A DNA stretch of 64,000 nucleotides from Acidobacteria bacterium Mor1 (lineage in GTDB: Bacteria > Acidobacteriota > Polarisedimenticolia > Polarisedimenticolales > Polarisedimenticolaceae): assembly GCA_001664505.1 (NCBI GenBank), contig CP011806.1, positions 1,239,537 through 1,303,536 of the forward strand, in the 5' to 3' direction. Below are positions 1-64,000 of the stretch, in pieces. Each line of letters opens with the position of its first letter. Positions within the stretch are counted from its first letter, which is position 1. A program made the translations under genes and the position numbers. Under the pieces are notes generated by a model. It made no database searches. It was not told the DNA's origin and saw only the letters and a list, made by a program, of their open reading frames with translations.

Positions 1-292
1 GGCAGATCTGTGACGACTCGCGACTGCTCAACAGACCGAAGCGAATGATCGAGTCGAGATCTCCTCCGGACTCGATGTGGTTCGCGGCGGAGCCGTGACA
101 GGATTCACAGCCCGCCTCGGGGAAATCCGACGCCGAACCGTGCCCCGTATGCAACCAGTTCTCGGCGACCGGCTCGTGACAGGCGACGCAACTCTCGTCT
201 CCCGCGTACTCCCCTTCGGCAGCCGCGGGGATCCATGCGGCGGCGAAGAAGACTACGAGCCCGATCCACGTGACCAACCCGCGGTGTCCCAT
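1..292 (-). CDS. Multihaem c-type cytochrome (DmsE-like), N-terminal part
   Basis: The gene runs off the left edge of the window. The ATG at 292 opens a frame with a hydrophobic signal peptide ending in an alanine-rich cleavage region, followed by two CxxCH haem sites (CVACH and CESCH) within about 45 residues. The residues around the haems (DESCVACHEPV, CESCHG.AANHIESGG) match the repeat pattern of periplasmic multihaem cytochromes such as the decahaem DmsE family, which carry electrons to terminal reductases. Only about 97 residues are visible, so haem number and partner are unknown. It lies on the same strand as the monohaem cytochrome gene upstream, with a 140-base gap. Confidence 0.8.
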   Translation of the reverse strand, partial: MGHRGLVTWIGLVVFFAAAWIPAAAEGEYAGDESCVACHEPVAENWLHTGHGSASDFPEAGCESCHGSAANHIESGGDLDSIIRFGLLSSRESSQIC

Positions 293-432
293 GGTGTCCC
301 CCTCTCGACTCGGATCGTTCCGGTGAGCGATGTCCGAGGAGATAGAAACACCGAGAGCCGTCGCGACACAAGGCCGCGAGCGGACCGATCGGGTTCACAA
401 TTGGCGGCGCGGCGCCCTTTTGAAGTGCGGGA

Positions 433-789
433 CTACGGTTGCGCTTCGAGCCAGGTGACGATCTTCCGTAGTTCGTCTTCCTTACCCTCGAATGCCTTGA
501 CGTGCTTCTTGCCGTCGAGGTCCGCTTCTTTCCGCAGGTAGCGTTCGAGCCACCCTTCCTCGTACTCGGCGGCGAGTCCCTTGAGGTCCGGCCCGGTCAT
601 CTTTCCCTTCATCTTGGCCTCGATACCGGCCGAGGAGACGGCGTGGCAGAGGTTGCATTTGGCGGCGATGAAGGCGGTTTCACCGGGATCGCGCTCGGCG
701 GCGACGACGGTCTGATGAGGCACGGCGAGTTGCGCGACGATCAACGCCGTCGCGATCAGGATGAATGCGGCTGCCAGTACTCTCTTCAT
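433..789 (-). CDS. Small class I cytochrome c, periplasmic
   Basis: The protein has 118 residues with an N-terminal hydrophobic signal segment (about 1-30), one CNLCH haem-binding site near residue 46, and a downstream KMTGPDL segment where a class I cytochrome c would supply its methionine ligand. The likely role is a periplasmic single-electron carrier. The ATG at 789 is preceded by a strong AGGAGGTGAT Shine-Dalgarno. The neighbouring multihaem cytochrome gene on the same strand suggests a shared respiratory function. The partner oxidoreductase cannot be named from the window. Confidence 0.87.
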   Translation of the reverse strand: MKRVLAAAFILIATALIVAQLAVPHQTVVAAERDPGETAFIAAKCNLCHAVSSAGIEAKMKGKMTGPDLKGLAAEYEEGWLERYLRKEADLDGKKHVKAFEGKEDELRKIVTWLEAQP

Positions 790-862
790 CGGATCACCTC
801 CTGAAGAGGACTGTAGCAGTCGGCGGAGCCGCGAAAGCGGACTCGATCGCTCGTCAATGGAG

Positions 863-879
863 CCCGCCCGCCGGGCGGG
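863..879 (-). terminator. GC-rich hairpin directly after feoB
   Basis: A 7-bp perfect stem (CCCGCCC/GGGCGGG) with a 3-base loop begins one base past the feoB stop codon. There is no T tract, so it may be a 3' end stabiliser or a weak terminator rather than a classical intrinsic terminator. Confidence 0.45.
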
Positions 880-3105
880 TCAACCGGCGGCGATGCGCCA
901 GATCTGGGCCACCAGAAAGCAGAGCACGAAACCCATGACCAGCGGCAGGAGCGCAGAGACCGCGGTCCAGCGAGCGCTCTTGGTCTCCTTCCAGATCGTA
1001 TAGATCGTGGTCGAGCAGGGGTTGTGCACGAGGCTGAACAACATCAGGTTCACGCCCATCAGCAGCGTCCAGCCGCCGTCGCGCAGCACGCCCCCCATGG
1101 CGCTTACGCTGTCGAGTTCGAACATCACCCCGGCGCCCTCTCCCACGTCACTCATCCCCGAGGTCAACACCGTGAGCATCAGGACGGTGGGGATCACGAT
1201 CTCGTTGGCCGGGATGGCCAAGACGTAGGCCACCAGGATCACGCCGCTGAGTCCGATCAACATCCCGAAGGGGTCGAGGCTCTGAACCAGATGTTGGGCC
1301 AGGGAAGCGTCGCCGGCATGGACGTTGGACAGCGTCCAGATCAGGGCGCCGGCGGGGATGGCGAACAGCACCGCCCGGCCCAGAACGATCAAGGTGCGAT
1401 CGATCAGCGAGGTGTAGAGGGTCTGCAGCAGGCGCGGCGGCCGGTACGGCGGCAGCTCCAGACTGAAGGTCGACACCTCGCCGCGCAGCACCGTGCGTGA
1501 CAGTCCCCAGGAAACCAGGAAGGTCAACAGGATCCCCAGCACGGCGACGGAGACCACCGCCGCGGCCGAGACGAACCCCGCCAGGTACGGAGGCGCCAGG
1601 GAACCGATGAAGATCGTGGCGATCATGATCTGCGTCGGCCAGCGGCCGTTGCACAGGGCGAAGTTGTTGGTGATGATCGCGATCAGGCGCTCCCGCGGGC
1701 TGTCGATGATGCGGGTCGCGACCACCCCGGCGGCGTTGCAGCCGAAGCCCATCGCCATGGTCAACGCCTGGCGGCCGTGGGCCCCGACCCGCTGGAACAT
1801 CTTGTCCAGGTTGAAGGCGACCCTGGGTAGGTAGCCGAGATCCTCGAGCAGGGTGAAGATCGGGAAGAAGATCGCCATCGGCGGCAGCATCACCGCGATG
1901 ACCCACGCGGTACCGAGGTAGATCCCGTCGAGCAGCAGGCCGTCGAGCCACCAGGGCAAACCGGCCGAGGCGGACAGCCCCTTGAGGAAGGGGTGGATCG
2001 TGTCGAGCAGCAGCGTGGCCAGCATGCTCGACGGCACGTTGGCGCCGGCGATGGTGGCCCAGAAGACCACCGCCAGCATCAACAGCATCAGCGGGAAGCC
2101 GAAGATCCGGCTGGTGATCAGCCGGTCGATCATCTGCTCGAAGTGCAGCGCCCGGGTACGCCCCTCGCGGGCGCTGACCCGGTCGGCGATACGCGCCGCC
2201 TCGGCGTAGATCGTCTCGACCAGCGCCTGGTGCGAGCCGGAACCGATCTGCCAGCGCAGCCGCGAGGCCTCGTCGAGCAGGGTCCCCGCCGCGTCGGCGG
2301 GTGCTTCGCCGCCGGCCTCGGCTGCATCCGGCGGACGTAGCCCCGCGAGTTCGCCGCCGCGCACCGCCTCGACGATCCGCTCGTCTCCGTCCAGAAGCCG
2401 GAGCGCGATCCACTGGGCGTTGGGCAAACCGGGCGCGGCCACCGCCACCAACTCCGACAAACGCTCCACCGCGCGGCGTAGCGGGCGCGGCCGGCCGCCG
2501 ACCCGGCGCGGGCGGCAGACGAACTCACCGCTGGCGACCTGCGCGATGGCCTGATTCAGCTCCTGCAGGCCCTGGCCGAAGCGGGCCGAGGTGGCCACCA
2601 CCGGGACGCCGAGTTCGCGGGACAGGCTGCGCACGTCGATCTCGATGCCGTGACGCCGCGCCTCGTCCATCAGGTTGAGGCAGACCACCGCGCGATCGGT
2701 GATTTCCAACACCTGGAGCGCCAGGTTGAGGTTGCGCTCGAGCCGGGTGGCGTCGACGACGATGACCGTGACGTCGGGACTGCCGAACAGGATGAAGTCC
2801 CGTGCGATCTCCTCGTCGTAGGACGAAGAAAGCAACGAGTAGGTTCCGGGCAGGTCGATCAGTTTGAAGCGGGAGTCCCCGAACTCGAAGCCGCCTTCGG
2901 CCCGGGTCACCGTCTTGCCCGGCCAGTTGCCGGTGTGCTGCCGCAACCCGGTCAGCGCGTTGAACACGGTGCTCTTGCCGGTGTTGGGGTTGCCGGCCAG
3001 GGCGACGACGTAGTCCCAGCTGTCCATCTCGACACCGAGACGAACCAGATGCGCCCGGTTGTGAGCGGGACAGCTCGCGCAGTTTTCGGGACTGGGTGCG
3101 CTCAC
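880..3105 (-). CDS. feoB: Ferrous iron transporter FeoB
   Basis: FeoB is the inner-membrane ferrous iron uptake protein with a cytoplasmic G domain. Visible motifs are a GNPNTGKS P-loop (residues 38-45), DLPG (84-87) and an NLMD guanine-specificity segment. A helical linker and a polytopic membrane domain with Gate and Core motifs follow, including a GCNAAGV stretch. The length of 741 residues is normal for the family. The N terminus carries a CASCPAH segment that could bind metal. It starts with GTG at 3105, and its first bases overlap the stop of the upstream FeoA-domain regulator (GTGA), so the two are almost certainly co-transcribed and coupled. Confidence 0.97.
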   Translation of the reverse strand: MSAPSPENCASCPAHNRAHLVRLGVEMDSWDYVVALAGNPNTGKSTVFNALTGLRQHTGNWPGKTVTRAEGGFEFGDSRFKLIDLPGTYSLLSSSYDEEIARDFILFGSPDVTVIVVDATRLERNLNLALQVLEITDRAVVCLNLMDEARRHGIEIDVRSLSRELGVPVVATSARFGQGLQELNQAIAQVASGEFVCRPRRVGGRPRPLRRAVERLSELVAVAAPGLPNAQWIALRLLDGDERIVEAVRGGELAGLRPPDAAEAGGEAPADAAGTLLDEASRLRWQIGSGSHQALVETIYAEAARIADRVSAREGRTRALHFEQMIDRLITSRIFGFPLMLLMLAVVFWATIAGANVPSSMLATLLLDTIHPFLKGLSASAGLPWWLDGLLLDGIYLGTAWVIAVMLPPMAIFFPIFTLLEDLGYLPRVAFNLDKMFQRVGAHGRQALTMAMGFGCNAAGVVATRIIDSPRERLIAIITNNFALCNGRWPTQIMIATIFIGSLAPPYLAGFVSAAAVVSVAVLGILLTFLVSWGLSRTVLRGEVSTFSLELPPYRPPRLLQTLYTSLIDRTLIVLGRAVLFAIPAGALIWTLSNVHAGDASLAQHLVQSLDPFGMLIGLSGVILVAYVLAIPANEIVIPTVLMLTVLTSGMSDVGEGAGVMFELDSVSAMGGVLRDGGWTLLMGVNLMLFSLVHNPCSTTIYTIWKETKSARWTAVSALLPLVMGFVLCFLVAQIWRIAAG

Positions 3106-4121
3106 GCCACCCTCCGTTCGATACGGACCATGTCCGCCTGGGCCTGACGCAAGGCGATCAGTGCGCCCCGCACCCGGAAGGCGATCGGATCGCCGCCGGG
3201 TCCGGTCAACTCACGCTCGACGACGGTGCCGGGAACGAAACCGAGGTCGAGCAGCCGCCTGCGTTCGATGGCGCGGCAGGACGCGGCCAGGCCGACCACC
3301 CGGGCGCTCTCGCCTCCTTCGAGCTCGGAGAGGCGGTCACTGGCAACGGGCTCGGTCTCGCCGGCGCCTTGAACCACCCAGAGGTTCGCGGCCAGCACCG
3401 GGGTCAGTTCGAGCAGACGGCCGCCGGCGTCGACTCGGATGTAGCGGCCGGTGCTGTCGAGCATGCGCAGCACCTGCCCCGGATGCAGACCGAGCGAGGT
3501 CAATTCGGCGTAGACCGCCTCGGGCTCATCCTCGACGTGAACCACCTCGGCGATGCCGTCGCCGTCGTAGTCGGTCAGCGGCACGCCGCGCCGTGGCGCG
3601 AGTTCACCGCTGGAGGTCGGGATCGGGTCGCCGTGGGGGTCGTAGCGGGGATGGCCCATGCGGGCGGCCATGGCGTCCGCCTCCCGCGGGGTGGTCTGGT
3701 GCTCCCGCCGCTCGGCTTCCTTGTGCCACAGGGACGGCGGCAGGCCGGTCTCGTCGGAAAAATAGCGTTCCCAGAGCCGATGGCTGCGAATGATCCGCCG
3801 GGCGTAGGCCCGCCCCTCGTCGGTCAGGCTGAATACGCCGCCGGACCCCGAGGCCAGCGCCATCCGCTCGAGCCGGGAGAGCAACTCCCCGGCCCGGCGC
3901 CCATGGATCTCGAGGGCCCCCGAGAGGCTGTTCATCGTCGCCGGATGGCCCCGGTACTCACAGTCGTGGAGGTGCTTGAGGGCGTCCTCGACCAGCACCC
4001 GCTCGTTGAGCCGCAGGCGGCGGCCCAGGGAGGCGAGCATGCCCCGCCCCGGCCACAGGGCCAGGATGGTGAGCAATGCGAGGCCCCCGGCGACCGCCAG
4101 TGCCCAGACCGGATCGACCAT
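3102..4121 (-). CDS. Membrane-anchored winged-helix / tandem FeoA-domain regulator
   Basis: The protein has 339 residues. A single N-terminal transmembrane segment (about 5-25) is followed by a DtxR-like winged helix and a linker (about 35-160) containing HxxE-type metal-ligand candidates. Two FeoA/SH3-like domains follow (about 175-250 and 260-335). DtxR/MntR-type repressors sense Fe or Mn, and FeoA domains support FeoB. The order here suggests a protein that couples iron sensing to the transporter encoded next to it. The ATG at 4121 is chosen because GGAGGA precedes it by about 10 bases; an upstream extension would cross the operator. It is coupled to feoB by a 4-base overlap. The membrane anchor is unusual for a DNA-binding DtxR protein. 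Confidence 0.8.
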   Translation of the reverse strand: MVDPVWALAVAGGLALLTILALWPGRGMLASLGRRLRLNERVLVEDALKHLHDCEYRGHPATMNSLSGALEIHGRRAGELLSRLERMALASGSGGVFSLTDEGRAYARRIIRSHRLWERYFSDETGLPPSLWHKEAERREHQTTPREADAMAARMGHPRYDPHGDPIPTSSGELAPRRGVPLTDYDGDGIAEVVHVEDEPEAVYAELTSLGLHPGQVLRMLDSTGRYIRVDAGGRLLELTPVLAANLWVVQGAGETEPVASDRLSELEGGESARVVGLAASCRAIERRRLLDLGFVPGTVVERELTGPGGDPIAFRVRGALIALRQAQADMVRIERRVA

Positions 4122-4149
4122 GTTCGCTTTTTCCTCCGGAACCGACCGA

Positions 4150-4167
4150 TTTTTGATTAACCAAAAA
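4150..4167. promoter_or_regulatory. Candidate iron-regulator operator between divergent genes
   Basis: TTTTTGATTAACCAAAAA is palindromic at 16 of 18 positions. It sits in an AT-rich island between the divergent FeoA-domain regulator (start 4121) and ferritin (start 4306). A GATAAT-like -10 lies at 4179-4184 for the ferritin direction. The position suggests shared metal control, probably by the winged-helix protein encoded next to it. The binding protein is inferred. Confidence 0.55.
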
Positions 4168-4305
4168 CCAGGATCTACGATAATACAACCGCCCCGGTTT
4201 GCAAGCCTTCTGCGCCCCGGCCATTGCCCCGGCTCGCGGCCCTGTCTATCCTCCCCGGGGTCGGGACGTCCCCGACGGGAACACGCGCACACGGAGAAAA
4301 ACGCC

Positions 4306-4830
4306 ATGCCTCAGCTTTCGCCGCGGCTCTGCGAAGCGATCAACGAACAGATCAAGAACGAGATCTCCTCCGCCTACCTCTACCTGGCGATGTCGACCGA
4401 ATGCTCGGCCCGCAGCCTCAACGGCGCCGCCCACTGGCTCCGCCGCCAGTGGGATGAGGAACTGGCCCACGCGACCAAGCTGATCGACTACATGGACGAG
4501 CGGGGGGTCAAATCGGAGTTCCAGTCGATCCCTGCGCCCGAGTTCAAGTTCGAAGGGCTGCTGGCGCTGTTCGAGCAGGCCCTGGCCCACGAACAGAAGG
4601 TGACCCTCTCGATCAACGGTCTGATGGAGAAGGCGATCCAGGAACAGGATCACGCCGCCCAGATCTTCCTGCAGTGGTTCGTCACCGAACAGATCGAGGA
4701 AGAGAACAGCACCGAAGAGGTCGTCGAGATGCTGCGGCTCGCCGGCGACGACGGCTCGGCGCTACTGATCATCGACCAGCGCCTGGGCGCACGCACCGCG
4801 GAAGCCAACGCCGAAGAAGCCGAAGCCTAG
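4306..4830 (+). CDS. ftnA: Non-haem bacterial ferritin
   Basis: This 174-residue four-helix ferritin stores iron in a cytoplasmic 24-mer cage. It aligns in pattern with bacterial FtnA: EQIKNEISSAYLYLAMS in helix A, an EELAHA ferroxidase segment in helix B, a HEQKVT segment in helix C, and QWFVTEQIEEE in helix D. These supply the usual glutamate and histidine ferroxidase ligands. An acidic tail of about 12 residues follows the FtnA-like core. The ATG at 4306 has GGAG nine bases upstream, so longer in-frame extensions are rejected. It is divergent from the iron regulator across a palindromic operator candidate. Confidence 0.95.
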   Translation: MPQLSPRLCEAINEQIKNEISSAYLYLAMSTECSARSLNGAAHWLRRQWDEELAHATKLIDYMDERGVKSEFQSIPAPEFKFEGLLALFEQALAHEQKVTLSINGLMEKAIQEQDHAAQIFLQWFVTEQIEEENSTEEVVEMLRLAGDDGSALLIIDQRLGARTAEANAEEAEA

Positions 4831-4881
4831 AGAGCCCTGGTCCCTGCCGGGACCTCAGCTCCCGAACGGGACATTCAGACA

Positions 4882-4920
4882 GGACCGCCCCGGTGGGCTA
4901 TGCCCCTCCCGGTGCGGTCC
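4882..4920 (+). terminator. Strong hairpin downstream of ferritin
   Basis: GGACCGC pairs with GCGGTCC, and an inner CCGG/CCGG extends the stem with one mismatch. It lies about 50 bases after the ferritin stop. The following bases are C-rich rather than T-rich, so termination strength is uncertain. Confidence 0.55.
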
Positions 4921-5036
4921 CCCGCGCAGTACCATGATCTGCGCGACCCCCGTCAGGCAAACCCGCCGGCGGGGCGAGACGCGCGGCCCGGTCACGGAGG
5001 GCCGCCCCTCCGTCGAACCGGAATGGAGGTGCGGTC

Positions 5037-5495
5037 ATGAAAACTCCCAAGAAGATCCTGCTCACCACGGATTTCTCCGATTGCTCCCGGGAGGCCTTCG
5101 ACGCCGCGAAATCGCTGGCGGAGAAGTTCGACGCCGAGATCCTGCTGCTCTACGTCGACGATGACCGGCTGCCACCGCTGGTCGGTGAGTTCCCGACCCA
5201 GGGGGACCAACTGGCCGAGATCGTGCTCAGCCACCGCAGGCGGGCCTCCGCCGAGCTGGTCAAACTGGCCGGCGCATTGGCCGGCACGGTCAAGGTCAAG
5301 GAGCAGATGCTCTGCGGCACGCCCCATCGCGAGATCGTGCGTTGCGCCGAGGAGGAAGGGGTCGACCTGATCGTGATGGCAACCCACGGACGAGGCTTCC
5401 TGGCCCACGCCCTGCTGGGTTCCACCGTCGAACGGGTGCTGCGCCACGCTCCTTGCCCGGTGCTCTCGGTGCGCGCACACGCGGCAGCGGCCTAG
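5037..5495 (+). CDS. Universal stress protein (UspA family)
   Basis: A single Usp domain of 152 residues. The N terminus KKILLTTDFSD is the usual first strand with the nucleotide-contacting aspartate. The C terminus has DLIVMATHGRG followed by LLGSTVERVLRHAPCPVL, which is the G-x2-G-x9-G(S/T) ATP-binding pattern. Such proteins are cytoplasmic ATP-binding stress or dormancy factors. GGAGGT lies seven bases before the ATG. It is monocistronic and follows the ferritin terminator, consistent with a stress-linked locus but not proof of co-regulation. Confidence 0.94.
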   Translation: MKTPKKILLTTDFSDCSREAFDAAKSLAEKFDAEILLLYVDDDRLPPLVGEFPTQGDQLAEIVLSHRRRASAELVKLAGALAGTVKVKEQMLCGTPHREIVRCAEEEGVDLIVMATHGRGFLAHALLGSTVERVLRHAPCPVLSVRAHAAAA

Positions 5496-5535
5496 CCTCC
5501 AGCCGCAGCGCCGTTCGAAGCGGCTGAACGAAAAA

Positions 5536-5571
5536 GAGCCGGCGCCAGGCAAGATTGCCCAGCGCCGGCTC
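5536..5571 (-). terminator. Rho-independent terminator of the FN3/IPT gene
   Basis: A 10-bp perfect stem (GAGCCGGCGC/GCGCCGGCTC) with an inner GGC/GCC pair is followed, reading the minus strand, by TTTTT at 5535-5531. It therefore terminates the leftward gene ending at 5593. The same stem could also stop rightward transcripts from the stress protein gene. Confidence 0.85.
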
Positions 5572-5592
5572 AGGCCGGGGGGTGTCGAGTTG

Positions 5593-6201
5593 TTACTGTG
5601 CCTGGAGTCCGCTGGGCGGATCGGGCACACCGGCGGAGGGTTCGACGACGGAGAAGACTCCGGCACCGGAACCCGCCACACCGTTGGGGTTCGTGACGGT
5701 CACACTGCGGTTGTTGGCCGCGGCGCCGCCGGCGATGGTGATGTTGGCCGTGATCTGCCCGCAGGCATTTCGGGTGACGCTGTTGACGGTGATCCCGCTA
5801 CCGCCGAACTGCACACCGGCTCCGTTCTGGTAGTTGGTGCCGGTGATCACCACGTTCAGAGTCTGCCCCTGCTCGCCCGAAGAGGGACTTGCCTGGGACA
5901 CGACCGGCCGCGGCCAGCTCTGGATCTCATTGGAGAATCCGGATTCGCCCGCCGCGTTGGACGCGGTCACGGCGAAGTAGTAGTTGGTGCAGTCCTGCAG
6001 CGTACTGATCGACGTCTGCAGTGAGTTTCCAGCGTTCTGGTTACTCGTGTAGTTGCCCGACTGAGTGCCCCAGTAAGCCCGGTAACTGGTGGCATCCGCC
6101 GAAGCATCCCATAACAGCGTGATGTCGCCGGCCGACACGGAGCCGACCGTCAGACATACAGCGCACAACACCCCGGCCGCGTTCCGTAGCAAGTTCGACA
6201 T
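5593..6201 (-). CDS. Secreted FN3 plus IPT/TIG domain protein
   Basis: 202 residues. A signal peptide (about 1-24, ending VSAG) is followed by a fibronectin type III domain (about 26-95, with a typical ITLLWDAS first strand and NYYFAVTASNAAGES near its end). An IPT/TIG immunoglobulin-like domain follows (about 100-185, PVVSQASPSSGEQGQTLNV). These folds are adhesive or structural extracellular modules. No catalytic residues are visible. The ATG at 6201 has GGAGGAGGT immediately upstream. It is a single gene with its own intrinsic terminator. The ligand is unknown. Confidence 0.85.
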   Translation of the reverse strand: MSNLLRNAAGVLCAVCLTVGSVSAGDITLLWDASADATSYRAYWGTQSGNYTSNQNAGNSLQTSISTLQDCTNYYFAVTASNAAGESGFSNEIQSWPRPVVSQASPSSGEQGQTLNVVITGTNYQNGAGVQFGGSGITVNSVTRNACGQITANITIAGGAAANNRSVTVTNPNGVAGSGAGVFSVVEPSAGVPDPPSGLQAQ

Positions 6202-6565
6202 GACCTCCTCCTCGTTGCGTGTCGAATCGCGGTCCGCCCCCATGGATTGCCGGTTTCGTGCCAACGCGCAGACGAACAGGTTGCGCTCGCGACCCGGGCC
6301 GCTAAGTCACGCACCTTTCAGCACTTGGAGAAACCTGCGACAGCAGGTGACGATCGGGTTACGCCGGCGTAATCGAGGACTTCCGGTAATTGTGGGAGTC
6401 CCGGTTACGGAGTCGTGGAGAAATTGCGGGTGAGATTGGGGCGGGTGGGAATTGGGCGGGCGGGGTTTGGCCCTACAGGAGCCGGACGGCCTGCCTGGGC
6501 TGCGGGAACGCGGATAGGGAGGACCCGGGGGAGGCACATACCCTCCCCCGGCAATTGCCTGTCGA
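6202..6565. other. Intergenic region with a 14-bp palindrome
   Basis: No supported gene is visible. It contains a perfect palindrome TTACGCCGGCGTAA at 6359-6372, about 160 bases upstream of the FN3/IPT gene start, which may be a regulator site. No clear -35/-10 pair was identified. Confidence 0.4.
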
Positions 6566-6895
6566 TCAGGTCAGGTCGGAGAGCTTGGCGCCCTTGGCGT
6601 TCTTGATCACCGAGTTGATGCCGTTGTTGCGGCCGGAGGTCGAAGCGTACATCTCGCTGCGCCCGATGACCTCGCCGTTGCCGGCCTTCAGCCTGAAGTA
6701 GGGCTGGCCGTTCTTCGCCGTCAGGCGCTCGAACATCTTGTCCTTGGCGTTGCTCTTTACCGACTTGATGCCGTTCTCGGCACTCGCCTTGGTCTTGTAG
6801 CGCTCGCTGGTCAGGATTACCTGGCCGTTGCTCGCCTTGAGGTTGAACATGAACTGGCCGCCTTTGCTCTTCTTCAGCTCGAACTTACCCGGCAT
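6566..6895 (-). CDS. DUF1508 (YegP-like) double-repeat protein
   Basis: 109 residues made of two tandem DUF1508 repeats. The first is GKFELKKSKGGQFMFNLKASNGQVI..SERYKTKASAENGI. The second is a matching KNGQPYFRLKAGNGEVI..SEMYASTSGRNNGI. Small YegP-type proteins are abundant and of unclear function in many bacteria. The ATG at 6895 is preceded by AAAGGAG; a start seven residues further upstream lacks this spacing. It is monocistronic and next to the tRNA-Ala locus. Confidence 0.9.
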   Translation of the reverse strand: MPGKFELKKSKGGQFMFNLKASNGQVILTSERYKTKASAENGIKSVKSNAKDKMFERLTAKNGQPYFRLKAGNGEVIGRSEMYASTSGRNNGINSVIKNAKGAKLSDLT

Positions 6896-7142
6896 GACAA
6901 CTCCTTTCCCCTTCATGGGGTTGCGACGGGATCATAACCCGAGGCGGGGGTTGGAACAAAAAGACGGTCGGCACAAAAAGGAGAGAGAGCCTGACGCGGC
7001 CCTCCGACGCTCGCTACGCGAGCATTGGAGGGCACCATCCTTCGCGCGCACCAGCGTAGTGCACGGGTTATTGTGCACGGGTTACGGAAGTGGCTGTTTG
7101 AGGGATGGCCTGTCATCCGAAGCGCCAGAAGGGCGCGAAGGA

Positions 7143-7218
7143 TGGTGGAGCTGAGGGGGATCGAACCCCTGACCTCGTGACTGCCAGTCACGCGCTCTCC
7201 CAGCTGAGCTACAGCCCC
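7143..7218 (-). tRNA. tRNA-Ala (GGC)
   Basis: A complete cloverleaf on the minus strand: acceptor GGGGCTG/CAGCTCC, D arm GCTC/GAGC, anticodon arm CGTGA-CTGGCAG-TCACG (anticodon GGC), T arm with GTTCGATCC, and an encoded CCA end. Its first 39 bases are duplicated exactly at 12559-12598, so this intact copy is a hybrid created by integration of the element to its right. Confidence 0.96.
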
Positions 7219-7219
7219 A
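7180..7219. repeat. attachment-site repeat, tRNA-Ala side of island 1
   Basis: This perfect 40-bp sequence recurs in direct orientation at 12559-12598. It covers the tRNA from its 5' end to the first base after the anticodon loop. The sequence diverges immediately on both sides, as expected for the limits of a site-specific integration. Confidence 0.92.
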
Positions 7220-7244
7220 AAGTGCTCTGGAGAAAAGCTTTGGG

Positions 7245-7273
7245 AACTTAGCAAGGCTTGGGGAGCAAGTCAA
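7245..7273 (-). promoter_or_regulatory. Element-supplied promoter for tRNA-Ala
   Basis: On the minus strand TTGACT (7273-7268) is followed after 17 bases by TAAGTT (7250-7245), about 26 bases before the tRNA. It lies inside the integrated element, so the element has replaced the original promoter, which remains at 12618-12646. Confidence 0.65.
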
Positions 7274-7960
7274 CTCAAGTCGCTCAATTTGAACCCTTCT
7301 ACGGAGAATCTCTGACATCAGCTATCGGAAGGCCGAAAGCGGAATTCTTACCAATATCTCAGTGTTTGTGGCTCCCAGCCTTCCAGGGCTGGACCATCAC
7401 CCCGATCCAGGAAGAGGACATTGAACGGGTACTTGATTCAAACGTGGCCAAGAAGGATCTCAAGCCCGCTTCTCGGAACAACATGCTCCGGCAACTCTCC
7501 GGGTTCTTCAGCTACGCATTGAAGCGTAGGTGGATCAAAGAGAACCCCACCCAGCACATTCCCCTTCTCAAGGTCAGGAACCACCGAACCAGATGGCTGA
7601 GACCCCATGACGTTGGAGCCATCCTCAGGCACTGTGATCCTGGCTACGGGATCTGGTGCTGTTCTCAGTGAAGACGGGGTGCCGCCTCAGTGAAACCACC
7701 AGCATCACCCCAGAAGATGTCCATGAGGATCACATCATCCTCAGAGATACCAAGAACGGCTCCGTGAGAGCCATTCCCCTGGTGGGTGACGTTCACTCCC
7801 TGATTCGTCGAGGGCTCCTCACAGGCTCACACAGGCTCTTCTCAGGTCCGAGGAGTGGGAACCGCAAGGCATCCATCAGACGGTGGTCTGGGAGGCTGTA
7901 GAGACAGCTGGCCTCCAATACGGTGAAGCCTCAGATCAAATTACTTGGCACTCCCTGAGA
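7258..7960 (+). pseudogene. Decayed tyrosine recombinase (integrase) of island 1
   Basis: Phage-integrase features are spread over three reading frames. Frame one (to about 7650) holds a core-binding helix set (DIERVLDSN, NNMLRQLSGFFSYALKRRWIKENP). A second frame (about 7656-7890) holds KTGCRLSE with catalytic Arg I and a TKNGSVRAIPL lysine hairpin. A third frame holds TWHSLR, the H-x-x-R box, ending at 7960. The N-terminal arm domain and the C-terminal catalytic Tyr are not found. With at least two frameshifts and no tyrosine, the gene should be inactive. It sits beside the intact tRNA-Ala and points into the element, as integrases usually do. Confidence 0.85.
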
Positions 7961-8140
7961 CCACTAAATGGAGACTGGTTGCCAGCAACAAACTTCAGGC
8001 GGCCAGTAGGGTCAAGCAAATCCATAGTGTCGATGAGATCAAGCAGTGGGCTAGTGACTTCAAGAATCTAGGCGAAGGGGCTTTTCTGAAGAAGTACAAG
8101 ATGAAGGGGGCCGCCAGGAAGGCCCGCGCCAAGACCACCG

Positions 8141-8266
8141 ATGACCATTACCAACATCATCACCGAACTGGAGACCGAACGGGACCTGCTTCAGGCACAG
8201 ATTATTGACATAAAGGAGAAGATAGCAAAGAACGAGAAGGCCCTGGAAGCCCTCAAGGAATCCTGA
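8141..8266 (+). CDS. Possible small coiled-coil protein
   Basis: A 41-residue frame from ATG 8141 that is almost entirely charged heptad-like helix (ELETERDLLQAQIIDIKEK, then AKNEKALEALKES). No good Shine-Dalgarno is visible, and the region just upstream is recombinase debris, so this may be the tail of an older gene. No function can be assigned. Confidence 0.3.
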   Translation: MTITNIITELETERDLLQAQIIDIKEKIAKNEKALEALKES

Positions 8267-8298
8267 CCCGAGGTCTCGCCAACTCACCCGATAGAAAA

Positions 8299-8324
8299 AT
8301 AGGGAGCCCCGAGAGGCTCCCTAT
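8299..8324 (-). terminator. Intrinsic terminator
   Basis: A 10-bp perfect stem ATAGGGAGCC/GGCTCCCTAT with a 6-base loop. Reading leftwards it is followed by TTTTTC. It directly follows the small membrane protein gene ending at 8333 and is good evidence that the gene is transcribed. Confidence 0.8.
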
Positions 8325-8332
8325 GAGGTTGT

Positions 8333-8485
8333 CTAAAGTGCGGCCGTCAAGATGTAAGTCGCGAGAGCCGACACGAGGGCTGAAGCAATCGCAAGCCACA
8401 CCTGCGACCGCTGCTCCTGTCCAGCCTCTAGCTGCTGGACCCGATGTTCGAGAACGATTAGCTTAGCGCGTAGCCGAGCATTCAA
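8333..8485 (-). CDS. Small coiled-coil / single-TM protein
   Basis: A 50-residue frame from TTG 8485 with GGAGGGG just upstream. Residues 1-27 form an amphipathic helix (KLIVLEHRVQQLEAGQEQ), and residues 30-50 are a hydrophobic C-terminal membrane helix. It ends nine bases before a strong intrinsic terminator. A second frame of the same design (short coil then C-terminal membrane helix) lies at 8750-8908. Size and layout resemble small tail-anchored or phage-type membrane proteins, but no family is recognised. Confidence 0.55.
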   Translation of the reverse strand: MNARLRAKLIVLEHRVQQLEAGQEQRSQVWLAIASALVSALATYILTAAL

Positions 8486-8749
8486 GACCCCTCCGGAAGG
8501 TCGTTACCTAAACCCCTGACCCGCTCCGATCGCGGGCATCCAGCCCGGAGAACGGCGCAAGGCGCACTACACCCCTCTGATTACCGTTTCGATATCCAGG
8601 TGTATGCAACAGTTGCACTGATTCTCCGTCAACAAACCACAACGTGGCTTGTCCGTTTACTGGCCGATCCCCTTGACACCAAATCCTATACACCACGAAA
8701 GCGAATCCGTCAAATCAGACAAAAGAACTGCGAGATGTCGCCTCGAACG

Positions 8750-8908
8750 TCAGATCAGCCCGGCAATCACCGCCGTAATCGCCGAACTGACCACTGCCAC
8801 AATCACCGAACTCAGCATCTGCCTACGCCAACGGTAATGACTCTCAAGCAAGCTCAATCGCTGCTCGTGACCTTGAATCTGAACCTCTAGCTTGTTTCGT
8901 TTTCCCAT
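8750..8908 (-). CDS. Small coiled-coil / C-terminal TM protein
   Basis: 52 residues from ATG 8908. A charged N-terminal helix (KLEVQIQGHEQRLSLLESHY) is followed by WRRQ and a C-terminal hydrophobic stretch of about 20 residues. The design is the same as the protein at 8333-8485, suggesting distant paralogues or a repeated module in this element. The Shine-Dalgarno is weak. A start 32 residues upstream is possible but adds non-helical sequence. Function is unknown; a regulator or toxin-like membrane peptide is possible but unproven. Confidence 0.45.
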   Translation of the reverse strand: MGKRNKLEVQIQGHEQRLSLLESHYRWRRQMLSSVIVAVVSSAITAVIAGLI

Positions 8909-9427
8909 CTGACTTCGACCTATCAGTTGCGGCCAACAAGGTGGACGTTGCTGACCGTGCCTACGCGATTCACGGTACACCAGGCTCAGCGAATAAAACC
9001 GCAACCAGTGATGAAGGCGTTTTCTACGGACAACAAATACCTACCAGCCACAACCGAACTTGCCCAGCACTCGGGTTGTTACCCGTACTTTCCCAACACT
9101 AACCCGGGGTTTCGTGCAGACACGACACCCTCACTCAGCTCAACTCTTGACGGGAATTACTCGTAACGTGTGCGATGGCCCTGAAAGGCCATCCCATAGT
9201 ATGCACAACAGGGTCTAGACCAGTTGATTCTTAACTACCAATAAACAGGACCTAGATAGCAGCGTCAAACACCCCCTGAGAGGCCAGAGAATCCCCAAGG
9301 TCAGGCAAACTAAGTCGAACCATCTATGCTATTGAGTGTAGAGCCACGGATGTGGCTGTTCATTACCTCTTTTAGCCTCACCCGAGATCGGCTGCCCTAA
9401 CCTCCTGGGGCAGCCTTTCCTTGGGAC
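8909..9427. other. Gene-poor stretch of island 1
   Basis: No supported coding sequence. Visible structures are a 7-bp hairpin GATGGCC/GGCCATC at 9174-9193 and a terminator-like hairpin at 9390-9415. Base composition is more AT-rich than the host genes on either side of the element. Confidence 0.5.
9390..9415 (+). terminator. Terminator-like hairpin
   Basis: GGCTGCCC pairs with GGGCAGCC across a 10-base loop, followed by TTTCCTT on the plus strand. It lies 13 bases beyond the stop of the leftward gene ending at 9428, so it may also mark the end of the PadR operon. Confidence 0.6.
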
Positions 9428-10294
9428 TTACTCGTAGCAAGAGCACACGGCAAGGGGCCGCTTGCCCTGCTGATCGAACACGTACCAGTAGAGGGCGCTC
9501 TTCGCTCCTTCAGCCTGTGTTTCGGCTTCCGCTCTGACTGCCGAGGTCGGACGATCCTCGTAGCAGATCCCGTCAGCGACGACTTCGATGATCTGTGCGT
9601 TTACACCGATGGACCCGGGGATGCACCGGTCTAAGGGAGGACCGACGCCCACTGCCCTGTCCTCATCGGCTGGCCCTCCAGCTACTTCGTCTTGCTTCGG
9701 AAACCACGGAAGATCGCTAAGGTGGGGCAAGTTCAATGAAACCGTCCAGGCGCCGATATTGAAGGACAGAATCCATGAGCCAACGAGAAGACCAAACAGC
9801 TTCCGTATCTGACCAACAGACAGTTGTCGAATCCACCAGTGCAGTGGCTTCCCTGCCAAGCCGGCCGGCTCCGGAACTGGCTCTGATTGCGCTGCGTCCA
9901 CTTCCCTATTCATGGGAGGTTCAGGTCGTCCTTCATTCGACTGTTCCGGCTCGTCAGACGGCCTTTCGGAAACGAGCCCCAATTGCCTATCACGTTTCAC
10001 GTTCTGCAACAGGATCTCTAGATGGTCCTTGTATGCCCTTATCAGATCCGGAATGGTGTGCCGATGCCCGACTCGCTGCTGTGCGTATCCGCGCCATGCT
10101 CGATGAAACCAAGTACGTTCGCGGTCACCGACGGCGGTGGTCAGTCGTATCGCGGTGGCTTCTTGCCACTGTCGAACTGCTTCACGAAGACGCCGAGGAT
10201 CATTGGCAAGATCCTGTGAACCCGAGATCTCGGTCAGAGCTTGCAGCCGCTCAACAATGACCTGCTCTTGCTTGGATACGTTCTCTTCGGGCAT
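9428..10294 (-). CDS. Hypothetical membrane protein, last gene of PadR operon
   Basis: 288 residues and not recognised. The N-terminal 110 residues are charged and helical (RLREAVRQWQEATAIRL, YAQQRVGH). A Pro/Glu-rich linker follows, then a membrane segment around residues 165-195 (LFGLLVGSWILSFNIGAW) and a C-terminal domain with several cysteines (CIPGS, GICYED, CSCYE). That layout suggests a cytoplasmic helical part and an exported, perhaps disulfide-bonded, tail. It lies 42 bases downstream of the 155-residue gene on the same strand and is probably the fourth gene of the PadR-led operon. Confidence 0.6.
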   Translation of the reverse strand: MPEENVSKQEQVIVERLQALTEISGSQDLANDPRRLREAVRQWQEATAIRLTTAVGDRERTWFHRAWRGYAQQRVGHRHTIPDLIRAYKDHLEILLQNVKRDRQLGLVSERPSDEPEQSNEGRPEPPMNREVDAAQSEPVPEPAGLAGKPLHWWIRQLSVGQIRKLFGLLVGSWILSFNIGAWTVSLNLPHLSDLPWFPKQDEVAGGPADEDRAVGVGPPLDRCIPGSIGVNAQIIEVVADGICYEDRPTSAVRAEAETQAEGAKSALYWYVFDQQGKRPLAVCSCYE

Positions 10295-10336
10295 GAGGGA
10301 AGTGCAGCCGGGCTGTTGATTTTGGAGGTACCTTCT

Positions 10337-10804
10337 TTACGACGCAGACTTCCAGGCAGAGACTACGAGGTTCTTGAGGGATTCCACTAGGTGTTCCACG
10401 ATGGTCTCGCACAAGACGAAGTAGCCACGAAGGCGAACAAGCCGGGCCTTCCCCTTCCCATGCTGTTCGAGAGCTTCACGGTACTCGTAGTCGATGTCCA
10501 CGATGGTCGGCTTGAACACATTCTCAACGGTTCGTGGTGAGGTTAGGAACTCGACAAAGGCGAGAAAGCGGGCTCTTCCCGTCAGCTCTGACCTTGCCGG
10601 AACATGTCGCCTCCGGTTGTCTTCCCGAAACTTGGCAAGCAGCTCAGCAACTTTCCAGCTGCGTGAGAATTCCGGTTTGCTCTCGAGCTGGAACGTAATC
10701 GTGGCTTCACCAGTAGCTGACCGGAGGAATTCGTTCAGTTCGTCCGCACCCTTGATGGAGCCATCCTTTGCGATGGACACGACGAATTCGCGTTCGAATC
10801 CCAT
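10337..10804 (-). CDS. Solitary permease-prefix-like protein B
   Basis: 155 residues. The C-terminal half (NVFKPTIVDIDYEYREALEQ, KARLVRLRGYFVLCETIVEHL) matches the C-terminal half of the preceding gene product in pattern. Both resemble the prefix domain found in front of some MacB/FtsX-type permeases encoded beside PadR regulators, but no permease follows here. The start ATG at 10804 directly abuts the upstream stop at 10805, with no intervening base, so translation is probably coupled. The N-terminal half is not recognised. Confidence 0.6.
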   Translation of the reverse strand: MGFEREFVVSIAKDGSIKGADELNEFLRSATGEATITFQLESKPEFSRSWKVAELLAKFREDNRRRHVPARSELTGRARFLAFVEFLTSPRTVENVFKPTIVDIDYEYREALEQHGKGKARLVRLRGYFVLCETIVEHLVESLKNLVVSAWKSAS

Positions 10805-11311
10805 CTACGAAGCCGCCTTCCAAAGCTGAACCACAAGCTTGACCACGGAGATGGGAAGCTGAGCGACAACGGCAGACCAGAAGGACCAGTAGCCACGAAG
10901 AAGGGTGAACCGGGCCTTCCACTTCTTGCCCTCGTGTAGGGCTTCGAAGTGCTCATGGCGCATATCCAGAATGGCGGGCTCCAGTATCTTGTCGAACGTG
11001 CCCTTGGAAAATAAGCAGCATGCGAAACGAAGCAGAGCAGAGCCAGGCACGGCAAGAATCACTTTCTTCCGCCCGCCACCAGACGAACTCGCGGGTCGGT
11101 GATGGTCGGGCTGCACGCGGAACGCAGGGTACCTTGACACGATGTACTCAACGACTTGGGACGCTGTGTCCTCTGGTGGAATGCCAGCACCAAGCGAGTG
11201 CCTGATCAGAACAAAGACTTGGCGACGCTCCTCTTTGCTTAGGGCTAACCCGATGCGATGTAGTCGCTCGTAAACGTATTGCTCCAACTCAACGTCCAGC
11301 GACTCGTACAT
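10805..11311 (-). CDS. Solitary permease-prefix-like protein A
   Basis: 168 residues from ATG 11311, preceded by GGAGGGG; the ATG overlaps the PadR stop (TGATG). The N-terminal part is helical and acidic (YESLDVELEQYVYERLHRI). The C-terminal part has LEPAILDMRHEHFEALHEG and KARFTLLRGYWSFWSAVV, the pattern also present in the next gene. A membrane helix may start near residue 140. It resembles the short prefix domains associated with PadR-controlled permeases, but stands alone. The function of such solitary copies is unknown. Confidence 0.62.
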   Translation of the reverse strand: MYESLDVELEQYVYERLHRIGLALSKEERRQVFVLIRHSLGAGIPPEDTASQVVEYIVSRYPAFRVQPDHHRPASSSGGGRKKVILAVPGSALLRFACCLFSKGTFDKILEPAILDMRHEHFEALHEGKKWKARFTLLRGYWSFWSAVVAQLPISVVKLVVQLWKAAS

Positions 11312-11604
11312 CAGCACCCCTCCGGCAAGAGGGAGGCACCACGAAGCTGCCAAGCAGCAAGCACCTGCTGACCAAGACCCGTGATGGTGAAGAGACGCCG
11401 GGGCATCCCTGCCTCACCAGGGTCCTTCTCAAGCCGAGACTCAACGTAGCCCTTGTCAGCCATCCGGCTCAGGGTCACGTAAACAGTCCCCCGCTTCAGC
11501 TTGTCAGGGGCAGCCTTGACCATCTCAAGCCCGTACATATCCCGCTTGTTCACGAGGAGTTCGAGGATTAGGGCTTCTTTCGGAGAGAGATTCAGTGAGT
11601 TCAT
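11311..11604 (-). CDS. PadR-family transcriptional regulator
   Basis: A 97-residue PadR winged helix: LSPKEALILELLVNKRDMYGLEMVKAA (helices 1-2), KRGTVYVTLSRMADKGYVES (recognition helix and wing) and MPRRLFTITGLGQQVL. PadR proteins are dimeric repressors, often autoregulated and often controlling transporter or prefix-domain genes. The start codon lies inside a perfect inverted repeat that also covers the -10 box, so the gene probably represses itself and the three coupled genes downstream. Confidence 0.9.
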   Translation of the reverse strand: MNSLNLSPKEALILELLVNKRDMYGLEMVKAAPDKLKRGTVYVTLSRMADKGYVESRLEKDPGEAGMPRRLFTITGLGQQVLAAWQLRGASLLPEGC

Positions 11605-11619
11605 ACAGGGAGTATGAAC
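11599..11619 (-). promoter_or_regulatory. Perfect palindromic operator over padR start
   Basis: GTTCATAC-TCCCT-GTATGAAC on the minus strand: two perfect 8-base arms around a 5-base spacer. It overlaps both the -10 element (11616-11611) and the padR ATG (11604-11602). It is very likely the PadR binding site. Confidence 0.8.
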
Positions 11620-11639
11620 GAGTCTTACAAACCTGTCAA
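11611..11639 (-). promoter_or_regulatory. Promoter of the PadR operon
   Basis: TTGACA (11639-11634), 17 bases, then CATACT (11616-11611). The expected start point is within a base or two of the ATG at 11604, so the transcript would be leaderless or nearly so. Confidence 0.8.
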
Positions 11640-11812
11640 CCCACCCGGAAATGCGTCAGAAATTGGGATAAATACAGCATGTCGAAATTTCTGTTTTTTT
11701 TGAAAGGGGCGAGCGGGTTTTCGGGAAGAGCCCACGTGGCCATCCAGGACGCAAGAGCGCCCAACACTGCGCTCAGGACGAGCATGAGAAGCTGGAGAAG
11801 GAGTTCTCCCAT
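11636..11812 (-). CDS. Possible small membrane protein upstream of padR
   Basis: A 58-residue frame with a strongly hydrophobic N-terminal helix (residues 2-28, ELLLQLLMLVLSAVLGALAS) and a basic-aromatic tail. It ends inside the -35 box of the padR promoter and includes a run of eight A residues. The Shine-Dalgarno is weak. Its design recalls the other small membrane proteins of this element. It could be chance. Confidence 0.35.
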   Translation of the reverse strand: MGELLLQLLMLVLSAVLGALASWMATWALPENPLAPFKKNRNFDMLYLSQFLTHFRVG

Positions 11813-11942
11813 ACTTCGACTGTACCCCGAGGCATGGCCACGGGCAAATCAGCCCCCTCCCAAATACGGGAATCCGACTAAACGTCTCAAGTCCCTTAGG
11901 AAATATCAACAGTGAGACACCACATCAGGAAGGGACTCGAAG

Positions 11943-12476
11943 ATGAAGGAACAGTGGCAGACACTACCGGCCAACAGCCAGTACGAAGTATCAGATCAGG
12001 GTAGGGTTTGGAACAGGGAGACGGGGCATCTACTCAGTCCTGGCAAACAATCCAAAGGCTACCTGTCCGTCAACCTCTACATCAGACAACCCAAAGGAAA
12101 ACCCAAGAAGCGGAAATGCCACCTGGTTCACAGGCTGGTTGCATCAGCTTTCCTTGGTCCCTGCCCCAAGAACCTAAGCGTCAACCACAAGGACGGAAAC
12201 AAGACCAACAACCAGGTCTCCAACCTGGAGTACCTGACCCTCTCAGACAACATCCGCCATGCAATGCAAACAGGGTTGATTGGTGTTCACGGTGAGAAGA
12301 ACAACCGGGCCACCATCAGCAGAAGCAAGGCTTTCAGGATCCTGATCTGTTGTTGGTACGGAGCCAAAGACAGGAAGATCTCTGAGAGCTACAAGGTCAA
12401 GAAACACATCGTCTCGACATCAGGAACGGGCGTACCTAGAAGTGCTTCGACTGGTACCGAGACAGAGAGGGATTGA
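11943..12476 (+). CDS. NUMOD4/HNH homing-type endonuclease
   Basis: 177 residues. A NUMOD4 segment (WQTLPANSQYEVSDQGRVWN) opens the protein. The HNH nuclease core follows (HRLVASAFLGPCP, SVNHKDGNKTNNQVSNLEYLT), with the metal-binding His/Asn/His set intact. A C-terminal helix-turn-helix-like region comes next. The last residues look frameshifted: another frame near 12412-12440 reads DIRNGRT then stop, the usual end of NUMOD1-type DNA-binding tails, so about 20 terminal residues here are probably wrong. GGAAGGGA precedes the ATG. Such enzymes are selfish elements that cut DNA at specific sites; this one rides in island 1 near its right end. Confidence 0.85.
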   Translation: MKEQWQTLPANSQYEVSDQGRVWNRETGHLLSPGKQSKGYLSVNLYIRQPKGKPKKRKCHLVHRLVASAFLGPCPKNLSVNHKDGNKTNNQVSNLEYLTLSDNIRHAMQTGLIGVHGEKNNRATISRSKAFRILICCWYGAKDRKISESYKVKKHIVSTSGTGVPRSASTGTETERD

Positions 12477-12558
12477 GGAAGACCGGCTAGATCGCTTGAT
12501 TCTGGGTTGTTGTAGCCGTAAGTAGCTGGCCGGAGGTGCGCTATGACTGTTCGAAAGA

Positions 12559-12598
12559 ACTGCCAGTCACGCGCTCTCCCAGCTGAGCTACAGCCCCA
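12559..12598 (-). repeat. attachment-site repeat with truncated tRNA-Ala 5' half
   Basis: Identical to 7180-7219 in direct orientation. It is the original 5' half of the chromosomal tRNA-Ala gene, stranded at the right end of the element without acceptor 3' strand, T arm or CCA, so it cannot make a tRNA. Confidence 0.92.
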
Positions 12599-14339
12599 CA
12601 TGCGCGGAAGATCGGGCATTCTGGCACGCCGTCCCCTGGGGGTCAAGGAACGGCGCATGGTCTTTCCATTCGGGCCCATCCCGGCGCCCCGGGCGGCGAA
12701 TCCTGCGGGGCGCCGCCTTGCCCACAAGGACGATATCCCGGGCGCTCAGCTCCACCCCGTCGACCCGGCTGTCCCCCGGAATCCGGGTCCAGGCGGCCAG
12801 ATCCACCGCCGGAAGCTCGAGCATGCCGACGAAGATCTCCGCGGGCCAGCAGGCGTGGCGGCCGGCGACCCAGAGGCGCTCACGGGGATCCTGCAGGCTG
12901 CCGGGTTCGAACGCGGCCGCCTGGATCTCCAGACCGGCAGGCCCCCAGACACGGCGCGGGCCGAGGTTTCCGAGAACGGGGTCGCCCCCTGCGTCGTCGA
13001 GCAACACGATGGCGGATTCGTCCTCTTCCGGGCTGTACCAGAGCGAGACCACCGGGGTGCGATCTCCGGACCGCCGCAAGGCGAACAGCCGAACAGGCTC
13101 GCTGTCCGGCGGCAAGGCAAGGGGCCGCAATCCACGGCCGGCACAGGCCTCACGCAGACAGTCGACGCCGAAGGCACGGATGGTTGCCGAGCCGCGGCCC
13201 TCGGCGCCCCTCGCCACCAACAGCGTGGGCGATCCCTCCCGGTCCACCAGCAGCGCGTCGGTCACCGGCGCGTCCCCCATCAGGCTCGCGACCTGCCGGC
13301 CCCAGACGTTGACCACCCGTACCGTGGCACCCTCGACCTCGAGGCCCCAGGCGCGATCGTTCATCTTCCAGGCCCAGCCTGCCGGCAGGAACAGCATGAG
13401 CAACGCCGCCAGGACCATGGGCAGCCAGACCTGGCCGAAGTCCGATGGGATCCTGCGCCCGGCTCGCCCGATCCGGAGATGCCCTCCGCTGCGATAGAGG
13501 CTGAATCGATCGGGATGGCGCTCGATCGATTCCAGGGCCTGCTGCATCTTGCCTGCGCTCTGGAAACGGTGGGCCGGGTCCGGAGACAACGCCTGGAGCA
13601 GCACGCCCCGCACCGACGGCGGCAGCGACTCCGAGACTCCCTCGGGCCCCGCGGGAGGTTCGCCGGCCAACGCCTCGTGGCAAAGCGCCGCGCAGGAGTA
13701 GAGGTCGGCGCGATGATCGACCGCCTCCCCTGCCGCGACCTCCGGCGCCATGTACTCCCGAGTCCCCTCGGCGGTCGCCCCCGCGTCGGGAATTCCCATC
13801 CGCCGGGCCAGGCCGTAGTCGACGACCCGTACCCCCTCGTCGGTCAGCATGACGTTGTGCGGCTTGATGTCCCGGTGAGTCACCCCTCGGCCATGGAGGT
13901 ACTCGAGGGCCGATAGCACCGGCACGACCACCGAAAGCGCCGCGGCGAAATCCATCGGGCCGTCCCGGCGCAGCCGTTCCGCCAGGCTCTCCCCCTCGAG
14001 GTATTCGCTGACCAGGTAGGGCTGCCCCGACTCCTCCCCCAGGTCGAGGTTGCGTACCAGGGCCGGGTGGTCGAGGTGCAGCAGCAGCTCGGGACGCTGC
14101 TCGAAGGATTCGCCGCTGTCCGGCGCCGGCTCCGCGATGACCTTGAGGGCGACGACCCGCGACAACCACTGATCGGCCGCCCGGTAGACCTGGCCCATGC
14201 CGCCGCGCCCGATACGCTCGACGATCTTGTAGCGGCCGGCGAACAGGGCTCCCGGCCGCAACTCCTGTTCTTCGAGAGCCGCCCGGCGCCGCTCTGGATC
14301 GACCCTTCCGGTCGGGCGACTGTCGCCCTTGTGGGTCAA
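12588..14339 (-). CDS. Transmembrane Ser/Thr protein kinase
   Basis: 583 residues. The kinase domain (about 36-290) has GRGGMG (44-49), the VALK lysine (K66), HRDIKPHN (D157, N162), DYG in place of DFG (174-176) and APE (198-200). One membrane helix follows (about 302-325). The C-terminal 250 residues lie outside the membrane and look like a sensor domain of no recognised family. It phosphorylates proteins on Ser/Thr, probably including FHA partners. Its start overlaps the upstream FHA gene stop by four bases (ATGA). Its TAG stop is formed by bases of the truncated tRNA-Ala, so kinase and tRNA overlapped even before the element inserted. Confidence 0.92.
   Translation of the reverse strand: MTHKGDSRPTGRVDPERRRAALEEQELRPGALFAGRYKIVERIGRGGMGQVYRAADQWLSRVVALKVIAEPAPDSGESFEQRPELLLHLDHPALVRNLDLGEESGQPYLVSEYLEGESLAERLRRDGPMDFAAALSVVVPVLSALEYLHGRGVTHRDIKPHNVMLTDEGVRVVDYGLARRMGIPDAGATAEGTREYMAPEVAAGEAVDHRADLYSCAALCHEALAGEPPAGPEGVSESLPPSVRGVLLQALSPDPAHRFQSAGKMQQALESIERHPDRFSLYRSGGHLRIGRAGRRIPSDFGQVWLPMVLAALLMLFLPAGWAWKMNDRAWGLEVEGATVRVVNVWGRQVASLMGDAPVTDALLVDREGSPTLLVARGAEGRGSATIRAFGVDCLREACAGRGLRPLALPPDSEPVRLFALRRSGDRTPVVSLWYSPEEDESAIVLLDDAGGDPVLGNLGPRRVWGPAGLEIQAAAFEPGSLQDPRERLWVAGRHACWPAEIFVGMLELPAVDLAAWTRIPGDSRVDGVELSARDIVLVGKAAPRRIRRPGRRDGPEWKDHAPFLDPQGTACQNARSSAHVGL
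12618..12646 (-). promoter_or_regulatory. Original tRNA-Ala promoter, now orphaned
   Basis: TTGACC (12646-12641), 17 bases, CAGAAT (12623-12618), 20 bases before the truncated tRNA. It lies within the 3' end of the Ser/Thr kinase frame. After integration it can only transcribe the half tRNA and the element beyond. Confidence 0.55.
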
Positions 14340-16153
14340 GGGCGGCGGGTACCTTCGCCGAACTTCTTGACCTTCTGCACCAGGTTCTTGCGGGCGATCC
14401 CGGCGTCGACGGCAGCAGAAGTGTAGTTGTCGTTGTGCTTGCGCATCAGCCGCTCGAAGTACATCAACTGGAACATGCTCTTGGCCTCGCGCCAGCGGCA
14501 GCTCAGGGCGTGGACCAGCTGGTCCATGGGCGAATGCCGTTCTTCCTGGACCCGGGCCAACGGCGTCGCGTCCCGGTCGAGAATCGAGTCGACGGCATGC
14601 AGCACCGCCTGATGCATCATGCTGCGCAGTTCAGCGATGTTGCCCGGCCAGGCATGCTGGCGCAGCGAATCGCAGAGTTCACTGGAGAGCCCGCGGAAGT
14701 GCTTGTGCGCGCCGTAACCGAATGCCCGCACGAAATGCCAGGCCAGGGGCACGATGTCCTCGGGGCGTTCCCGTAGCGGGGGCAGCACGATCGGCTGATC
14801 GAGGATCCGCTCCAGCAGCACCGGGGCGACGAATCCCCGCTCCTGCAGCACCTCCGGTTTGCGGCGGCTGGCCAACACGAGATGAGGATCCCGGCGCCCC
14901 TCTTCGATCCAGCGGGCCAGCAGGATCTGGTCCGCTGCGCTCAGATCCGCCACCTCGTCGAAGAACAGGGTGCCGCCGCGGGCCAGGCCGGCCCATCCGT
15001 CCTGCCGCTCGATCGAGAGCTGGGCCTCCAGTTCGTTTTCCGCCAGCTCGCCGCAGCGCACCACCAGGTGCGGACCGGCCGAACGGACGCCACGCCCATG
15101 GAGATAGCGGGACACCTGGTCCGCTCCGGTTCCGGTCTCACCGCAGATCAGCGTGACCGGCCCGGTGGACTCCACGGCCGACGCCACCTGGGCGCGCAAG
15201 CGGCACATGACCTCGCTATGGCCGAGCAGGGCGCCACAGTCGGCGGGCTGATCGCCGAAGCCCGGGAAGGACGCACCCTGCGACAGCGCCTGGCGAGTCC
15301 GCTCGGCTTCGGCGCGATGGCTCTCGTTTTCCAGCACGATACCCAGGGCCTGAAGCACCGGCCGGTGGGTCCGCAGGCTTGCCCGCAACATACCGACCCG
15401 GTCGGGCGGGCACTCGAACGAAAGGCAAAGCGGCCGGGGCGCCCGGGTGAGCTCGGACACGACCATCACGGTACCGGGGAAACCCTCGATGTCCCGCACG
15501 CGAATCTCGTCACCCTCGGTCTGTAGCAACGCATCGGCCGCTTCGTTCAGCGGGATCGACAGATCGCCGGAACGGGTTCGCACGTTCCAGCGGCCGAGCA
15601 CCGGCTCGAAGGCCCAGAGTCGAATCCCGTCGGCGCCGATGGCCTGGCGCACCCGCTCGAGGGAACCGTCGAGATCGGGGCCCCCGCCGTCACCGCGATC
15701 ACGAGACGCCGCCATCAGTTCCGACGCCAGCCCCAGCACATCCCCGTCGCCGCGCTCTCGCTCGCCGGTCAGCAGGCGAAAGACCCGCTCTCCGATCTGC
15801 TCCCCTGTCGGGATCGCGCGCTGGGGTCTTGCCGGCGCGGAAGCCAGGACCAACACCCGGTCGCTGACCGCATCGGCCAGGTAGACCATGACCGTGCCGA
15901 GCAGGATCCGGTCGCCGGGTTCCAGCAGCGCATCGGTGACCCGGCTGCCGTTGACCCAGGTGCCGTTGGCCGAGCCGAGATCGAGGATGCGCACGCCGGA
16001 ACGGTCCAGACGGACCTCGGCGTGGATCGCCGAGACACCGTAGCCGTTGAGCCGGAGGTCGCTGTCCTCGGCGCTTCCGATGCGAATGGAACCAGGGCAC
16101 AGCGGTACCCGCTTTTCAGACGCAGCCGCACCTTTGACGTGCAGGTAGAACAA
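14336..16153 (-). CDS. FHA / sigma54-activator-like protein with degenerate AAA+ domain
   Basis: 605 residues. An FHA domain comes first (about 20-95, GSIRIGSAEDSDL, SAIHAEV, DLGSANGTWVNG). A GAF-like region follows (about 140-280), then an AAA+ domain (about 305-530) and a Fis-like helix-turn-helix (about 565-600). Walker A reads GETGTGAD (338-345): the lysine is alanine at 344. The GAFTGA loop that contacts sigma54 is missing. Walker B (FFDEV) and LPPLRERPEDI remain. The protein is therefore unlikely to be a normal ATP-driven activator. It may bind DNA and phospho-threonine as a scaffold for the kinase, whose start overlaps its stop. Confidence 0.85.
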   Translation of the reverse strand: MFYLHVKGAAASEKRVPLCPGSIRIGSAEDSDLRLNGYGVSAIHAEVRLDRSGVRILDLGSANGTWVNGSRVTDALLEPGDRILLGTVMVYLADAVSDRVLVLASAPARPQRAIPTGEQIGERVFRLLTGERERGDGDVLGLASELMAASRDRGDGGGPDLDGSLERVRQAIGADGIRLWAFEPVLGRWNVRTRSGDLSIPLNEAADALLQTEGDEIRVRDIEGFPGTVMVVSELTRAPRPLCLSFECPPDRVGMLRASLRTHRPVLQALGIVLENESHRAEAERTRQALSQGASFPGFGDQPADCGALLGHSEVMCRLRAQVASAVESTGPVTLICGETGTGADQVSRYLHGRGVRSAGPHLVVRCGELAENELEAQLSIERQDGWAGLARGGTLFFDEVADLSAADQILLARWIEEGRRDPHLVLASRRKPEVLQERGFVAPVLLERILDQPIVLPPLRERPEDIVPLAWHFVRAFGYGAHKHFRGLSSELCDSLRQHAWPGNIAELRSMMHQAVLHAVDSILDRDATPLARVQEERHSPMDQLVHALSCRWREAKSMFQLMYFERLMRKHNDNYTSAAVDAGIARKNLVQKVKKFGEGTRRP

Positions 16154-16374
16154 ATGCCGACTCCTGTCCGGGGACGCCCCTGAGTGCTCGACCGGCCGAT
16201 GGGATTATGGCACAGCCGAGACCTTCATTTACGCCCATACGGCGCCGAAAGCTCACCGCACTATTGCGAGAGCGGGAATTCGGTTCCGGGCCCGTGGGTT
16301 ACAATCCGCATGGTGAACAGGCCACTTCCCCCGACCGCCGACCGGCCCTGCTTCTCGGCGCCCTGAGAGCCTCG

Positions 16375-18642
16375 GTGCTGAACTCCCTCGGAGCGCATCT
16401 CGCGGGTCAGATCGTCGGCCCCTTGCGTTGGGTCGGACTCGCCGTCGTGGCCGCGGTCACGGCTCTGCTCTGCGGCCCGGCGCTCAACGTGGAACTCGAC
16501 TGGAGCAACCGGTCGATGAACGCTCTCAGCGCCGATGAGGGAGCCTTCTATCGGGACTTCCAGAGCACCTTCGGCAGTGACGAGGTGCTGGTCGCCACCC
16601 TTACCCGGAACGATCTCCTCAGTAGCCCGGGACTCGCCGAACTGGATCGACTGACCCGTCACATCGAACAGTTCGACGGCGTGCGGCGGGTGATGAGCCT
16701 GACCAACGCCACCCGTCTCGCCGCGGGAGACTACGGCGCCGAGGAACGTCCGCTGGTCGATCTCGAGCGGCCGGTCGATACCGCATCCATCGAAGGCTTC
16801 CTCCAGGGTTCGCCGTGGAGTTCGATGCTGATCTCCGCCGACCGGCGCACCGCCGGCATCGCCGTCGAGATCCACGAGCGGCAGGGAGACGATCTCTATC
16901 GCGGCCGACTGGTCGAGGACCTGCGCGGTTTGAAGCGCGGAGCGGAACCGGGCAGCGCGATCCACCTGACGGGAATCACCGCTCAGAAGTACGACACGAC
17001 CCGCTTCATTCAGCGGGACCAACGGGTGGTGCTCCCGCTATCGATCCTCGTCATGGCCTTCTGCCTCGCCGTGGCGACCCGCCGCATCTCCGGCGTGCTG
17101 TTGCCGCTGGCGGTCACCGGCATCAGCCTGCTCTGGACCGTCGGCATCTACCATCTGCTCGGCTTCAAGCTGAACGTGATCACCTCGCTCTTGCCTCCGG
17201 TGGTGCTGGTGCTTTCCGTCACCACCGGACTCCACCTGCTCCAGGAATGGAGAGACCGGGCGGTCGACGCCGCCTCTCCCCGGGAGGCGGTGCTGGAGGT
17301 GCTGCGCAGGCTGGGCATGCCGGTCCTGCTCACCGGGATCACCACGGCCATCGGACTCGCAGCCCTCGGCACCAGCGACGTCCCCGCGGTACGCCAGTTC
17401 GGTCTGTTCGCGGCCCTCGGGGTCACCGTCAGCCTGTTCCTGAACCTCACGGTGCTTCCCGCCGTGCTGGTCTGGATCCCGCTGCCCCGCTCGGCCCCCC
17501 GCAGCGTCGGACTGATCGTCAGCGGCTTGATCCAGGTCGCCAACTGGAGCGTGACCCGCCCGCGTGGGGTGATGCTGCTGGCCGCCGCGGGCACCCTGCT
17601 GCTGGCAGCCGGTATCGGCCGCATCCACAACAACACCGATCTGATCCGCTTCCTGTCCCCCGACGCCGAGTTGGTCAAGGACACCATGTTCATCGATGAG
17701 CGGCTCGTCGGCGCGAACTCGCTGGAGCTGGTGGTCTCCCGGCGGGACGCCGCCCCCCTTACCGCCCTCGACGACATGAATCGGATCGAGCGGTGGATGG
17801 AGCGGATCGGCGAGCTCGAACCGGTGACCCACGTGCTCGGCATTCCGGCGGTCATCGCCGAACTCCATCGTGCCGAGTCCGGCGCGGAGACCACCGCGCT
17901 TCCCGACGATCCCGAGGACCTGCTGTATTGCTTCGACCTGCTCGAAGCCTCGGACCGCCAGGCGGAACTGCGCCGTTTCATCACGCCGGAGTTCGATCGA
18001 GCCCGGATCAACGTGCGGCTCCACGCCATCGGCACCCACGAGGCGACCGGGGTGTTGGAGCAGATCGAGCGGCTCTCCGGTGAGATCCTCGGCGCCGGCT
18101 ACACGGTGCACCCCACCGGCAGCTTCTACCTGGTGACCCTGGACTCCAACCGGCTGGTATCGACCCAGCTGCGCAGCTTCGGCCTGGCGCTGGCGGTGAT
18201 CCTCGGCATCATGGGGCTCTGGTTCCGCTCGCTGACCCTGCTCGCCGCGGCGCTGATCCCCAACCTGGTGCCGATCGTCTGGCTCCTGGGGCTGATGGGC
18301 TGGCTCGGGATCGACCTTTCCACCGCCACGGCCATGGTCGCCTCGGTGGTGCTGGGCATCGCCGTCGACGGCACGATCCACTATCTGGCCCGCTACTGCC
18401 GGGAAAGCTCCTGCGGCTGCTCGGCCAGCGCAATTCGGCAGACTACCCGGGGAACCGGGCGGGTGCTGGTCACCGCATCCCTGGTGATTGCCCTCGGTTT
18501 CTGGGTCGGGGCGAGCGGCAGTTTTCGCCCGACCCTATATTTCTCGGTGTTGAGTGGGGCGACGATCCTTGGCGCCCTCCTTTGCGATCTTCTAATTCTT
18601 CCAGCATGCTTGATGCTGGTTCGGCCGGAGCCCCGGAGCTGA
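16375..18642 (+). CDS. MMPL/RND-superfamily lipid exporter
   Basis: About 755 residues in two homologous halves. Each half has a membrane helix, a large periplasmic domain and a five-helix sterol-sensing-like bundle (VVLPLSILVMAF and LLPPVVLVLSVTTGLHLL in the first half; STATAMVASVVLGIAVDGT in the second). Such transporters export lipids and polyketides using proton motive force. GTG 16375 is preferred because it sits just before the first membrane helix; an in-frame ATG at 16207 would add 56 unlikely residues. It is followed after one base by the secreted-protein gene and heads the type III polyketide cluster, so it probably exports that product. Confidence 0.88.
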   Translation: MLNSLGAHLAGQIVGPLRWVGLAVVAAVTALLCGPALNVELDWSNRSMNALSADEGAFYRDFQSTFGSDEVLVATLTRNDLLSSPGLAELDRLTRHIEQFDGVRRVMSLTNATRLAAGDYGAEERPLVDLERPVDTASIEGFLQGSPWSSMLISADRRTAGIAVEIHERQGDDLYRGRLVEDLRGLKRGAEPGSAIHLTGITAQKYDTTRFIQRDQRVVLPLSILVMAFCLAVATRRISGVLLPLAVTGISLLWTVGIYHLLGFKLNVITSLLPPVVLVLSVTTGLHLLQEWRDRAVDAASPREAVLEVLRRLGMPVLLTGITTAIGLAALGTSDVPAVRQFGLFAALGVTVSLFLNLTVLPAVLVWIPLPRSAPRSVGLIVSGLIQVANWSVTRPRGVMLLAAAGTLLLAAGIGRIHNNTDLIRFLSPDAELVKDTMFIDERLVGANSLELVVSRRDAAPLTALDDMNRIERWMERIGELEPVTHVLGIPAVIAELHRAESGAETTALPDDPEDLLYCFDLLEASDRQAELRRFITPEFDRARINVRLHAIGTHEATGVLEQIERLSGEILGAGYTVHPTGSFYLVTLDSNRLVSTQLRSFGLALAVILGIMGLWFRSLTLLAAALIPNLVPIVWLLGLMGWLGIDLSTATAMVASVVLGIAVDGTIHYLARYCRESSCGCSASAIRQTTRGTGRVLVTASLVIALGFWVGASGSFRPTLYFSVLSGATILGALLCDLLILPACLMLVRPEPRS

Positions 18643-18643
18643 C

Positions 18644-19240
18644 ATGCGCCCTCTGAAGAACCTCTCGCTGATCCTGATCGCTCTCCTGCTCGCGACGCCG
18701 GGCGCCGCCGATAACATGTTCGACCCGAGCAACGGGACGATCGTCGAACGGTCCACGGTGCCCCCTGGAGAGAAACGCATTCAGGGGGAGGTTCGCCTGG
18801 TCGACCGGGACGGCCACCTGGTCGTCCAGACGGTGCTCTACTCCAAGGTGCTCAAGCGAGTCCTCGGCAGCATCGTGGAGAAAGAAGAAGGCAACTGGCC
18901 GGCGGCCCACGACGACTCCATCGCCTATCGCAACTCCCTGAACGAGACGGTCACCATGGTGGTCGATGCCCCGCGGGGGGTCGGCAACTCCCGTCAGCGG
19001 GCGGTGCTGATCGAGTTCTTCGTGTGGAACGAGAAGGGCTTCGTCGTCCTCTCGGGCGCATCGATCGACGAACGATCCGATGAGTTCCTGCGGGTGCGGC
19101 GACTGGCGGCCCCGACCAACACTCTCGAACTGAACGTGGACTACGTGCAGGAGAACATGGCGCTGATCCTCGCCGACTCCTTCGAGCTCTCCCGGGAAGC
19201 GGCCGACGCGATGATCGAGCGGCACCGGAGGAAACCGTGA
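18644..19240 (+). CDS. Secreted protein of the polyketide cluster
   Basis: 198 residues with a signal peptide (about 1-22, LLATPGAAD) and a mixed alpha/beta body with no recognised domain. It is placed between the MMPL exporter (one base upstream) and the type III PKS (4-base GTGA overlap), so it is part of the operon. It may be a periplasmic partner that binds or passes on the exported lipid. That role is inferred from position alone. No lipobox cysteine is present. Confidence 0.72.
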   Translation: MRPLKNLSLILIALLLATPGAADNMFDPSNGTIVERSTVPPGEKRIQGEVRLVDRDGHLVVQTVLYSKVLKRVLGSIVEKEEGNWPAAHDDSIAYRNSLNETVTMVVDAPRGVGNSRQRAVLIEFFVWNEKGFVVLSGASIDERSDEFLRVRRLAAPTNTLELNVDYVQENMALILADSFELSREAADAMIERHRRKP

Positions 19241-20286
19241 GAGTCGCCGCGGTCGGCTCCGCCCTCCCCCCGCACTACTACGATCAGGAAGCTCTTCTCG
19301 GCGCCCTGCGCAAGGCCTGGGCCGAACGCCATCACAACGTCGGGCGGCTCGAAGCGCTGCACCGCAACGTGCTCGTCGGCGGCCGGCATCTGGCGTTGCC
19401 GATGGAAGACTACGACGGCCTGACGAACTGGGGCGCGGCCAACGACGCCTGGATCCGGGTGGCCCAGGAGGTCGGCGAACAGGCGGTGCGCGACGGCCTG
19501 AAGAAGGCCGGACTTCCGGCCAGCCGCATCGACGCCCTGATCTTCGTCACCGTCACCGGGGTGGCGACCCCCTCGATCGACGCGCGGCTTTGCAACCGGA
19601 TGGATCTGCGCAGCGACGTCAAACGCATGCCGATCTTCGGCCTCGGCTGCGTCGCCGGTGCCGCCGGTATCGCCCGGGCCGCCGACTACGTGCGGGCCTA
19701 CCCCGACCAGATCGCCGTGCTGCTCTCGGTGGAGCTCTGCTCGTTGACGCTCCAGCGGGAAGACCTCTCGATCCCCAACCTGATCGCCAGCGGCCTGTTC
19801 GGCGACGGTGCGGCGGCGGCGATCGTCGCCGGCTCCGAGGTCGACCTGCCAGGGCCGGAGATCGTGGCCACCCGCTCGGTCTTCTATCCGGACTCGGAAC
19901 GGGTCATGGGCTGGGACATCAGCGAGCGGGGCTTCGGCATCGTGCTCTCCGCCGACGTACCCCAGGTCGCCGAGCAGCATCTGGGACACGATGTCGACGC
20001 CTTCCTCGAGGACCAGGGACTGAAGCGAGGCGACATCGCCCACTGGATCTCCCATCCCGGCGGACCCAAGGTGCTCGAGGCGATGCAGCGGGCCCTGGGC
20101 CTCGGCGAGGAGGCCATGGCCGAGAGCTGGAAGACTCTGCGGGAGGTGGGCAACCTCTCCTCGACCTCGGTCCTGCTGGTGCTCGAGGCGACCATGGAAC
20201 AACATCGGCCCGAACCCGGTTCTTACGGTCTGATGCTGGCGATGGGGCCCGGATTCTGCTCGGAGCTGGTGCTGCTGCGATTCTGA
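19237..20286 (+). CDS. Type III polyketide synthase
   Basis: 349 residues of chalcone-synthase-like thiolase fold. The catalytic triad is visible: Cys138 in GLGCVAGA, His273 in SHPGGPKVL and Asn306 in GNLSSTS. Bacterial relatives extend a long acyl starter with malonyl-CoA to alkylresorcinols, alkylpyrones or alkylquinone precursors. The GTG start has GGAGGAAA upstream and overlaps the previous stop. The downstream ICMT-like methyltransferase, ACP, acyl-AMP ligase and flavin monooxygenase match the tailoring and starter logic of phenolic-lipid clusters such as Streptomyces srsABC. The exact ring product is not predictable here. Confidence 0.95.
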   Translation: MRVAAVGSALPPHYYDQEALLGALRKAWAERHHNVGRLEALHRNVLVGGRHLALPMEDYDGLTNWGAANDAWIRVAQEVGEQAVRDGLKKAGLPASRIDALIFVTVTGVATPSIDARLCNRMDLRSDVKRMPIFGLGCVAGAAGIARAADYVRAYPDQIAVLLSVELCSLTLQREDLSIPNLIASGLFGDGAAAAIVAGSEVDLPGPEIVATRSVFYPDSERVMGWDISERGFGIVLSADVPQVAEQHLGHDVDAFLEDQGLKRGDIAHWISHPGGPKVLEAMQRALGLGEEAMAESWKTLREVGNLSSTSVLLVLEATMEQHRPEPGSYGLMLAMGPGFCSELVLLRF

Positions 20287-20367
20287 CGCGGCGACCCGGG
20301 AAACCTTGGCCCCCTAGCGCGGCTGGTGCACAATGGAACCGCACCTGCGAAAGGGTATCCAGGGTCC

Positions 20368-20913
20368 GTGAACACACCTCTGCTCTATCTCGGATTGATC
20401 CTGCTGGTCGCGGCCGAGCGGTTGCTCGAGCTCTGGATCTCCAACCGCAACGCCCGGCGGCTGCTGCTCCGCGGCGCCGTGGAAGAGGGCGCGTCCCACT
20501 ACCCGGCGATGGTGCTGGTTCATACCGGCTTCCTCTTCGCCTGCCCGCTGGAAGTCTTCCTGCTCGACCGGCCGTTCATCCCGGCGCTCGGCTACCCGGC
20601 GCTGGGGGTGGTCGTGGCGACCATGGCCCTGCGCTACTGGGTCATCGCCACCCTGGGCGAACGCTGGAACACCCGGGTGATCTGCCTGCCGGCCAAACCC
20701 CTGGTGGTGGCCGGCCCCTTCCGCTTCATCAAGCATCCCAACTACGTCGCCGTGGTGTTCGAACTACTGGCGCTGCCGTTGGTCCACTCGGCATGGATCA
20801 CCGCAATCCTGTTCGGCATCGCCAACGCCTTCGTGCTGCGCACCCGCATTCGCGTGGAAGACGCCGCCCTGGCCCGCCACTCCCGTTCGGGACTGGCCGC
20901 AGGAGCGTCCTGA
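20368..20913 (+). CDS. ICMT-like membrane methyltransferase (phenolic lipid O-methylase)
   Basis: 181 residues with four to five membrane helices. The C-terminal SAM-binding signature of the isoprenylcysteine carboxyl methyltransferase family is present (GERWNTRV, GPFRFIKHPNYVAVVFELLALPL, then RIRVEDAAL). Small members of this family beside type III PKS genes (for example SrsB) O-methylate alkylresorcinols. GTG 20368 with AGGG upstream gives the standard N-terminal helix; GTG 20326 is an alternative. Its stop overlaps the ACP start (TGATG). Confidence 0.87.
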   Translation: MNTPLLYLGLILLVAAERLLELWISNRNARRLLLRGAVEEGASHYPAMVLVHTGFLFACPLEVFLLDRPFIPALGYPALGVVVATMALRYWVIATLGERWNTRVICLPAKPLVVAGPFRFIKHPNYVAVVFELLALPLVHSAWITAILFGIANAFVLRTRIRVEDAALARHSRSGLAAGAS

Positions 20914-21197
20914 TGGGCGGGGGCGCGGCGCCGGAAGCGCTGGACCCGATGATCCTCGCGGGCATCGAGAAGATCGCCCGGGAGCATCTGCGCTTCGAAG
21001 GCACGATTCGCGGCGACGAGCAGCTGGTCGAGGTATTGGAGCTGGACTCGCTGCGCAAGCTGACCCTGGTGGTCGAGGTCGAAAACCACTTCAAGATCTG
21101 CCTCGACGAGGGAAGCGAGGACGAGATCGTCACCACCCGAGACCTGGTGCAGCTGATCGGGAGGAAACTTGGCCCAGACGCCGACCACGCTGATTGA
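20913..21197 (+). CDS. Acyl carrier protein
   Basis: A 94-residue four-helix ACP. The phosphopantetheine site is ELDSLRKL with Ser46; helix 2 is LTLVVEVENHFKI. It probably receives the fatty acyl group from the AMP ligase encoded next and delivers it to the type III PKS as starter. It is translationally coupled on both sides: TGATG with the methyltransferase, and a 29-base overlap with the ligase. Confidence 0.9.
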   Translation: MGGGAAPEALDPMILAGIEKIAREHLRFEGTIRGDEQLVEVLELDSLRKLTLVVEVENHFKICLDEGSEDEIVTTRDLVQLIGRKLGPDADHAD

Positions 21198-22911
21198 GCT
21201 GCTGGAACGGGTCGCAGGCGAGGAACAAACCGGCCTGCGCTTCGTCGACCGGCGGGAGCGGGAGCGTTTCTGTTCCTGGCGGGAGATCCGCGAACGGGCC
21301 ATGTCGGTGGCCGGCGGGCTGCAGCGCCTTGGAATCGGCTCCGGCGACCGGGTGGCCCTGGTCTACCCCACCGGCCCCGAGTTCTTCGACGCCTTCTTCG
21401 GCACCCTGCTGACCGGCGGCGTTCCGGTGCCACTCTACCCGCCGGTGCGGCTCGGCCGACTCGAGGAATACCACCGGCAGACCGCCGGCATGCTGCGGGC
21501 TTCGGGCGCCCGTCTGGTACTGGCCGACAACCGGGTTCGCCGCATTCTGGGCAGCACCGTCGAACGGGCCCGGCCGGAACTCGGTTGCCGCACCCTGGAA
21601 TCCCTGGACGCCGGAAGCTTCCGTCCCGTCGACGTCGACCCTGAAGACCTAGGCCTGGTGCAGTTCTCATCGGGCACCACCGTGGATCCCAAACCGGTGG
21701 CGCTGAGTCACCGGGCGTTCGTGACCCAGGCGGCGTTGATCAACAGTTTCTGGCCGGAGAACGAAGGGGTCCATCACACCGGCGTCAGCTGGTTGCCGCT
21801 CTATCACGACATGGGCCTGATCGGCTGCGTCGGACCTGCGCTGGAACGGCCCGGCGTGCTGACCCTGCTGCCTCCCGAGGCGTTCATCGCCCGGCCGGCG
21901 CTCTGGCTGCGGGCGATCTCCCGCCACCGCGGGACGATCTCCCCCGCCCCCAACTTCGCCTACGCGCTGTGCGTCGACCGGATTCGCGACGAAGATCTAG
22001 AAGGGGTAGATCTGAGTTGCTGGCGGGTGGCGCTCAACGGCGCCGAGACCGTCGTTCCCGGCGTGATGCGCGCCTTCGCCGAACGGTTCGCCCCCTTCGG
22101 CTTTCGCGAGTCGGCGATGACGCCGGTCTACGGCCTGTCGGAAGCGGCGCTGGCCGTGACCTTCAGCAACCTGGCGACGCCGCCGACGGTCTCCCGCTTC
22201 GATCGCGAAGCGCTGTGCCGTCGACAGGCCCAACCCGACGACTCCGGCCGGGAGCTCACCGCCGTCGGCCGCCCGCTGCCCGGCTTCGAGCTGCGGATCG
22301 AGGACGATCACGGCGCCCGGCTGGAAGCGGGGCGCATCGGGCGGGTCAAGATCGCCGGGCCGTCGCTGATGAGCGGCTACCTGGGCAAGCCGGAACTGAC
22401 CGAGAAGATGTTCGACGGCACCTGGCTCGACACCGGCGACCTCGGCTTCGTCTGGGACGGAGAACTGTTCCTGACCGGCCGGGCCAAGGACATGCTGTTG
22501 CTCCGCGGCCGCAACCACGCTCCCGACGAGGTCGAGCGGGCGGTCGACGAGGTCGAGGGAGTGCGCACCGGCTGCGCGGTGGCGGCCAGCTACCTGCCCG
22601 ACGGCGCCAGCGGTGAAGAGCTGCTTGTGCTTGTCGAGGCGCGCAAGGAGGTCCCCGCCGGTTCCTACGAGGACATCGCGACCGAGTGCCGGGCCGCGGT
22701 GCTGGCCGGTGCCGGACTGGCGGCGCACCAGGTGATCGTGGTCGCTCCCGGCACCCTGCCCCGGACCTCGTCGGGCAAGCTGCGCCGTCAGGAAGCGCTG
22801 AACCGGTTCCTCGCCGGCACGTTGACTCCGCCGGAGAAGGTCACGGCGCTGCGCATCGCCAAGGAGATGGCCCGTTCGACCCTGGCCTACACCCGGGCGG
22901 GACGTTCGTGA
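21169..22911 (+). CDS. Fatty acyl-AMP ligase / acyl-ACP synthetase
   Basis: 580 residues of ANL adenylating enzyme. Motifs are VQFSSGTTVDPKPV (P-loop A3), WLPLYHDMGLIG, typical of FAALs, NGAE and TPVYGLSEAAL (A5), and LDTGDLGF with TGRAKDMLLLRGRNHAPDEVE (A7-A8). The C-terminal lysine is in TSSGKLRR. FAALs activate free fatty acids and load them on an ACP instead of CoA. TTG start at 21169 with GGGAGG upstream, inside the ACP gene. The pairing with the ACP and type III PKS implies ACP-bound starter supply. Confidence 0.92.
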   Translation: MAQTPTTLIELLERVAGEEQTGLRFVDRRERERFCSWREIRERAMSVAGGLQRLGIGSGDRVALVYPTGPEFFDAFFGTLLTGGVPVPLYPPVRLGRLEEYHRQTAGMLRASGARLVLADNRVRRILGSTVERARPELGCRTLESLDAGSFRPVDVDPEDLGLVQFSSGTTVDPKPVALSHRAFVTQAALINSFWPENEGVHHTGVSWLPLYHDMGLIGCVGPALERPGVLTLLPPEAFIARPALWLRAISRHRGTISPAPNFAYALCVDRIRDEDLEGVDLSCWRVALNGAETVVPGVMRAFAERFAPFGFRESAMTPVYGLSEAALAVTFSNLATPPTVSRFDREALCRRQAQPDDSGRELTAVGRPLPGFELRIEDDHGARLEAGRIGRVKIAGPSLMSGYLGKPELTEKMFDGTWLDTGDLGFVWDGELFLTGRAKDMLLLRGRNHAPDEVERAVDEVEGVRTGCAVAASYLPDGASGEELLVLVEARKEVPAGSYEDIATECRAAVLAGAGLAAHQVIVVAPGTLPRTSSGKLRRQEALNRFLAGTLTPPEKVTALRIAKEMARSTLAYTRAGRS

Positions 22912-24056
22912 AGACTCGCGAGCTGCTGGTCGTCGGCGGAGGCCCCGCGGGGCTGGCCGTGGCGATCCGCGCTCGACAGCGGGACGTTTCCGTCACCGTG
23001 ATCGATGCCCGCAAGCCTCCCATCGACAAGGCCTGCGGCGAGGGGTTGATGCCCGACGGTGTGGCGCTCTTGCAGGAACTGGGAGTGGAGTTGACGGCAG
23101 GAGATCGGCGTGACTTCGTCGGCATCCGCTATCTCGACGGCGCGACCCGGGCCGAGGCCCGCTTTCCCACCCGGCCCGGATGGGGCGTGCGGCGCCGGAC
23201 GCTGCACCAGGCGATGGTGCGCCGGGCGGAAGACTGTGGGGTCGATCTGCGCTGGGGGGTCACCGCGACCGGATACCGGGATGGGGTCGTGGAGACCCGG
23301 GAGGGTTCCTTCGAGGCGCGCTACGTGGTTGCCGCCGACGGCCTGCGTTCGCCGATGCGACGACTCGCCGGGCTCGAGGGTGCGCCGGCCAAGCGCCGAC
23401 GGTTCGGCCACCGGCGTCACTACCGGATCGCTCCCTGGAGCGAACATGTCGAGGTCTACTGGCAGGAGGGCTGCGAGGCCTACGTCACTCCGGTGGCCGA
23501 GGACCAGGTCGGGATCGCTGTGCTCTCCGACGACCCGGGCCGGGCCGAGGGATCCTGGCTCGATCTGTTCCCTGCGCTTGCCGAACGGGTCGCGGGAGCG
23601 GAGTGCGTTTCCAGGAACCGGGGCGCCGGCCCGTTGCGCCAGCGCGCAAGCCGGGTCTGCAGCGGCCGCCTGGCCCTCGTCGGCGACGCCGGCGGCTATC
23701 TCGACGCGATCACCGGCGAAGGGCTCTCGGTTGCCTTCCATCAGGCCTTCGCGGTGGTGGATGCCATCGAGGCGAACGACCTGCCGCGCTACGCCCGGGA
23801 GCACCGCCGCATTCTTCGCCTGCCCGACGCTATGACCGGTCTGCTATTGGCCATCGAACGCCGCCCCCGGCTTCGGCGCCGGGTTGTGGCGGCCCTCGCC
23901 GCCGAGCCCGACGTTTTCGCGCGCTTCCTTGCGGTGCACGCCCGGGAGGCAGCTCCGATGTCGATCGGCGCCGGCGGACTCGCCCGGTTGCTTCGACGGG
24001 TGATCGCGGGCACTCCGGCGTCCGGATCCCGCTCGGTTGCGCGGCCGGTTGCGTGA
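22908..24056 (+). CDS. FAD-dependent monooxygenase/reductase of the polyketide cluster
   Basis: 382 residues. An N-terminal Rossmann motif VVGGGPAGLAVAIRARQ is followed by the ACGEGLMPDG segment seen in geranylgeranyl-reductase-like flavoproteins and aromatic hydroxylases. VVAADGLRSPMRR and LVGDAGGYLDAITGEGLS (the GD motif) complete the FAD site. In phenolic-lipid clusters (for example SrsC) such enzymes hydroxylate the resorcinol ring to hydroquinone or quinone. GTG start overlaps the ligase stop (GTGA). It is the last gene of the operon; the selC remnant follows 22 bases later. Confidence 0.88.
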   Translation: MKTRELLVVGGGPAGLAVAIRARQRDVSVTVIDARKPPIDKACGEGLMPDGVALLQELGVELTAGDRRDFVGIRYLDGATRAEARFPTRPGWGVRRRTLHQAMVRRAEDCGVDLRWGVTATGYRDGVVETREGSFEARYVVAADGLRSPMRRLAGLEGAPAKRRRFGHRRHYRIAPWSEHVEVYWQEGCEAYVTPVAEDQVGIAVLSDDPGRAEGSWLDLFPALAERVAGAECVSRNRGAGPLRQRASRVCSGRLALVGDAGGYLDAITGEGLSVAFHQAFAVVDAIEANDLPRYAREHRRILRLPDAMTGLLLAIERRPRLRRRVVAALAAEPDVFARFLAVHAREAAPMSIGAGGLARLLRRVIAGTPASGSRSVARPVA

Positions 24057-24078
24057 TAGGCTTCGCGATCTTGTCTGA

Positions 24079-24119
24079 GGAAGCGCATGGCGACCGGTGT
24101 CCCCCGCGGTCTTCAAAAC
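24079..24119 (+). repeat. Truncated selC 5' half, left end of island 2
   Basis: 41 bases matching 36313-36353 with a single difference (C at 24091 versus G at 36325, in the D stem). It contains the tRNA-Sec 5' half through the anticodon TCA and stops two bases into the 3' anticodon stem. It marks the left limit of the island. Confidence 0.92.
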
Positions 24120-24308
24120 GCAGCCAGCGAAAGCGTCAGGATTGCGCAAGCCTTTTCATGAGAGCGCTTTAGTCCCTCATGCCGCCCACCGGCTTTCGCC
24201 ACACTTCGTCAGGAAACGTCTTGACTGCGCCTCACCCTGCGCTCACGGTGCGAGCAGCGATCATTCGAACCTGGCGGGCGCCTGACTACCTCACGTTCCC
24301 GCCGGATC

Positions 24309-25595
24309 CTACACATGACGGCAAGCGGAAATGGTGAGACCCCTCGGCAGCCGGGTCCGCTCGGGATCTCCGCATGCCTCATCGAGCTGTCCCTGTTCCA
24401 CTATTGCATTCGTTAGGTTCGCGCCGCTGAGCGTCGCGCCGCTCAGCATCGCCTTGGTCAAGTCCGCGCCGATTAGTGTCGCGCTGTGCAGCTGCGCCCG
24501 GCTCAGGTCCGCGCCCACGAGGTCCGTGTAGCGCAGGTCCGCGCCAATAAGGCTCGCGCCACTCAGGTCCGCGCCCATAAGGCTCGCGCCACTCAGGTTC
24601 GCCGCCTCGCTCGGCGTAGGTCCTCCTAGGAACGCACCCCCAAGTTTTGCCCTGCGCAGATCCGAATCGAGTAGCTTCGCCGATCTCAAGTCCGCAAGGG
24701 CTAGATTTGCCCGGCCCAGGTCCGCCCCAACCAGATCTGCCCCGCGCAGGTCCGCCCCCCTCAGGTCCGCGTCGGTCAGGTTCGCCTTGCTCAGGCTTGC
24801 TCCGCCCAGGTCGGCACCACTGAAATCTGCACGAACCAGGCCCGCTTCGATCAACCGCGCTTGGCTCATGTTCACACCGCTCGACCGAAGATCGTAGAGA
24901 GTCTCGGAGGACAAGTCGATTCCCCCGAAATCCATGCCGACTGGCAGTTCCGCCCGGATAGACCAGAGTGTCCAAAACAACTGCTCCCGCTCAGGCGCGG
25001 TAGCGAGTTCGCTCAGTTCGCCATTGACCTGAACGTATCGGTGTGGCCGGAGGGACTTCGAGATAGAGATGAGCTGAGCAGCCAGTGGGCCAGACAGCAC
25101 AAACCACCCTTCGTTGTCCTGTCGTCCTTCCAAGTGCTCCTGCCCCACCCGCTTCAGAGCATCCAAGAGCATCGGGACTTGAGCTTGCCGGTTCGCTCCC
25201 TCAAGCAGATACGTTTGTTTCTCGATCTTCTTGTTCTGAAGTTCGACTAGCGTGTTTTGCTTCTTGATTAGCTGCCCATGCCAAAACAACAGCATCGTAG
25301 GTAAGCTCGCCAGCAAAAGGGCCAACACACCTACTCGAACGTAGCGCCTAACGATTGCGGCGATTAGATCTCCGGTTTCCTTGCTCGAGAGCTTCCCTGC
25401 CTTGATCGACTCGACCCAATCGTGGGCGGCGACGACGAGGTTCGTTCCTAGTGTGAGTTTGACAGCATTGCGACCAATGAAACCGAGCAGCTCGTTTCTT
25501 GTCGACAACTCCGCGCGGAGCCGTCGATTCTCCTCGGCGAGCTCGACGTTCTTGTCAGCCAGCTCCCTAAGTTGCGTATGTTGGTTTTCTTGCAA
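24309..25595 (-). CDS. Membrane-anchored pentapeptide-repeat protein (island 2, left)
   Basis: 428 residues. An N-terminal coiled coil (about 5-35) precedes a segment with DLIAAIVRRYVRVGVL leading into one membrane helix (about 90-112). A second coiled coil follows (KKQNTLVELQNKKIEKQ), then a helical linker and about 35 pentapeptide repeats (A(D/N)L-x-x) from about residue 240 to the end. TTG 25595 is chosen because AAGGGAG lies six bases before it. The same order, including IVRRxVRVG before the membrane helix, is found in the protein at 33755-34783, so the two are paralogues at opposite ends of the island. Function unknown. Confidence 0.82.
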   Translation of the reverse strand: MQENQHTQLRELADKNVELAEENRRLRAELSTRNELLGFIGRNAVKLTLGTNLVVAAHDWVESIKAGKLSSKETGDLIAAIVRRYVRVGVLALLLASLPTMLLFWHGQLIKKQNTLVELQNKKIEKQTYLLEGANRQAQVPMLLDALKRVGQEHLEGRQDNEGWFVLSGPLAAQLISISKSLRPHRYVQVNGELSELATAPEREQLFWTLWSIRAELPVGMDFGGIDLSSETLYDLRSSGVNMSQARLIEAGLVRADFSGADLGGASLSKANLTDADLRGADLRGADLVGADLGRANLALADLRSAKLLDSDLRRAKLGGAFLGGPTPSEAANLSGASLMGADLSGASLIGADLRYTDLVGADLSRAQLHSATLIGADLTKAMLSGATLSGANLTNAIVEQGQLDEACGDPERTRLPRGLTISACRHV

Positions 25596-26389
25596 GGCAT
25601 GCTCCCTTAGCAGGGGAACCGCAGGCGGCCAAGCAACTTGAAGGCTCGAGGCCCGATCAGTTGCCGACTTCACTCCGCGGCTTCGTCCACTTGAAAAGCC
25701 CCGCTTGCCAGGAGAGTGCCAGCAGCTTGAGGGCACCGTCAAGTTCGGAAGTCGGTAGGCATGCGACCGTTCGTGTGATTACCTCGGTTTCCATCCACCA
25801 AGGATGCGGATGAATGGCTCAACCGCCCATGCCGAAGAGGACCAGCTGGGTTGACGAAGCGACCCCAAAACTGACGCTCCGACAATCTCTGAAAGGGAAC
25901 CCAATTCGATCAAGGTCCGGCGACTTTGGTTGACAAAGAAGTCCCCGAACCCAATGTGCCGGCACCCCCAGAGGTAAGGTCGTCCCCCCGATTCTCCAGA
26001 CGGCTTCTCTCTCAGCCGAAACTACGCTCCGATCGCTTCCGCCTCCGTAGCGTCCGGGGATCCATATCTCCGAGTCTCTCGACGCCTCGTTGCAGATCTG
26101 AAACGAGGCATTGAGCGCGGCACGCCGACCAGAAAGAGCAACTGAGGCAGTCGACGATATCGCCGTCGCCAGCGCTTGCTCCGACCTCGGGAGTTCTTGC
26201 GGGGAACTGAAGCACGTCCCCCCCGCCGCCAGCCTTTCGAGAACTCTATTTCTTGACTCCGTCCAGGGACGCGCAATACCATCCGCATTAGTTCCTAGGT
26301 GGGATGGCCTTCCCTCGGCCACGGTTCGGGGGAGCGCCAAGGTCGCGGTATCTCCTGGTTGTAGTGCATTTTTGTGACGGGGGGAACGC
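25596..26389. other. Divergent intergenic region, island 2
   Basis: Almost 800 bases between the leftward pentapeptide gene and the rightward XRE-TPR gene. Frames on both strands lack start signals, domain motifs and consistent codon bias, so none is called. It probably holds both promoters. No palindrome clearer than background was noted. Confidence 0.4.
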
Positions 26390-27583
26390 TTGCCGTCAAA
26401 ATCGCTACCGCATCGGCGGCAAACTGGTACCGGATTTCCGGTGGCCTCCTCGGCCAGCGTAGGCCGACTCTTCCGTAGCGCTCGTCGCCTCCAAGGAATG
26501 ACACAGGAGGAAGCCGCGTCGGCAGCATCACGCGTTGGCAACGAGATCTCTCAGTCAGCCATCAGCGATATCGAACGAGGCAGGAACCTCCCATCTCTCA
26601 CGGGGATGTCAGCTCTCTGCCGCGCCCTCCACATCGATCCAACTGAAGTCTTGGAGCGCCTCGAGTTCACGACTCTCTCTCGCGGCATTGAAATCGCAGA
26701 TGTCGATGACGAGTTAGAGAACGCCAAATCGCTTTTTCGAAGTGGCAACTTTCGGGGCGCGCTCGCGATCTACGACTCCATCATGGACGTTCTCACAGCT
26801 AACTCAGTTGAGCGGCCAAAACTAGCTCGCGTAGAGATCAATCGGTCGACCACACTCCGACGCTGCGGGGAACTCCGTGCCGCCGACGCGTCGGCACGCC
26901 GCGCGACGGAACTCGCAGCAGGCAACTCGGCCTTGAGCGCGGAAGCTTTCATGCTCCTCGCATCGATCAACGCCTTCGAGGGACACAGTACGCTCGCCAA
27001 GCTATTTGCCGCGCGAGCGGTTGATCTCTCAACATCGGCAAGCGATGCGGTGCGATGCCAGGCCCTGACGCAACGCGGCGCGGTTCTCGCGAGAGACGGG
27101 GCCTTCGAGCGGGCGCGCCAAGACTTTCTCTCTGCGAGACGCATCTCCGTGAAGCTGCAGAATCATGCCACTCTGGCGAGAATCGAGGGCAATATTGGCG
27201 CCTGCTACCTCGAGACTGGGAGGCTCTCTCTAGCAGCTCGACGTTTCCGCTCAGCCATCGAAATAGCTCACGCCCATTCCGAGCCATCGATCGTTGCGTC
27301 TTGGACGATCGAACTAGGGCGCACGAGACTCATGTCAAGAGACACGGAGGGAGCATCCCAACTCGCGCGCAGGGCCCTAGCTCTCTGCGACTCCCGCACC
27401 CAACCACTAAACGTCTTTCGCGCCGAGTGGCTGCTCCACAAGGCCAAACCAGCGGAACACCGTGCCCGTCGCAGGAGACGCCTTGACCGTCTCTACCCGC
27501 GAGTTCGTACCCACCGCTCAATACCCGCAGTCATCGAGTTCGAAGCCGAGTTCAGAGGACCATCGGGGGTGGAAGATGCGTAG
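26390..27583 (+). CDS. XRE-type regulator with TPR-like C-terminal domain
   Basis: 397 residues. The helix-turn-helix (about 22-85, VGRLFRSARRLQGMTQEEAA, SQSAISDIERGRNLPSL) is followed by about 250 residues of helical hairpins in TPR style (AKSLFRSGNFRGALAIYDSI, TRLMSRDTEGASQLARRAL). Such regulators often sense a peptide or partner through the TPR part. TTG 26390 has GGGGGA upstream; GTG 26441 is an alternative. Its 3' end overlaps the secreted-protein start by eight bases, so both are co-expressed. Confidence 0.85.
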   Translation: MPSKSLPHRRQTGTGFPVASSASVGRLFRSARRLQGMTQEEAASAASRVGNEISQSAISDIERGRNLPSLTGMSALCRALHIDPTEVLERLEFTTLSRGIEIADVDDELENAKSLFRSGNFRGALAIYDSIMDVLTANSVERPKLARVEINRSTTLRRCGELRAADASARRATELAAGNSALSAEAFMLLASINAFEGHSTLAKLFAARAVDLSTSASDAVRCQALTQRGAVLARDGAFERARQDFLSARRISVKLQNHATLARIEGNIGACYLETGRLSLAARRFRSAIEIAHAHSEPSIVASWTIELGRTRLMSRDTEGASQLARRALALCDSRTQPLNVFRAEWLLHKAKPAEHRARRRRRLDRLYPRVRTHRSIPAVIEFEAEFRGPSGVEDA

Positions 27584-28397
27584 CGCCATCCTTTTCGCTC
27601 ACCTATTCGTGTCATCAGCACCTTGCATGGCGGAGGTTGGGCTTCAGCAACAAAGCCGGCCGGACGTGCTGTCTCTCGGCACCGTGGTCGAAGATCCAGA
27701 CCCGATCGGCATCTGGATCCAGTACCGTGCGCACCTCCCCTCCGGAAACACCCTCAACGCCAGCGGGGACGCTCGAGGCGACGGAACGCCCCACATCGTC
27801 CACTACGGCGGCAACCCGCTTGTGGCCTGGGCTTGGAACAACGGCCCGGACCACGACATCGCCTTCTCGGAGTGGGACGGCTCCCAATGGATGGTCCACC
27901 CACAGCTATTCGTCGAAGCCGACGGCACCCTCCATGCGACCTGGTGCGAATTCGGCCCCCAGGACCGCGTCTGGATGTCGACTCGATCGAGCACCACTCA
28001 GATCTGGTCGAACCCGACGAAGGTGACCGACGCCGGAGAATCAGGCTGCAGGCCGAGCGTGGCGGTGTTTGGCGACGACCTCTACGTTGCCTACGAACGG
28101 GATTCGACCGAGCCAGGCATGGCTCAAGACATCGTGGTGGCCAAGTCGGTGCCCGGCGGACCGTTTACGAAGGAGTTGGTGGCCTCAACGCCCCGCACCG
28201 ACCGACTCGACCCGGTGCTCCATGTGCAGGGATCCTTCTTCTGGGTCGACTGGATGCAGGGGGCTGGGATGTTCGGCTGCTCGGAAGACGATTCCGGGAC
28301 CTGGACCACTGCGGAGCAGATCGCCTGGACGGACGAGAGCTGCATCGGGGTAGAGAGCGTGCGCCGGGAGATTCGGCGGATGGTGGTGCTGCCCTAG
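27576..28397 (+). CDS. Secreted sialidase/BNR-like repeat protein
   Basis: 273 residues. A signal peptide (about 1-19) is followed by beta-propeller-like repeats with N-x-L-x-x-x-W and aspartate-rich turns (HIVHYGGNPLVAWAWNNG, VAVFGDDLYVAYERDS). This resembles exo-alpha-sialidase or BNR folds, but without a clear catalytic set. The start has GGTGGAAG upstream and overlaps the XRE-TPR gene. XRE-TPR plus a secreted repeat protein looks like an independent two-gene cassette carried in the island. Confidence 0.72.
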   Translation: MRSAILFAHLFVSSAPCMAEVGLQQQSRPDVLSLGTVVEDPDPIGIWIQYRAHLPSGNTLNASGDARGDGTPHIVHYGGNPLVAWAWNNGPDHDIAFSEWDGSQWMVHPQLFVEADGTLHATWCEFGPQDRVWMSTRSSTTQIWSNPTKVTDAGESGCRPSVAVFGDDLYVAYERDSTEPGMAQDIVVAKSVPGGPFTKELVASTPRTDRLDPVLHVQGSFFWVDWMQGAGMFGCSEDDSGTWTTAEQIAWTDESCIGVESVRREIRRMVVLP

Positions 28398-28437
28398 GCT
28401 CAGCGTCCCAAACTTCTCATTGATTCGAATCGCAACG

Positions 28438-29703
28438 ATGGCCAACAGTTATCAAGTAGAGCTGCTGTTGAGGAGTGTCCAGGAATGGAACTCCGAGAGA
28501 AGGAGAGAGTCTTCCGAGATTGATCTGCGCGAAGCGGACCTCGGTGGGGAGAACTTGAGCGAGGCGGATCTCAGCGGGGCGGACCTCAGCGATGCGCACC
28601 TCTTCAGAGTGGACCTCACCGATGCGCAGCTCTTGCGAGCGGACTTCACCGAAGCGAACCTCAACGAGGCGGATCTCAGCGGGGCGAACCTCAACGACGC
28701 CCATCTCGTCAGGGCGGACCTGATCGAAGCGGACCTCAGCCAGGCGGGCCTCAGCGCAGCGAACCTCAACGACGCAGACCTCAGGGCAGCGGACCTCCGC
28801 CAAGCGGACCTCAGCGGGGCGAACCTCGGCGAAGCGGACCTCAGCGGGGCGAACCTTAGCGAGGCGGACCTTGGCGGGGCGGACCTTAGCGAAGCGGACC
28901 TCAGCGGGACGAACCTTAGCGGGGCGAATCTTCGCGGGTCGGACCTTAGCTGGACGAATCTCAGCAGGGCGAACCTCAGCGAGGCGGACCTGCGTGAGGC
29001 AGAGGCCTTAGCGACGCTCTTCTGCAACGCGGATCTATCGAGATCCGTCGGCCTCGATGAGCTCCGCCACAACGGTCCAAGTACCGTAGACCACCTCACC
29101 CTCGCCCGCTCCGGCCCTCTGCCCGAGTCCTTCCTCCGCGGAGTCGGATTCTCCGACGAGTACATCGCCTACATCCCAACGCTCTTCGGAGGCAACGCCA
29201 TCAACCTCTACTCCTGCTTCATCTCTTACAGCAGCAGCGACCGAGACTTCGCTAAGCGCCTCCACGACAGCCTCCAAGGTCGCGGCGTCCGTTGCTGGCT
29301 CGACGAGCATCAGATCCTCCCAGGCGAAGACATCCGCACCGAGATCGACCTTGGGATCCGCGTCTGGGACAAGGTCTTGCTCTGCTGCTCGAAGACCTCG
29401 CTCACCGAAAGCAACTGGGTGGACGATGAGATCGAGAAGGCGCTGCAGAAGGAGCAGAAGCTACGCAAGGACACCGAAAAAAAACTCGGCGCCCTTATCC
29501 CCCTCAACCTCGACAACTACCTCTTCAGCGAGGAATACCAGAGCGGCGTCAAGAGCGAGATCATTCGTAGAAACGCGGCCGACTTCACGCAATGGAAGAA
29601 CCACGATGCGTTCGAGGCGGCGTTGGAGAAAGTGATCAAGGCGCTGCGTCTCGACGGCGGGAAACCGCCGGCGCCGGAGCCGCGGTTGGGGAAGGAATCA
29701 TAG
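28438..29703 (+). CDS. Pentapeptide-repeat / TIR-domain protein 1
   Basis: 421 residues. An N-terminal helix (SYQVELLLRSVQEWN) leads into an unbroken run of about 33 pentapeptide repeats (28-195, L-S-G/E-A-D/N). A linker follows containing SGPLPESFLRGVGFSDEYIAYIP, then a TIR domain (about 256-400, YSCFISYSSSDRDFA, CWLDEHQILPGEDI, SNWVDDEIEKAL). The Trp327-Glu331 spacing is that of NADase-type TIR catalytic glutamates. The quadrilateral beta-helix of the repeats probably acts as a rigid sensor or oligomer scaffold. Start ATG 28438 has no clear Shine-Dalgarno; an in-frame TTG lies at 28420. Confidence 0.88.
   Translation: MANSYQVELLLRSVQEWNSERRRESSEIDLREADLGGENLSEADLSGADLSDAHLFRVDLTDAQLLRADFTEANLNEADLSGANLNDAHLVRADLIEADLSQAGLSAANLNDADLRAADLRQADLSGANLGEADLSGANLSEADLGGADLSEADLSGTNLSGANLRGSDLSWTNLSRANLSEADLREAEALATLFCNADLSRSVGLDELRHNGPSTVDHLTLARSGPLPESFLRGVGFSDEYIAYIPTLFGGNAINLYSCFISYSSSDRDFAKRLHDSLQGRGVRCWLDEHQILPGEDIRTEIDLGIRVWDKVLLCCSKTSLTESNWVDDEIEKALQKEQKLRKDTEKKLGALIPLNLDNYLFSEEYQSGVKSEIIRRNAADFTQWKNHDAFEAALEKVIKALRLDGGKPPAPEPRLGKES
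28517..29006 (+). repeat. Coding tandem 15-bp repeats (pentapeptide array)
   Basis: About 33 imperfect copies of a 15-base unit of the type GCGGACCTCAGCGGG, all in frame and all encoding A(D/N)LSx. They generate strong antisense open frames that are not genes. Low divergence between units suggests recent expansion or gene conversion. Confidence 0.85.
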
Positions 29704-29727
29704 TCTTGGCGAGGAGAGCTAGCTAAA

Positions 29728-30345
29728 ATGGCCTACGAGTACGACATATTCTTGAGCTACAAGCGGCATCCGAGATGGGAGAAGTGGATTGATCGACACT
29801 TCTTGCCGATGTTGACACAGTACCTTGGCGAAGAACTCCCGCGCGAGCCGAAGATCTTCAAGGATACCTCCACAATTCAGACTGGCGATTCCTGGCCACT
29901 GAGACTGGCGCGAGGTGTGAGTCAAAGTCGCGTCATGATCTCCCTCTGGTCCCCGCGTTACTTCCGAAGTCGCTGGTGCCGATCAGAGCTTGGTCTCATG
30001 CTCTGCCGCGAAGAACAGTGCGGGCTCCGGACCCCCGAAAAGCCGCACGGCTTGGTACTCCCAGTCGCGCTGCATGACTGCGAAGGGGATTCCCTTCCTC
30101 CCCGGGTGCGATCACTCGCGGCCCAGATGGAATGCTATCAATCACTGTCCGGCGCGAGCATGGGAGAGGACACGCCCGGAGCTGAGGAGCTTGAACGCAG
30201 GATACGAGAATGGGCTCCGTCCGTCGCAAGAGCAATTCAGAGGGCGCCGGAACACGATGCAGCCTGGCTGGGCCAATCAGCGGAGGAACTACAACAACAA
30301 CTCGAAGCCCAGATACGCGGGACGAAGTTTGTGGGACTGAGGTAA
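29728..30345 (+). CDS. Stand-alone TIR-domain protein
   Basis: 205 residues. A TIR domain occupies about 1-145: EYDIFLSYKRHPRWEKW, a second segment IFKDTSTIQTGDSWP, and SRWCRSELGLML with Trp83-Glu87 in the position of the catalytic glutamate. A helical C-terminal tail follows (EELERRIREWAPSVARAI, EELQQQLEAQI). It lies 24 bases after PPR-TIR 1 and two bases before the KGGVGR ATPase fusion, so it is in the same operon. TIR proteins paired with KGGVGR-variant ATPases occur in other bacterial conflict or signalling loci. NAD cleavage is plausible but not shown. Confidence 0.87.
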   Translation: MAYEYDIFLSYKRHPRWEKWIDRHFLPMLTQYLGEELPREPKIFKDTSTIQTGDSWPLRLARGVSQSRVMISLWSPRYFRSRWCRSELGLMLCREEQCGLRTPEKPHGLVLPVALHDCEGDSLPPRVRSLAAQMECYQSLSGASMGEDTPGAEELERRIREWAPSVARAIQRAPEHDAAWLGQSAEELQQQLEAQIRGTKFVGLR

Positions 30346-30347
30346 TC

Positions 30348-32558
30348 ATGGGGACCATAGTGACCTTCTACTCCTACAAAGGCGGCGTCGGCAGGACGAT
30401 GGCTATGGCAAACGTAGCTGCCGCTTTGGCGCAACAAGGCAAGCGCGTTCTTGCGATCGACTGGGACCTAGAGGCTCCTGGGCTCGACCGCTATTTTGAG
30501 ACCGTCGGCCATGTAGACAAACGACGAGTCGGCCTGCTAGACCTACTTCAGGACAGCGTTGGCTTGAAGGGCAGGATGCCGAACTGGCGAGCCTTCACGA
30601 CGAGCGTGACTCTCGAAGGTAGCGGCGAACTGAACCTCCTCAGCAGTGGCCACTTGGGCGAGAACTATGCAGGTCGCGTGCTCGACTTCAACTGGCAGGA
30701 GTTCTTCGAGAGACACGGTGGCAACAAGACGGTGGAGTCGCTCCGGGATGAGTGGATGTCGCACTTCGACGTAACTCTCATCGACAGCCGAACTGGACTC
30801 ACCGACTCCGGTGGAGTGTGCACGATCTACATGCCCGACGTTCTCGCGGTGGTATTCACCGCGAACCGCCAAAGCGTAGAAGGCGCACGAGACGTTGTGG
30901 AGAAGGCACAAAAGGCGCGGCAACGCCTGACAGAGGACAGGGCACCGTTGACCGTGCTGCCAATCCCTTCACGTTTCGACGGTCGCTCTGAGTTTGAAGA
31001 GTCCCGTCAATGGCTTGGAGTTTTCGCAGACGTCTTCCGAGATTGCTACTCGGGCTGGCTACCGAAGTCGCTGCGCCCGATCGACGCGTTGGAAAGGACG
31101 AAGCTCCCGCATATCGCATACTTCAGCTTTGGCGAGAAGATGCCGGTGCTGGACATCGGCAGATCTGACAGAGAAGGGCTGGGCTTCGTCTACCGCGGCC
31201 TCGCAAGCCTGATTGGATCTGACTTTTCTGACCTTACGTTCCTCCTCGACAGTGTCCCGAAGAGTGAGCTTGGAGCACCCGACATCGCCGTGGATGAGCC
31301 GCCGCCTTCCTACTTGATCCGTAGCCGCGACACCTGGAACCGGTTCCGAGCCAACAACCGTCGGACCATCCCGTCTCTAGCCGGGACCAACCTCGAGGGT
31401 GCTGACCTCTCTGGCTTTAACCTCTCAGATCTTACGCTAAGCCATAGCAGACTGGCGGCAGCAAGACTCTTCGAGGCTGACCTTTCTGGAAGTGCGCTGG
31501 CGCACTGTGATCTGACGGGTGCCAACCTGCAGCGCGCCCGCCTCGCCGGCGCGGACCTCTCGAACGCGAAACTAGTGGATGCGCACCTCGACGACACAGA
31601 CTTGGCAGGCGCCGAACTCCGAGATGTTACCGCCCCCGGGGTGTCCATGCGCAACGGAAATCTCGCCCGCGCCGACCTGCGAGGTGCCAATCTGTATAGG
31701 GCAAAGCTGAGTGGATCCAGCTTCCGGGGGGCACTTCTTGTCCGAGCCAACCTCCAGGAAGCCGACCTCACCAATTGCGACATCTCCTCTGCCGATCTTG
31801 TCGCGACGAACTTCATGAAGTCAGAACTACTGGGCGCAGATTTCGCCGGATCGACATTCGCGGGAACGATACTTGCCGACCTGAACCTCTCGGGAACCAA
31901 AGGCCTAGACAAAGTGCGGCACACCGGGCGCATCGTTCTTGACTCGGCAACCCTCGAGCAATCCGGACCATTGCCCGATACATTTCTACGTGGCGCCGGC
32001 CTGTCCGACGATTACATCGACTACATCCCAGCCATGTTTGGTGAGCCCGCGATCCAGTTCTATTCTTGCTTCCTGTCGCACAGCCACTCAGACCGAGATT
32101 TCGCAAGACGTCTTTACGAGGGCCTCCAAGGCCGAGGTATTCGCTGCTGGCTCGACGAGAAACAAGTGTTGCCTGGCGAGAATATCTACGACGAGATCGA
32201 CCGTGGCATCCGACTTTGGGACAAGATCCTACTCTGCTGCTCTGAGCAATCGTTGACTGCGAGCAATTGGGTCAACGATGAGGTTGAGAAGGCTCTTCAA
32301 AAGGAGCGACACCTGCGAAAAGAAACCGATCGAGAGACCGTAGTGCTGTTGCCACTCAACCTAGACAACTTCCTCTTCAGTGACGACTACCAGAGCGACT
32401 TCAAGAGTGAGATCTTGCGAAGAGTTGCCGCCGACTTCACAAACTGGAAGGACCACGACGCGTTCAAGGCGACCCTGGAGAAGGTGATCAAGGCGCTTCG
32501 CACCGACGGTGGGAAGCCTCCGGCACCTGAGCCTCGCATAGGGCGGAAATCACCATGA
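30348..32558 (+). CDS. KGGVGR ATPase / pentapeptide-repeat / TIR triple fusion
   Basis: 736 residues. The N-terminal ParA/MinD-like ATPase (1-330) has a deviant Walker A KGGVGRT (11-17), a DWDLEAPGLD switch (39-48) and TLIDSRTGLTDSGG (143-155). Pentapeptide repeats follow (about 345-520). The shared linker (SGPLPDTFLRGAGLSDDYIDYIP) and a TIR domain (about 570-720) come last; in the TIR domain SNWVNDEVEKAL places Trp641 and Glu645 like an NADase TIR. ATG 30348 has GAGG upstream and follows the lone TIR gene by two bases. Its stop overlaps the integrase start (ATGA). One protein thus joins a switch, a scaffold and a likely effector. Confidence 0.9.
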   Translation: MGTIVTFYSYKGGVGRTMAMANVAAALAQQGKRVLAIDWDLEAPGLDRYFETVGHVDKRRVGLLDLLQDSVGLKGRMPNWRAFTTSVTLEGSGELNLLSSGHLGENYAGRVLDFNWQEFFERHGGNKTVESLRDEWMSHFDVTLIDSRTGLTDSGGVCTIYMPDVLAVVFTANRQSVEGARDVVEKAQKARQRLTEDRAPLTVLPIPSRFDGRSEFEESRQWLGVFADVFRDCYSGWLPKSLRPIDALERTKLPHIAYFSFGEKMPVLDIGRSDREGLGFVYRGLASLIGSDFSDLTFLLDSVPKSELGAPDIAVDEPPPSYLIRSRDTWNRFRANNRRTIPSLAGTNLEGADLSGFNLSDLTLSHSRLAAARLFEADLSGSALAHCDLTGANLQRARLAGADLSNAKLVDAHLDDTDLAGAELRDVTAPGVSMRNGNLARADLRGANLYRAKLSGSSFRGALLVRANLQEADLTNCDISSADLVATNFMKSELLGADFAGSTFAGTILADLNLSGTKGLDKVRHTGRIVLDSATLEQSGPLPDTFLRGAGLSDDYIDYIPAMFGEPAIQFYSCFLSHSHSDRDFARRLYEGLQGRGIRCWLDEKQVLPGENIYDEIDRGIRLWDKILLCCSEQSLTASNWVNDEVEKALQKERHLRKETDRETVVLLPLNLDNFLFSDDYQSDFKSEILRRVAADFTNWKDHDAFKATLEKVIKALRTDGGKPPAPEPRIGRKSP

Positions 32559-33645
32559 GGTACCGCCTCGGCTCCTACATACGCCACCGCGACGGAGTCC
32601 AGTACCGGGCCTTCATCGAGATCCTTGGCCGGCGCCGCTCCCAGGTGGTCCCCAACGCGGAGACCGCGAAGCGGCTGCTGCGCACCTGGTCGGAGGAGAA
32701 GGTGCTGATCGAGAACCGGGGCCACGCGGTGCGCCGGGCGGCGCAGCCGGACGTGACCTACGCCGAGATGGGCAAGCACCTCGAGGCCTTCTGGGCCTCA
32801 GGAGTGGACCGGGTTCGGACGGGGACGACGCTCCGCGGCTACCGGCTGGAGCTCCAGAAGGTGCTCAAGGTCTGGGGCACCCGCCGCGTGGCAGAGACCC
32901 GGCCGATCGACATCCAGCGCTACGCCGATCGGCTCCGGATGAGCGGCCTCTCGACATCCACGGTTCGGCACTTCCTGGACAAGCTCTCAGCGATGCACCG
33001 CCTGGCCGTCGACCTGGAGTTGCTTCTCGAGGAGCCCTGCCCCGTCCCCCGGCCCCGACTGATCCAGCGATCGGAGCGACCGGCGATTTCAGAGCCGGCC
33101 CTCGAGCGCCTGGTCGCAGCAGCCCGGGAGCACCCCGACTGGCGGGTGCTGGCGGCGATCCTGCTGGCGGCCGACGCCGGCCTGCGCCGGGGAGAGCTGA
33201 TCCGGCTCCGCCGGCGGGACCTGCGGCTGGACGGCGACCGGCCGTTCATCCACGTGGCCGTGCGGTCTGAGGCGGATCGGACCAAGGCGGGGCGGGCACG
33301 GGACGTCCCGGTGCTGACCCCTGAGCTGCTCGAGGCGTTGAAGGCGGCCCCGCTGGGGCCGGCGGAACAGGCGCTCTTCGGGAGCCGGGATCAGGACTAC
33401 CGGTTCGACTTCCTGCAGAGTTTCTGGAAGTCCGTCCTGGATCAGCCGGCGCAGTTGCACCAGCTGCGGCATCGGTGGGTGACGCGGCTGCTCTCCGGCG
33501 GGACGCCGACGGCGGTAGTGCAGCGGTGGGCTGGCATGCGAACTCGGCAACGACGGATCGGTATGCGCACGTAGATGGGCGGGAGGTGCCAGTGGCGGCG
33601 CGGGCGGCGCTGCGGCGGCGGAGATGCTCCGAGGCCGGCGGATAG
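32555..33645 (+). pseudogene. Tyrosine recombinase of island 2, frameshifted near the active-site Tyr
   Basis: A phage-type integrase with an N-terminal SAM-like core-binding domain (about 65-160) and a catalytic domain. It shows DAGLRRGEL (Arg I), DRTKAGRARDVP (Lys) and HQLRHRW (H-x-x-R). The frame closes at 33574. A one-base shift at about 33535 restores GHANSATTDRYAHVDGRE, which holds the catalytic Tyr, ending at 33645. The break removes the nucleophile, so the gene is disabled unless the shift is a sequencing error or programmed. The start overlaps the stop of the ATPase-TIR fusion (ATGA), which is unusual for an integrase. It is the best candidate for the enzyme that inserted the island in selC. 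Confidence 0.88.
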
Positions 33646-33754
33646 ATGACCGAACTGCTCGGAGCTCCTCTGGCCGGTCACAACTCTATGCATAAGGAGC
33701 GCGACCACCAGAGGTTCAGGTCGCCCTTCTGGAGAGCGATCTTCGGAGATCCGA

Positions 33755-34783
33755 ATGGACGAACCAACCAAGTTGTGCGTTGCCCCCATCGCGATTCTGA
33801 CGATCGCAGCTATAGCGTGGTGGGCCAAGACCATCCTGACGCAGACCGAAGCTCCGAAGAGTCAGAACACCCCGATGACCAGGAACAAGGACAGGCACAT
33901 CAGCCCAGCCTCCCTTAGGCAGGAGAACGCCCGGCTGAGGATGGAAGTTGCGGCCCAGCGTGCCACCACAGATCTCTCCGCGAAGCTGGCCGTGCTGGTC
34001 ACGGTTGGCCCGTCGCTCGTGAGAGCGATTGAGAACTGGATTCGCGTAGTCCAACGTGACCAGCGCCTTCCGGAACGCGAAACAGCTGAAGTGCTCGCAG
34101 GGATAGTCAGGCGCCTTGTGCGCGTGGGAATCGTCGCGGCGGCGGTGGGCTCAGCCCCACTCATTGTGCTCGGAACCCAGTCATGCATCATGTCACAGCA
34201 GGTCGCGATCCAGCGGCAGGTCGTGGCACATGACCTAGTTGAGCGATATCTAGCTGACCTTGCCGACCCCCAGGCGCCACAGTTCAAGCGACAGAGAGCA
34301 TTTGACGGGCTCCTCGCCATCGAAAAGGAGTCGCGTTCGGAAATTGTAAATCTGAACGAAGCCAACCTATCTGGACTGAATCTTCGGGCGCTAGGTACTT
34401 TCCCAAAACCGGTGTCATTGCGCGGAGCAACACTCCTGCTGGCACAAGTTGTAGGTGTGAGAGTTAAAGAGGTTGATTTCGAACATGCGAAGTTGGAAGG
34501 TGCGAATTTCAGCGACTCAACGTTCTACAAATGTAACTTTAGCGACTGCGATTTCCTGGGGGTAGACCTGGGCAATACCCGATTCTCCTCCACTACACTC
34601 GAGCGTGCGAATTTTTCGAACAGCAAGTGGAGTGGCGACGAGTACACGTTCTTGCGACCTTTCGTACAGTACTGTCCGCATTGCGAGAGCGTGGTGTGGC
34701 CAAGCGAGTTCGCCCTCGACAACCCTAAGCACTTCACGGAATTGCGGGAGATTCCACAGCTGCGACACGGCGGTGGAATCTAG
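33755..34783 (+). CDS. Membrane-anchored pentapeptide-repeat protein (island 2, right)
   Basis: 342 residues. A first membrane helix (about 8-28) is followed by a coiled coil (LRQENARLRMEV) and the motif AEVLAGIVRRLVRVGIV leading into a second membrane helix (about 125-148). A second helical segment and a short, degenerate pentapeptide block follow (about 205-290, LNEANLSGLNLRAL, LEGANFSDSTFYKCNF). The tail has a CPHC pair. GGAG precedes ATG 33755. It is paralogous in architecture to the protein at 24309-25595, but with fewer and more diverged repeats. Function unknown. Confidence 0.78.
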   Translation: MDEPTKLCVAPIAILTIAAIAWWAKTILTQTEAPKSQNTPMTRNKDRHISPASLRQENARLRMEVAAQRATTDLSAKLAVLVTVGPSLVRAIENWIRVVQRDQRLPERETAEVLAGIVRRLVRVGIVAAAVGSAPLIVLGTQSCIMSQQVAIQRQVVAHDLVERYLADLADPQAPQFKRQRAFDGLLAIEKESRSEIVNLNEANLSGLNLRALGTFPKPVSLRGATLLLAQVVGVRVKEVDFEHAKLEGANFSDSTFYKCNFSDCDFLGVDLGNTRFSSTTLERANFSNSKWSGDEYTFLRPFVQYCPHCESVVWPSEFALDNPKHFTELREIPQLRHGGGI

Positions 34784-35083
34784 CCAGGGAGGCCGGTACG
34801 GAGCAACAAAATGGACCATGCCTCCAGCCCAAGGGCCGTCTCTGGGTGGGTTCGATCTTGGCGGCGGCAGTGCGGCTGACCGAGCGCATCGAGGGCGCGT
34901 TCGGTGGGGCTAGCAAGGCGGTCGCCAAACGGTGCATCGAATACCTGATGGCGCCGCCGGGTTCTGCAGAGCGGGCCATTCCACCTGGGTTTACGGGCGA
35001 GTCAGGTTCGCCGGTGGTGGATGCTGCGAGCAAGGCTATTCAGACCCTAAGGGGCAAGGAAGACCAACGTCGAGCCCAGAGTG
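34784..35083. other. Intergenic stretch with possible gene remnant
   Basis: A plus-strand frame from GTG 34846 reads AAAVRLTERIEGAFGGASKAVAKR and continues to 35247, overlapping the opposite-strand gene. It has coding-like composition at its start but no recognised domain and no Shine-Dalgarno. It is more likely a relic than an intact gene. Confidence 0.3.
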
Positions 35084-35686
35084 TCAGGCTGCTTGGGAAT
35101 AAACCTCGGCTGAACAATATGCGTCCGCCTCCAATTCATCGACGTACGGCACGTGAGTCGCAGTTTCCACGAATAGCGCTCGGACCGAAACTCGAAGCGC
35201 GTGAATCGACATACTCGAGATTCTTCGCAGCACGAGCCATTGAGTAACCACGATAGCGAACGCGATCCCCAAGACCGACGTGGTGATCATGTACTTGGCT
35301 ACGACGAAGTGGATTCTCGATTGGCAGGCAGCGAAGAACTCTCTCGCTTCGTCGTCTGGCAAGTCGTCGATCGCCTTGCTCAGGCGCTCGGTGTAGACCG
35401 ACTCACCCTTCGGCCCGCATATCGCGACAAGAATCGCTGTCCAGAATGACGTCCGGTCCGCGTTGTGGATGAGTCCGTTGAGCGTCGTTCGCATCACCCC
35501 ATACGCAGGATGCGAGTGGGGAATTTCTCGCTCCATGCAGTAGTCGAAGAGAGCGTCTCTAGCTTCGAACAACTCCTGGCGATACAGATCCCGGCGACAC
35601 ATTTTGTGCGGGCCGAACCAGAAAAAGATCCAGCCCGCGAGACTCAGCCAAGAGCAAATTGCGATGACAGCGTCATGTTCGCTCAT
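35084..35686 (-). CDS. Two-TM hypothetical membrane protein
   Basis: 200 residues and not recognised. An N-terminal membrane helix (about 8-28, ICSWLSLAGWIFFWFG) is followed by a cytoplasmic helical region containing RQELFEARDALFDYC. A second membrane helix follows (about 130-152, MITTSVLGIAFAIVVTQWLVL), then a tail. Its start overlaps the stop of the gene upstream (ATGA), so both are translated together. It sits between the effector genes and selC. A role as a membrane partner of the pentapeptide/TIR proteins is only positional inference. Confidence 0.65.
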   Translation of the reverse strand: MSEHDAVIAICSWLSLAGWIFFWFGPHKMCRRDLYRQELFEARDALFDYCMEREIPHSHPAYGVMRTTLNGLIHNADRTSFWTAILVAICGPKGESVYTERLSKAIDDLPDDEAREFFAACQSRIHFVVAKYMITTSVLGIAFAIVVTQWLVLRRISSMSIHALRVSVRALFVETATHVPYVDELEADAYCSAEVYSQAA

Positions 35687-36099
35687 GGTAGATCCTCCGG
35701 AGGTGTATCCCCTCGTGCAGTCAACCGGCTGGAAGTTCTCCCCTTGTCGAGTTGCCTCTCCAAAGTCGTGATTCTTCCATGCTCACGCTCAACGAAACTT
35801 CGGCGGCGCCTTCTCTCAACCCACCAAGTCAGGACCGCGCACGCCGTCAAAGACCAAGAAATAGCGAATCCGATCGGGACCTTCTTAAGAAAGTATACTC
35901 CGAAGCCAATATCGGCGAGGGTGGTCTTGCCTGCAAGGTGAGCGACAATTTCGCTAATCCGACCGAGGCAAAACCAGATGCCGCCGAAAGCGATCACGAG
36001 CCGAATGGCGCCACTAAGTTGGCGCAGCACCTCGAAGCGGAATAATTCGGGGGGAGGCCCTTTCCGCCGCTTTCCTTGATTTGATTTTCCCTTTGGCAA
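35683..36099 (-). CDS. Small membrane protein with C-terminal coil
   Basis: 138 residues. A basic N terminus (MPKGKSNQGKRRKG) precedes two membrane helices (about 30-52 and 70-95, with ADIGFGVYFLKKVPIGFAISW between or in them). A charged C-terminal coil follows (EREHGRITTLERQLDKGR). It is coupled to the downstream 200-residue membrane protein by a 4-base overlap. Not recognised. Base composition is lower in GC than the housekeeping genes of the window. Confidence 0.62.
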   Translation of the reverse strand: MPKGKSNQGKRRKGPPPELFRFEVLRQLSGAIRLVIAFGGIWFCLGRISEIVAHLAGKTTLADIGFGVYFLKKVPIGFAISWSLTACAVLTWWVERRRRRSFVEREHGRITTLERQLDKGRTSSRLTARGDTPPEDLP

Positions 36100-36312
36100 C
36101 TTGCCCGGGATACTACCAGCGTGTGGATTACTCGGTCAACGAAGCTGTTTCCGATTTCGTTCGCACGCTAGAATGGCCAGTCTGGAGGGTGCTGAGACAC
36201 TCGATCGAAACGCCTTCGGGCCTGAAGCGACTACGACCAGCGCTCACGCAGCGCTCAAACTTCAGACAAAGCGCCTGGGCCCCGCCCTCAAGTGACAGAA
36301 AACAAAGGCCTG

Positions 36313-36353
36313 GAAGCGCATGGGGACCGGTGTCCCCCGCGGTCTTCAAAACC
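36313..36353 (+). repeat. attachment-site repeat inside selC, right end of island 2
   Basis: Direct repeat of 24079-24119 (40 of 41 identical), covering the tRNA 5' half to two bases past the anticodon loop. Together the two copies bound about 12.2 kb. Confidence 0.92.
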
Positions 36354-36410
36354 GTTTGTCGGGCGGTCGACCCGTCCGGGGTGGGTTCGACTCCCACACG
36401 CTTCCGCCAC
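36313..36410 (+). tRNA. selC: tRNA-Sec (UCA), selenocysteine
   Basis: 98 bases including CCA. Hallmarks of SelC are present: anticodon TCA in loop CTTCAAA, a long acceptor (GGAAGCG/CGCTTCC plus an eighth pair that would be C-A), a 6-bp D stem GGGGAC/GTCCCC with a 4-base loop, a long variable arm (CGGGC/CCCG) and T arm GTGGG-TTCGACT-CCCAC. It implies the host makes selenoproteins. Its 5' half is duplicated at 24079, so the present gene is a hybrid formed by island integration. Confidence 0.93.
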
Positions 36411-36572
36411 CGCCTCCTGGGAGCCGAACAGACGGACGACTAGAGCACTCCACGGCGGTGAATCGTGCTCGCCGAAGCAATACGGTGGCGCGACTCGCAC
36501 AGCTTGCCTTGGCGCGACGGCCACTCATGCACCTTACGCCGCTCGGGACAGAGAGCAGGAAGGGGGCCAGGC

Positions 36573-37763
36573 TTGGCGAACGAAGAACATCTGCGAATCT
36601 TGTGCAGCGGTGTCAAGACTTGGAACCAGTGGCGCCGAGGTGAAGTACGAGATCTTCTTCGCGCCCACTTCGCAAAGAACACCGACTCGGTGAACCTCCG
36701 CGACCGGTTGCTCCGCATCGATGACGTTCCAGTAGCTGAGATCTCCGCTGCGGACTTCAGAGGGGCGGACCTACGTGGAGCAGACCTCCAAAGGGCGGAT
36801 CTAAGTGGTGCTGACCTTCGTGGAGCGAGACTCACCGGAGCAAACCTCATCGGCGCAAAACTCAGCAGAACGAACCTAGGCGAGGCAGAACTAGACGAGG
36901 CAGACCTCAGTGGAGGACGTCTTTCTTACGCGAACCTCTCTGCAGCAGACCTAAGCAGGGCCAACCTCACTGACGCGAACCTCTCCGGGGCTGACCTCAC
37001 CGAGGCGATGCTCGTCAGGACAATCCTCTACCGGGCATACCTCGGTGGCGCGAACCTCAAAGAGGCGGGCGCACTAAGGACGCTCTTTGTCGACACGAAC
37101 CTCGCCGGAGCTTCCAACCTCGATCAATTGGAACACCATGGACCTAGTTCCGTCGACCACCTCACGTTGAAGCGCTCGGGCCCCCTACCGGCATCGTTCC
37201 TCCGAGGAGTAGGTTTCTCCGACGAATACATCGCCTACATCCCTGTCCTATTCGGCGGCCCTGCGTTTACGTTCTACTCCTGCTTCATCTCTTACAACAG
37301 AGACGACCGAGACTTCGCCAAACACCTTCACGACAAACTGCAGGGCAAGGGCATTCGCTGCTGGTTGGACGAGCACCTGATCAACCCAGGCGACAACATC
37401 CGCGACGAGATCGACAACGGTATCCGCATCTGGGACAAGGTCCTACTCTGCTGCTCGCGCAAGGCGCTCACCGAGAGCCGCTGGGTCAAGGACGAGATCG
37501 AGAAGGCATTGATCAAGGAAAGTGAGTTGCTGGACGAAACAGGAGAGGAGCATCGAGCGCTGATTCCCCTCGATCTGGACGGTTTCGTATTGAGTCCCGA
37601 ATACCAAGGGGGACAAAAGAGCGAGATTATCTCCAGGAGCGTCGCCGACTTCATCGACTGGAAGAAACATGATTCTTTCGAAGCGGCCCTAAGGGGCGTG
37701 ATTCGCGCCCTACGACCCGACGGCGGGAAGCCGCCTGCTCCGAAGCCACTCCTCGGACGGTAG
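36573..37763 (+). CDS. Pentapeptide-repeat / TIR-domain protein 2
   Basis: 396 residues. An N-terminal helix (ANEEHLRILCSGVKTWNQWR), common in pentapeptide-effector proteins, is followed by pentapeptide repeats (about 57-180). The conserved linker is SGPLPASFLRGVGFSDEYIAYIP, and the TIR domain (about 234-380) has FYSCFISYNRDDRDF, CWLDEHLINPGDNI and SRWVKDEIEKAL with Trp304-Glu308. TTG 36573 is chosen because AGGGGG lies upstream and the N terminus then matches the family. It is very similar to the protein at 28438-29703 but lies outside the island, 160 bases beyond selC. Confidence 0.88.
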   Translation: MANEEHLRILCSGVKTWNQWRRGEVRDLLRAHFAKNTDSVNLRDRLLRIDDVPVAEISAADFRGADLRGADLQRADLSGADLRGARLTGANLIGAKLSRTNLGEAELDEADLSGGRLSYANLSAADLSRANLTDANLSGADLTEAMLVRTILYRAYLGGANLKEAGALRTLFVDTNLAGASNLDQLEHHGPSSVDHLTLKRSGPLPASFLRGVGFSDEYIAYIPVLFGGPAFTFYSCFISYNRDDRDFAKHLHDKLQGKGIRCWLDEHLINPGDNIRDEIDNGIRIWDKVLLCCSRKALTESRWVKDEIEKALIKESELLDETGEEHRALIPLDLDGFVLSPEYQGGQKSEIISRSVADFIDWKKHDSFEAALRGVIRALRPDGGKPPAPKPLLGR

Positions 37764-37806
37764 GAGCTCCGCTACCCCCTTCTCGACAGCGATCAGACCC
37801 AGCCCC

Positions 37807-40044
37807 CTACAAACGGTTGTGGATCCGTAGGTCGATCAGATCGCTTGCCGTCAGGTCGTTGCCGTAGCGCTCCTGAGCCCGCCGCACGAAGTCCGGGGTC
37901 ACCCCGTGGATCCGGAACTGGACCAGGCGAGACGGCGAGAGCCGGTCGAATCCGACCTCGCCAAGGGCGCGCACGAATTTCGGGGTCACGCCGTGGATCC
38001 GGAACTCCACCAGGCGAGCAGGCGACAGATCTTCGAGTCCCGCGTCGACCAGTCCGCGCACGAATTCTCCGCTCACGCCGTGAATGCGGAACTCGACCAA
38101 CCGCGACGGTGACAGATCCTTGAGCCCGGATCGCGTCATCGCAGCCACGAACTCGGGGCTCACGCCGTGAATTCGGAACTCGACCAGCCGGCCTTGTGAC
38201 AGTTCGCTCAGACCTGCATCGGCCAGTCCCTGGACGAACTCCGGGGACACCCCGTGGATTCGGAACTCCACCAGCCGCCCCGGCGAAAGGTCTCTCAGGC
38301 CCGCATCGGTCATCCCCTGAACGAACTCCGGGGACACCCCGTGAATCCGGAACTCCACCAGGCGCGAGGGTTCCAGGTCTTCGTACCCGGCATCGGCCAT
38401 CCCCTGAATGAACTCCGACTTCACGCCGTGAATCCGGAACTCGATCAGGCGATTGGTCGAGATGTTGCCGTAGCCCACATCGACGATGCCGCGAGTGAAG
38501 TCGAGGGAGACGTCGAGGGCGGCCATCTCGAACAGCTTTTCAGGATCGTCGGACACCTTGAAGCCGATCGCCTGCATGTCGGAGACGTAGGACGGGTTCG
38601 GGTGGAACACGAAACGGCCGCGGTGCTTGTCCTCTCCGAGACGCTCGCTGAAGCGGAAGGTACCGGCATCGCGGACCAGAAGGAAACCGGATACGCCACC
38701 CTCGCGGCTCATCGACAGGTCATCCCGGTCGACGCTGATACCCATGTGCGAACGGCCCCAGCCGCCCTCGAGACGCAGCTGCAGGTGCACGCCGAAGCGT
38801 CCGGGTTCGGCGGTGTACCGCCCCTCGATCCCTTCGGCGCCTTGCTGACCAGGCGCAATCGACATCACGGGCGTGGCCGACGCTTCCGGCGCAGCCGATT
38901 GCAAAGGCGCGCTCGACACTGCCGGCGTGATGGACGCCTGCGGCTCGGTCGAAGATTGCGGCGCGGCGGCCGCTTGAGCCACGAAGAACAGCACCGCGAG
39001 AGCGGCAGCGGCGACGCCGAAGACCCAGCGGGCGTCGGCGACATTGTTTCGAGAGGGAGAATCGGTCAGGCGTCGAATGCGTTCCACCAGTGAACCTCCA
39101 TGGGCCGAGACGGCCAAGGGTGCGGTGTCGCGGATGCGTAGTCGTTCCATATCGACGAGCGCCCGCACGTAGTCGTGACGGCGGCGACAAAGGCTCACCG
39201 CCAGATCATCGCAGCAGTGCTCGCGCTCATCGCGCACCTGGCGGGAAACCCACCAGACTGCCGGGTGATAGAACAGCAGCGACTCCGCCGCTGCCTGGAG
39301 CAGATTGACGAGGTAGTCGTGGCGCCGCACATGGGCCAGCTCGTGAAGCAGCAGGGCTTCCAGCATCTGGGGCGGCATGCCGAGCAGCGCCGAAGCCGGC
39401 AGCAACACTACCGGCCGCAACGCCCCCACCACCGCGGGCACATCGACCTCGCGAGATGCGAGCACCTGGACCGCGTGGCGGATGCCGACCCGATCGCACA
39501 GTTCGCGCACTCGTTGCAGCAGCGCCGCATCGTCGACCGGCGACGCCGTGAGCCGAATACGCCGCAGTTTCCACCAACCACCGGTGTTCATCAGCGCAAG
39601 CGCGATCACGCCGACCCACCATCCGCCGACCAGCGCGTTGCGGATCAACGGATTGTCGAGCTTTGCGGCCAGGGAGGCGAAGGCTGCGCGTAGCGCCAAG
39701 ATCGACGCCTGCCCGCTGCCGGCAGTGCCGGCTGCGGTCTCCCCGCCCTCGGATTGGGTTGTGTCCGATGGGCCGGCCGGCGACGGCTGCGTGGAGGACG
39801 CGTCCGCGAACCGCGGTTGTTCGATCCCCTGCCCGGCCGGCGCGGGTGAATTCAATACGTAGACGAAGGTGATCACCGGCATCGCGCACATCAGGGCCAA
39901 CGCGACGACGCCGGCGGTGTAGCGGAGGTTCGCCGAGCGCGAACGCGCCAACTGCAGGAACAGGGCGAGAAGGACTGCGATCAGGCAGCCCTGCCAGAGG
40001 AAGTGCACCAGGGCCAGGCTCCAGGCGCCGATGATCTCGTTCAT
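37807..40044 (-). CDS. M56 (BlaR1-like) membrane metallopeptidase with C-terminal repeats
   Basis: 745 residues. Four membrane helices and a cytoplasmic zinc protease loop are visible (LLLHELAHVRRHDYLVNL with HELAH; EREHCCDDLAV). A middle linker rich in Ala/Ser/Gln follows, then about seven tandem 29-residue repeats (RLVEFRIHGVSPEFVQGM...AGL..LSP) at about 532-745. M56 proteins sense an external signal and cleave the partner BlaI repressor. The usual penicillin-binding sensor is replaced here by the repeat domain. The start overlaps the BlaI-type gene stop by four bases. Confidence 0.9.
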   Translation of the reverse strand: MNEIIGAWSLALVHFLWQGCLIAVLLALFLQLARSRSANLRYTAGVVALALMCAMPVITFVYVLNSPAPAGQGIEQPRFADASSTQPSPAGPSDTTQSEGGETAAGTAGSGQASILALRAAFASLAAKLDNPLIRNALVGGWWVGVIALALMNTGGWWKLRRIRLTASPVDDAALLQRVRELCDRVGIRHAVQVLASREVDVPAVVGALRPVVLLPASALLGMPPQMLEALLLHELAHVRRHDYLVNLLQAAAESLLFYHPAVWWVSRQVRDEREHCCDDLAVSLCRRRHDYVRALVDMERLRIRDTAPLAVSAHGGSLVERIRRLTDSPSRNNVADARWVFGVAAAALAVLFFVAQAAAAPQSSTEPQASITPAVSSAPLQSAAPEASATPVMSIAPGQQGAEGIEGRYTAEPGRFGVHLQLRLEGGWGRSHMGISVDRDDLSMSREGGVSGFLLVRDAGTFRFSERLGEDKHRGRFVFHPNPSYVSDMQAIGFKVSDDPEKLFEMAALDVSLDFTRGIVDVGYGNISTNRLIEFRIHGVKSEFIQGMADAGYEDLEPSRLVEFRIHGVSPEFVQGMTDAGLRDLSPGRLVEFRIHGVSPEFVQGLADAGLSELSQGRLVEFRIHGVSPEFVAAMTRSGLKDLSPSRLVEFRIHGVSGEFVRGLVDAGLEDLSPARLVEFRIHGVTPKFVRALGEVGFDRLSPSRLVQFRIHGVTPDFVRRAQERYGNDLTASDLIDLRIHNRL
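37840..38451 (-). repeat. About seven tandem 87-bp coding repeats
   Basis: In-frame imperfect 87-base units in the 3' end of the M56 gene, each encoding RL(V/I)EFRIHGV-x-x-EF-x-x-x-(M/L)-x-x-(A/S)G(L/Y). Confidence 0.85.
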
Positions 40045-40442
40045 TCGGCTCCCCCCTCTCCGTCTTGGGACCGGAACCGTTCAAGAAGTGCCTCGATCTC
40101 GGCCAACTCCTCAGGCGACGAAGGTCGCGTGGCCAGGGCGCGCATCGCCAGACGGGCCGCCGACCCGCCGAACGCGCGATCCACCAGGTGCGTGGTGAGC
40201 TGGTCCTGCACCCGGTCCTCGGAACAGGTCGCCTGGAACACGTGGGCCCGCGCGGAGGCATCCCGCTGCACCAAACCCTTGCCTTCCATGATCTGGAGGA
40301 GCTTCAGAACCGAGGCGCCCGAAACACCGCTGCCTGCGGAAAGAGCGCTCTGGATCTGTTTCACCGTGGCGGCGCCGCGGTCCCAGAGGATCCGCAGAAT
40401 CTCGAGTTCAGCGCCCGTGGGGCGTGGTGTCGAAGGGTCCAT
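40041..40442 (-). CDS. BlaI/MecI-family repressor
   Basis: A 133-residue winged helix of the BlaI/MecI/CopY family: TGAELEILRILWDRGAATVKQIQSAL, GASVLKLLQIMEGKGLVQRD. A dimerisation helix and a cleavable C-terminal part follow. It represses its own operon with the M56 gene until cleaved by the M56 protease. ATG 40442 is preceded by GAAGGGGG. Co-transcribed with the M56 gene through a 4-base overlap. Confidence 0.92.
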   Translation of the reverse strand: MDPSTPRPTGAELEILRILWDRGAATVKQIQSALSAGSGVSGASVLKLLQIMEGKGLVQRDASARAHVFQATCSEDRVQDQLTTHLVDRAFGGSAARLAMRALATRPSSPEELAEIEALLERFRSQDGEGGAE

Positions 40443-40470
40443 GCCCCCTTCAACGCCACAAAGTCGGAAA

Positions 40471-40496
40471 GGTTTCACACTTCAGGGTGAAAAACC
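40471..40496 (-). promoter_or_regulatory. Candidate BlaI-type operator
   Basis: GGTTTCAC-N7-GTGAAAAACC, an imperfect inverted repeat about 30 bases upstream of the BlaI start, in a T/A-richer segment than the flanks. It is a likely repressor site. The sequence differs from the classical TACA-N-TGTA BlaI box. Confidence 0.5.
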
Positions 40497-40676
40497 TCAC
40501 ACACTTTCGTTAAGCTGCTGTCCTGCAGATACTTACAGCGGTTCACCCACCTCTCGACCGTCGAGTTGGCGTCTATCGTGCGCCGTCACGCCCTTGTGGG
40601 TGTCCGGAAGCGACCGGCAGAGCGCAGCGAAGCCGCGAGAAGCGCCGTGGCGCGAGCGAGGCCCGCTGGATGCGAT

Positions 40677-41684
40677 TCACGAGCGAACCGATCCGGCGAT
40701 GTCCTGACAGATTTCGGCAAGCCTCTCATGGTCGGCCTCCCTGCAGTCGTCGTAGTGCATCGCCTCGAAGAAACTCGGAATCTGCGTGTCGCGATAGAAG
40801 ATGGGATACAGCAACCTCTTTTCCGCCTTTAGCTGCCGTACGTAGGCGGCGGACAACTCATCGCGGCAAACGACGCTATCCCAGTAGCTCGGCGAGTAGA
40901 GCGAAACGATGCAGCGAGACGTATCGATCGCGTCAGCGATCTGCATGATCCAGCTCTGCCCTTTCTGTAGCGATGGCTTGTCGCGAAAGACCCTCAGGCG
41001 TTCCGCCGAGCTGGTGAGCAGGTCGCCGATGAGCTTTGCCGCGCTTTGGTCCTTGCTCGAGTAACTGAGAAACACATCCCAGTTCGCTTCTCGCTCTCTT
41101 GGTTCGGCGTCCTCTCTCTGGATCTCCAGGAACCGATCCTTGGCCAGCCGCGCGTCAGCCTCCGAGTAGGCGACGATCTTGAGAACGTCGAGCGGCATCC
41201 CCCGCCGGAACCAGCCGACGGCGGCACGCAGGACCGCAGCCATCATGCGGCCTGCGCCATAACCCTGATCGCCGGCGCCGATCAACGGCATCGCCACCGT
41301 CCGCGTGGGGATATTGCTGATCGAGATCGGCACCAACGCGCGAAACAGCGAATCCGCGAGCTCGGGCGGCGTCCCTTGCCAGCCGGACTCGACGCACAAC
41401 AATCGGTCGAAGCTGCTCGCGCCTACCGAGTGCGAGATCCAGCAGCCAAACTCATCCCGCAGGTCCTGGGCTTTCGCAAACGACAGGTTGTGAACGGAAA
41501 CACCGTTGCGGTGCAGCGCACCGATCAGCGAAGTCGGTGTGGGCACATAGTCGTTGCGAAACGCAGAAACGACCAAGATGTCCACCGCATGTTCGGGGCC
41601 CAGACGGGACAGGTCTCCCCGGTAGAGTTCGATTCGGCGGTCGGTGGCGTCTTGCGAGAGGTTCCAACTGGCCAGAAGGTGCAT
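40677..41684 (-). CDS. Macro-like domain / TIR-domain fusion
   Basis: 335 residues. The N-terminal part (about 15-190) has DILVVSAFRNDYVPTP, SLIGALHRNG and AMPLIGAGDQGYGAGRMM. These resemble the phosphate-binding and ribose loops of macro-like ADP-ribose-binding domains. The C-terminal TIR domain (about 201-325) begins NWDVFLSYSSKDQ and carries YWDSVVCRDELSAAY, with Glu276 near the catalytic position. A TIR NADase product (ADP-ribose or cyclic ADPR) could be bound by the macro-like part. It is a single gene, divergent from nothing visible, between the BlaI locus and pyruvate kinase. Confidence 0.78.
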   Translation of the reverse strand: MHLLASWNLSQDATDRRIELYRGDLSRLGPEHAVDILVVSAFRNDYVPTPTSLIGALHRNGVSVHNLSFAKAQDLRDEFGCWISHSVGASSFDRLLCVESGWQGTPPELADSLFRALVPISISNIPTRTVAMPLIGAGDQGYGAGRMMAAVLRAAVGWFRRGMPLDVLKIVAYSEADARLAKDRFLEIQREDAEPREREANWDVFLSYSSKDQSAAKLIGDLLTSSAERLRVFRDKPSLQKGQSWIMQIADAIDTSRCIVSLYSPSYWDSVVCRDELSAAYVRQLKAEKRLLYPIFYRDTQIPSFFEAMHYDDCREADHERLAEICQDIAGSVRS

Positions 41685-41769
41685 ACGCCATGGTACCAGG
41701 GTGACCGAGCGGCTCCGCGGAGTTCCAGCTATCCGGATTGCACACGCAGACCGAGGTCCGACTTACTCG

Positions 41770-43212
41770 CTAGCGCCCGGCCCCCAGCTTCGCGCCGTTC
41801 TTCACGCCGACCTGATGCACCTTCATCAAGTTCGTCGACCCCGGCACACCCACCGGCGCGCCGCAGAGCACCACCACCAGCTCTCCCCGCTCGACCATCT
41901 TGCCTCTCAGCAGCGCCCGGTCCAGCTCGGCGAACATCGAGTCGATCGATTTGGCCTTGGCGGCCGCCCGCGGGGTCACCCCCCAGATCAGGCCGAGCTG
42001 ACGGCGCACCGACTGGACCGGTGAAAAGGCCAGGATCGGCGTGCGCGGACGGAACCGCGAAACCGCGCGGGCGGTGGAACCACTCTCGGTAAAAGCGACC
42101 ACGTAGCGCGCACCGACGTTCCGCGCCGTGCGGCAAGCGGCGAGACTCGCCGCCTCGGCGACCGACAGGCTCTCGTAATCGGGAAGCTTGACCCGGACCC
42201 TGCCGGACTTCTCCGCCTCGCGGGTGATGCTGGCCATCATCGAAACCGCCTCGACCGGGTAGTCCCCTACCGCGGTCTCGGCGGTGAGCAGCAGGCAGCT
42301 GCTGCCGTCGAGCACGGCGTTGGCCACGTCCGATGCCTCGGCCCGGGTTGGCCGGGCGTTGTAGCGCATCGAGTCCAGCATCTGGGTCGCGGTCATCACC
42401 GGCTTACCCACGTAGTTACAGAGCTCGATCATCTTCTTCTGTAGCACCGGCACCCGCTCGGGCGGCAGCTCGACACCCAGGTCACCCCGGGCGACCAGCA
42501 GTCCGTCGGATTCCTCGAGGATCGCCTCCAGGTTCTCGATCGCCTCGGGCCGTTCGATCTTGGAGAGGATCGGCATGTTGCTGCCGTGGCGCGCCAGCAG
42601 GCGCCGGGCGGCACGGACGTCCTGAGGGCGGCGCACGAAGGAGACCGCCAACCAGTCGGCGCCCAGTTCCACCGCCAGCTTCAGGTCACGCTTGTCCTTG
42701 GCGGTCAGCGCCGGCACCGGCAGCTCGGTGTCGGGCAGGTTCAGTCCCTTGCGATCGCTGATCTCGCCGCCGCGCACCACCTCGCAGACGATGCGGGGTT
42801 GGCGCACCTTGCTGACCCGCAGTTCGACCTTCCCGTCGTCGATCAGGATCCGGTGCCCGGGGCGCACGACCCCGGCCAGGGCGCGGAAGGGCACCGGGAT
42901 CTGCCCCTTGTCGATCCGCTGATTTCCGGCGCAAAGGGTGACGCCATCCCCGGCCTTGAGCTCCTGGGCCTGGCCCAGCACACCCAGGCGAAAGCGGGGG
43001 CCCTGAAGGTCGGCCATCACCGCCACCGGGTGCTTCAGCCGGGCGGCGACCTTGCGCACCATCTCGACCCGCCGGCGATGATCCTCGGGACCGCCGTGGG
43101 AGAAGTTCAACCGGGCCACATCCAGGCCGGCCTCGACCAGCTTTCGCAGGACTCTCGGGTTGTCGGACGCAGGCCCCAGGGTCCCTGCGATCTTGGCTCG
43201 GGTACGTTCCAC
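41770..43212 (-). CDS. pyk: Pyruvate kinase
   Basis: 480 residues. It converts phosphoenolpyruvate and ADP to pyruvate and ATP in glycolysis. Signatures are RLNFSHGGPEDH, MADLQGPR, the active site ILSKIERPEAIENLEAIL, DGLLVARGDLGVELP and PVMTATQMLDSM, then the C-terminal allosteric domain with AFTESGSTARAVSRFRP. Length is normal for a bacterial enzyme. GTG 43212 is preferred because AGGGAAGGAAA lies upstream and the protein then begins ERTRAKIAGTLGPAS, as usual for the family. Transcribed alone, divergent from the isoaspartyl peptidase gene. Confidence 0.97.
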   Translation of the reverse strand: MERTRAKIAGTLGPASDNPRVLRKLVEAGLDVARLNFSHGGPEDHRRRVEMVRKVAARLKHPVAVMADLQGPRFRLGVLGQAQELKAGDGVTLCAGNQRIDKGQIPVPFRALAGVVRPGHRILIDDGKVELRVSKVRQPRIVCEVVRGGEISDRKGLNLPDTELPVPALTAKDKRDLKLAVELGADWLAVSFVRRPQDVRAARRLLARHGSNMPILSKIERPEAIENLEAILEESDGLLVARGDLGVELPPERVPVLQKKMIELCNYVGKPVMTATQMLDSMRYNARPTRAEASDVANAVLDGSSCLLLTAETAVGDYPVEAVSMMASITREAEKSGRVRVKLPDYESLSVAEAASLAACRTARNVGARYVVAFTESGSTARAVSRFRPRTPILAFSPVQSVRRQLGLIWGVTPRAAAKAKSIDSMFAELDRALLRGKMVERGELVVVLCGAPVGVPGSTNLMKVHQVGVKNGAKLGAGR

Positions 43213-43445
43213 GCTTTTTCCTTCCCTCTGGACGGGGCCGGCCCCCGGTCCGGGAGCCGTTCGATACGCTGTCGTGATCGGCCCTTCCGGAGTTGCGGCT
43301 CCGTCGTGGCCGGGGCGATAGTACAAGAGCTTCGATTACAAAACCGGTCCTTGCCCGTGCCGGGGCGCCCAGGACCTTTATTTCACGGGCGTTTGTGGGG
43401 CGCCCGCGCGGCGAGAGACCCTCGCCGGGAACCAAGGAGGCTAGC

Positions 43446-44366
43446 GTGCCGATCGTTCTCGCCGTTCACGGCGGTGCCTGGAACATTCCCGATGCAGCCG
43501 TCGAGGCCCATCGGGAGGGAGTGCGCGAAGCCTTGCGAGCCGGCTGGGCCGCCCTGAGCGAAGGAGGATCCGCCCTGGATGCCGTGGAGATCGCGGTTCG
43601 GGTGCTTGAGGAGGACCCGACCTTCGACGCCGGGGTCGGCTCACGGCTCAACCGTGAACGCAAGGTCGAGCTGGACGCCTCGATCATGTGCGGGCGGGAG
43701 CTCAACGCCGGGGCGGTGGCCGCCGTACAACGGGTGCGCCACCCGATCAGCCTGGCGCGCAAGGTCATGGAAGAGACCCATCACGTGATGCTCTGCGGCC
43801 AGGGCGCCAGTCAGTTCGCCGACGAGATCGGAATGAAACGCTGCCGCACCCGGGACCTGCTGGTCGGCCGGGAACTGGAGCGCTACGAGCGGGTGATGGC
43901 CGGCGACCGGCGGCCGGTTCAGGAAGAGTTCGAGAAGCCGGCTCCGATGGGCACGGTCGGCGCCATCGCCATGGACGGCCGGGGCAACTTAGCCGCGGCC
44001 ACCTCTACCGGCGGCATCCAGGACAAGATGCCCGGCCGGGTCGGCGACACCCCGATCCCCGGCAGCGGCACCTTCGCCGACAACAAGCTGGGCGCCGCCT
44101 CCTGCACCGGGCACGGCGAGAAGATCATGCGGGTCGTGCTGGCCAAGGCTGCCGTCGACCGCCTTGCGGGGGACGTCCACCCCTCCACCGCCGGAATGGG
44201 AGCCCTGAGCACCATGCGCCGGGTGCGGGGCAAGGGCGGTTTGATCCTGCTCGACCGCTACGGCCGGGTCTCCGCCCGCTTCAACACCCCGCGCATGGCC
44301 CGGGGTGTGGCTGACGAGGCCAAGGGCCTGCGGGTCGGCGTCGATCGCGGAGCGTTGCGCCGGTGA
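43446..44366 (+). CDS. Isoaspartyl peptidase / plant-type L-asparaginase
   Basis: A 306-residue Ntn-hydrolase. N terminus VLAVHGGAWNIP; substrate loop FDAGVGSRLNRERKVELDAS; autocleavage site GTVGAIAMDGRGNLAAATSTGG, where the Thr after the Gly becomes the nucleophile; and GDTPIPGSGTFADN. It removes isoaspartyl dipeptides or hydrolyses asparagine after self-cleavage into two subunits. GTG 43446 has AAGGAGG six bases upstream. Its stop overlaps the CPBP protease start (GTGA). Confidence 0.95.
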   Translation: MPIVLAVHGGAWNIPDAAVEAHREGVREALRAGWAALSEGGSALDAVEIAVRVLEEDPTFDAGVGSRLNRERKVELDASIMCGRELNAGAVAAVQRVRHPISLARKVMEETHHVMLCGQGASQFADEIGMKRCRTRDLLVGRELERYERVMAGDRRPVQEEFEKPAPMGTVGAIAMDGRGNLAAATSTGGIQDKMPGRVGDTPIPGSGTFADNKLGAASCTGHGEKIMRVVLAKAAVDRLAGDVHPSTAGMGALSTMRRVRGKGGLILLDRYGRVSARFNTPRMARGVADEAKGLRVGVDRGALRR

Positions 44367-45379
44367 GGCTTCCGATCTGGCTAGGCTGGCTGCTGCTGGC
44401 CGGGACGGTCTTTACCGCGGGACTGCTGCGTCAGTCCCACGACCGCACCCCTGCGTCGCCGTTCCTGCCGCCGCTCATAGGAAGCCTGCTGTTTGCCGGA
44501 TTGATCGTGCTGCTGCTGGTGGCCTGGCGGGAGCGCTCCCTCGGAGTGAACCGGGGCAAGGGCATTCGCCTGGGAAGCCTGACCCCGCTGATGCTGATCC
44601 TGCTGATCGAGAAGTGGATCTCGAGCGGCACCTACAGCGCCCTGTTTCACGCGGTCGCCCCTCGAGGCGCGAGCGACCCGTTGCTCGATGCCTACTTCAA
44701 GGCATTCATCGGCATCGCGTTGGTCGGTGTGTGTATCGCCGTCGCCTGGCTGACCCCGTCGACCCGCAATCGGGTGATCGGCATGGCCCACCCCAATCGC
44801 TGGCCCATCGCCGGCGCCGGCGGGCTCCTGATCATCGCCGGGATGTACCTGATCCTGACCCTGCTGGGACTGGCGCTGGGCGGGGCGCTGAGCCTGCGCT
44901 GGCCGGACAACTCCGCGGTGGTCTGGTGGAGTGTCGGCGGGCAGGCGCTGCTGGCCTTCGCCGAGGAGCTCTACTACCGGGGCCTGGTGTTGTTCGAGCT
45001 GCTGCGCATCGCGCCCCGGCTCGGATTGAAGGCGCCGACCGCACGGCGCTGGTTCGCGCTCCTGACCTCATCTCTGCTGTTCTCCATCGAGCATCTGCCC
45101 CTGGACCGGCCGATGGACGAGCTGATGCGCCACGGGGTATTCACCCTCTCCCTGGGCCTGCTGCTCGGCATCATCGTGCTGATCACCCGCAACCTGCACT
45201 TCGCCGCCGCGATCCACGCCTGGATCAACTGGCTCCAGCTGCGGGCTGCGCCCCAACTGATCGACAGCGCCGGCGAGCCTGCCCTGCCCCTCAACACCTA
45301 CATCGCCATCGCCCTGGTGCTGGCGCTGGTGCTGGCCTTCACCATGAGCGGCCGGCGACAGCGCCCGGCGACAGGATAG
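44363..45379 (+). CDS. CPBP-family intramembrane metalloprotease
   Basis: 338 residues with about eight membrane helices. The CPBP (Abi) motif 1 is FAEELYYRGLVLFEL, motif 2 is LFSIEHL, and HAWINWLQL supplies a further His/Asn. Family members are Rce1-like membrane proteases linked to protein processing or immunity peptides. Translation is coupled to the isoaspartyl peptidase by a GTGA overlap. The substrate is unknown. Confidence 0.9.
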   Translation: MRLPIWLGWLLLAGTVFTAGLLRQSHDRTPASPFLPPLIGSLLFAGLIVLLLVAWRERSLGVNRGKGIRLGSLTPLMLILLIEKWISSGTYSALFHAVAPRGASDPLLDAYFKAFIGIALVGVCIAVAWLTPSTRNRVIGMAHPNRWPIAGAGGLLIIAGMYLILTLLGLALGGALSLRWPDNSAVVWWSVGGQALLAFAEELYYRGLVLFELLRIAPRLGLKAPTARRWFALLTSSLLFSIEHLPLDRPMDELMRHGVFTLSLGLLLGIIVLITRNLHFAAAIHAWINWLQLRAAPQLIDSAGEPALPLNTYIAIALVLALVLAFTMSGRRQRPATG

Positions 45380-45425
45380 GGCTCGACTTGTGTGAGCCAG
45401 GCCGGGAACCGATGTTTTCCTGGCC

Positions 45426-46508
45426 ATGCTTCGCCCCTCGACACTTCTACTGCTGCTCGCTCTGCTCCTGCTCGCTGGATGCGGCGACGGTGCCGGTGAA
45501 CCACCCCTCGAGGCGGCTGCCCCTTCGGAAGCACTGCGCTATCCCTGGTCGGTGATCCGAATCCCGGCCTCGGCGGACTTCTACAGCGTCCACTTCATCG
45601 ACCGGCGCTACGGCTGGATCGCCGGAGGCGGGCATCTGGTTCAGGGTGGGCTGGTCGGCCACACCGAGGATGGCGGTCTCACCTGGGATTTCGAGAACAA
45701 CGTCGCCCCGACCCGGAGAGGAGCCTCCTTCGCCGTCCGGGATGTGCACTTCTGGAGCGCCGAGCGGGGTATCGCCGTCGGCTCCCAGGGAGTCGTGGTC
45801 CAGACCTTCGACGGCGGCCGCGAGTGGACCGTGGTACGCCGCGGCCCGGGCTACGAAACCCTGGTTGATCTGCAGTTCGTCGACTCAGGCCACGGCTTCG
45901 CGATCGGTACCCGGGAGTTGCTCGAGACCGTGGACGGCGGAGACAGCTGGACCCCGGTCCGCACCGAGGGTAGCGGCGATGACGGCCGGATGTCCGGCCG
46001 GGCGATCCACTTCCTCGACCGCTATCGCGGCGTCCTGGTCGGCCAACACGGAAAACTGAGGCGTACCCTCGACGGCGGACGGAGCTGGCACGCCCCGCTG
46101 GCCATGCCCTCGCTCTCCGGCGGGCAGGCGTTCCTCGACGTGACCTTCTCCGGCCGGCGCCACGGCTGGGCGGTGGGCGAGAAGGGGCTGATTCTGCATA
46201 CCGACGATGGCGGGGCTCACTGGACCCATCAACCGAGCGGCGTCCGGGATCGTCTGACCTCGGTCCGCTTCCATGACAGCCGGCGCGGCTGGGCCGTGGG
46301 CCACGACCGCAGGTTGCGACGCTCGGTGGTGTTGTCGACCGACGACGGCGGCGACCACTGGGCCGAAGCCTACGTGTTGCCCTTCGAAGAACTGGAGGGG
46401 CTGCACCTCGACGAGTCGGGCGCCCTCTGGGCGATCGGCCGCCACGGTAGCCGCGGGCCGCAGGTGTTGCTGCACCGCCGCCCCGACGGCCAGCTCGCCG
46501 GGCTATGA
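45426..46508 (+). CDS. Ycf48-like beta-propeller lipoprotein
   Basis: 360 residues. A signal peptide ends in the lipobox LLAGC (Cys at about 19). Seven or so BNR/Ycf48-type blades follow (HFIDRRYGWIAGG, HTEDGGLTWDF, WSAERGIAVGSQGVV, DDGGDHWAEAY). These fold as a propeller and are related to photosystem II assembly factor Ycf48, but they are widespread in non-phototrophs as outer or periplasmic lipoproteins. The 3' end overlaps the convergent lipoprotein gene by six bases. Confidence 0.88.
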   Translation: MLRPSTLLLLLALLLLAGCGDGAGEPPLEAAAPSEALRYPWSVIRIPASADFYSVHFIDRRYGWIAGGGHLVQGGLVGHTEDGGLTWDFENNVAPTRRGASFAVRDVHFWSAERGIAVGSQGVVVQTFDGGREWTVVRRGPGYETLVDLQFVDSGHGFAIGTRELLETVDGGDSWTPVRTEGSGDDGRMSGRAIHFLDRYRGVLVGQHGKLRRTLDGGRSWHAPLAMPSLSGGQAFLDVTFSGRRHGWAVGEKGLILHTDDGGAHWTHQPSGVRDRLTSVRFHDSRRGWAVGHDRRLRRSVVLSTDDGGDHWAEAYVLPFEELEGLHLDESGALWAIGRHGSRGPQVLLHRRPDGQLAGL

Positions 46509-47063
46509 CGCCGCAGGCGGGAAAACCACCGACTCGAGCAGCGCATCGAAGGTCGCCAGCTGGGTCTCGGCTTCCTCGGCGGCCAGATGGTAGCGGGTGT
46601 AAAGCGCCAGCAGCGCGCCGTCGCGCAGGGTGAAGGCGAAGCGCCGGCGAGAGGTGTGGGTCAGCCGATCCCAGGTGTCGACCACCACGAACCGCTGACC
46701 GTCAATACGCAGACTGCGCCGCTCGGCCTCGTCCCGGTGGGCGGCATCGTCGAGTTTTTCCAGAGCCCCCGGGATGCGCAGATCCAATGCAACCGGCCGG
46801 TCCAGCCGGTCTCGCTCGACTCCCAGATCCTCGAACACCAGAACGTGCCGCCGCCGCTGCAGCAGCTGCGAGTCGCCGTGGTCCCGGTGGTACCAACCCT
46901 CCGGCGGGACCACGCCGAGATGATGCTCCCCGGCCTCGATCCAGAGCAGTTCGGCAGCAGAGTCAGCCGGTGCCTCTTCGGCGCCGCCGCAGGCAGCCAA
47001 CAGCCCGAGCACTGCCAGGCAGAAGCACCCCCACCCACGGCGGGACCGGGTCAGCGGCGCCAT
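46503..47063 (-). CDS. Lipoprotein of unknown function
   Basis: 186 residues with a signal peptide and lipobox LLAAC (Cys at about 25). The mature part has mixed strands (LLWIEAGEHHLGVVPPEGWYHRDHG, FVVVDTWDRLTHTSRRRFAF), similar in plan to the next gene product. Both may be substrate-binding or sensor lipoproteins. It starts inside the end of the upstream gene (13-base overlap), so the two form an operon. Confidence 0.75.
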   Translation of the reverse strand: MAPLTRSRRGWGCFCLAVLGLLAACGGAEEAPADSAAELLWIEAGEHHLGVVPPEGWYHRDHGDSQLLQRRRHVLVFEDLGVERDRLDRPVALDLRIPGALEKLDDAAHRDEAERRSLRIDGQRFVVVDTWDRLTHTSRRRFAFTLRDGALLALYTRYHLAAEEAETQLATFDALLESVVFPPAAS

Positions 47064-47683
47064 GCCGCATCCTCCACGGGCTCGGGGAACTCCAGACTCT
47101 CGACCACCTGTTCGAACAGCGCGAGATCTTCGAGGCTACCTCGGAAGCGAGCCACGTACAGGTGCCCGCGAGACACGACGTAGTACTCCCGGCCCTGCTT
47201 GGTCTTGCCCTTGTCGTCCCAGATGTAGTCCACCGCCCGAGCCGACCGACCGTCGACCTCGTGCCTGCCGTCGCGAAGGTCGCGGATCTTGACCCAGGGG
47301 GGCTTCGCTTCGGGGTCGAAACGGACACGGTCGACGACCTCGGCGATGGTGAAGCCGGGACGCGGCACGTCGAAATCGACTCGGCCGCGCTCGCCGATGC
47401 GGGCGTGCCGGGTCATCAGGCTGGTGTACTCGGCAACCGTGATGAAGGAACCCGAGCGAAGGAATCGAACGCCCTGCAGACCGGCCGATTGGACGCGCTG
47501 CCGCTCCCAGTCGCCGCCCGGCGGCGAGAACCGTGCGGGGGCCGCCGACCAGTCGAAGGTCTCCGGAGCAGGCAACGCGAGTGGCATGGAGCCGGCCGCC
47601 CCATCGGATCCCGAGCCGCCACATCCCCAGGTGAGGAAGCCGATCGCACAAATCAGCAGAGCGGCGGAGGGGTGCCTGATCAT
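47051..47683 (-). CDS. Lipoprotein of unknown function, paired
   Basis: 210 residues from ATG 47683; an earlier in-frame start at 47719 would place non-hydrophobic residues first. A signal peptide with lipobox LTWGC is followed by a Ser/Gly linker and a beta-rich domain (VKIRDLRDGRHEVDGRSARAVDYIW, GREYYVVSRGHLYVARF). It resembles the downstream lipoprotein in order of elements. Function unknown. Confidence 0.75.
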   Translation of the reverse strand: MIRHPSAALLICAIGFLTWGCGGSGSDGAAGSMPLALPAPETFDWSAAPARFSPPGGDWERQRVQSAGLQGVRFLRSGSFITVAEYTSLMTRHARIGERGRVDFDVPRPGFTIAEVVDRVRFDPEAKPPWVKIRDLRDGRHEVDGRSARAVDYIWDDKGKTKQGREYYVVSRGHLYVARFRGSLEDLALFEQVVESLEFPEPVEDAAWRR

Positions 47684-47737
47684 GCCGCAAAAATAAGCCT
47701 CGGGCAGCCGCCGGGCCACCGCGGCGGGATGGGACCG

Positions 47738-48121
47738 CTAGGGCCTCAGCCGCAGGCGAATCGCCCCTCGCGCCCGGGAGGGATCGACGACCCTACCCTG
47801 CTGCAGGATCTCCAACTCCCCCCGGGCAACCAAGCGGCGGGCGGCGCGGCGCACCGGCTCCATCAAGGGGCGCCAGGCCTCGGGAGACAGCTTGCGGGCC
47901 ACTTCCGACGGGCAGATCGTGGCCCCGCGGCGGCGTTGCTGCAGTAGATCACCGATGGCCTGTTCCAGCGCCTGATCGCGCCGGGAGTTCCCGCGGTGGC
48001 GGCGGCATCCGGCGGAGCAGAAACGCATGCGCTCCCAGTTGGCCGCCCAGGCCTTGCGCCATTGCATCTCGCGCCCGCATGCGGCGCAGAGCTTCGATTC
48101 GGGTGTTTCGTCGCGGCCCAA
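47738..48121 (-). CDS. DUF2256-DUF3253 fusion protein
   Basis: 127 residues. The N terminus is a DUF2256 zinc-binding module (LCAACGREMQWRKAWAANW...RFCSAGCRRHR) with four cysteines. The rest is a DUF3253 winged-helix-like domain (AIGDLLQQRRRGATICPSEVARKLSPEAW, VRRAARRLVARGELEILQQGRVVDP). Both are small proteins often encoded separately near photolyase-type genes; here they are one polypeptide. It may be a DNA-binding protein. The stop lies 54 bases after the convergently unrelated lipoprotein start, and no operon partner is obvious. Confidence 0.85.
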   Translation of the reverse strand: MGRDETPESKLCAACGREMQWRKAWAANWERMRFCSAGCRRHRGNSRRDQALEQAIGDLLQQRRRGATICPSEVARKLSPEAWRPLMEPVRRAARRLVARGELEILQQGRVVDPSRARGAIRLRLRP

Positions 48122-48141
48122 GGCTGTCCTCCGAAGACAGC

Positions 48142-48768
48142 CTAGCGGTCGCCCTCGGGCTCGGCCAAGTCCGGCTGGTCGATGACATCGTTGGCTTCGA
48201 GGAAATCCAGGATCGACTGCTCTTCGCCGGAGCGAGCCGCTTCGGCCAATCCCTTGACCAGATGCGCGATCCGACTGGCGGACTCCTCGATCACCGACAC
48301 ACCACGAATGGCCTCGGACTCCGGGGGCAGCTGACTGCGCAGAATCTGGGCGCGCCCGAGGATCGTCGTCAGCGGGTTGTTGATGCGGTGGGTCATCACC
48401 CGCACCGCCTTGAGCGCCTGCTCCATCCGAACCGCCCTGGAGTGCTCGTGGCGTATGCGCTCCTTGCGCGCCTCGTCGTCGACCCGTTCCTGCAGGGCGG
48501 CGACCTGACGGGCCAGCAGCGCCAGGTTCAGCAAGCGCTGGGCTTCGACCTCGCTGGACTCGGCACCGGGGCGCAGCGCCTCGTCGGGCAGTTCCCGGAT
48601 CTGCCGCTCGTAGTCGTCGAGGGCACGGTCCAGCAACTCTTCCGGCGCGGTGTTCTCACCGATCATCTCCACGGCGCGCTCGTGGAGCCGGCAAAGCGAC
48701 TCCAGTTCGGGAGAACGGTCGGCCAACAGGCGGCGGATACGGCCCAGCGCCGCGTCATCGCGGTGCAT
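48142..48768 (-). CDS. DHp-only histidine kinase-like protein
   Basis: 208 residues. A long N-terminal helical region is followed by a HisKA-like hairpin with MTHRINNPLTTILGRAQIL, where the H-box histidine is kept. A second helix follows (VIEESASRIAHLVKGLAEAA). No HATPase domain is present. It could be a phosphotransfer or dimerising partner of the GTPase-kinase fusion upstream, to which it is coupled by TGATG. Confidence 0.8.
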   Translation of the reverse strand: MHRDDAALGRIRRLLADRSPELESLCRLHERAVEMIGENTAPEELLDRALDDYERQIRELPDEALRPGAESSEVEAQRLLNLALLARQVAALQERVDDEARKERIRHEHSRAVRMEQALKAVRVMTHRINNPLTTILGRAQILRSQLPPESEAIRGVSVIEESASRIAHLVKGLAEAARSGEEQSILDFLEANDVIDQPDLAEPEGDR

Positions 48769-50858
48769 CAGGCACCTCCCGTTTCCGAGTCTGCGCCAGC
48801 GGCCAGCGGCACACAGAGCACGAAGTCCGCTCCGCCCCCTTCGCGGTCGCGATAGTCCAGCCGGCCACCGTGGGCCCGCGCGATGGCCCGCGCCTCGTAG
48901 AGGCCGACGCCGATCCCCCGGGGCTTCCCGGTCAATACCTCTCCACCCTGTTCGAAGGGTGCGAAGATCCGCTTGCGATCGGCCTCGGGCACACCCGGGC
49001 CCCGGTCGGCGACTCGCAGCACCACACCCGGCCGGTCTCCATCCTTGCTGCGCAGGTTGGCCTGGCGAATCTGGAGCTTCACCGGACAGGTCGGCGGCGA
49101 GAACTTGAAGGCGTTGTCCAGCATGTTCGACACCGCCCGTGCGAGCTGGCCGGAATCCGCCTGCCAGCCCTCGATCAGGTCGCAGTCCAGTTCGACTCCG
49201 TCGACGCCGGCCAGTTCGATGGCATCGTGGGCCACCGCCGCCGCGTCGGCCGGTCCCACGCGCAGCGGATCGGCGCCGCTTGTGATCTCGGTGGTTCGGA
49301 ACAGATTGTCCAGCAACGCCCCGAGGTTCTCCGAGGCGGCGACGATGGTCTCGAGGGACTCCTTCCGTTCCTCGGCACCGACCTCGTAGTCCCGCAGGAA
49401 GGTCGCTGCCGACAACACCGCGGTCAGCGGGGTCCGCATCTCGTGGGACAGGTTGGCGACGAACCGTTCCTTGGTCTTGTCCAGCGCCTTGAGGTTCTCG
49501 TGGGCCCGGCGAAGCTGTGCGGTTCGCTTCTGCACCAGATCGTCCAGGCGATCCCGGCTGGCGGTCACCTCGTCATGGAGCCGCGCCTTCTCCAACCCCG
49601 ACTCCAGGTGCGACGCCAGGGTGGTCAGGAAGCGGGTATCCCGGGACTCGAAGCGGCCGTCGGGATAGGGAGCGTGGGCCAAGACCACGCGGCCGGCGCC
49701 GACGGGCACCGAGGCGACGGCGCGGGTGCCGACCTGCCGGGCGGCCTGGGGGCCGATCTCGAGACCCACATCGTCGACCACGCAGGCGCCTCCGGCACCG
49801 ATCATGCGCGCGACGAGATCCCGCCCGGAGTCGTTGTCCAGCAGTGGGTCCTGTTCTCCGCCGACCGCCTGCTCCAGGGCCAGGGTGCCCTGCTCCCCTT
49901 CGACGAGGCTGACCACCGAGGCACCGATCACCGAGCGGGCGGCATCCAGCGCCGACTCGACGATCGCTCCCCGGTCGAAGCTGGCGCCGGTGACCTGCAG
50001 GCTGTCGCTCAACTGGCGCAGGGCGTCCGCCTCGTGTTCCAGGCGGTTGGCCAGCGCCGCCTCGGCCGCCAGGCGCTCGCCCAACTCCAGGCTGGCGGCG
50101 ACTGCATCCTCGACACCGTCTCCCTCGACCTTGATCCGCGTGCGGCCCGGGGCGTCCCGGGCATCGGCCACCGGCGAGCTGACGCCGTGAAGCCGCTGGA
50201 TGTGGGGCGCGAAGGCGGTGTCGACCTGCTGGCCCAGCGTGGCGATATCGATCTGCGCCCGGGTCCGGCTGTCGGCCCGGTCGACCAGCCCTTCGATCAT
50301 CCGCTTGCAGGCGTCGACGAAGACTTCCAGCACACCGCGGGACCGCAGGGCCACCGCCGGGTAGCCCTCCCCTGGGTCGAGCCCTAGATAGCGGCTCATC
50401 TCATCGACGTCCAGCGCGTCGGGGACGTCTTGCTTGTTGAACTGGAACAGGATCGGCGTGCGGTCGGGGTCCAGCCCGTTGGCCCGCAGATTGGCGTGGA
50501 GGTTCTGCAGCGCCCACTGATTCTGCTGTTCCTTGCCCGGGGTCGAGTCGGCGACGAACACCACAGCGTCGGCTCCCGCCAGCACGATCCGGCGGGTGGC
50601 GTCGTAGTGCACCTGGCCCGGCACGGTGTAGGCCTTGAGCGCCACTCGGTAGCCGAAGATGTCTCCCAGCTCGAAGGGCAGCAGGTCGAAGTAGAGCGTC
50701 CGGTCGTCTCCGGTGTGGAGCGAGACGAGGCGGTTCTCTCCCCGCGGGTCGGTCAGGCGGTGTAGCGACTCCAGGTTGGTCGTCTTGCCGCCCAGGGCCG
50801 GGCCGTAGTAGACCAGCTTGGCCTGCAGCGTCTTGTCGGTGTGGCTCCACTGGGCCAA
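48768..50858 (-). CDS. MglA-like GTPase / GAF / histidine kinase fusion
   Basis: 696 residues. The N-terminal Ras-like GTPase of the MglA family (about 10-195) has P-loop GPALGGKTT (19-27), TVPGQ (78-82) and NKQD (141-144). A linker and GAF domain follow (about 285-420), then a coiled coil, HisKA (FVANLSHEMRTPL, His472) and a HATPase domain (NMLDNAFKFS, DRGPGVPEADRKRIF, GIGVGLYEARAI). It combines a polarity-type GTP switch with kinase output in one chain. TTG 50858 has GGGAGAGAAG upstream. It lies in a coupled operon with a phosphatase, response regulator and DHp protein. Confidence 0.93.
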   Translation of the reverse strand: MAQWSHTDKTLQAKLVYYGPALGGKTTNLESLHRLTDPRGENRLVSLHTGDDRTLYFDLLPFELGDIFGYRVALKAYTVPGQVHYDATRRIVLAGADAVVFVADSTPGKEQQNQWALQNLHANLRANGLDPDRTPILFQFNKQDVPDALDVDEMSRYLGLDPGEGYPAVALRSRGVLEVFVDACKRMIEGLVDRADSRTRAQIDIATLGQQVDTAFAPHIQRLHGVSSPVADARDAPGRTRIKVEGDGVEDAVAASLELGERLAAEAALANRLEHEADALRQLSDSLQVTGASFDRGAIVESALDAARSVIGASVVSLVEGEQGTLALEQAVGGEQDPLLDNDSGRDLVARMIGAGGACVVDDVGLEIGPQAARQVGTRAVASVPVGAGRVVLAHAPYPDGRFESRDTRFLTTLASHLESGLEKARLHDEVTASRDRLDDLVQKRTAQLRRAHENLKALDKTKERFVANLSHEMRTPLTAVLSAATFLRDYEVGAEERKESLETIVAASENLGALLDNLFRTTEITSGADPLRVGPADAAAVAHDAIELAGVDGVELDCDLIEGWQADSGQLARAVSNMLDNAFKFSPPTCPVKLQIRQANLRSKDGDRPGVVLRVADRGPGVPEADRKRIFAPFEQGGEVLTGKPRGIGVGLYEARAIARAHGGRLDYRDREGGGADFVLCVPLAAGADSETGGA

Positions 50859-50882
50859 CGTCTTCTCTCCCTTCCCGTTCCG

Positions 50883-51092
50883 TCAGTTGGAGGCCAGGTA
50901 AGGCCGCATCGCCCGCACCAGGTCGGCGGCTTCCAGCGGGCGGGGGCAATCAACGTCGAGCGTCTCCGCAATCTCCGACGAGTCGATCATTCGGGAAGCG
51001 CACTGAGCGATCCGGCGCTCCAGTTCCCGGCAGTCGATCGGACGCGGCGAGGGCATCTCCTCGGGCGGATGGATGCGTGCGGGTCGCGCCAT
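50883..51092 (-). CDS. Small hypothetical protein of the signalling operon
   Basis: 69 residues from ATG 51092, with GGAGGA upstream and two bases after the response regulator stop. Contains CRELERRIAQCASRMIDSSEIAETL, a short helical unit, and ends MRPYLASN. No family recognised. Placement between the response regulator and the GTPase-kinase suggests an adaptor. Confidence 0.65.
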   Translation of the reverse strand: MARPARIHPPEEMPSPRPIDCRELERRIAQCASRMIDSSEIAETLDVDCPRPLEAADLVRAMRPYLASN

Positions 51093-51094
51093 GG

Positions 51095-51472
51095 TCAGTC
51101 CTCCGCCAGGATCTCGCGCACCCGCCGGATCAACTCCGAAGGCGAGTACGGCTTGGTCATGTAGTCTTCGGCGCCGAGTTCGAGGCCGCGGGTCCGGTCG
51201 TGCTCGTGCCCCTTGGCCGAGAGCATGATCACGGGAATATCGGCGGTGTCCGGATCGGCCTTGAGCTCGCGGCAGACCGAGAAGCCATCCCGGCCCGGCA
51301 TCATCACGTCGAGGAAGATCAGGTCCGGGGCGATCTGCTTGACCTTCTGCAGGCATTCCTCGCCATCCTTCGCCGTCTCCGGTTCGAAGCCCTCGGCCTT
51401 GAGGATGAACTCCAGCGGACGGCGGATGAAGGCGTCGTCATCGACGATCAGCACGCGGGCGCTCTCGGACAT
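51095..51472 (-). CDS. Single-domain response regulator
   Basis: A 125-residue receiver domain: RVLIVDDDAFIRRPLEFIL (acidic pair), LIFLDVMMPGRDGF (phosphorylated Asp), PVIMLSAKG (Thr/Ser) and DYMTKPYSPSEL (Lys). No output domain, so it is CheY-like and probably acts by protein contact. ATG 51472 overlaps the phosphatase stop (TGATG). The cognate kinase is probably the GTPase-kinase fusion encoded downstream. Confidence 0.93.
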   Translation of the reverse strand: MSESARVLIVDDDAFIRRPLEFILKAEGFEPETAKDGEECLQKVKQIAPDLIFLDVMMPGRDGFSVCRELKADPDTADIPVIMLSAKGHEHDRTRGLELGAEDYMTKPYSPSELIRRVREILAED

Positions 51473-52758
51473 CAGCGGGATACCTCTTCTTCGATCTTGA
51501 CGGTGACCAGCGTCACGTCGTCGTGGGACGGCGCACCGCCTCGATAGGCGCTGACGTCGTCGAGAATGCGGTCGGTCAGTTCCCGGGCACCGAGGCAACG
51601 GTGCTCGCGGGCCACCGCCACCAGTCGCTCGTGCCCGTAGTGTTCCCGGGCTGCGTCCCGGGCCTCGGGGATTCCGTCGGTGAACAGCAACAGCAGGTCT
51701 CCCGGAGACAGATCGGCGCCTACCGGCTTGAACGCCTGCTCCTTGAGCACGCCGAGGACAACACCCCGGGCCTGCAGCTCTTCGTGGGAACCGTCGGCGC
51801 GAATGACCAGCAGCGGATGGTGTCCCGCGGACACCACTTCCACCTGCCGGGCACCCGGCTGCAGCCGGGCAAAGAGCGCCGTGGCAAACAGGTTGGCCTG
51901 GGAGAAATCGTGGTACAGGGTTCCGTTGACCTCGGAGAGCAGGGTCGCCGCGTCGGCGGCGTGACGGGACTCGGCACGGAAGACCCCCTTGGCCGCCGCC
52001 ATGAACAGCGCCGCGCCGACACCGTGGCCGGAAACATCGGCGACCAGCAGTCCGAGGCTGCCGTCGTCGAAGTCCAGGTAGTCGTAGTAGTCCCCGCCGA
52101 TGTTCTCGGCGGCCTGGCAGGAGGCGGCCACGTCGATACCGGCGAAGGAGGGTCCCGACGCGGGCAACAGACCCCGGTGGATCTGGCGGGTCAGTTCGAG
52201 TTCGCGACGACGGGCTTCGGCCAGCCGAACCTCCTCGGCCATACGGTCGAGGCGGATGAACGACGAGGTCAGGGTCGCCAGGGCGCTGACGAGTTTGGTC
52301 TCGCCGGTGCCGTACATCCGTGCGCCGGCGCGGCCGCGCAGACGGAACAGGCCCAGGGCGCGGCCTTCGGGATCGGGGATCGCCACGGCCAGCTCCGGCT
52401 CCTCACCGGGCTCGGTCAGCCAGGGGCGTCCCTCATCCAGGGTGGCCCGGCGCAAAGGTTCCGGCAGACAGGAAGCGGGAGGGTCCCCTTCGAGGCGGGC
52501 CACGCAGGCGACCCCGTCGCCGCGGAGCAGCCACGCTTCTCCGTGCTCCGCTTGCAGGACCCGGGCGACCTCCTCGAGAACCATGCCGGCGATGGCGTCC
52601 TCGCCCAGCACGGTACCCATCCGCTCGCAGAGGCGGTAGACGAGGGCGCACTCCTCGTAGCGCTCCATGATCTCGGAGCAGAGGCTCTGAATTTCGGTCT
52701 CGGCCTCGGACACCCGCGCGTGCAGGTCCTCGGCCGGATCGGTTTGAACGCTGCCCAA
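51472..52758 (-). CDS. GAF / SpoIIE-type PP2C phosphatase
   Basis: About 428 residues. An N-terminal coil and GAF domain (about 45-190) precede a PP2C_SIG domain (about 215-425) with SCQAAENIGGDYYDYLDFDDG, LLVADVSGHGVGAALFMA, VVSAGHHPLLVI, LLLFTDGIPEARD and HDDVTLVTV. These supply the metal-binding aspartates. Such enzymes dephosphorylate anti-sigma antagonists or related Ser-phosphoproteins. TTG 52758 directly after GGGGAGAGGA is preferred; ATG 52815 would add 19 basic residues. It is the first gene of the signalling operon. Confidence 0.9.
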   Translation of the reverse strand: MGSVQTDPAEDLHARVSEAETEIQSLCSEIMERYEECALVYRLCERMGTVLGEDAIAGMVLEEVARVLQAEHGEAWLLRGDGVACVARLEGDPPASCLPEPLRRATLDEGRPWLTEPGEEPELAVAIPDPEGRALGLFRLRGRAGARMYGTGETKLVSALATLTSSFIRLDRMAEEVRLAEARRRELELTRQIHRGLLPASGPSFAGIDVAASCQAAENIGGDYYDYLDFDDGSLGLLVADVSGHGVGAALFMAAAKGVFRAESRHAADAATLLSEVNGTLYHDFSQANLFATALFARLQPGARQVEVVSAGHHPLLVIRADGSHEELQARGVVLGVLKEQAFKPVGADLSPGDLLLLFTDGIPEARDAAREHYGHERLVAVAREHRCLGARELTDRILDDVSAYRGGAPSHDDVTLVTVKIEEEVSR

Positions 52759-52944
52759 TCCTCTCCCCGGTCGCTTTCGAACGTTGCTCGAGCGTCCGGA
52801 TGAGCAGCAATACATAAGCCAAGAGGCGCAATCGTGCGCGACCCGGCGAGATAGGCGGAATTCGGCGGATTCTCCGAGAAACCCCTAGGCGATGCTGACG
52901 CTGTTTGTCACCGCAACGGCAGACGGATGACCTTCAATGTCGGT

Positions 52945-53667
52945 TCAGCCGGCCCGCCAGAGGGTCATCGGCAGCTCCGCCGGGCCCTGTTTGAAGGTCC
53001 CCTCGACCTGGGAACCGTCGTCGCTCAGGGTGCCCTCGAAGGTCGCGCCTCCCCCGATGTCCAGGGTCACGCTGCGCCCCTCGAGGGTGACCTGCTGGAT
53101 CGGCTGGGGGGAATCGGGTCCCCGGTCGAGATTGCGCAGGGTCGCCGTCAACCCGGCCTCGCCCTGCTGGACGTCGAGGACCAACCGGTAGCGGTGCGGC
53201 CCCGCGTCGAGCAGGCTCTTCCAGCTTCCGGCGAGCCCGTCTCCAGGCAGCGGGTCGTTGCGGAACTCCGCGTAGATGTCGACGCTCAACTCCGCCGGCT
53301 TCTCGCCGCGAGCCAACTCGAAGGGAAGCGACTGCCCACCCTGGGTGAAGGTGCCGGCGAGTTTGTCGCCGGCGAGGTTTCCGGCGAAGGTCGGATCCCC
53401 GGGCACCTGGGGAATCGCGAAACCGACCGCGGCTCCGTCGACGGACACGTCCTTCATCGCCGCGCCCCGCACACCCTGTGAGGGGATGTAGATCGAGGCA
53501 TGCCAGGTGCCGTCTCGCTGCTCCATCTCCACCATCACCTGCAGCGGGTTCTGGGGGACCTGGATCGCGCCGCTCCAGAACCCGGCGGGCCCCTCGTCGG
53601 CAACCAGCGGACTGCACAGGGCGGCCGGGAACAGGACCAGGAACAGGGCGATTGCGACTCGCTTCAT
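52945..53667 (-). CDS. Secreted hypothetical protein (hydrolase-associated beta module)
   Basis: 240 residues with a signal peptide (about 1-23). Two related beta-rich halves follow: GFWSGAIQVPQNPLQVMVEM, then AGSWKSLLDAGPHRYRLVLDV. Each half has the pattern of the N-terminal module found before some secreted alpha/beta hydrolases (beta strands with G-x-W-x-G and F-x-G-x-x-x-x-D). No hydrolase domain is attached. GGAGGCG precedes ATG 53667. A role in binding or folding is possible. Confidence 0.78.
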   Translation of the reverse strand: MKRVAIALFLVLFPAALCSPLVADEGPAGFWSGAIQVPQNPLQVMVEMEQRDGTWHASIYIPSQGVRGAAMKDVSVDGAAVGFAIPQVPGDPTFAGNLAGDKLAGTFTQGGQSLPFELARGEKPAELSVDIYAEFRNDPLPGDGLAGSWKSLLDAGPHRYRLVLDVQQGEAGLTATLRNLDRGPDSPQPIQQVTLEGRSVTLDIGGGATFEGTLSDDGSQVEGTFKQGPAELPMTLWRAG

Positions 53668-53787
53668 CGGCGCCTCCTCGGGATCACGACGTTTTCGGTT
53701 CAGACTCCCATCGGGTGTCGCCGTTGGTTACGCAGAATCGTCCCCCGGGTTCAAACCATCTCCCACGCGGCCGCGTACAATCCGGCG

Positions 53788-54327
53788 ATGAACTGCACCC
53801 TGCGCACCGAAACGGAACCGGACCACCCCCGCGTGGCGGCGATCGTCGAAGCCGCCTTTCGCGACGATCCCCACGGCGACCACACCGAACACCACCTGGT
53901 GGCCCGACTGCGGAAGGCTCCCGGCTTCATCCCCGATCTCTCCATCGTGGCGGAGGTCGACGGCCAGTTGCGGGGACACATCCTGCTGACGCCGATCCGG
54001 ATCGTGGACGAGTCCCGGGAGCACCCCTCGTTGGCCCTGGCGCCCGTGTCGGTGGAGCCGGGTCACCAGTCCCGCGGGCTGGGGGGTGCGCTGATCGAGG
54101 AGGCGCATCGCCGCGCTCTGAAGTCGGGGCACGGGTCAGTGGTACTGCTGGGTCATCCGGCCTACTACCCCCGTTTCGGTTACCGGCCGGCGGCGGAATT
54201 CGGCATCGTGCTCCCTTTCGAGGTGCCCGCGGAGTACTGCATGGCGGTGGAGTTGCGCGCAGGCGCACTCGACGGCGTGGCGGGCACCGTGCGCTACCCG
54301 CCGGAATTCTTCGGCGAGTCTCCGTGA
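53788..54327 (+). CDS. GNAT-family N-acetyltransferase (YhbS-like)
   Basis: 179 residues. The acetyl-CoA motif A is LALAPVSVEPGHQSRGLGGALIEEAH (Q/R-x-x-G-x-G), followed by VVLLGHPAYYPRFGYRPA, the typical strand and helix of YhbS-like GNATs. The substrate is unknown. ATG 53788 is only seven bases after TACAAT at 53776, so its mRNA may be leaderless; no Shine-Dalgarno is present. The last 34 bases overlap the convergent LeuRS-like gene. Confidence 0.87.
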   Translation: MNCTLRTETEPDHPRVAAIVEAAFRDDPHGDHTEHHLVARLRKAPGFIPDLSIVAEVDGQLRGHILLTPIRIVDESREHPSLALAPVSVEPGHQSRGLGGALIEEAHRRALKSGHGSVVLLGHPAYYPRFGYRPAAEFGIVLPFEVPAEYCMAVELRAGALDGVAGTVRYPPEFFGESP

Positions 54328-56060
54328 GCGTCGGCATCGGCGCCTGCGCCGCACAGAACCGGCCACGGCTCGCGGACCACGAAGGGAGCCCGGCCGAGCC
54401 ACTGCCACGCCTGCTCCGCCAGATAGGGGGCAAACAGCGAGAGCGGCACGGCACCGGCCGCCAGCAGCCTCTCGAGGATCTCCCGGTCTCCGGAGGAGAG
54501 CCGGCCGCTGCCCAGCCGGCTGCGGGCGAAGCGCTCGATCCGGCGAAAGAGCGCCTCCAGTTCCGCCAGGGCTGCTTGTGGTCGATCAGCCTCGAGCATC
54601 GACGCGATCGCCGCGATGTTTCGCCGGCCTCCGGCTCCGAGTGCCGACCCTGCCCGGGTCGGCGCATCGCCGGGCGCCGCCGGCTCCCCTGCGGCGCACA
54701 CAAAGGCCCGATAGAGCTCGGCAACCGAGCCCAGCCATCGGGCGGCCCGTTCGGGCATCTCGTCGCGCCAGTCGATGGCCCTCAGCGGCGCGGCCGCGCC
54801 GATGACGGCAACCCGCACCGCGTCGGCGCCATGACGTTTGATCAGCGCCGCCGGTGACACGGCGTTACCGAGGTGTTTGCTCATCTTCCGCCCCTGGGCC
54901 AACACCATCTCGTGGCCCCGGTGGCCGAGGATCGGTTCGTCGAAGGGTAGCTCTCCCCGATCGTGAAGCTCGGCGGTGAAGAACCGGTGCAGGTGCAGGT
55001 AGACCACGGTATCGAGCCCACTGTGAAAGCGGTCCACCGGCATCCACGCCGCGACACGCGGCCCGTCGAAGCGAATCGGACCGTCGAGTTCGCACAGGCC
55101 GGCGAGCTGGCACCAGACATCGTCGAAGAAACAGTCCAGGGTCGCGCTCTCCCGAACCGCGGTTCCCGCGCAACGGGGACAGGCAATGTCTCGAAAGTCC
55201 GGATGATCGGCGAGCCCCTTCGCCCCGCGGCTCCAATCGACATCGTCGGGTAGGACGACCGGAAGCTGTTCCTCGGGTACGGCCACCGGTCCGCATGCTG
55301 CGCAGTGCACGATGGGAATCGGCGCCCCCCACGCCCGCTGCCGGGAGATCATCCAGTCCCGCCGCCCGATGCCCGCCCGGCGATCGTCGACCAGCGCCTG
55401 AACCAATCGGCGCACCTGCGGACTCCATCCCGAGAGCCGGTCCAGGCCCGCGAGCAACGACTCGGCCCGGGGAGCGATCTTGACGAACCACTGCCACGAT
55501 CGCCGCAACTCGACCGGCCGGGCGCAACGCCAGCAACGCTCCCGCTCGGTCTGCATGCGGGAAAGGGAGGTGTCGCAGTGTTCGCAATAGGGCACCGCCG
55601 CGAGCCGGCGTTCGATCACCCCCTGCTCGAACCAACGCAGAAAGAGCCCCTGAGTCCAGCGGTAGTACGCCGGGTCGCAGGTGGAACGCACCGACGACCA
55701 GTCGTAGCTGATGCCGAGCCGGCGCATCTGGACTTCCATCGATGCGATCCAACGCTCGACGTGAGCCCGGGGCGAGACGCCGTGCTTGCGCGCTTCGATC
55801 TCGATCGGAATCCCGAAGGCGTCCCACTCGGTGGAGTAGAGCACCGAATCCCCCATCGCCCGGCGGAAGCGGGCGACGATGTCGCCGAGCACATAGGTCC
55901 GCACGTGGCCCATGTGCAGCGGCCCGTTGGGGAAGGGCCCGGAGTCGTAGTTGTAGAACTTGCGCCCGTCGGGAAACCGCGGCGCGCGATAGCACCCGGC
56001 CTCCTCCCAGGACTTCGCGATACGCGGCTCGTGATCGCGGGGATCGTAGGATCCGCCCAA
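54294..56060 (-). CDS. LeuRS-like class I aminoacyl-tRNA synthetase lacking the editing domain
   Basis: 588 residues against roughly 820-880 for bacterial LeuRS. Catalytic signatures are present: the HIGH-type motif GPLHMGHVRTYVLGDIVARF, EWDAFGIPIE, a ZN-1-like CEHCDTSLSRMQ...CWRCARPVE, a second CAACG...CPRCAG pair and GRKMSKHLGNAVSP. The chain passes from IGRRDWMISRQRAWGAPIP straight to the second half, with no CP1 editing insertion. It ends after a short anticodon-domain segment without the LeuRS C-terminal domain. TTG 56060 follows GGAGGGGCGAGG. It sits 17 bases after an apparently interrupted tRNA-Asn on the same strand. It is probably a paralogue with a special substrate rather than the housekeeping enzyme. 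Confidence 0.88.
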   Translation of the reverse strand: MGGSYDPRDHEPRIAKSWEEAGCYRAPRFPDGRKFYNYDSGPFPNGPLHMGHVRTYVLGDIVARFRRAMGDSVLYSTEWDAFGIPIEIEARKHGVSPRAHVERWIASMEVQMRRLGISYDWSSVRSTCDPAYYRWTQGLFLRWFEQGVIERRLAAVPYCEHCDTSLSRMQTERERCWRCARPVELRRSWQWFVKIAPRAESLLAGLDRLSGWSPQVRRLVQALVDDRRAGIGRRDWMISRQRAWGAPIPIVHCAACGPVAVPEEQLPVVLPDDVDWSRGAKGLADHPDFRDIACPRCAGTAVRESATLDCFFDDVWCQLAGLCELDGPIRFDGPRVAAWMPVDRFHSGLDTVVYLHLHRFFTAELHDRGELPFDEPILGHRGHEMVLAQGRKMSKHLGNAVSPAALIKRHGADAVRVAVIGAAAPLRAIDWRDEMPERAARWLGSVAELYRAFVCAAGEPAAPGDAPTRAGSALGAGGRRNIAAIASMLEADRPQAALAELEALFRRIERFARSRLGSGRLSSGDREILERLLAAGAVPLSLFAPYLAEQAWQWLGRAPFVVREPWPVLCGAGADADAHGDSPKNSGG

Positions 56061-56076
56061 CCTCGCCCCTCCGAGG

Positions 56077-56304
56077 TGGTACGCCCGACGGGAATCGAAC
56101 CCGCGTCTCCGGCTTAACAGGCCGGCGCTCTAGCAGACCTGGGTCGTGCAGATCCGTCGGCGCCCGAAGCGCGTCGGTAGGCCGATTGAACCGGATTCCG
56201 GGTGCGGGTGGCGAAGAAGTGCCCTCCCGTACGTCCGATCCTCGTCCCCACCGAAACGTCTCTGCACGCGCCAGGCCCGGCTTGGTCCATTGAGCTACGG
56301 GCGC
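56077..56304 (-). tRNA. tRNA-Asn (GTT) interrupted in the D loop by about 148 bases
   Basis: The 3' part (about 56077-56137) has anticodon arm CCGGC-CTGTTAA-GCCGG (GTT), T arm GCGGG-TTCGATT-CCCGT, acceptor CGGGCGT, discriminator A and encoded CCA. The 5' part (56304-56286) reads GCGCCCGTAGCTCAATGGA and pairs with that acceptor (six Watson-Crick pairs and one G-U). Between them lie about 148 bases that contain the inverted repeat CGTGCAGA/TCTGCACG. It may be a disrupted gene, a hybrid of two tRNA relics (the 5' part also fits tRNA-Arg), or an unusual intron. Confidence 0.55.
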
Positions 56305-56407
56305 ACAGTTTGTTTCGGGGGATTCCCCCCTCTTTCACCTTGAACTCTACTATGGTTGGTCCGGGGCGGCCGCGATCCGCCACCGACTTTTTGCGGAGCC
56401 AGCGACC

Positions 56408-57682
56408 ATGCGCATCGTGATGTTGACCCTCGGCACCCGGGGTGACGTCCAGCCCTTCGTCGCCCTCGGCGTACGGCTCCAGGCCCGCGGACACAGCGTC
56501 CGCATCTGCACCTGCCAGCGTTTCGAGCAGTTCATCACCTCCCGGGGCCTCGAATACGGCTACCTGGACGACCGGCTGATCCAGTTCATCGAGAGCGATA
56601 CGGTCAAGGAGATCATCGGCTCTCCGCGCGCCGGCATCCTGCAGTGGATTCGCGCGGCGGTGAAACTGCTGCCGCAGATCAAGGACATGCAGCGGGACAT
56701 GCTGGACGACCAGTGGGCCGCGAGCGAAGACGCCGAACTGCTGCTCTATCACCCGAAGGCGCTGGGCGGACCCCACATTGCCGAGCGGCTCGGTATTCCG
56801 GCTTTCGCGGTGCCCCCGTTTCCCGGCTATGTCCCGACCCGGGACTTCCCGCTGTTCATCCTCGGCGGCAGATCGCTGGGCGGTTGGTTCAATCGCCGCA
56901 GCTACGCGATCACCCGCCGGGGACAGGCCGCCGTTGCCGGGTTGATCAACGACTTCCGCCAGAAGCTCGGCCTGACGCGGCGTCCCCGCTTCGCCATCGA
57001 GCCGACCGAACTGCTCGGCCGCCCGGTCCCCTGGATGCACCCGGTGAGCCCCCATGTGTTGCCGCGCCCCGAGGACTGGCCTGAGCATGCCGCCATGACC
57101 GGCTATTGGTTTCTCGACGCCGACGACGGATGGGCTCCACCCGCCGAACTCGAGACGTTCCTCGCCGCCGGCGAGCCACCGGTGTACGTCGGATTCGGCA
57201 GCATGGTCACCTGTGAACCGCAGGAGATGGCCCGCCTGGTTCTTGGCGCCTTGGCCCGCAGCGGAGCCCGCGGGATCGTCGGCCGGGGTTGGGGCGGTCT
57301 GCAGCCCGAGACGGTCCCCGAGGGTGTGTGTCTGGTCGATGACGTGCCCCACGACTGGCTGCTGCCTCGTTGCTCGGCCGCGGTGCACCACGGCGGAGCC
57401 GGCAGCACCGCCGCGAGCCTGCGCGCCGGCATCCCGACCCTGATCGTGCCCCACGTTGCGGATCAACCGCTGTGGGGCCGCCAGGTTCACGAACTCGGCG
57501 CCGGCCCCGAGGCGCTGTCGAAGAAGCAGCTGTCGGCGGAGGCCCTGGCCGGTCGCATCGAGGCCGCCCTCGGCTCTCCGGAGATGGCGGCCACGGCGGC
57601 GGAACTCGGCGAACGAATCCGCGACGAAGACGGAGCCGCCGAAGCGATGGCCTTCATCGGACGTTTCGGCCCGGAGGTCTGA
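56408..57682 (+). CDS. UGT-type glycosyltransferase (GT1/GT28-like)
   Basis: 424 residues of GT-B fold. The N terminus MRIVMLTLGTRGDVQPFVALG is the pattern of sterol- or macrolide-type glycosyltransferases. The C-terminal donor site is VHHGGAGSTAASLRAG followed by VPHVADQPLWGRQVHELGAG, typical of UDP-sugar enzymes acting on lipids or aglycones. ATG 56408 is close to CGGAGCC. Transcribed away from the interrupted tRNA, followed after 48 bases by an AraC regulator that may control it. Confidence 0.92.
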   Translation: MRIVMLTLGTRGDVQPFVALGVRLQARGHSVRICTCQRFEQFITSRGLEYGYLDDRLIQFIESDTVKEIIGSPRAGILQWIRAAVKLLPQIKDMQRDMLDDQWAASEDAELLLYHPKALGGPHIAERLGIPAFAVPPFPGYVPTRDFPLFILGGRSLGGWFNRRSYAITRRGQAAVAGLINDFRQKLGLTRRPRFAIEPTELLGRPVPWMHPVSPHVLPRPEDWPEHAAMTGYWFLDADDGWAPPAELETFLAAGEPPVYVGFGSMVTCEPQEMARLVLGALARSGARGIVGRGWGGLQPETVPEGVCLVDDVPHDWLLPRCSAAVHHGGAGSTAASLRAGIPTLIVPHVADQPLWGRQVHELGAGPEALSKKQLSAEALAGRIEAALGSPEMAATAAELGERIRDEDGAAEAMAFIGRFGPEV

Positions 57683-57730
57683 GTTGCAACCAAGGTCACT
57701 CCCACCCCGTTCTCGCCCGCGGAGGGAGCC

Positions 57731-58456
57731 ATGGAACAACCGTACGGCGTGGTCAGCGAGGCGCCGGGGGCGCTGTACCCGACCCTGCACGCCCCCGACC
57801 AACGGGTCGGCCTGCACCGTCATCAGACTCCCTACGTGGCGCTGATCCTCGACGGTTCCTACGAGGAATGGAGTGCCGACGGACGCTACCTGCTGGAGCG
57901 GGGAGACGTCGTCCTCCACGGCCGCTACCACGCCCATGGGAACTGCATTCGAGAGTCCAGCCGAGTCCTCAACCTGGTGCTGAACGTCGAACCGCCCTGC
58001 TCCGCGAAGCGGGTCGTGCGCCTGCAGGGTCTTGCGGGATGGTTGGCGGACATCCGTTGCGACCCGGTCGGGGCCGCGAGCCGATTGCTGTCGGCGGTGA
58101 TGGACGAAAAGCCTCGGGCACCCCTGCCGCCGCCTACGTCGCTGGCTGCCGCAGCCGAGCAACTGCGCCGAGGGCCGGAGCTGCCGATCACCGATCTCGC
58201 CCGGCGCGAGAGCGGGGTAAGCCCCGAGCACTTCGCCCGGTCGTTCCGGCGCCACTTCGGCATGTCCCCGACCGCCTATCGCGCAGAGCACCGCTTCCGC
58301 CGGGCGCTCGCGCGTCTGGACGATTCCCCGGCACTCGCCGGACTGGCCGCGGAAAGCGGCTACGCCGACCAGAGCCACATGACCCGGGACTTCCGCGCGC
58401 GGACCGGCCATCCCCCGGCACGATTGGCTCGGCTGCGGGCGACGCCAGCCGGCTAG
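57731..58456 (+). CDS. AraC-family transcriptional regulator
   Basis: 241 residues. An N-terminal cupin-like sensor (HRHQTPYVALILDGSYEEW, GDVVLHGRYHAHGN) is followed by two C-terminal helix-turn-helix units (ITDLARRESGVSPEHFARSFRRHFGMSP; SGYADQSHMTRDFRARTGHPPARL). It binds DNA as an activator or repressor in response to a small ligand. GGAGGGAGCC lies just before ATG 57731. The likely target is its own operon or the glycosyltransferase upstream. Confidence 0.93.
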   Translation: MEQPYGVVSEAPGALYPTLHAPDQRVGLHRHQTPYVALILDGSYEEWSADGRYLLERGDVVLHGRYHAHGNCIRESSRVLNLVLNVEPPCSAKRVVRLQGLAGWLADIRCDPVGAASRLLSAVMDEKPRAPLPPPTSLAAAAEQLRRGPELPITDLARRESGVSPEHFARSFRRHFGMSPTAYRAEHRFRRALARLDDSPALAGLAAESGYADQSHMTRDFRARTGHPPARLARLRATPAG

Positions 58457-58535
58457 TTCGCGAAGATCAACTGGGTTCAAGACCCGCGCAGCTTGGGCGC
58501 CGTACCGTGTCCGCCGATTCACGGAGGACCCGACG

Positions 58536-59630
58536 ATGCAACCCGACTACCGCCTGCGCACCATCATCTCGCTGACCGCAGTCCTGGCGCTGGCCCCGGC
58601 GCTGGCTCTGGGATGCCTGACTCCCGGGACCGCCGGCGCCCACGGGAACGACCAGGCTCCCTACGACTATTACCGGGCGGTATTCGAGGGAGATCTCAGC
58701 GGCGCCCCGGACGCCCTCGAGGGGAACAGGCCCGTTACCCGGGCCCCGGAACCGGAGGAGTTCCGGGCGCGCTTCCTCGATCGTAGCGACGGGATCGCGA
58801 TGGAAGACATCGACGACGAGGCGGTTCGGCGTGTCGCCGGACTGTTTCAGGACTACTGGCGAGACACCTTGCTGCAGCCGGCACAGCGAGAAGCGCAGGA
58901 ATCCTCGCTACGCGACGCGCTGCTCGCTGAACTCGAAAGCGCCGGCTTCGCCCCGGACGGCCTCACACGGGACACGGTGATCGACCTGTTGCCGGAGTTT
59001 CTCGAGTCTCGCGGCTACCACGCCATCTCCGGGCGGACTCCCCCGCTGCTGGAGTTGATGCTGTGGAAAGAGAACGTGGACGAGGTGGCATCGGTCGAGC
59101 TTACCGACGGCACCCACGAGATTCCGGTGCGGCATGCCGTCGGGTTCCTCAGCCACGGCTGGGGGCACTTCGCCAGCTTCGGTCACGCATCCACCGGGGG
59201 CTGGGCCACCCGGGAGCGCCTCTTCTGCGTGCGCTCCTCCTGGAACCTCGAGGGCGAGGGCTACCAGGTCTCGTTCCTCAAACACGAAGGGCAGCACTAC
59301 GTGGACTACGGCCGCTTCCCGAAGCTGGAGTCGGCGGACCTGGAGTACCGGGCGAAGTTGACGGAGCTGGCGTTCGCCGAGACCCGACTGAACCACCTGC
59401 TCGAGCGTTTTCACCGAGGTGGGGTCGAGGGCTCGACCTCACCCCATCCGAGGGCCAACTGGCAGGTCATGCGAGACCTGGCGGAACTCCTGGGCGGAGA
59501 TGCCGACACTGACGGCTGGTGGGAGAACACCCCGGCGGACCGAATCCACCAGGCAGCACGCCGGCTGCTGGAACGGCACGCCGCCGCCCTGGAACAGGCC
59601 GGCCCGGATACGCCGGGCCTGCTGCGCTGA
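58536..59630 (+). CDS. Secreted HEGQH putative metalloprotease
   Basis: 364 residues with a signal peptide (about 1-35). A conserved core carries LKHEGQHYVDYGRFPKL, an HE-x-x-H zinc site, followed 13-20 residues later by SADLEYRAKLTELAFAE, which could give the third glutamate ligand as in gluzincins. A long N-terminal region is helical. No family is certain. Exported zinc protease activity is the best reading. Confidence 0.72.
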   Translation: MQPDYRLRTIISLTAVLALAPALALGCLTPGTAGAHGNDQAPYDYYRAVFEGDLSGAPDALEGNRPVTRAPEPEEFRARFLDRSDGIAMEDIDDEAVRRVAGLFQDYWRDTLLQPAQREAQESSLRDALLAELESAGFAPDGLTRDTVIDLLPEFLESRGYHAISGRTPPLLELMLWKENVDEVASVELTDGTHEIPVRHAVGFLSHGWGHFASFGHASTGGWATRERLFCVRSSWNLEGEGYQVSFLKHEGQHYVDYGRFPKLESADLEYRAKLTELAFAETRLNHLLERFHRGGVEGSTSPHPRANWQVMRDLAELLGGDADTDGWWENTPADRIHQAARRLLERHAAALEQAGPDTPGLLR

Positions 59631-59767
59631 CCGGCCGCACACGGAGCAGATCTTCGAAGCTGCCGCCGCGCCCCAAGCGATTGACAAGAAGGCACTTATG
59701 GCCGGGACCTCGATTTCGGGCGATTCGAGCTTCGTCCAAACACCCCCTTCGAGCGTTCTACACTGGT

Positions 59768-59789
59768 GCAGCCCGATGACGGGGGCTGC
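59768..59789 (+). promoter_or_regulatory. Hairpin just before the ECF sigma start
   Basis: GCAGCCC pairs with GGGCTGC over an 8-base loop, two bases before the GTG at 59792 and six before GGAGGGG. It would mask or reshape the translation start. Possible translational control or a transcript end. Confidence 0.4.
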
Positions 59790-59791
59790 CC

Positions 59792-60397
59792 GTGGAGGGG
59801 AGATTGCACGGTCCGACCGACGAGGAACTGCTGCTGGCGGTTCGCTCGGGTGACAACGATTCGTTCGGGACCCTGGTCGCTCGCTGGGAGCGTCCGCTGT
59901 TCCACTTCGTCTACCGGATGATCTCCCGTCCGGAAGATGCCCGGGACATCTGCCAGGAGACCTTCCTGCGGGTGTTGAACAAGGCGCATCGCTTCAAGCC
60001 CGGCGCCAAGTTCTCGACCTGGATGTACCAGATCGCCCTCAACCTCTGTCGCGATCAGCTGCGCAAGAAACGCCGCTGGTCGGCGGTGGTGGTCGAGCGC
60101 AACAGCGACTTCGAGCCGGAGCCGGCGCCGAGCGCCGTGCTGCAGGTCGAGGACAACCCCGCCGAGGCGGCGGAACGCACCGAGCGGCGGCAGCTGATCA
60201 CCCAGGCTCTGGGTGAGATCCCTGCCGAACAGCGCGAGGTGCTGGTGATGAAAGAGTTCGAGGGGATGAAATTCCGTGAGATCGCGGAGATCCTGGGCTG
60301 TCCGGAAAGCACGGTCAAGTCCCGGATGTACTACGGCCTCAACGGTCTGAAGGCGGCCCTGGCCAAACAGGGGTTCACCGCCGAGGGAGTGAGCTGA
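59792..60397 (+). CDS. ECF-type RNA polymerase sigma factor
   Basis: 201 residues. Region 2 is GDNDSFGTLVARWERPLFHFVYRMI, ARDICQETFLRVL, KFSTWMYQIALNLCRD. Region 4 is ALGEIPAEQREVLVMKEFEGMKFREIAEILGCPESTVKSRMYYGLNGL. An acidic linker joins them. It directs RNA polymerase to an extracytoplasmic or stress regulon, released by the anti-sigma encoded next (TGATG overlap). GTG 59792 or TTG 59804, just after GGAGGGGAGA, could be the start. Confidence 0.94.
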   Translation: MEGRLHGPTDEELLLAVRSGDNDSFGTLVARWERPLFHFVYRMISRPEDARDICQETFLRVLNKAHRFKPGAKFSTWMYQIALNLCRDQLRKKRRWSAVVVERNSDFEPEPAPSAVLQVEDNPAEAAERTERRQLITQALGEIPAEQREVLVMKEFEGMKFREIAEILGCPESTVKSRMYYGLNGLKAALAKQGFTAEGVS

Positions 60398-61116
60398 TGT
60401 CCTGCGTGCACTGGAAAGAGCTGCTGGTCGAACAACTCTACGAAGAGCTGGAGCGCGACAAGGCGCTGGCTCTCGAGCATCACCTGGCCGATTGCGCCGA
60501 GTGCCGCCACGAGCTGGAACAGCTGCGTCAGGCTCGTTCGCTGCTGTCCGAGGCAAAACCCGAAGTGCCGACCCTGCCCCGGGTGGTGATGCTGCGTCAG
60601 CCCACGTTCCACCGGCCCTGGATGGCCTTCGCTGCAGGCTTCATTCTCTGTGCGCTGCTGATCGGCGGCGGTATCGCTACCGGCGTCGCGCTCGGACCCA
60701 AGCTCGGCGGCTCCCAGAGCACCACCGCCACCGTGCTGGAGCCGCTACCCCAGGATGCCGGCAATGCCCAGGCCCCTCAGGTGATCGACGGCACCCCGGT
60801 GCGCAACGACTTCGTTTCCAGGGATGAACTGAACAAGGCCCTGGCCAACTACGGCGCCCGGTTCGACGAACGGTTACAGACCAAGGGCAACGAGATCCTG
60901 ACCCGGGTCGGCCAGCAGCCCCCCGAGATGCTGTTGACCCAGGACGAACTGAACGACGCGCTGAGCATCTTCGACCGGCAGCTGGAAAACCGCCGCCGGG
61001 GCCAGATCGAACTGCTGGTCGACCAGCTCGTCCAGACCGAGGCCCGGCTCAAGGCGCAGGAAGACGCCCTGCGCATCCTGGTGCTGTCGGGACAGCCCGG
61101 CGTGCGGCCGGAGTAG
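60397..61116 (+). CDS. Zinc-binding anti-sigma factor, membrane-anchored
   Basis: 239 residues. An N-terminal zf-HC2 motif (HHLADCAECRHELEQL, with an upstream Cys/His) binds zinc and the sigma factor. One membrane helix lies at about 75-100 (FAAGFILCALLIGGGIATGVAL). The periplasmic part is helical and coiled (LNKALANYGARFDERLQTKG, ELNDALSIFDRQLENRRRG, TEARLKAQEDALRIL). It is the antagonist of the ECF sigma, coupled by overlap. The periplasmic coil probably senses envelope stress. Confidence 0.9.
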   Translation: MSCVHWKELLVEQLYEELERDKALALEHHLADCAECRHELEQLRQARSLLSEAKPEVPTLPRVVMLRQPTFHRPWMAFAAGFILCALLIGGGIATGVALGPKLGGSQSTTATVLEPLPQDAGNAQAPQVIDGTPVRNDFVSRDELNKALANYGARFDERLQTKGNEILTRVGQQPPEMLLTQDELNDALSIFDRQLENRRRGQIELLVDQLVQTEARLKAQEDALRILVLSGQPGVRPE

Positions 61117-61159
61117 CCCCGCCGCGAAGCATCGCTCTCTGTAATCCGCCCGGCTGCGG

Positions 61160-63208
61160 TCAGTCGACCGATTCGCCCAGGTCGGTCAGGTGGTCCGCTG
61201 CGGCCGGCGCAAGCTGCGGCCCCTCGTCGGTGAAGGTCCGCGCTTCGGCTCCCAGCGCCGCGCGGAAGGCGTCGATCGCCTCACGCTCCCGGCCCAGCAC
61301 CGCGAGTTCGCGGCCCAGGTAGTACGAGGCGGTGCCGGCGTTGATGCCCTTGCGATCACCCCAGCGCACCCGGCGCCAGTTCTCGGCGGCCATGGTGGCG
61401 TTGCCCGACTCCGACTGCAGCATCGCCAGGTTGCCCAGCGCCGCCGCCGCCTTGTCCGGGAAGGCCACCGCATCCACCGCCGCCCAGGCGGCGAGGACCG
61501 CCGGCAGCCCGACACGGTCTCCCGAGGCGAGCAGCACCGGCGAGGTGTCGCCGCTGACCTCGACCTCTCGCGGCGAGGCACCGGGAGCCGCGAGGCGGAA
61601 GGTCCGGGAGGTAACGCCCGCCTGCTGGAGCTGACGGCGAATCATCGCGGCAGAGGTCATCTCCTGATCGTCGATGGCCAGCACCCGGTCACCGATCTGC
61701 ACGCCTGCTCGAGCGGCGGCACCGTCGACGGCGACCTCGACCACCAGCCCCTTGCCGCCGAGCCGGCTGTCGGCGACGGTCAGGCCCCAGACGGTGCGCT
61801 GCCAGGTCGGACGGGGAAAGTCATCGGGAGCGGCTTCGAGTTGCGTGACCGTGCGCAGCACCGGGCTCCAGAGGAACCAGCGGTCGGCTCCACCGTCCCG
61901 CAGCGGCGGCAGCGCGGCGAAGGCCAGGTCGGTATCTCGCGGCAGCTCCAACTGCATCCAGCCGTCTGCGCGAGTCAGGTCGGCACCCGACGGCGCGGCG
62001 ACCTCGTTGGGTGCGTTGAACAGGTCGGCGAACTCCTGAAGCTCTCCGGGCCAGCTCGATCCGCCGACCATGGCCACGTTGGGCCGCGGCGTGACCTCGA
62101 AGGAGGCGGCGACGTCTTCACGGGCGGTCCGCTCGGCGCGCCATACGATTCGTTTACCCGCCTCGACTTCCAGCACGACCCGGCCGGGACAGACCTTGGC
62201 TTCCTCCACCGGGATGAACCCGGCGTCCTCGCCGTTGATCCGCACCTTGGCCCCCAGCGGCTCTCCGGTGACCCGCAACGAGGCGAAGGAAGGCCGCATC
62301 CGCACCGGCTCGTAGACCTTGGCCGAACGGTCGAGCAGATCGACGGTGACCAGGTCCCGCACCGAGTGATCGGCGAAACAGGGTTTCTTGTACTGGATCT
62401 GGTGTTCGCCCAGCGGAAGGCTGGCGATCAAAAGTTCGCCGGTTTCCGACGGGCGGCCGTAGCTCGACGCCGGCGGTTCGGTGCGCCCGACCTGGGCGCC
62501 GTCGACGTAGACGTCGACTCCGGCAGGAATGGTACGCACCACGACGTCACGGGCGTTGGGAACGAGCTGCATCCGCACCGGCTGCTCTTCGCCGGGGGTG
62601 ATCTGCAGCGCGTAGGTTTCGGGGTCGAAGCCCTTGGCCTCGGCACTCACGGAACGCTCTCCACCCAGCACGGCGAGACTGCCGTCGGGCTGGATCACCA
62701 CCGGCCGGCCGTCGACCAGCACCCGGGCGTCGGGAGGATCGAGTTCGAAGCGCAGGGTGCCGACCAGTTCGTCACGCACCTTGCGGAAGCGCTCCATCCC
62801 CTTGTCCGGGGTCAGGCTGGTGTCGGGGCGGTAGCCCGGACGGGCCTGCAGGATCTCGCGATAGTCCCGCTCCAGCGCATCGAAGTCGCCGAAGGAGGCG
62901 TGAACCTGACCGCGCAGCACGATCGCCTCGGTGCGGTCATCGACGGTCATCGACGGATCGCCGAGCAGGGCTTCGATCGAGGCCAGCGCCTGTTCGAGGC
63001 GCAGCTGGACCAGGTCGTCGCGGATGGCATCGAGGCGGGCGCGCACGACGGGATCGCCATCCTGTGCGGCGGCCGCGGCGGGATCGGCTGCAGAACCGGC
63101 CGTGGTTCCCTCGCCGGGTTGCGGTTCCGCTTCCTGGGCGGCGACGGGCCAGAGAGCCAGTCCCGTCAGCAGCAGCGCTGCAGCGATTCGAATCATCTCG
63201 CGCTTCAT
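61160..63208 (-). CDS. Secreted PEGA / PDZ-domain protein
   Basis: 682 residues. Signal peptide (about 1-25), then a helical/TPR-like region. Several PEGA domains follow (about 140-330: LDPPDARVLVDGRPVVIQPDG, TIPAGVDVYVDGAQVGRTEPP, VTGEPLGAKVRINGEDAGF). A PDZ domain lies at about 485-560 (WGLTVADSRLGGKGLVVEVAVDGAAARAGVQIGDRVLAIDDQEM), and a C-terminal TPR-like helical part ends the chain. PEGA proteins attach to cell surface layers. ATG 63208 overlaps the upstream gene (TGATG). It may be a scaffold for envelope transport or assembly. Confidence 0.85.
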   Translation of the reverse strand: MKREMIRIAAALLLTGLALWPVAAQEAEPQPGEGTTAGSAADPAAAAAQDGDPVVRARLDAIRDDLVQLRLEQALASIEALLGDPSMTVDDRTEAIVLRGQVHASFGDFDALERDYREILQARPGYRPDTSLTPDKGMERFRKVRDELVGTLRFELDPPDARVLVDGRPVVIQPDGSLAVLGGERSVSAEAKGFDPETYALQITPGEEQPVRMQLVPNARDVVVRTIPAGVDVYVDGAQVGRTEPPASSYGRPSETGELLIASLPLGEHQIQYKKPCFADHSVRDLVTVDLLDRSAKVYEPVRMRPSFASLRVTGEPLGAKVRINGEDAGFIPVEEAKVCPGRVVLEVEAGKRIVWRAERTAREDVAASFEVTPRPNVAMVGGSSWPGELQEFADLFNAPNEVAAPSGADLTRADGWMQLELPRDTDLAFAALPPLRDGGADRWFLWSPVLRTVTQLEAAPDDFPRPTWQRTVWGLTVADSRLGGKGLVVEVAVDGAAARAGVQIGDRVLAIDDQEMTSAAMIRRQLQQAGVTSRTFRLAAPGASPREVEVSGDTSPVLLASGDRVGLPAVLAAWAAVDAVAFPDKAAAALGNLAMLQSESGNATMAAENWRRVRWGDRKGINAGTASYYLGRELAVLGREREAIDAFRAALGAEARTFTDEGPQLAPAAADHLTDLGESVD

Positions 63209-64000
63209 CACGGCACCCTCACCCAGCCCTGTTCGGAGTCGTAGAGATCGAGAGCCCCGTCGGGACCGAGGGCGATGGCCAGCGGTCGCTGGAGCCCTCG
63301 TTGCTCGCAGTTGTAGCTCTCGACCATCTTGCCGCCGGGACCGAACAGCAACACGTTCTGCGCCTTGCCGTCGAGGACGGCGAAGTAGCCCGACGGGTCG
63401 GCAGCCGCGGAAAGCGGCCGCTGGAAGCCGGGTTGCCCGAGAGGCGCTTCGCTTCCGTCTTCTCGAATCTCCACCAGCTGCCCTTCGTCGCCGTCGACGG
63501 CGACCAGCCGCTGGCCGTCCCACAGCAGCTTTTCGATCTTGCGATCCCGGGACTGCCACAACACCTGGGGCGTCTCCGCTGCCGGGTCGATGCGTCCGAT
63601 GCGCTGCCCCTTGCGGCCGACCACCCAGATACGTCCGGTGGAGTCGGCGGCCATCGCCTTGATCGGGGCGAAATCACCCTGAGAGGCGACGGGCAGCGCG
63701 GTCTGGGGCTGCAGCCGGTAGATGCGGTCCCCTGCGGCGACGAACCCCCGTCCGAGGCCGTCGACGGTCACCGCGCGAATGCTCTCGAGCGCCCACTTGG
63801 CGACGGTGCGTCCCTCGGCGCTGACCCGCAGGATCATGCCGCCGCGGGAGTCGACGATCAGCACACTGCCGTCTTCCAGCCGCGCCAGGTCCTTGACGCC
63901 ACGCAGCTCGGTGCCGGCGCCGGGCCCCTGGGGAAGCTGCCAGTTCCCACCGAGCTTGCGCACTCGCAGCATCTGGCGCACGGCGAGTTCCCGCAGCGCG
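63208..64000 (-). CDS. NHL/beta-propeller protein, C-terminal part (partial)
   Basis: The reading frame is open to the right edge, so the N terminus is outside the window; the first residues look like the end of a helical TPR-like region (ALRELAVRQML). The visible 260 residues form NHL-type blades (GVKDLARLEDGSVLIVDSRGG, MAADSTGRIWVVGRKGQRIG, PLSAAADPSGYFAVLDG). Coupled to the PEGA/PDZ gene by TGATG, so both are in one operon and probably one complex. Confidence 0.78.
   Translation of the reverse strand, partial: ALRELAVRQMLRVRKLGGNWQLPQGPGAGTELRGVKDLARLEDGSVLIVDSRGGMILRVSAEGRTVAKWALESIRAVTVDGLGRGFVAAGDRIYRLQPQTALPVASQGDFAPIKAMAADSTGRIWVVGRKGQRIGRIDPAAETPQVLWQSRDRKIEKLLWDGQRLVAVDGDEGQLVEIREDGSEAPLGQPGFQRPLSAAADPSGYFAVLDGKAQNVLLFGPGGKMVESYNCEQRGLQRPLAIALGPDGALDLYDSEQGWVRVP

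Follow-up and report, generated by a model that had tools for sequence, protein, structure and literature searches.

A tRNA(GUU) gene with a folded D-arm domain and its LeuRS-like neighbour: a candidate dedicated synthetase/tRNA pair in bacteria

The window, a stretch of 64,000 nucleotides from the genome of Acidobacteria bacterium Mor1, carries two neighbouring genes on its minus strand: a tRNA gene with an extended D arm and the anticodon GUU (56077-56304, 228 nt including the encoded CCA) and a gene for a LeuRS-like synthetase of 588 amino acids, here termed LeuRS* (54294-56060). The tRNA gene runs from G1 at 56304 to the CCA at 56079-56077, and the TTG start codon of LeuRS* at 56060 lies 17 bases past it. 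The position of the tRNA gene and the 17-base distance had been given correctly by a sequence-only reading of the window, which had also put the CCA in the 3′ part of the gene. From 56304 to 56077 the minus strand reads GCGCCCG-TA-GCTC-AATGG-[156 nt]-GAGC-G-CCGGC-CTGTTAA-GCCGG-AGAC-GCGGG-TTCGATT-CCCGT-CGGGCGT-A-CCA, and its assignment to the tRNAs draws on the fold, the Rfam tRNA model, homologues, and covariation in the cloverleaf.

The acceptor stem that the same reading had assembled from the two parts of the gene is fully paired: GCGCCCG (56298-56304) and CGGGCGU (56081-56087) form seven of seven pairs, including one G-U. The 5′ strand of the D stem, GCUC (56292-56295), and the D-loop sequence AAUGG with G18G19 (56287-56291) make up 56287-56295, the anticodon arm occupies 56109-56125 with GUU at 56116-56118, and the T arm, GCGGGTTCGATTCCCGT, occupies 56088-56104. 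The window RNA is complete in its tRNA elements (U8, A14, G18G19, GUU in a 7-nt anticodon loop, the T-loop TTCGA, A73, CCA) and has the four-arm cloverleaf, 7-bp acceptor, and 3′ CCA, or a site for it, that define the tRNA structural class. Folded without constraint, the 227 nt as a whole reach their minimum free energy (−109.8 kcal/mol, z −2.5) as a complete cloverleaf, with the insert as a closed hairpin domain within the D-loop. The Rfam tRNA model scores 34.6 bits on the 3′ part of the gene and recognises no other part of it, and ARAGORN did not call the gene in the window. The split-architecture pattern matched once in the window and in none of 100 shuffles; a sigma-70 promoter scan gave no match. 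Elsewhere in the window, a tRNA-Sec gene is predicted at 36312-36409 on the plus strand, so that the organism may also use selenocysteine, and two ARAGORN calls, tRNA-Gly(acc) at 42036-42128 and tRNA-Ala(cgc) at 49493-49584, are probably false, being without Rfam tRNA support in the genome-wide search.

The insert domain spans 56131-56286 when measured from AAUGG to GAG (156 nt, with A20 as its first base); placed just after G18G19A20, it comes to about 150-156 nt, according to the point at which the D-loop is divided. The sequence-only reading had described a split of about 148 bases with an 8-bp inverted repeat. The length was underestimated, and the repeat stands: it is P1b, the inner of two stacked stems. 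In the predicted fold, the insert is a long two-part helix followed by a branched tip that comprises one long arm and one short hairpin. Stem P1a (8 bp; 5′ arm GGGCCTGG, 56271-56278; 3′ arm 56135-56142) begins 8 nt past G19; a 2x2 internal loop separates it from P1b (8 bp; 5′ arm CGTGCAGA, 56261-56268; 3′ arm TCTGCACG, 56145-56152). The tip hairpin P3, GCGCTTCGGGCGC (56160-56172), becomes GTGCTCCGGGCAC in the related locus L044 and GTGCATCGGGCAC in L167, with a compensatory change from C-G to T-A.

Inserts of 138-156 nt are found at the same position in all four genomes that carry this RNA (described below). Their ends pair beyond shuffled sequence (p 0.001, 0.013, 0.005, and 0.04; combined 4e-6), and each has a stem like P1b, 7-8 bp or longer, that starts 16-20 nt inside the 5′ end and stops 14-19 nt short of the 3′ end. 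A helix in the P1b register is significant over the four inserts (combined p 9e-5), and its base pairs differ at most positions. Overall fold stability exceeds that of shuffles in three of the four, the L044 insert being no more stable than its shuffles. As identity between the copies is 42-59% against 43-50% for shuffled sequence, what the inserts have in common is a predicted architecture rather than a sequence. An Rfam search of the inserts found no intron, ribozyme, or any other family at E<=1. Two further candidates were set aside: a selfish intron with a reading frame, as the insert contains no ORF, and a tmRNA, to which the only likeness was a 15-nt match in the Pirellulales copy.

These features bear on whether the domain stays in the RNA. 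The sequence-only reading had recognised an interruption of the D loop, which is confirmed, and had set it against the known bacterial tRNA introns. That the insert is an intron is unproven: no Rfam intron family matches, its site is in the variable part of the D-loop, and it may simply be a permanent extension of the D arm. Excision followed by joining of the halves, for example by RtcB, would yield a tRNA of ordinary size, to be charged by LeuRS* and to decode AAU and AAC. This is the main rival to the reading that we prefer, though we regard it as unlikely. It would account for the normal core nucleotides and the normal length after splicing, a helix brings the ends of the insert together, and RtcB is encoded in all four genomes, so that excision and ligation would be possible. 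Against it, RtcB occurs widely (in 9 of 14 control genomes), the insert matches no group I or group II intron or other Rfam family, and its predicted fold has no bulge-helix-bulge, the junction at the D stem being an asymmetric internal loop of 9 nt against 1-2. Known bacterial tRNA introns, moreover, sit at position 37/38 (PMC4033280), and this insert follows position 20. A second alternative, an improbable one, is nicking without ligation: an enzyme such as RNase III might cut the insert at the long stem and the ends might stay unjoined, so that base pairing would hold the tRNA together in two pieces, as with the intervening sequences of 23S rRNA. The two stacked stems that close the insert, with a helix in the P1b register in all four copies, would suit such cleavage, but 2x2 internal loops interrupt P1a/P1b, and only the D stem and the acceptor would link the pieces. 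We lean slightly towards retention of the domain in the mature RNA.

What kind of tRNA carries this domain is less plain than its anticodon. The name tRNA-Asn, given by the sequence-only reading, holds for the anticodon, which is GUU in all four copies, and fails for the body: the discriminator is A73 in three copies and G73 only in G004, and the closest tRNA of the host to the body of the window RNA is tRNA-Arg(UCU). The two have the acceptor GCGCCCG/CGGGCGU, the D-arm sequence, and the overall core in common, and differ in the anticodon, the T arm, A73, and the D-arm domain. The host genome (G000; one contig of 5.985 Mb, 99.98% complete) encodes a full ordinary tRNA set, and the search for another intact tRNA-Asn that had been proposed found an ordinary tRNA-Asn(GUU) with G73 at G000:C1:4310272. 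Since a normal tRNA-Asn and a normal LeuRS are both present in the host, 'tRNA-Asn' merely labels the anticodon, and the window RNA is an additional tRNA bearing an Asn anticodon, not an interrupted essential tRNA-Asn.

The host genome also contains, at G000:C1:1399700-1400200, a 5′ fragment of tRNA-Arg(UCU) that ends inside the anticodon stem and continues into unrelated sequence and a terminator-like hairpin; it resembles an attachment-site remnant. Its existence, together with the likeness of the window RNA to tRNA-Arg(UCU), is what could be said for a dead gene, in which a tRNA-Arg fragment or attachment-site remnant happened to become fused to a 3′ part resembling that of tRNA-Asn. The same split RNA, its stems covarying, nonetheless accompanies LeuRS* in every one of four genomes from at least two phyla, and this conservation excludes a dead relic for practical purposes. 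An intact tRNA-Asn elsewhere with no RNA from this locus, or a 5′ part that is a tRNA-Arg relic, had been named by the sequence-only reading as observations that would speak against its proposal. Both were made in part, an intact tRNA-Asn being present and the 5′ part being tRNA-Arg-like; they are overridden because the RNA is conserved across phyla, and the relic they would imply is not borne out.

LeuRS* carries HMGH at residues 49-52 and KMSKH at 392-396, and was assigned from Pfam/NCBIfam models, an AF2 model, a tree, and pocket residues. It retains the class I core (HMGH/HLGH and KMSK), the zinc cysteines, and the anticodon-binding bundle, and scores 343 bits against the LeuRS model, below the curated cut-off of 548. 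The AF2 model (mean pLDDT 90.7) best matches LeuRS (VIA-align Z 45.8, rmsd 2.6 over 561 residues) and aligns with the CP1-less LeuRS of Mycoplasma mobile (3ziu) with Z 40.1 and rmsd 2.5 over 545 residues. None of the four LeuRS* enzymes has a CP1 editing domain or a C-terminal domain. In the tree, these four form one clade (97/85) that is joined by a single Rhodobacter enzyme (100/100) and lies far outside canonical LeuRS. LeuRS* thus has the catalytic core of a LeuRS and departs from one in its domains, pocket residues, model score, and tree placement. All four genomes also encode a canonical LeuRS, which in the host groups with a Terriglobia sequence. Fixed in all four LeuRS* are the changes M40 to S, Y43 to F, H75 to Y, and EHAILH to D350-T-x-x-Y354, at positions which, judging by known structures of LeuRS, we take to border the leucine pocket. 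The altered pocket leads us to infer a substrate other than leucine, which is probable on this evidence.

A tblastn search of plasmids and phages returned mostly ordinary LeuRS and CP1-less LeuRS paralogues of cyanobacteria, which are without the RNA and fall inside canonical LeuRS. On cyanobacterial plasmids (Nostoc, Aulosira, and Kovacikia; L128 4930-5055, L129, L130), a very short conserved reading frame, itself followed by an inverted repeat, lies ahead of these paralogues, possibly as a leader-peptide control; it reads MHDWDL* in Nostoc, MMHDWDL* in Aulosira, and MMHHWDL* in Kovacikia. An uncultured huge phage (L131, LR756501.1) has a CP1-less LeuRS-like gene near a cluster of five tRNA-Leu genes; ARAGORN puts an intron in another tRNA-Leu(UAA) nearby.

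Besides the host, three genomes carry the split RNA, two of the host's class and one of the Pirellulales. In a metagenome-assembled genome titled Acidobacteria (L044/L048; host's class, different family), the enzyme is 51% identical and the split tRNA lies directly upstream. The same arrangement is found, with an enzyme 41% identical, in a Pirellulales metagenome-assembled genome (L050) recovered by a scan of 84,980 species genomes. The third, G004 of the host's class, has no tRNA beside the enzyme, and a genome-wide tRNA scan located its split RNA on another contig between unrelated neighbours, a beta-lactamase-fold gene and a gene for a large repeat protein. In three of the four genomes, the RNA thus lies on the same strand as the enzyme gene and directly upstream of it, 17-50 nt before the start codon. 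The family is known from these four members, three of which are draft metagenome-type assemblies.

The RNA cores of the four copies are 75-96% identical. Of the cloverleaf cells, 98.8% are paired, and 4 compensatory changes affect both sides of a pair; slid controls lose this support. Three pairs of the anticodon stem have changed on both sides, and in L050 a compensatory change has turned a CG pair of the acceptor into UA. The T arm is invariant, and the D-stem 5′ strand and D-loop sequence are the same in all four copies except L050, in which the strand is GCUU and pairing is kept. Other deviations are C33 and G73 in G004, the lack of an encoded CCA in L050, and a U31-C39 mismatch in the anticodon stem of L044. 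Judged by these alignments, the RNA is under structural selection.

Its position suggests one more alternative, that of a cis-acting tRNA-like leader which would control translation of the LeuRS* mRNA, as in E. coli thrS. Such a role fits the close, same-strand placement in three genomes, and we consider it very unlikely: the T arm and acceptor stem are complete, the CCA is usually kept, and in G004 the RNA gene stands on a separate contig amid unrelated genes. As the G004 RNA is encoded away from the enzyme, the RNA gene is trans-acting.

RNA and enzyme occur together in all four enzyme-bearing genomes. Among 396 genomes of the phylum set, the RNA pattern matches exactly the three that bear the enzyme and is absent from the remaining 393; as the pattern was built from the members, with one position relaxed for G004, this shows the absence elsewhere of close copies only. 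No additional member was found in 392 Planctomycetota or in 296 genomes of the Pirellulales member's order. Viral contigs yielded no LeuRS* and 24 matches to the RNA pattern, all of them chance or two adjacent ordinary tRNAs. The flanking genes that can be named are those for AdoMet decarboxylase and a purF-like protein by L044 and those for a glycosyltransferase, an AraC-type regulator, and a GNAT protein in the window; these do not recur between genomes, and therefore no pathway is suggested.

Because the pair recurs in distant bacteria, it looks like a dedicated system and not a broken gene. RNA and enzyme co-occur strictly and stand beside normal counterparts (for tRNA-Asn, as established in the host genome). 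That the two form a real, conserved pair is very probable, and the functional pair that the sequence-only reading had envisaged is strongly supported by this conservation and co-occurrence. The RNA would quite probably be charged by LeuRS*. We favour, with fair confidence, a rare and probably horizontally spread aaRS/tRNA pair that is dedicated to charging with an amino acid other than leucine and in which the D-arm domain serves as an identity element.

The proposed mechanism is as follows. LeuRS* would activate an amino acid other than leucine and load it onto the extended-D-arm RNA, in which the domain would stay as an element of identity and orthogonality, warding off other synthetases. 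The C-terminal domain of ordinary LeuRS holds the tRNA elbow, and LeuRS enzymes prefer A73, the discriminator found in three of the four copies. The D-arm domain is expected to jut from the tRNA elbow, where ordinary LeuRS uses the C-terminal domain that LeuRS* has lost; since a protein domain was lost and an RNA domain gained at the same site, we propose that the latter is the recognition handle. The charged RNA may then serve a special purpose, restricted decoding of AAY or a non-ribosomal transfer, and not bulk translation. Use outside ordinary elongation is evenly balanced in our judgement: the absence of editing and the C33 of the G004 copy are weak arguments in its favour, and conservation of the GUU anticodon is a weak argument for decoding or anticodon recognition. 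The fullest form of this proposal, which we put forward tentatively, is a natural orthogonal pair of a minimal LeuRS-derived enzyme, a non-standard or unexpected amino acid, and a tRNA(GUU) that keeps a domain of about 155 nt, the RNA domain replacing the lost elbow-gripping protein domain and the pair re-reading AAY in chosen messages or feeding a non-ribosomal reaction.

Bacterial tRNA genes have been described as surprisingly uniform, group I and group II introns at position 37/38 being the only significant exception (PMC4033280), and passages of a review of non-canonical tRNAs that deal with the D arm, the D-loop or insertions describe no large D-arm domain (PMC7609411). Open-licence papers contained no report of this RNA/enzyme system or of a large folded D-arm domain in bacteria, and the system looks previously undescribed. 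If the proposal is true, the D-arm-extended tRNA and the editing-free synthetase dedicated to it constitute a new natural aaRS/tRNA pair, possibly ready-made as an orthogonal pair for code expansion. The pair raises the question of whether a tRNA is charged in an unusual way here or is used off the ribosome, and it suggests an RNA-protein co-evolution in which RNA mass was added at the elbow in place of lost protein.

Group I intron-containing bacterial tRNA genes likewise consist of two parts separated by a structured insert; here, however, the insert is in the D-loop, is too short, and has neither an Rfam intron match nor an endonuclease ORF. Bacterial LeuRS (TIGR00396) has in common with LeuRS* the class Ia catalytic fold, the zinc cysteines, and the anticodon-binding bundle, and provides its best structural matches, whereas LeuRS* is without the CP1 and C-terminal domains, has a changed pocket and KMSKH/KMSKR in place of KMSKS, and is partnered by a tRNA without a long variable arm. 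The LeuRS of Mycoplasma mobile (3ziu) also lacks CP1, yet is a true LeuRS. The LeuRS-like enzyme of Rhodobacter sp. MO_188.B50 (L051, JASJDP010000001.1) is sister to the LeuRS* clade, with F43, Y75, D350, and Y354 in common. It differs in its length of 712 amino acids, in a shrunken CP1, and in its surroundings, with no extended tRNA within 10 kb; at 205-6112, its gene stands in a row with SPASM radical-SAM, HPr-kinase-like, and B12-binding radical-SAM genes, which suggests a tRNA-dependent biosynthetic cluster. The known systems of the PylRS/tRNA-Pyl type differ from the present pair, which has a LeuRS-derived class I enzyme, a sense anticodon (GUU against CUA), a D-arm domain of 138-156 nt, and no linked biosynthetic genes in view. 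What the two have in common is an extra synthetase with its own tRNA of odd structure, usually encoded as neighbours and distributed patchily across phyla.
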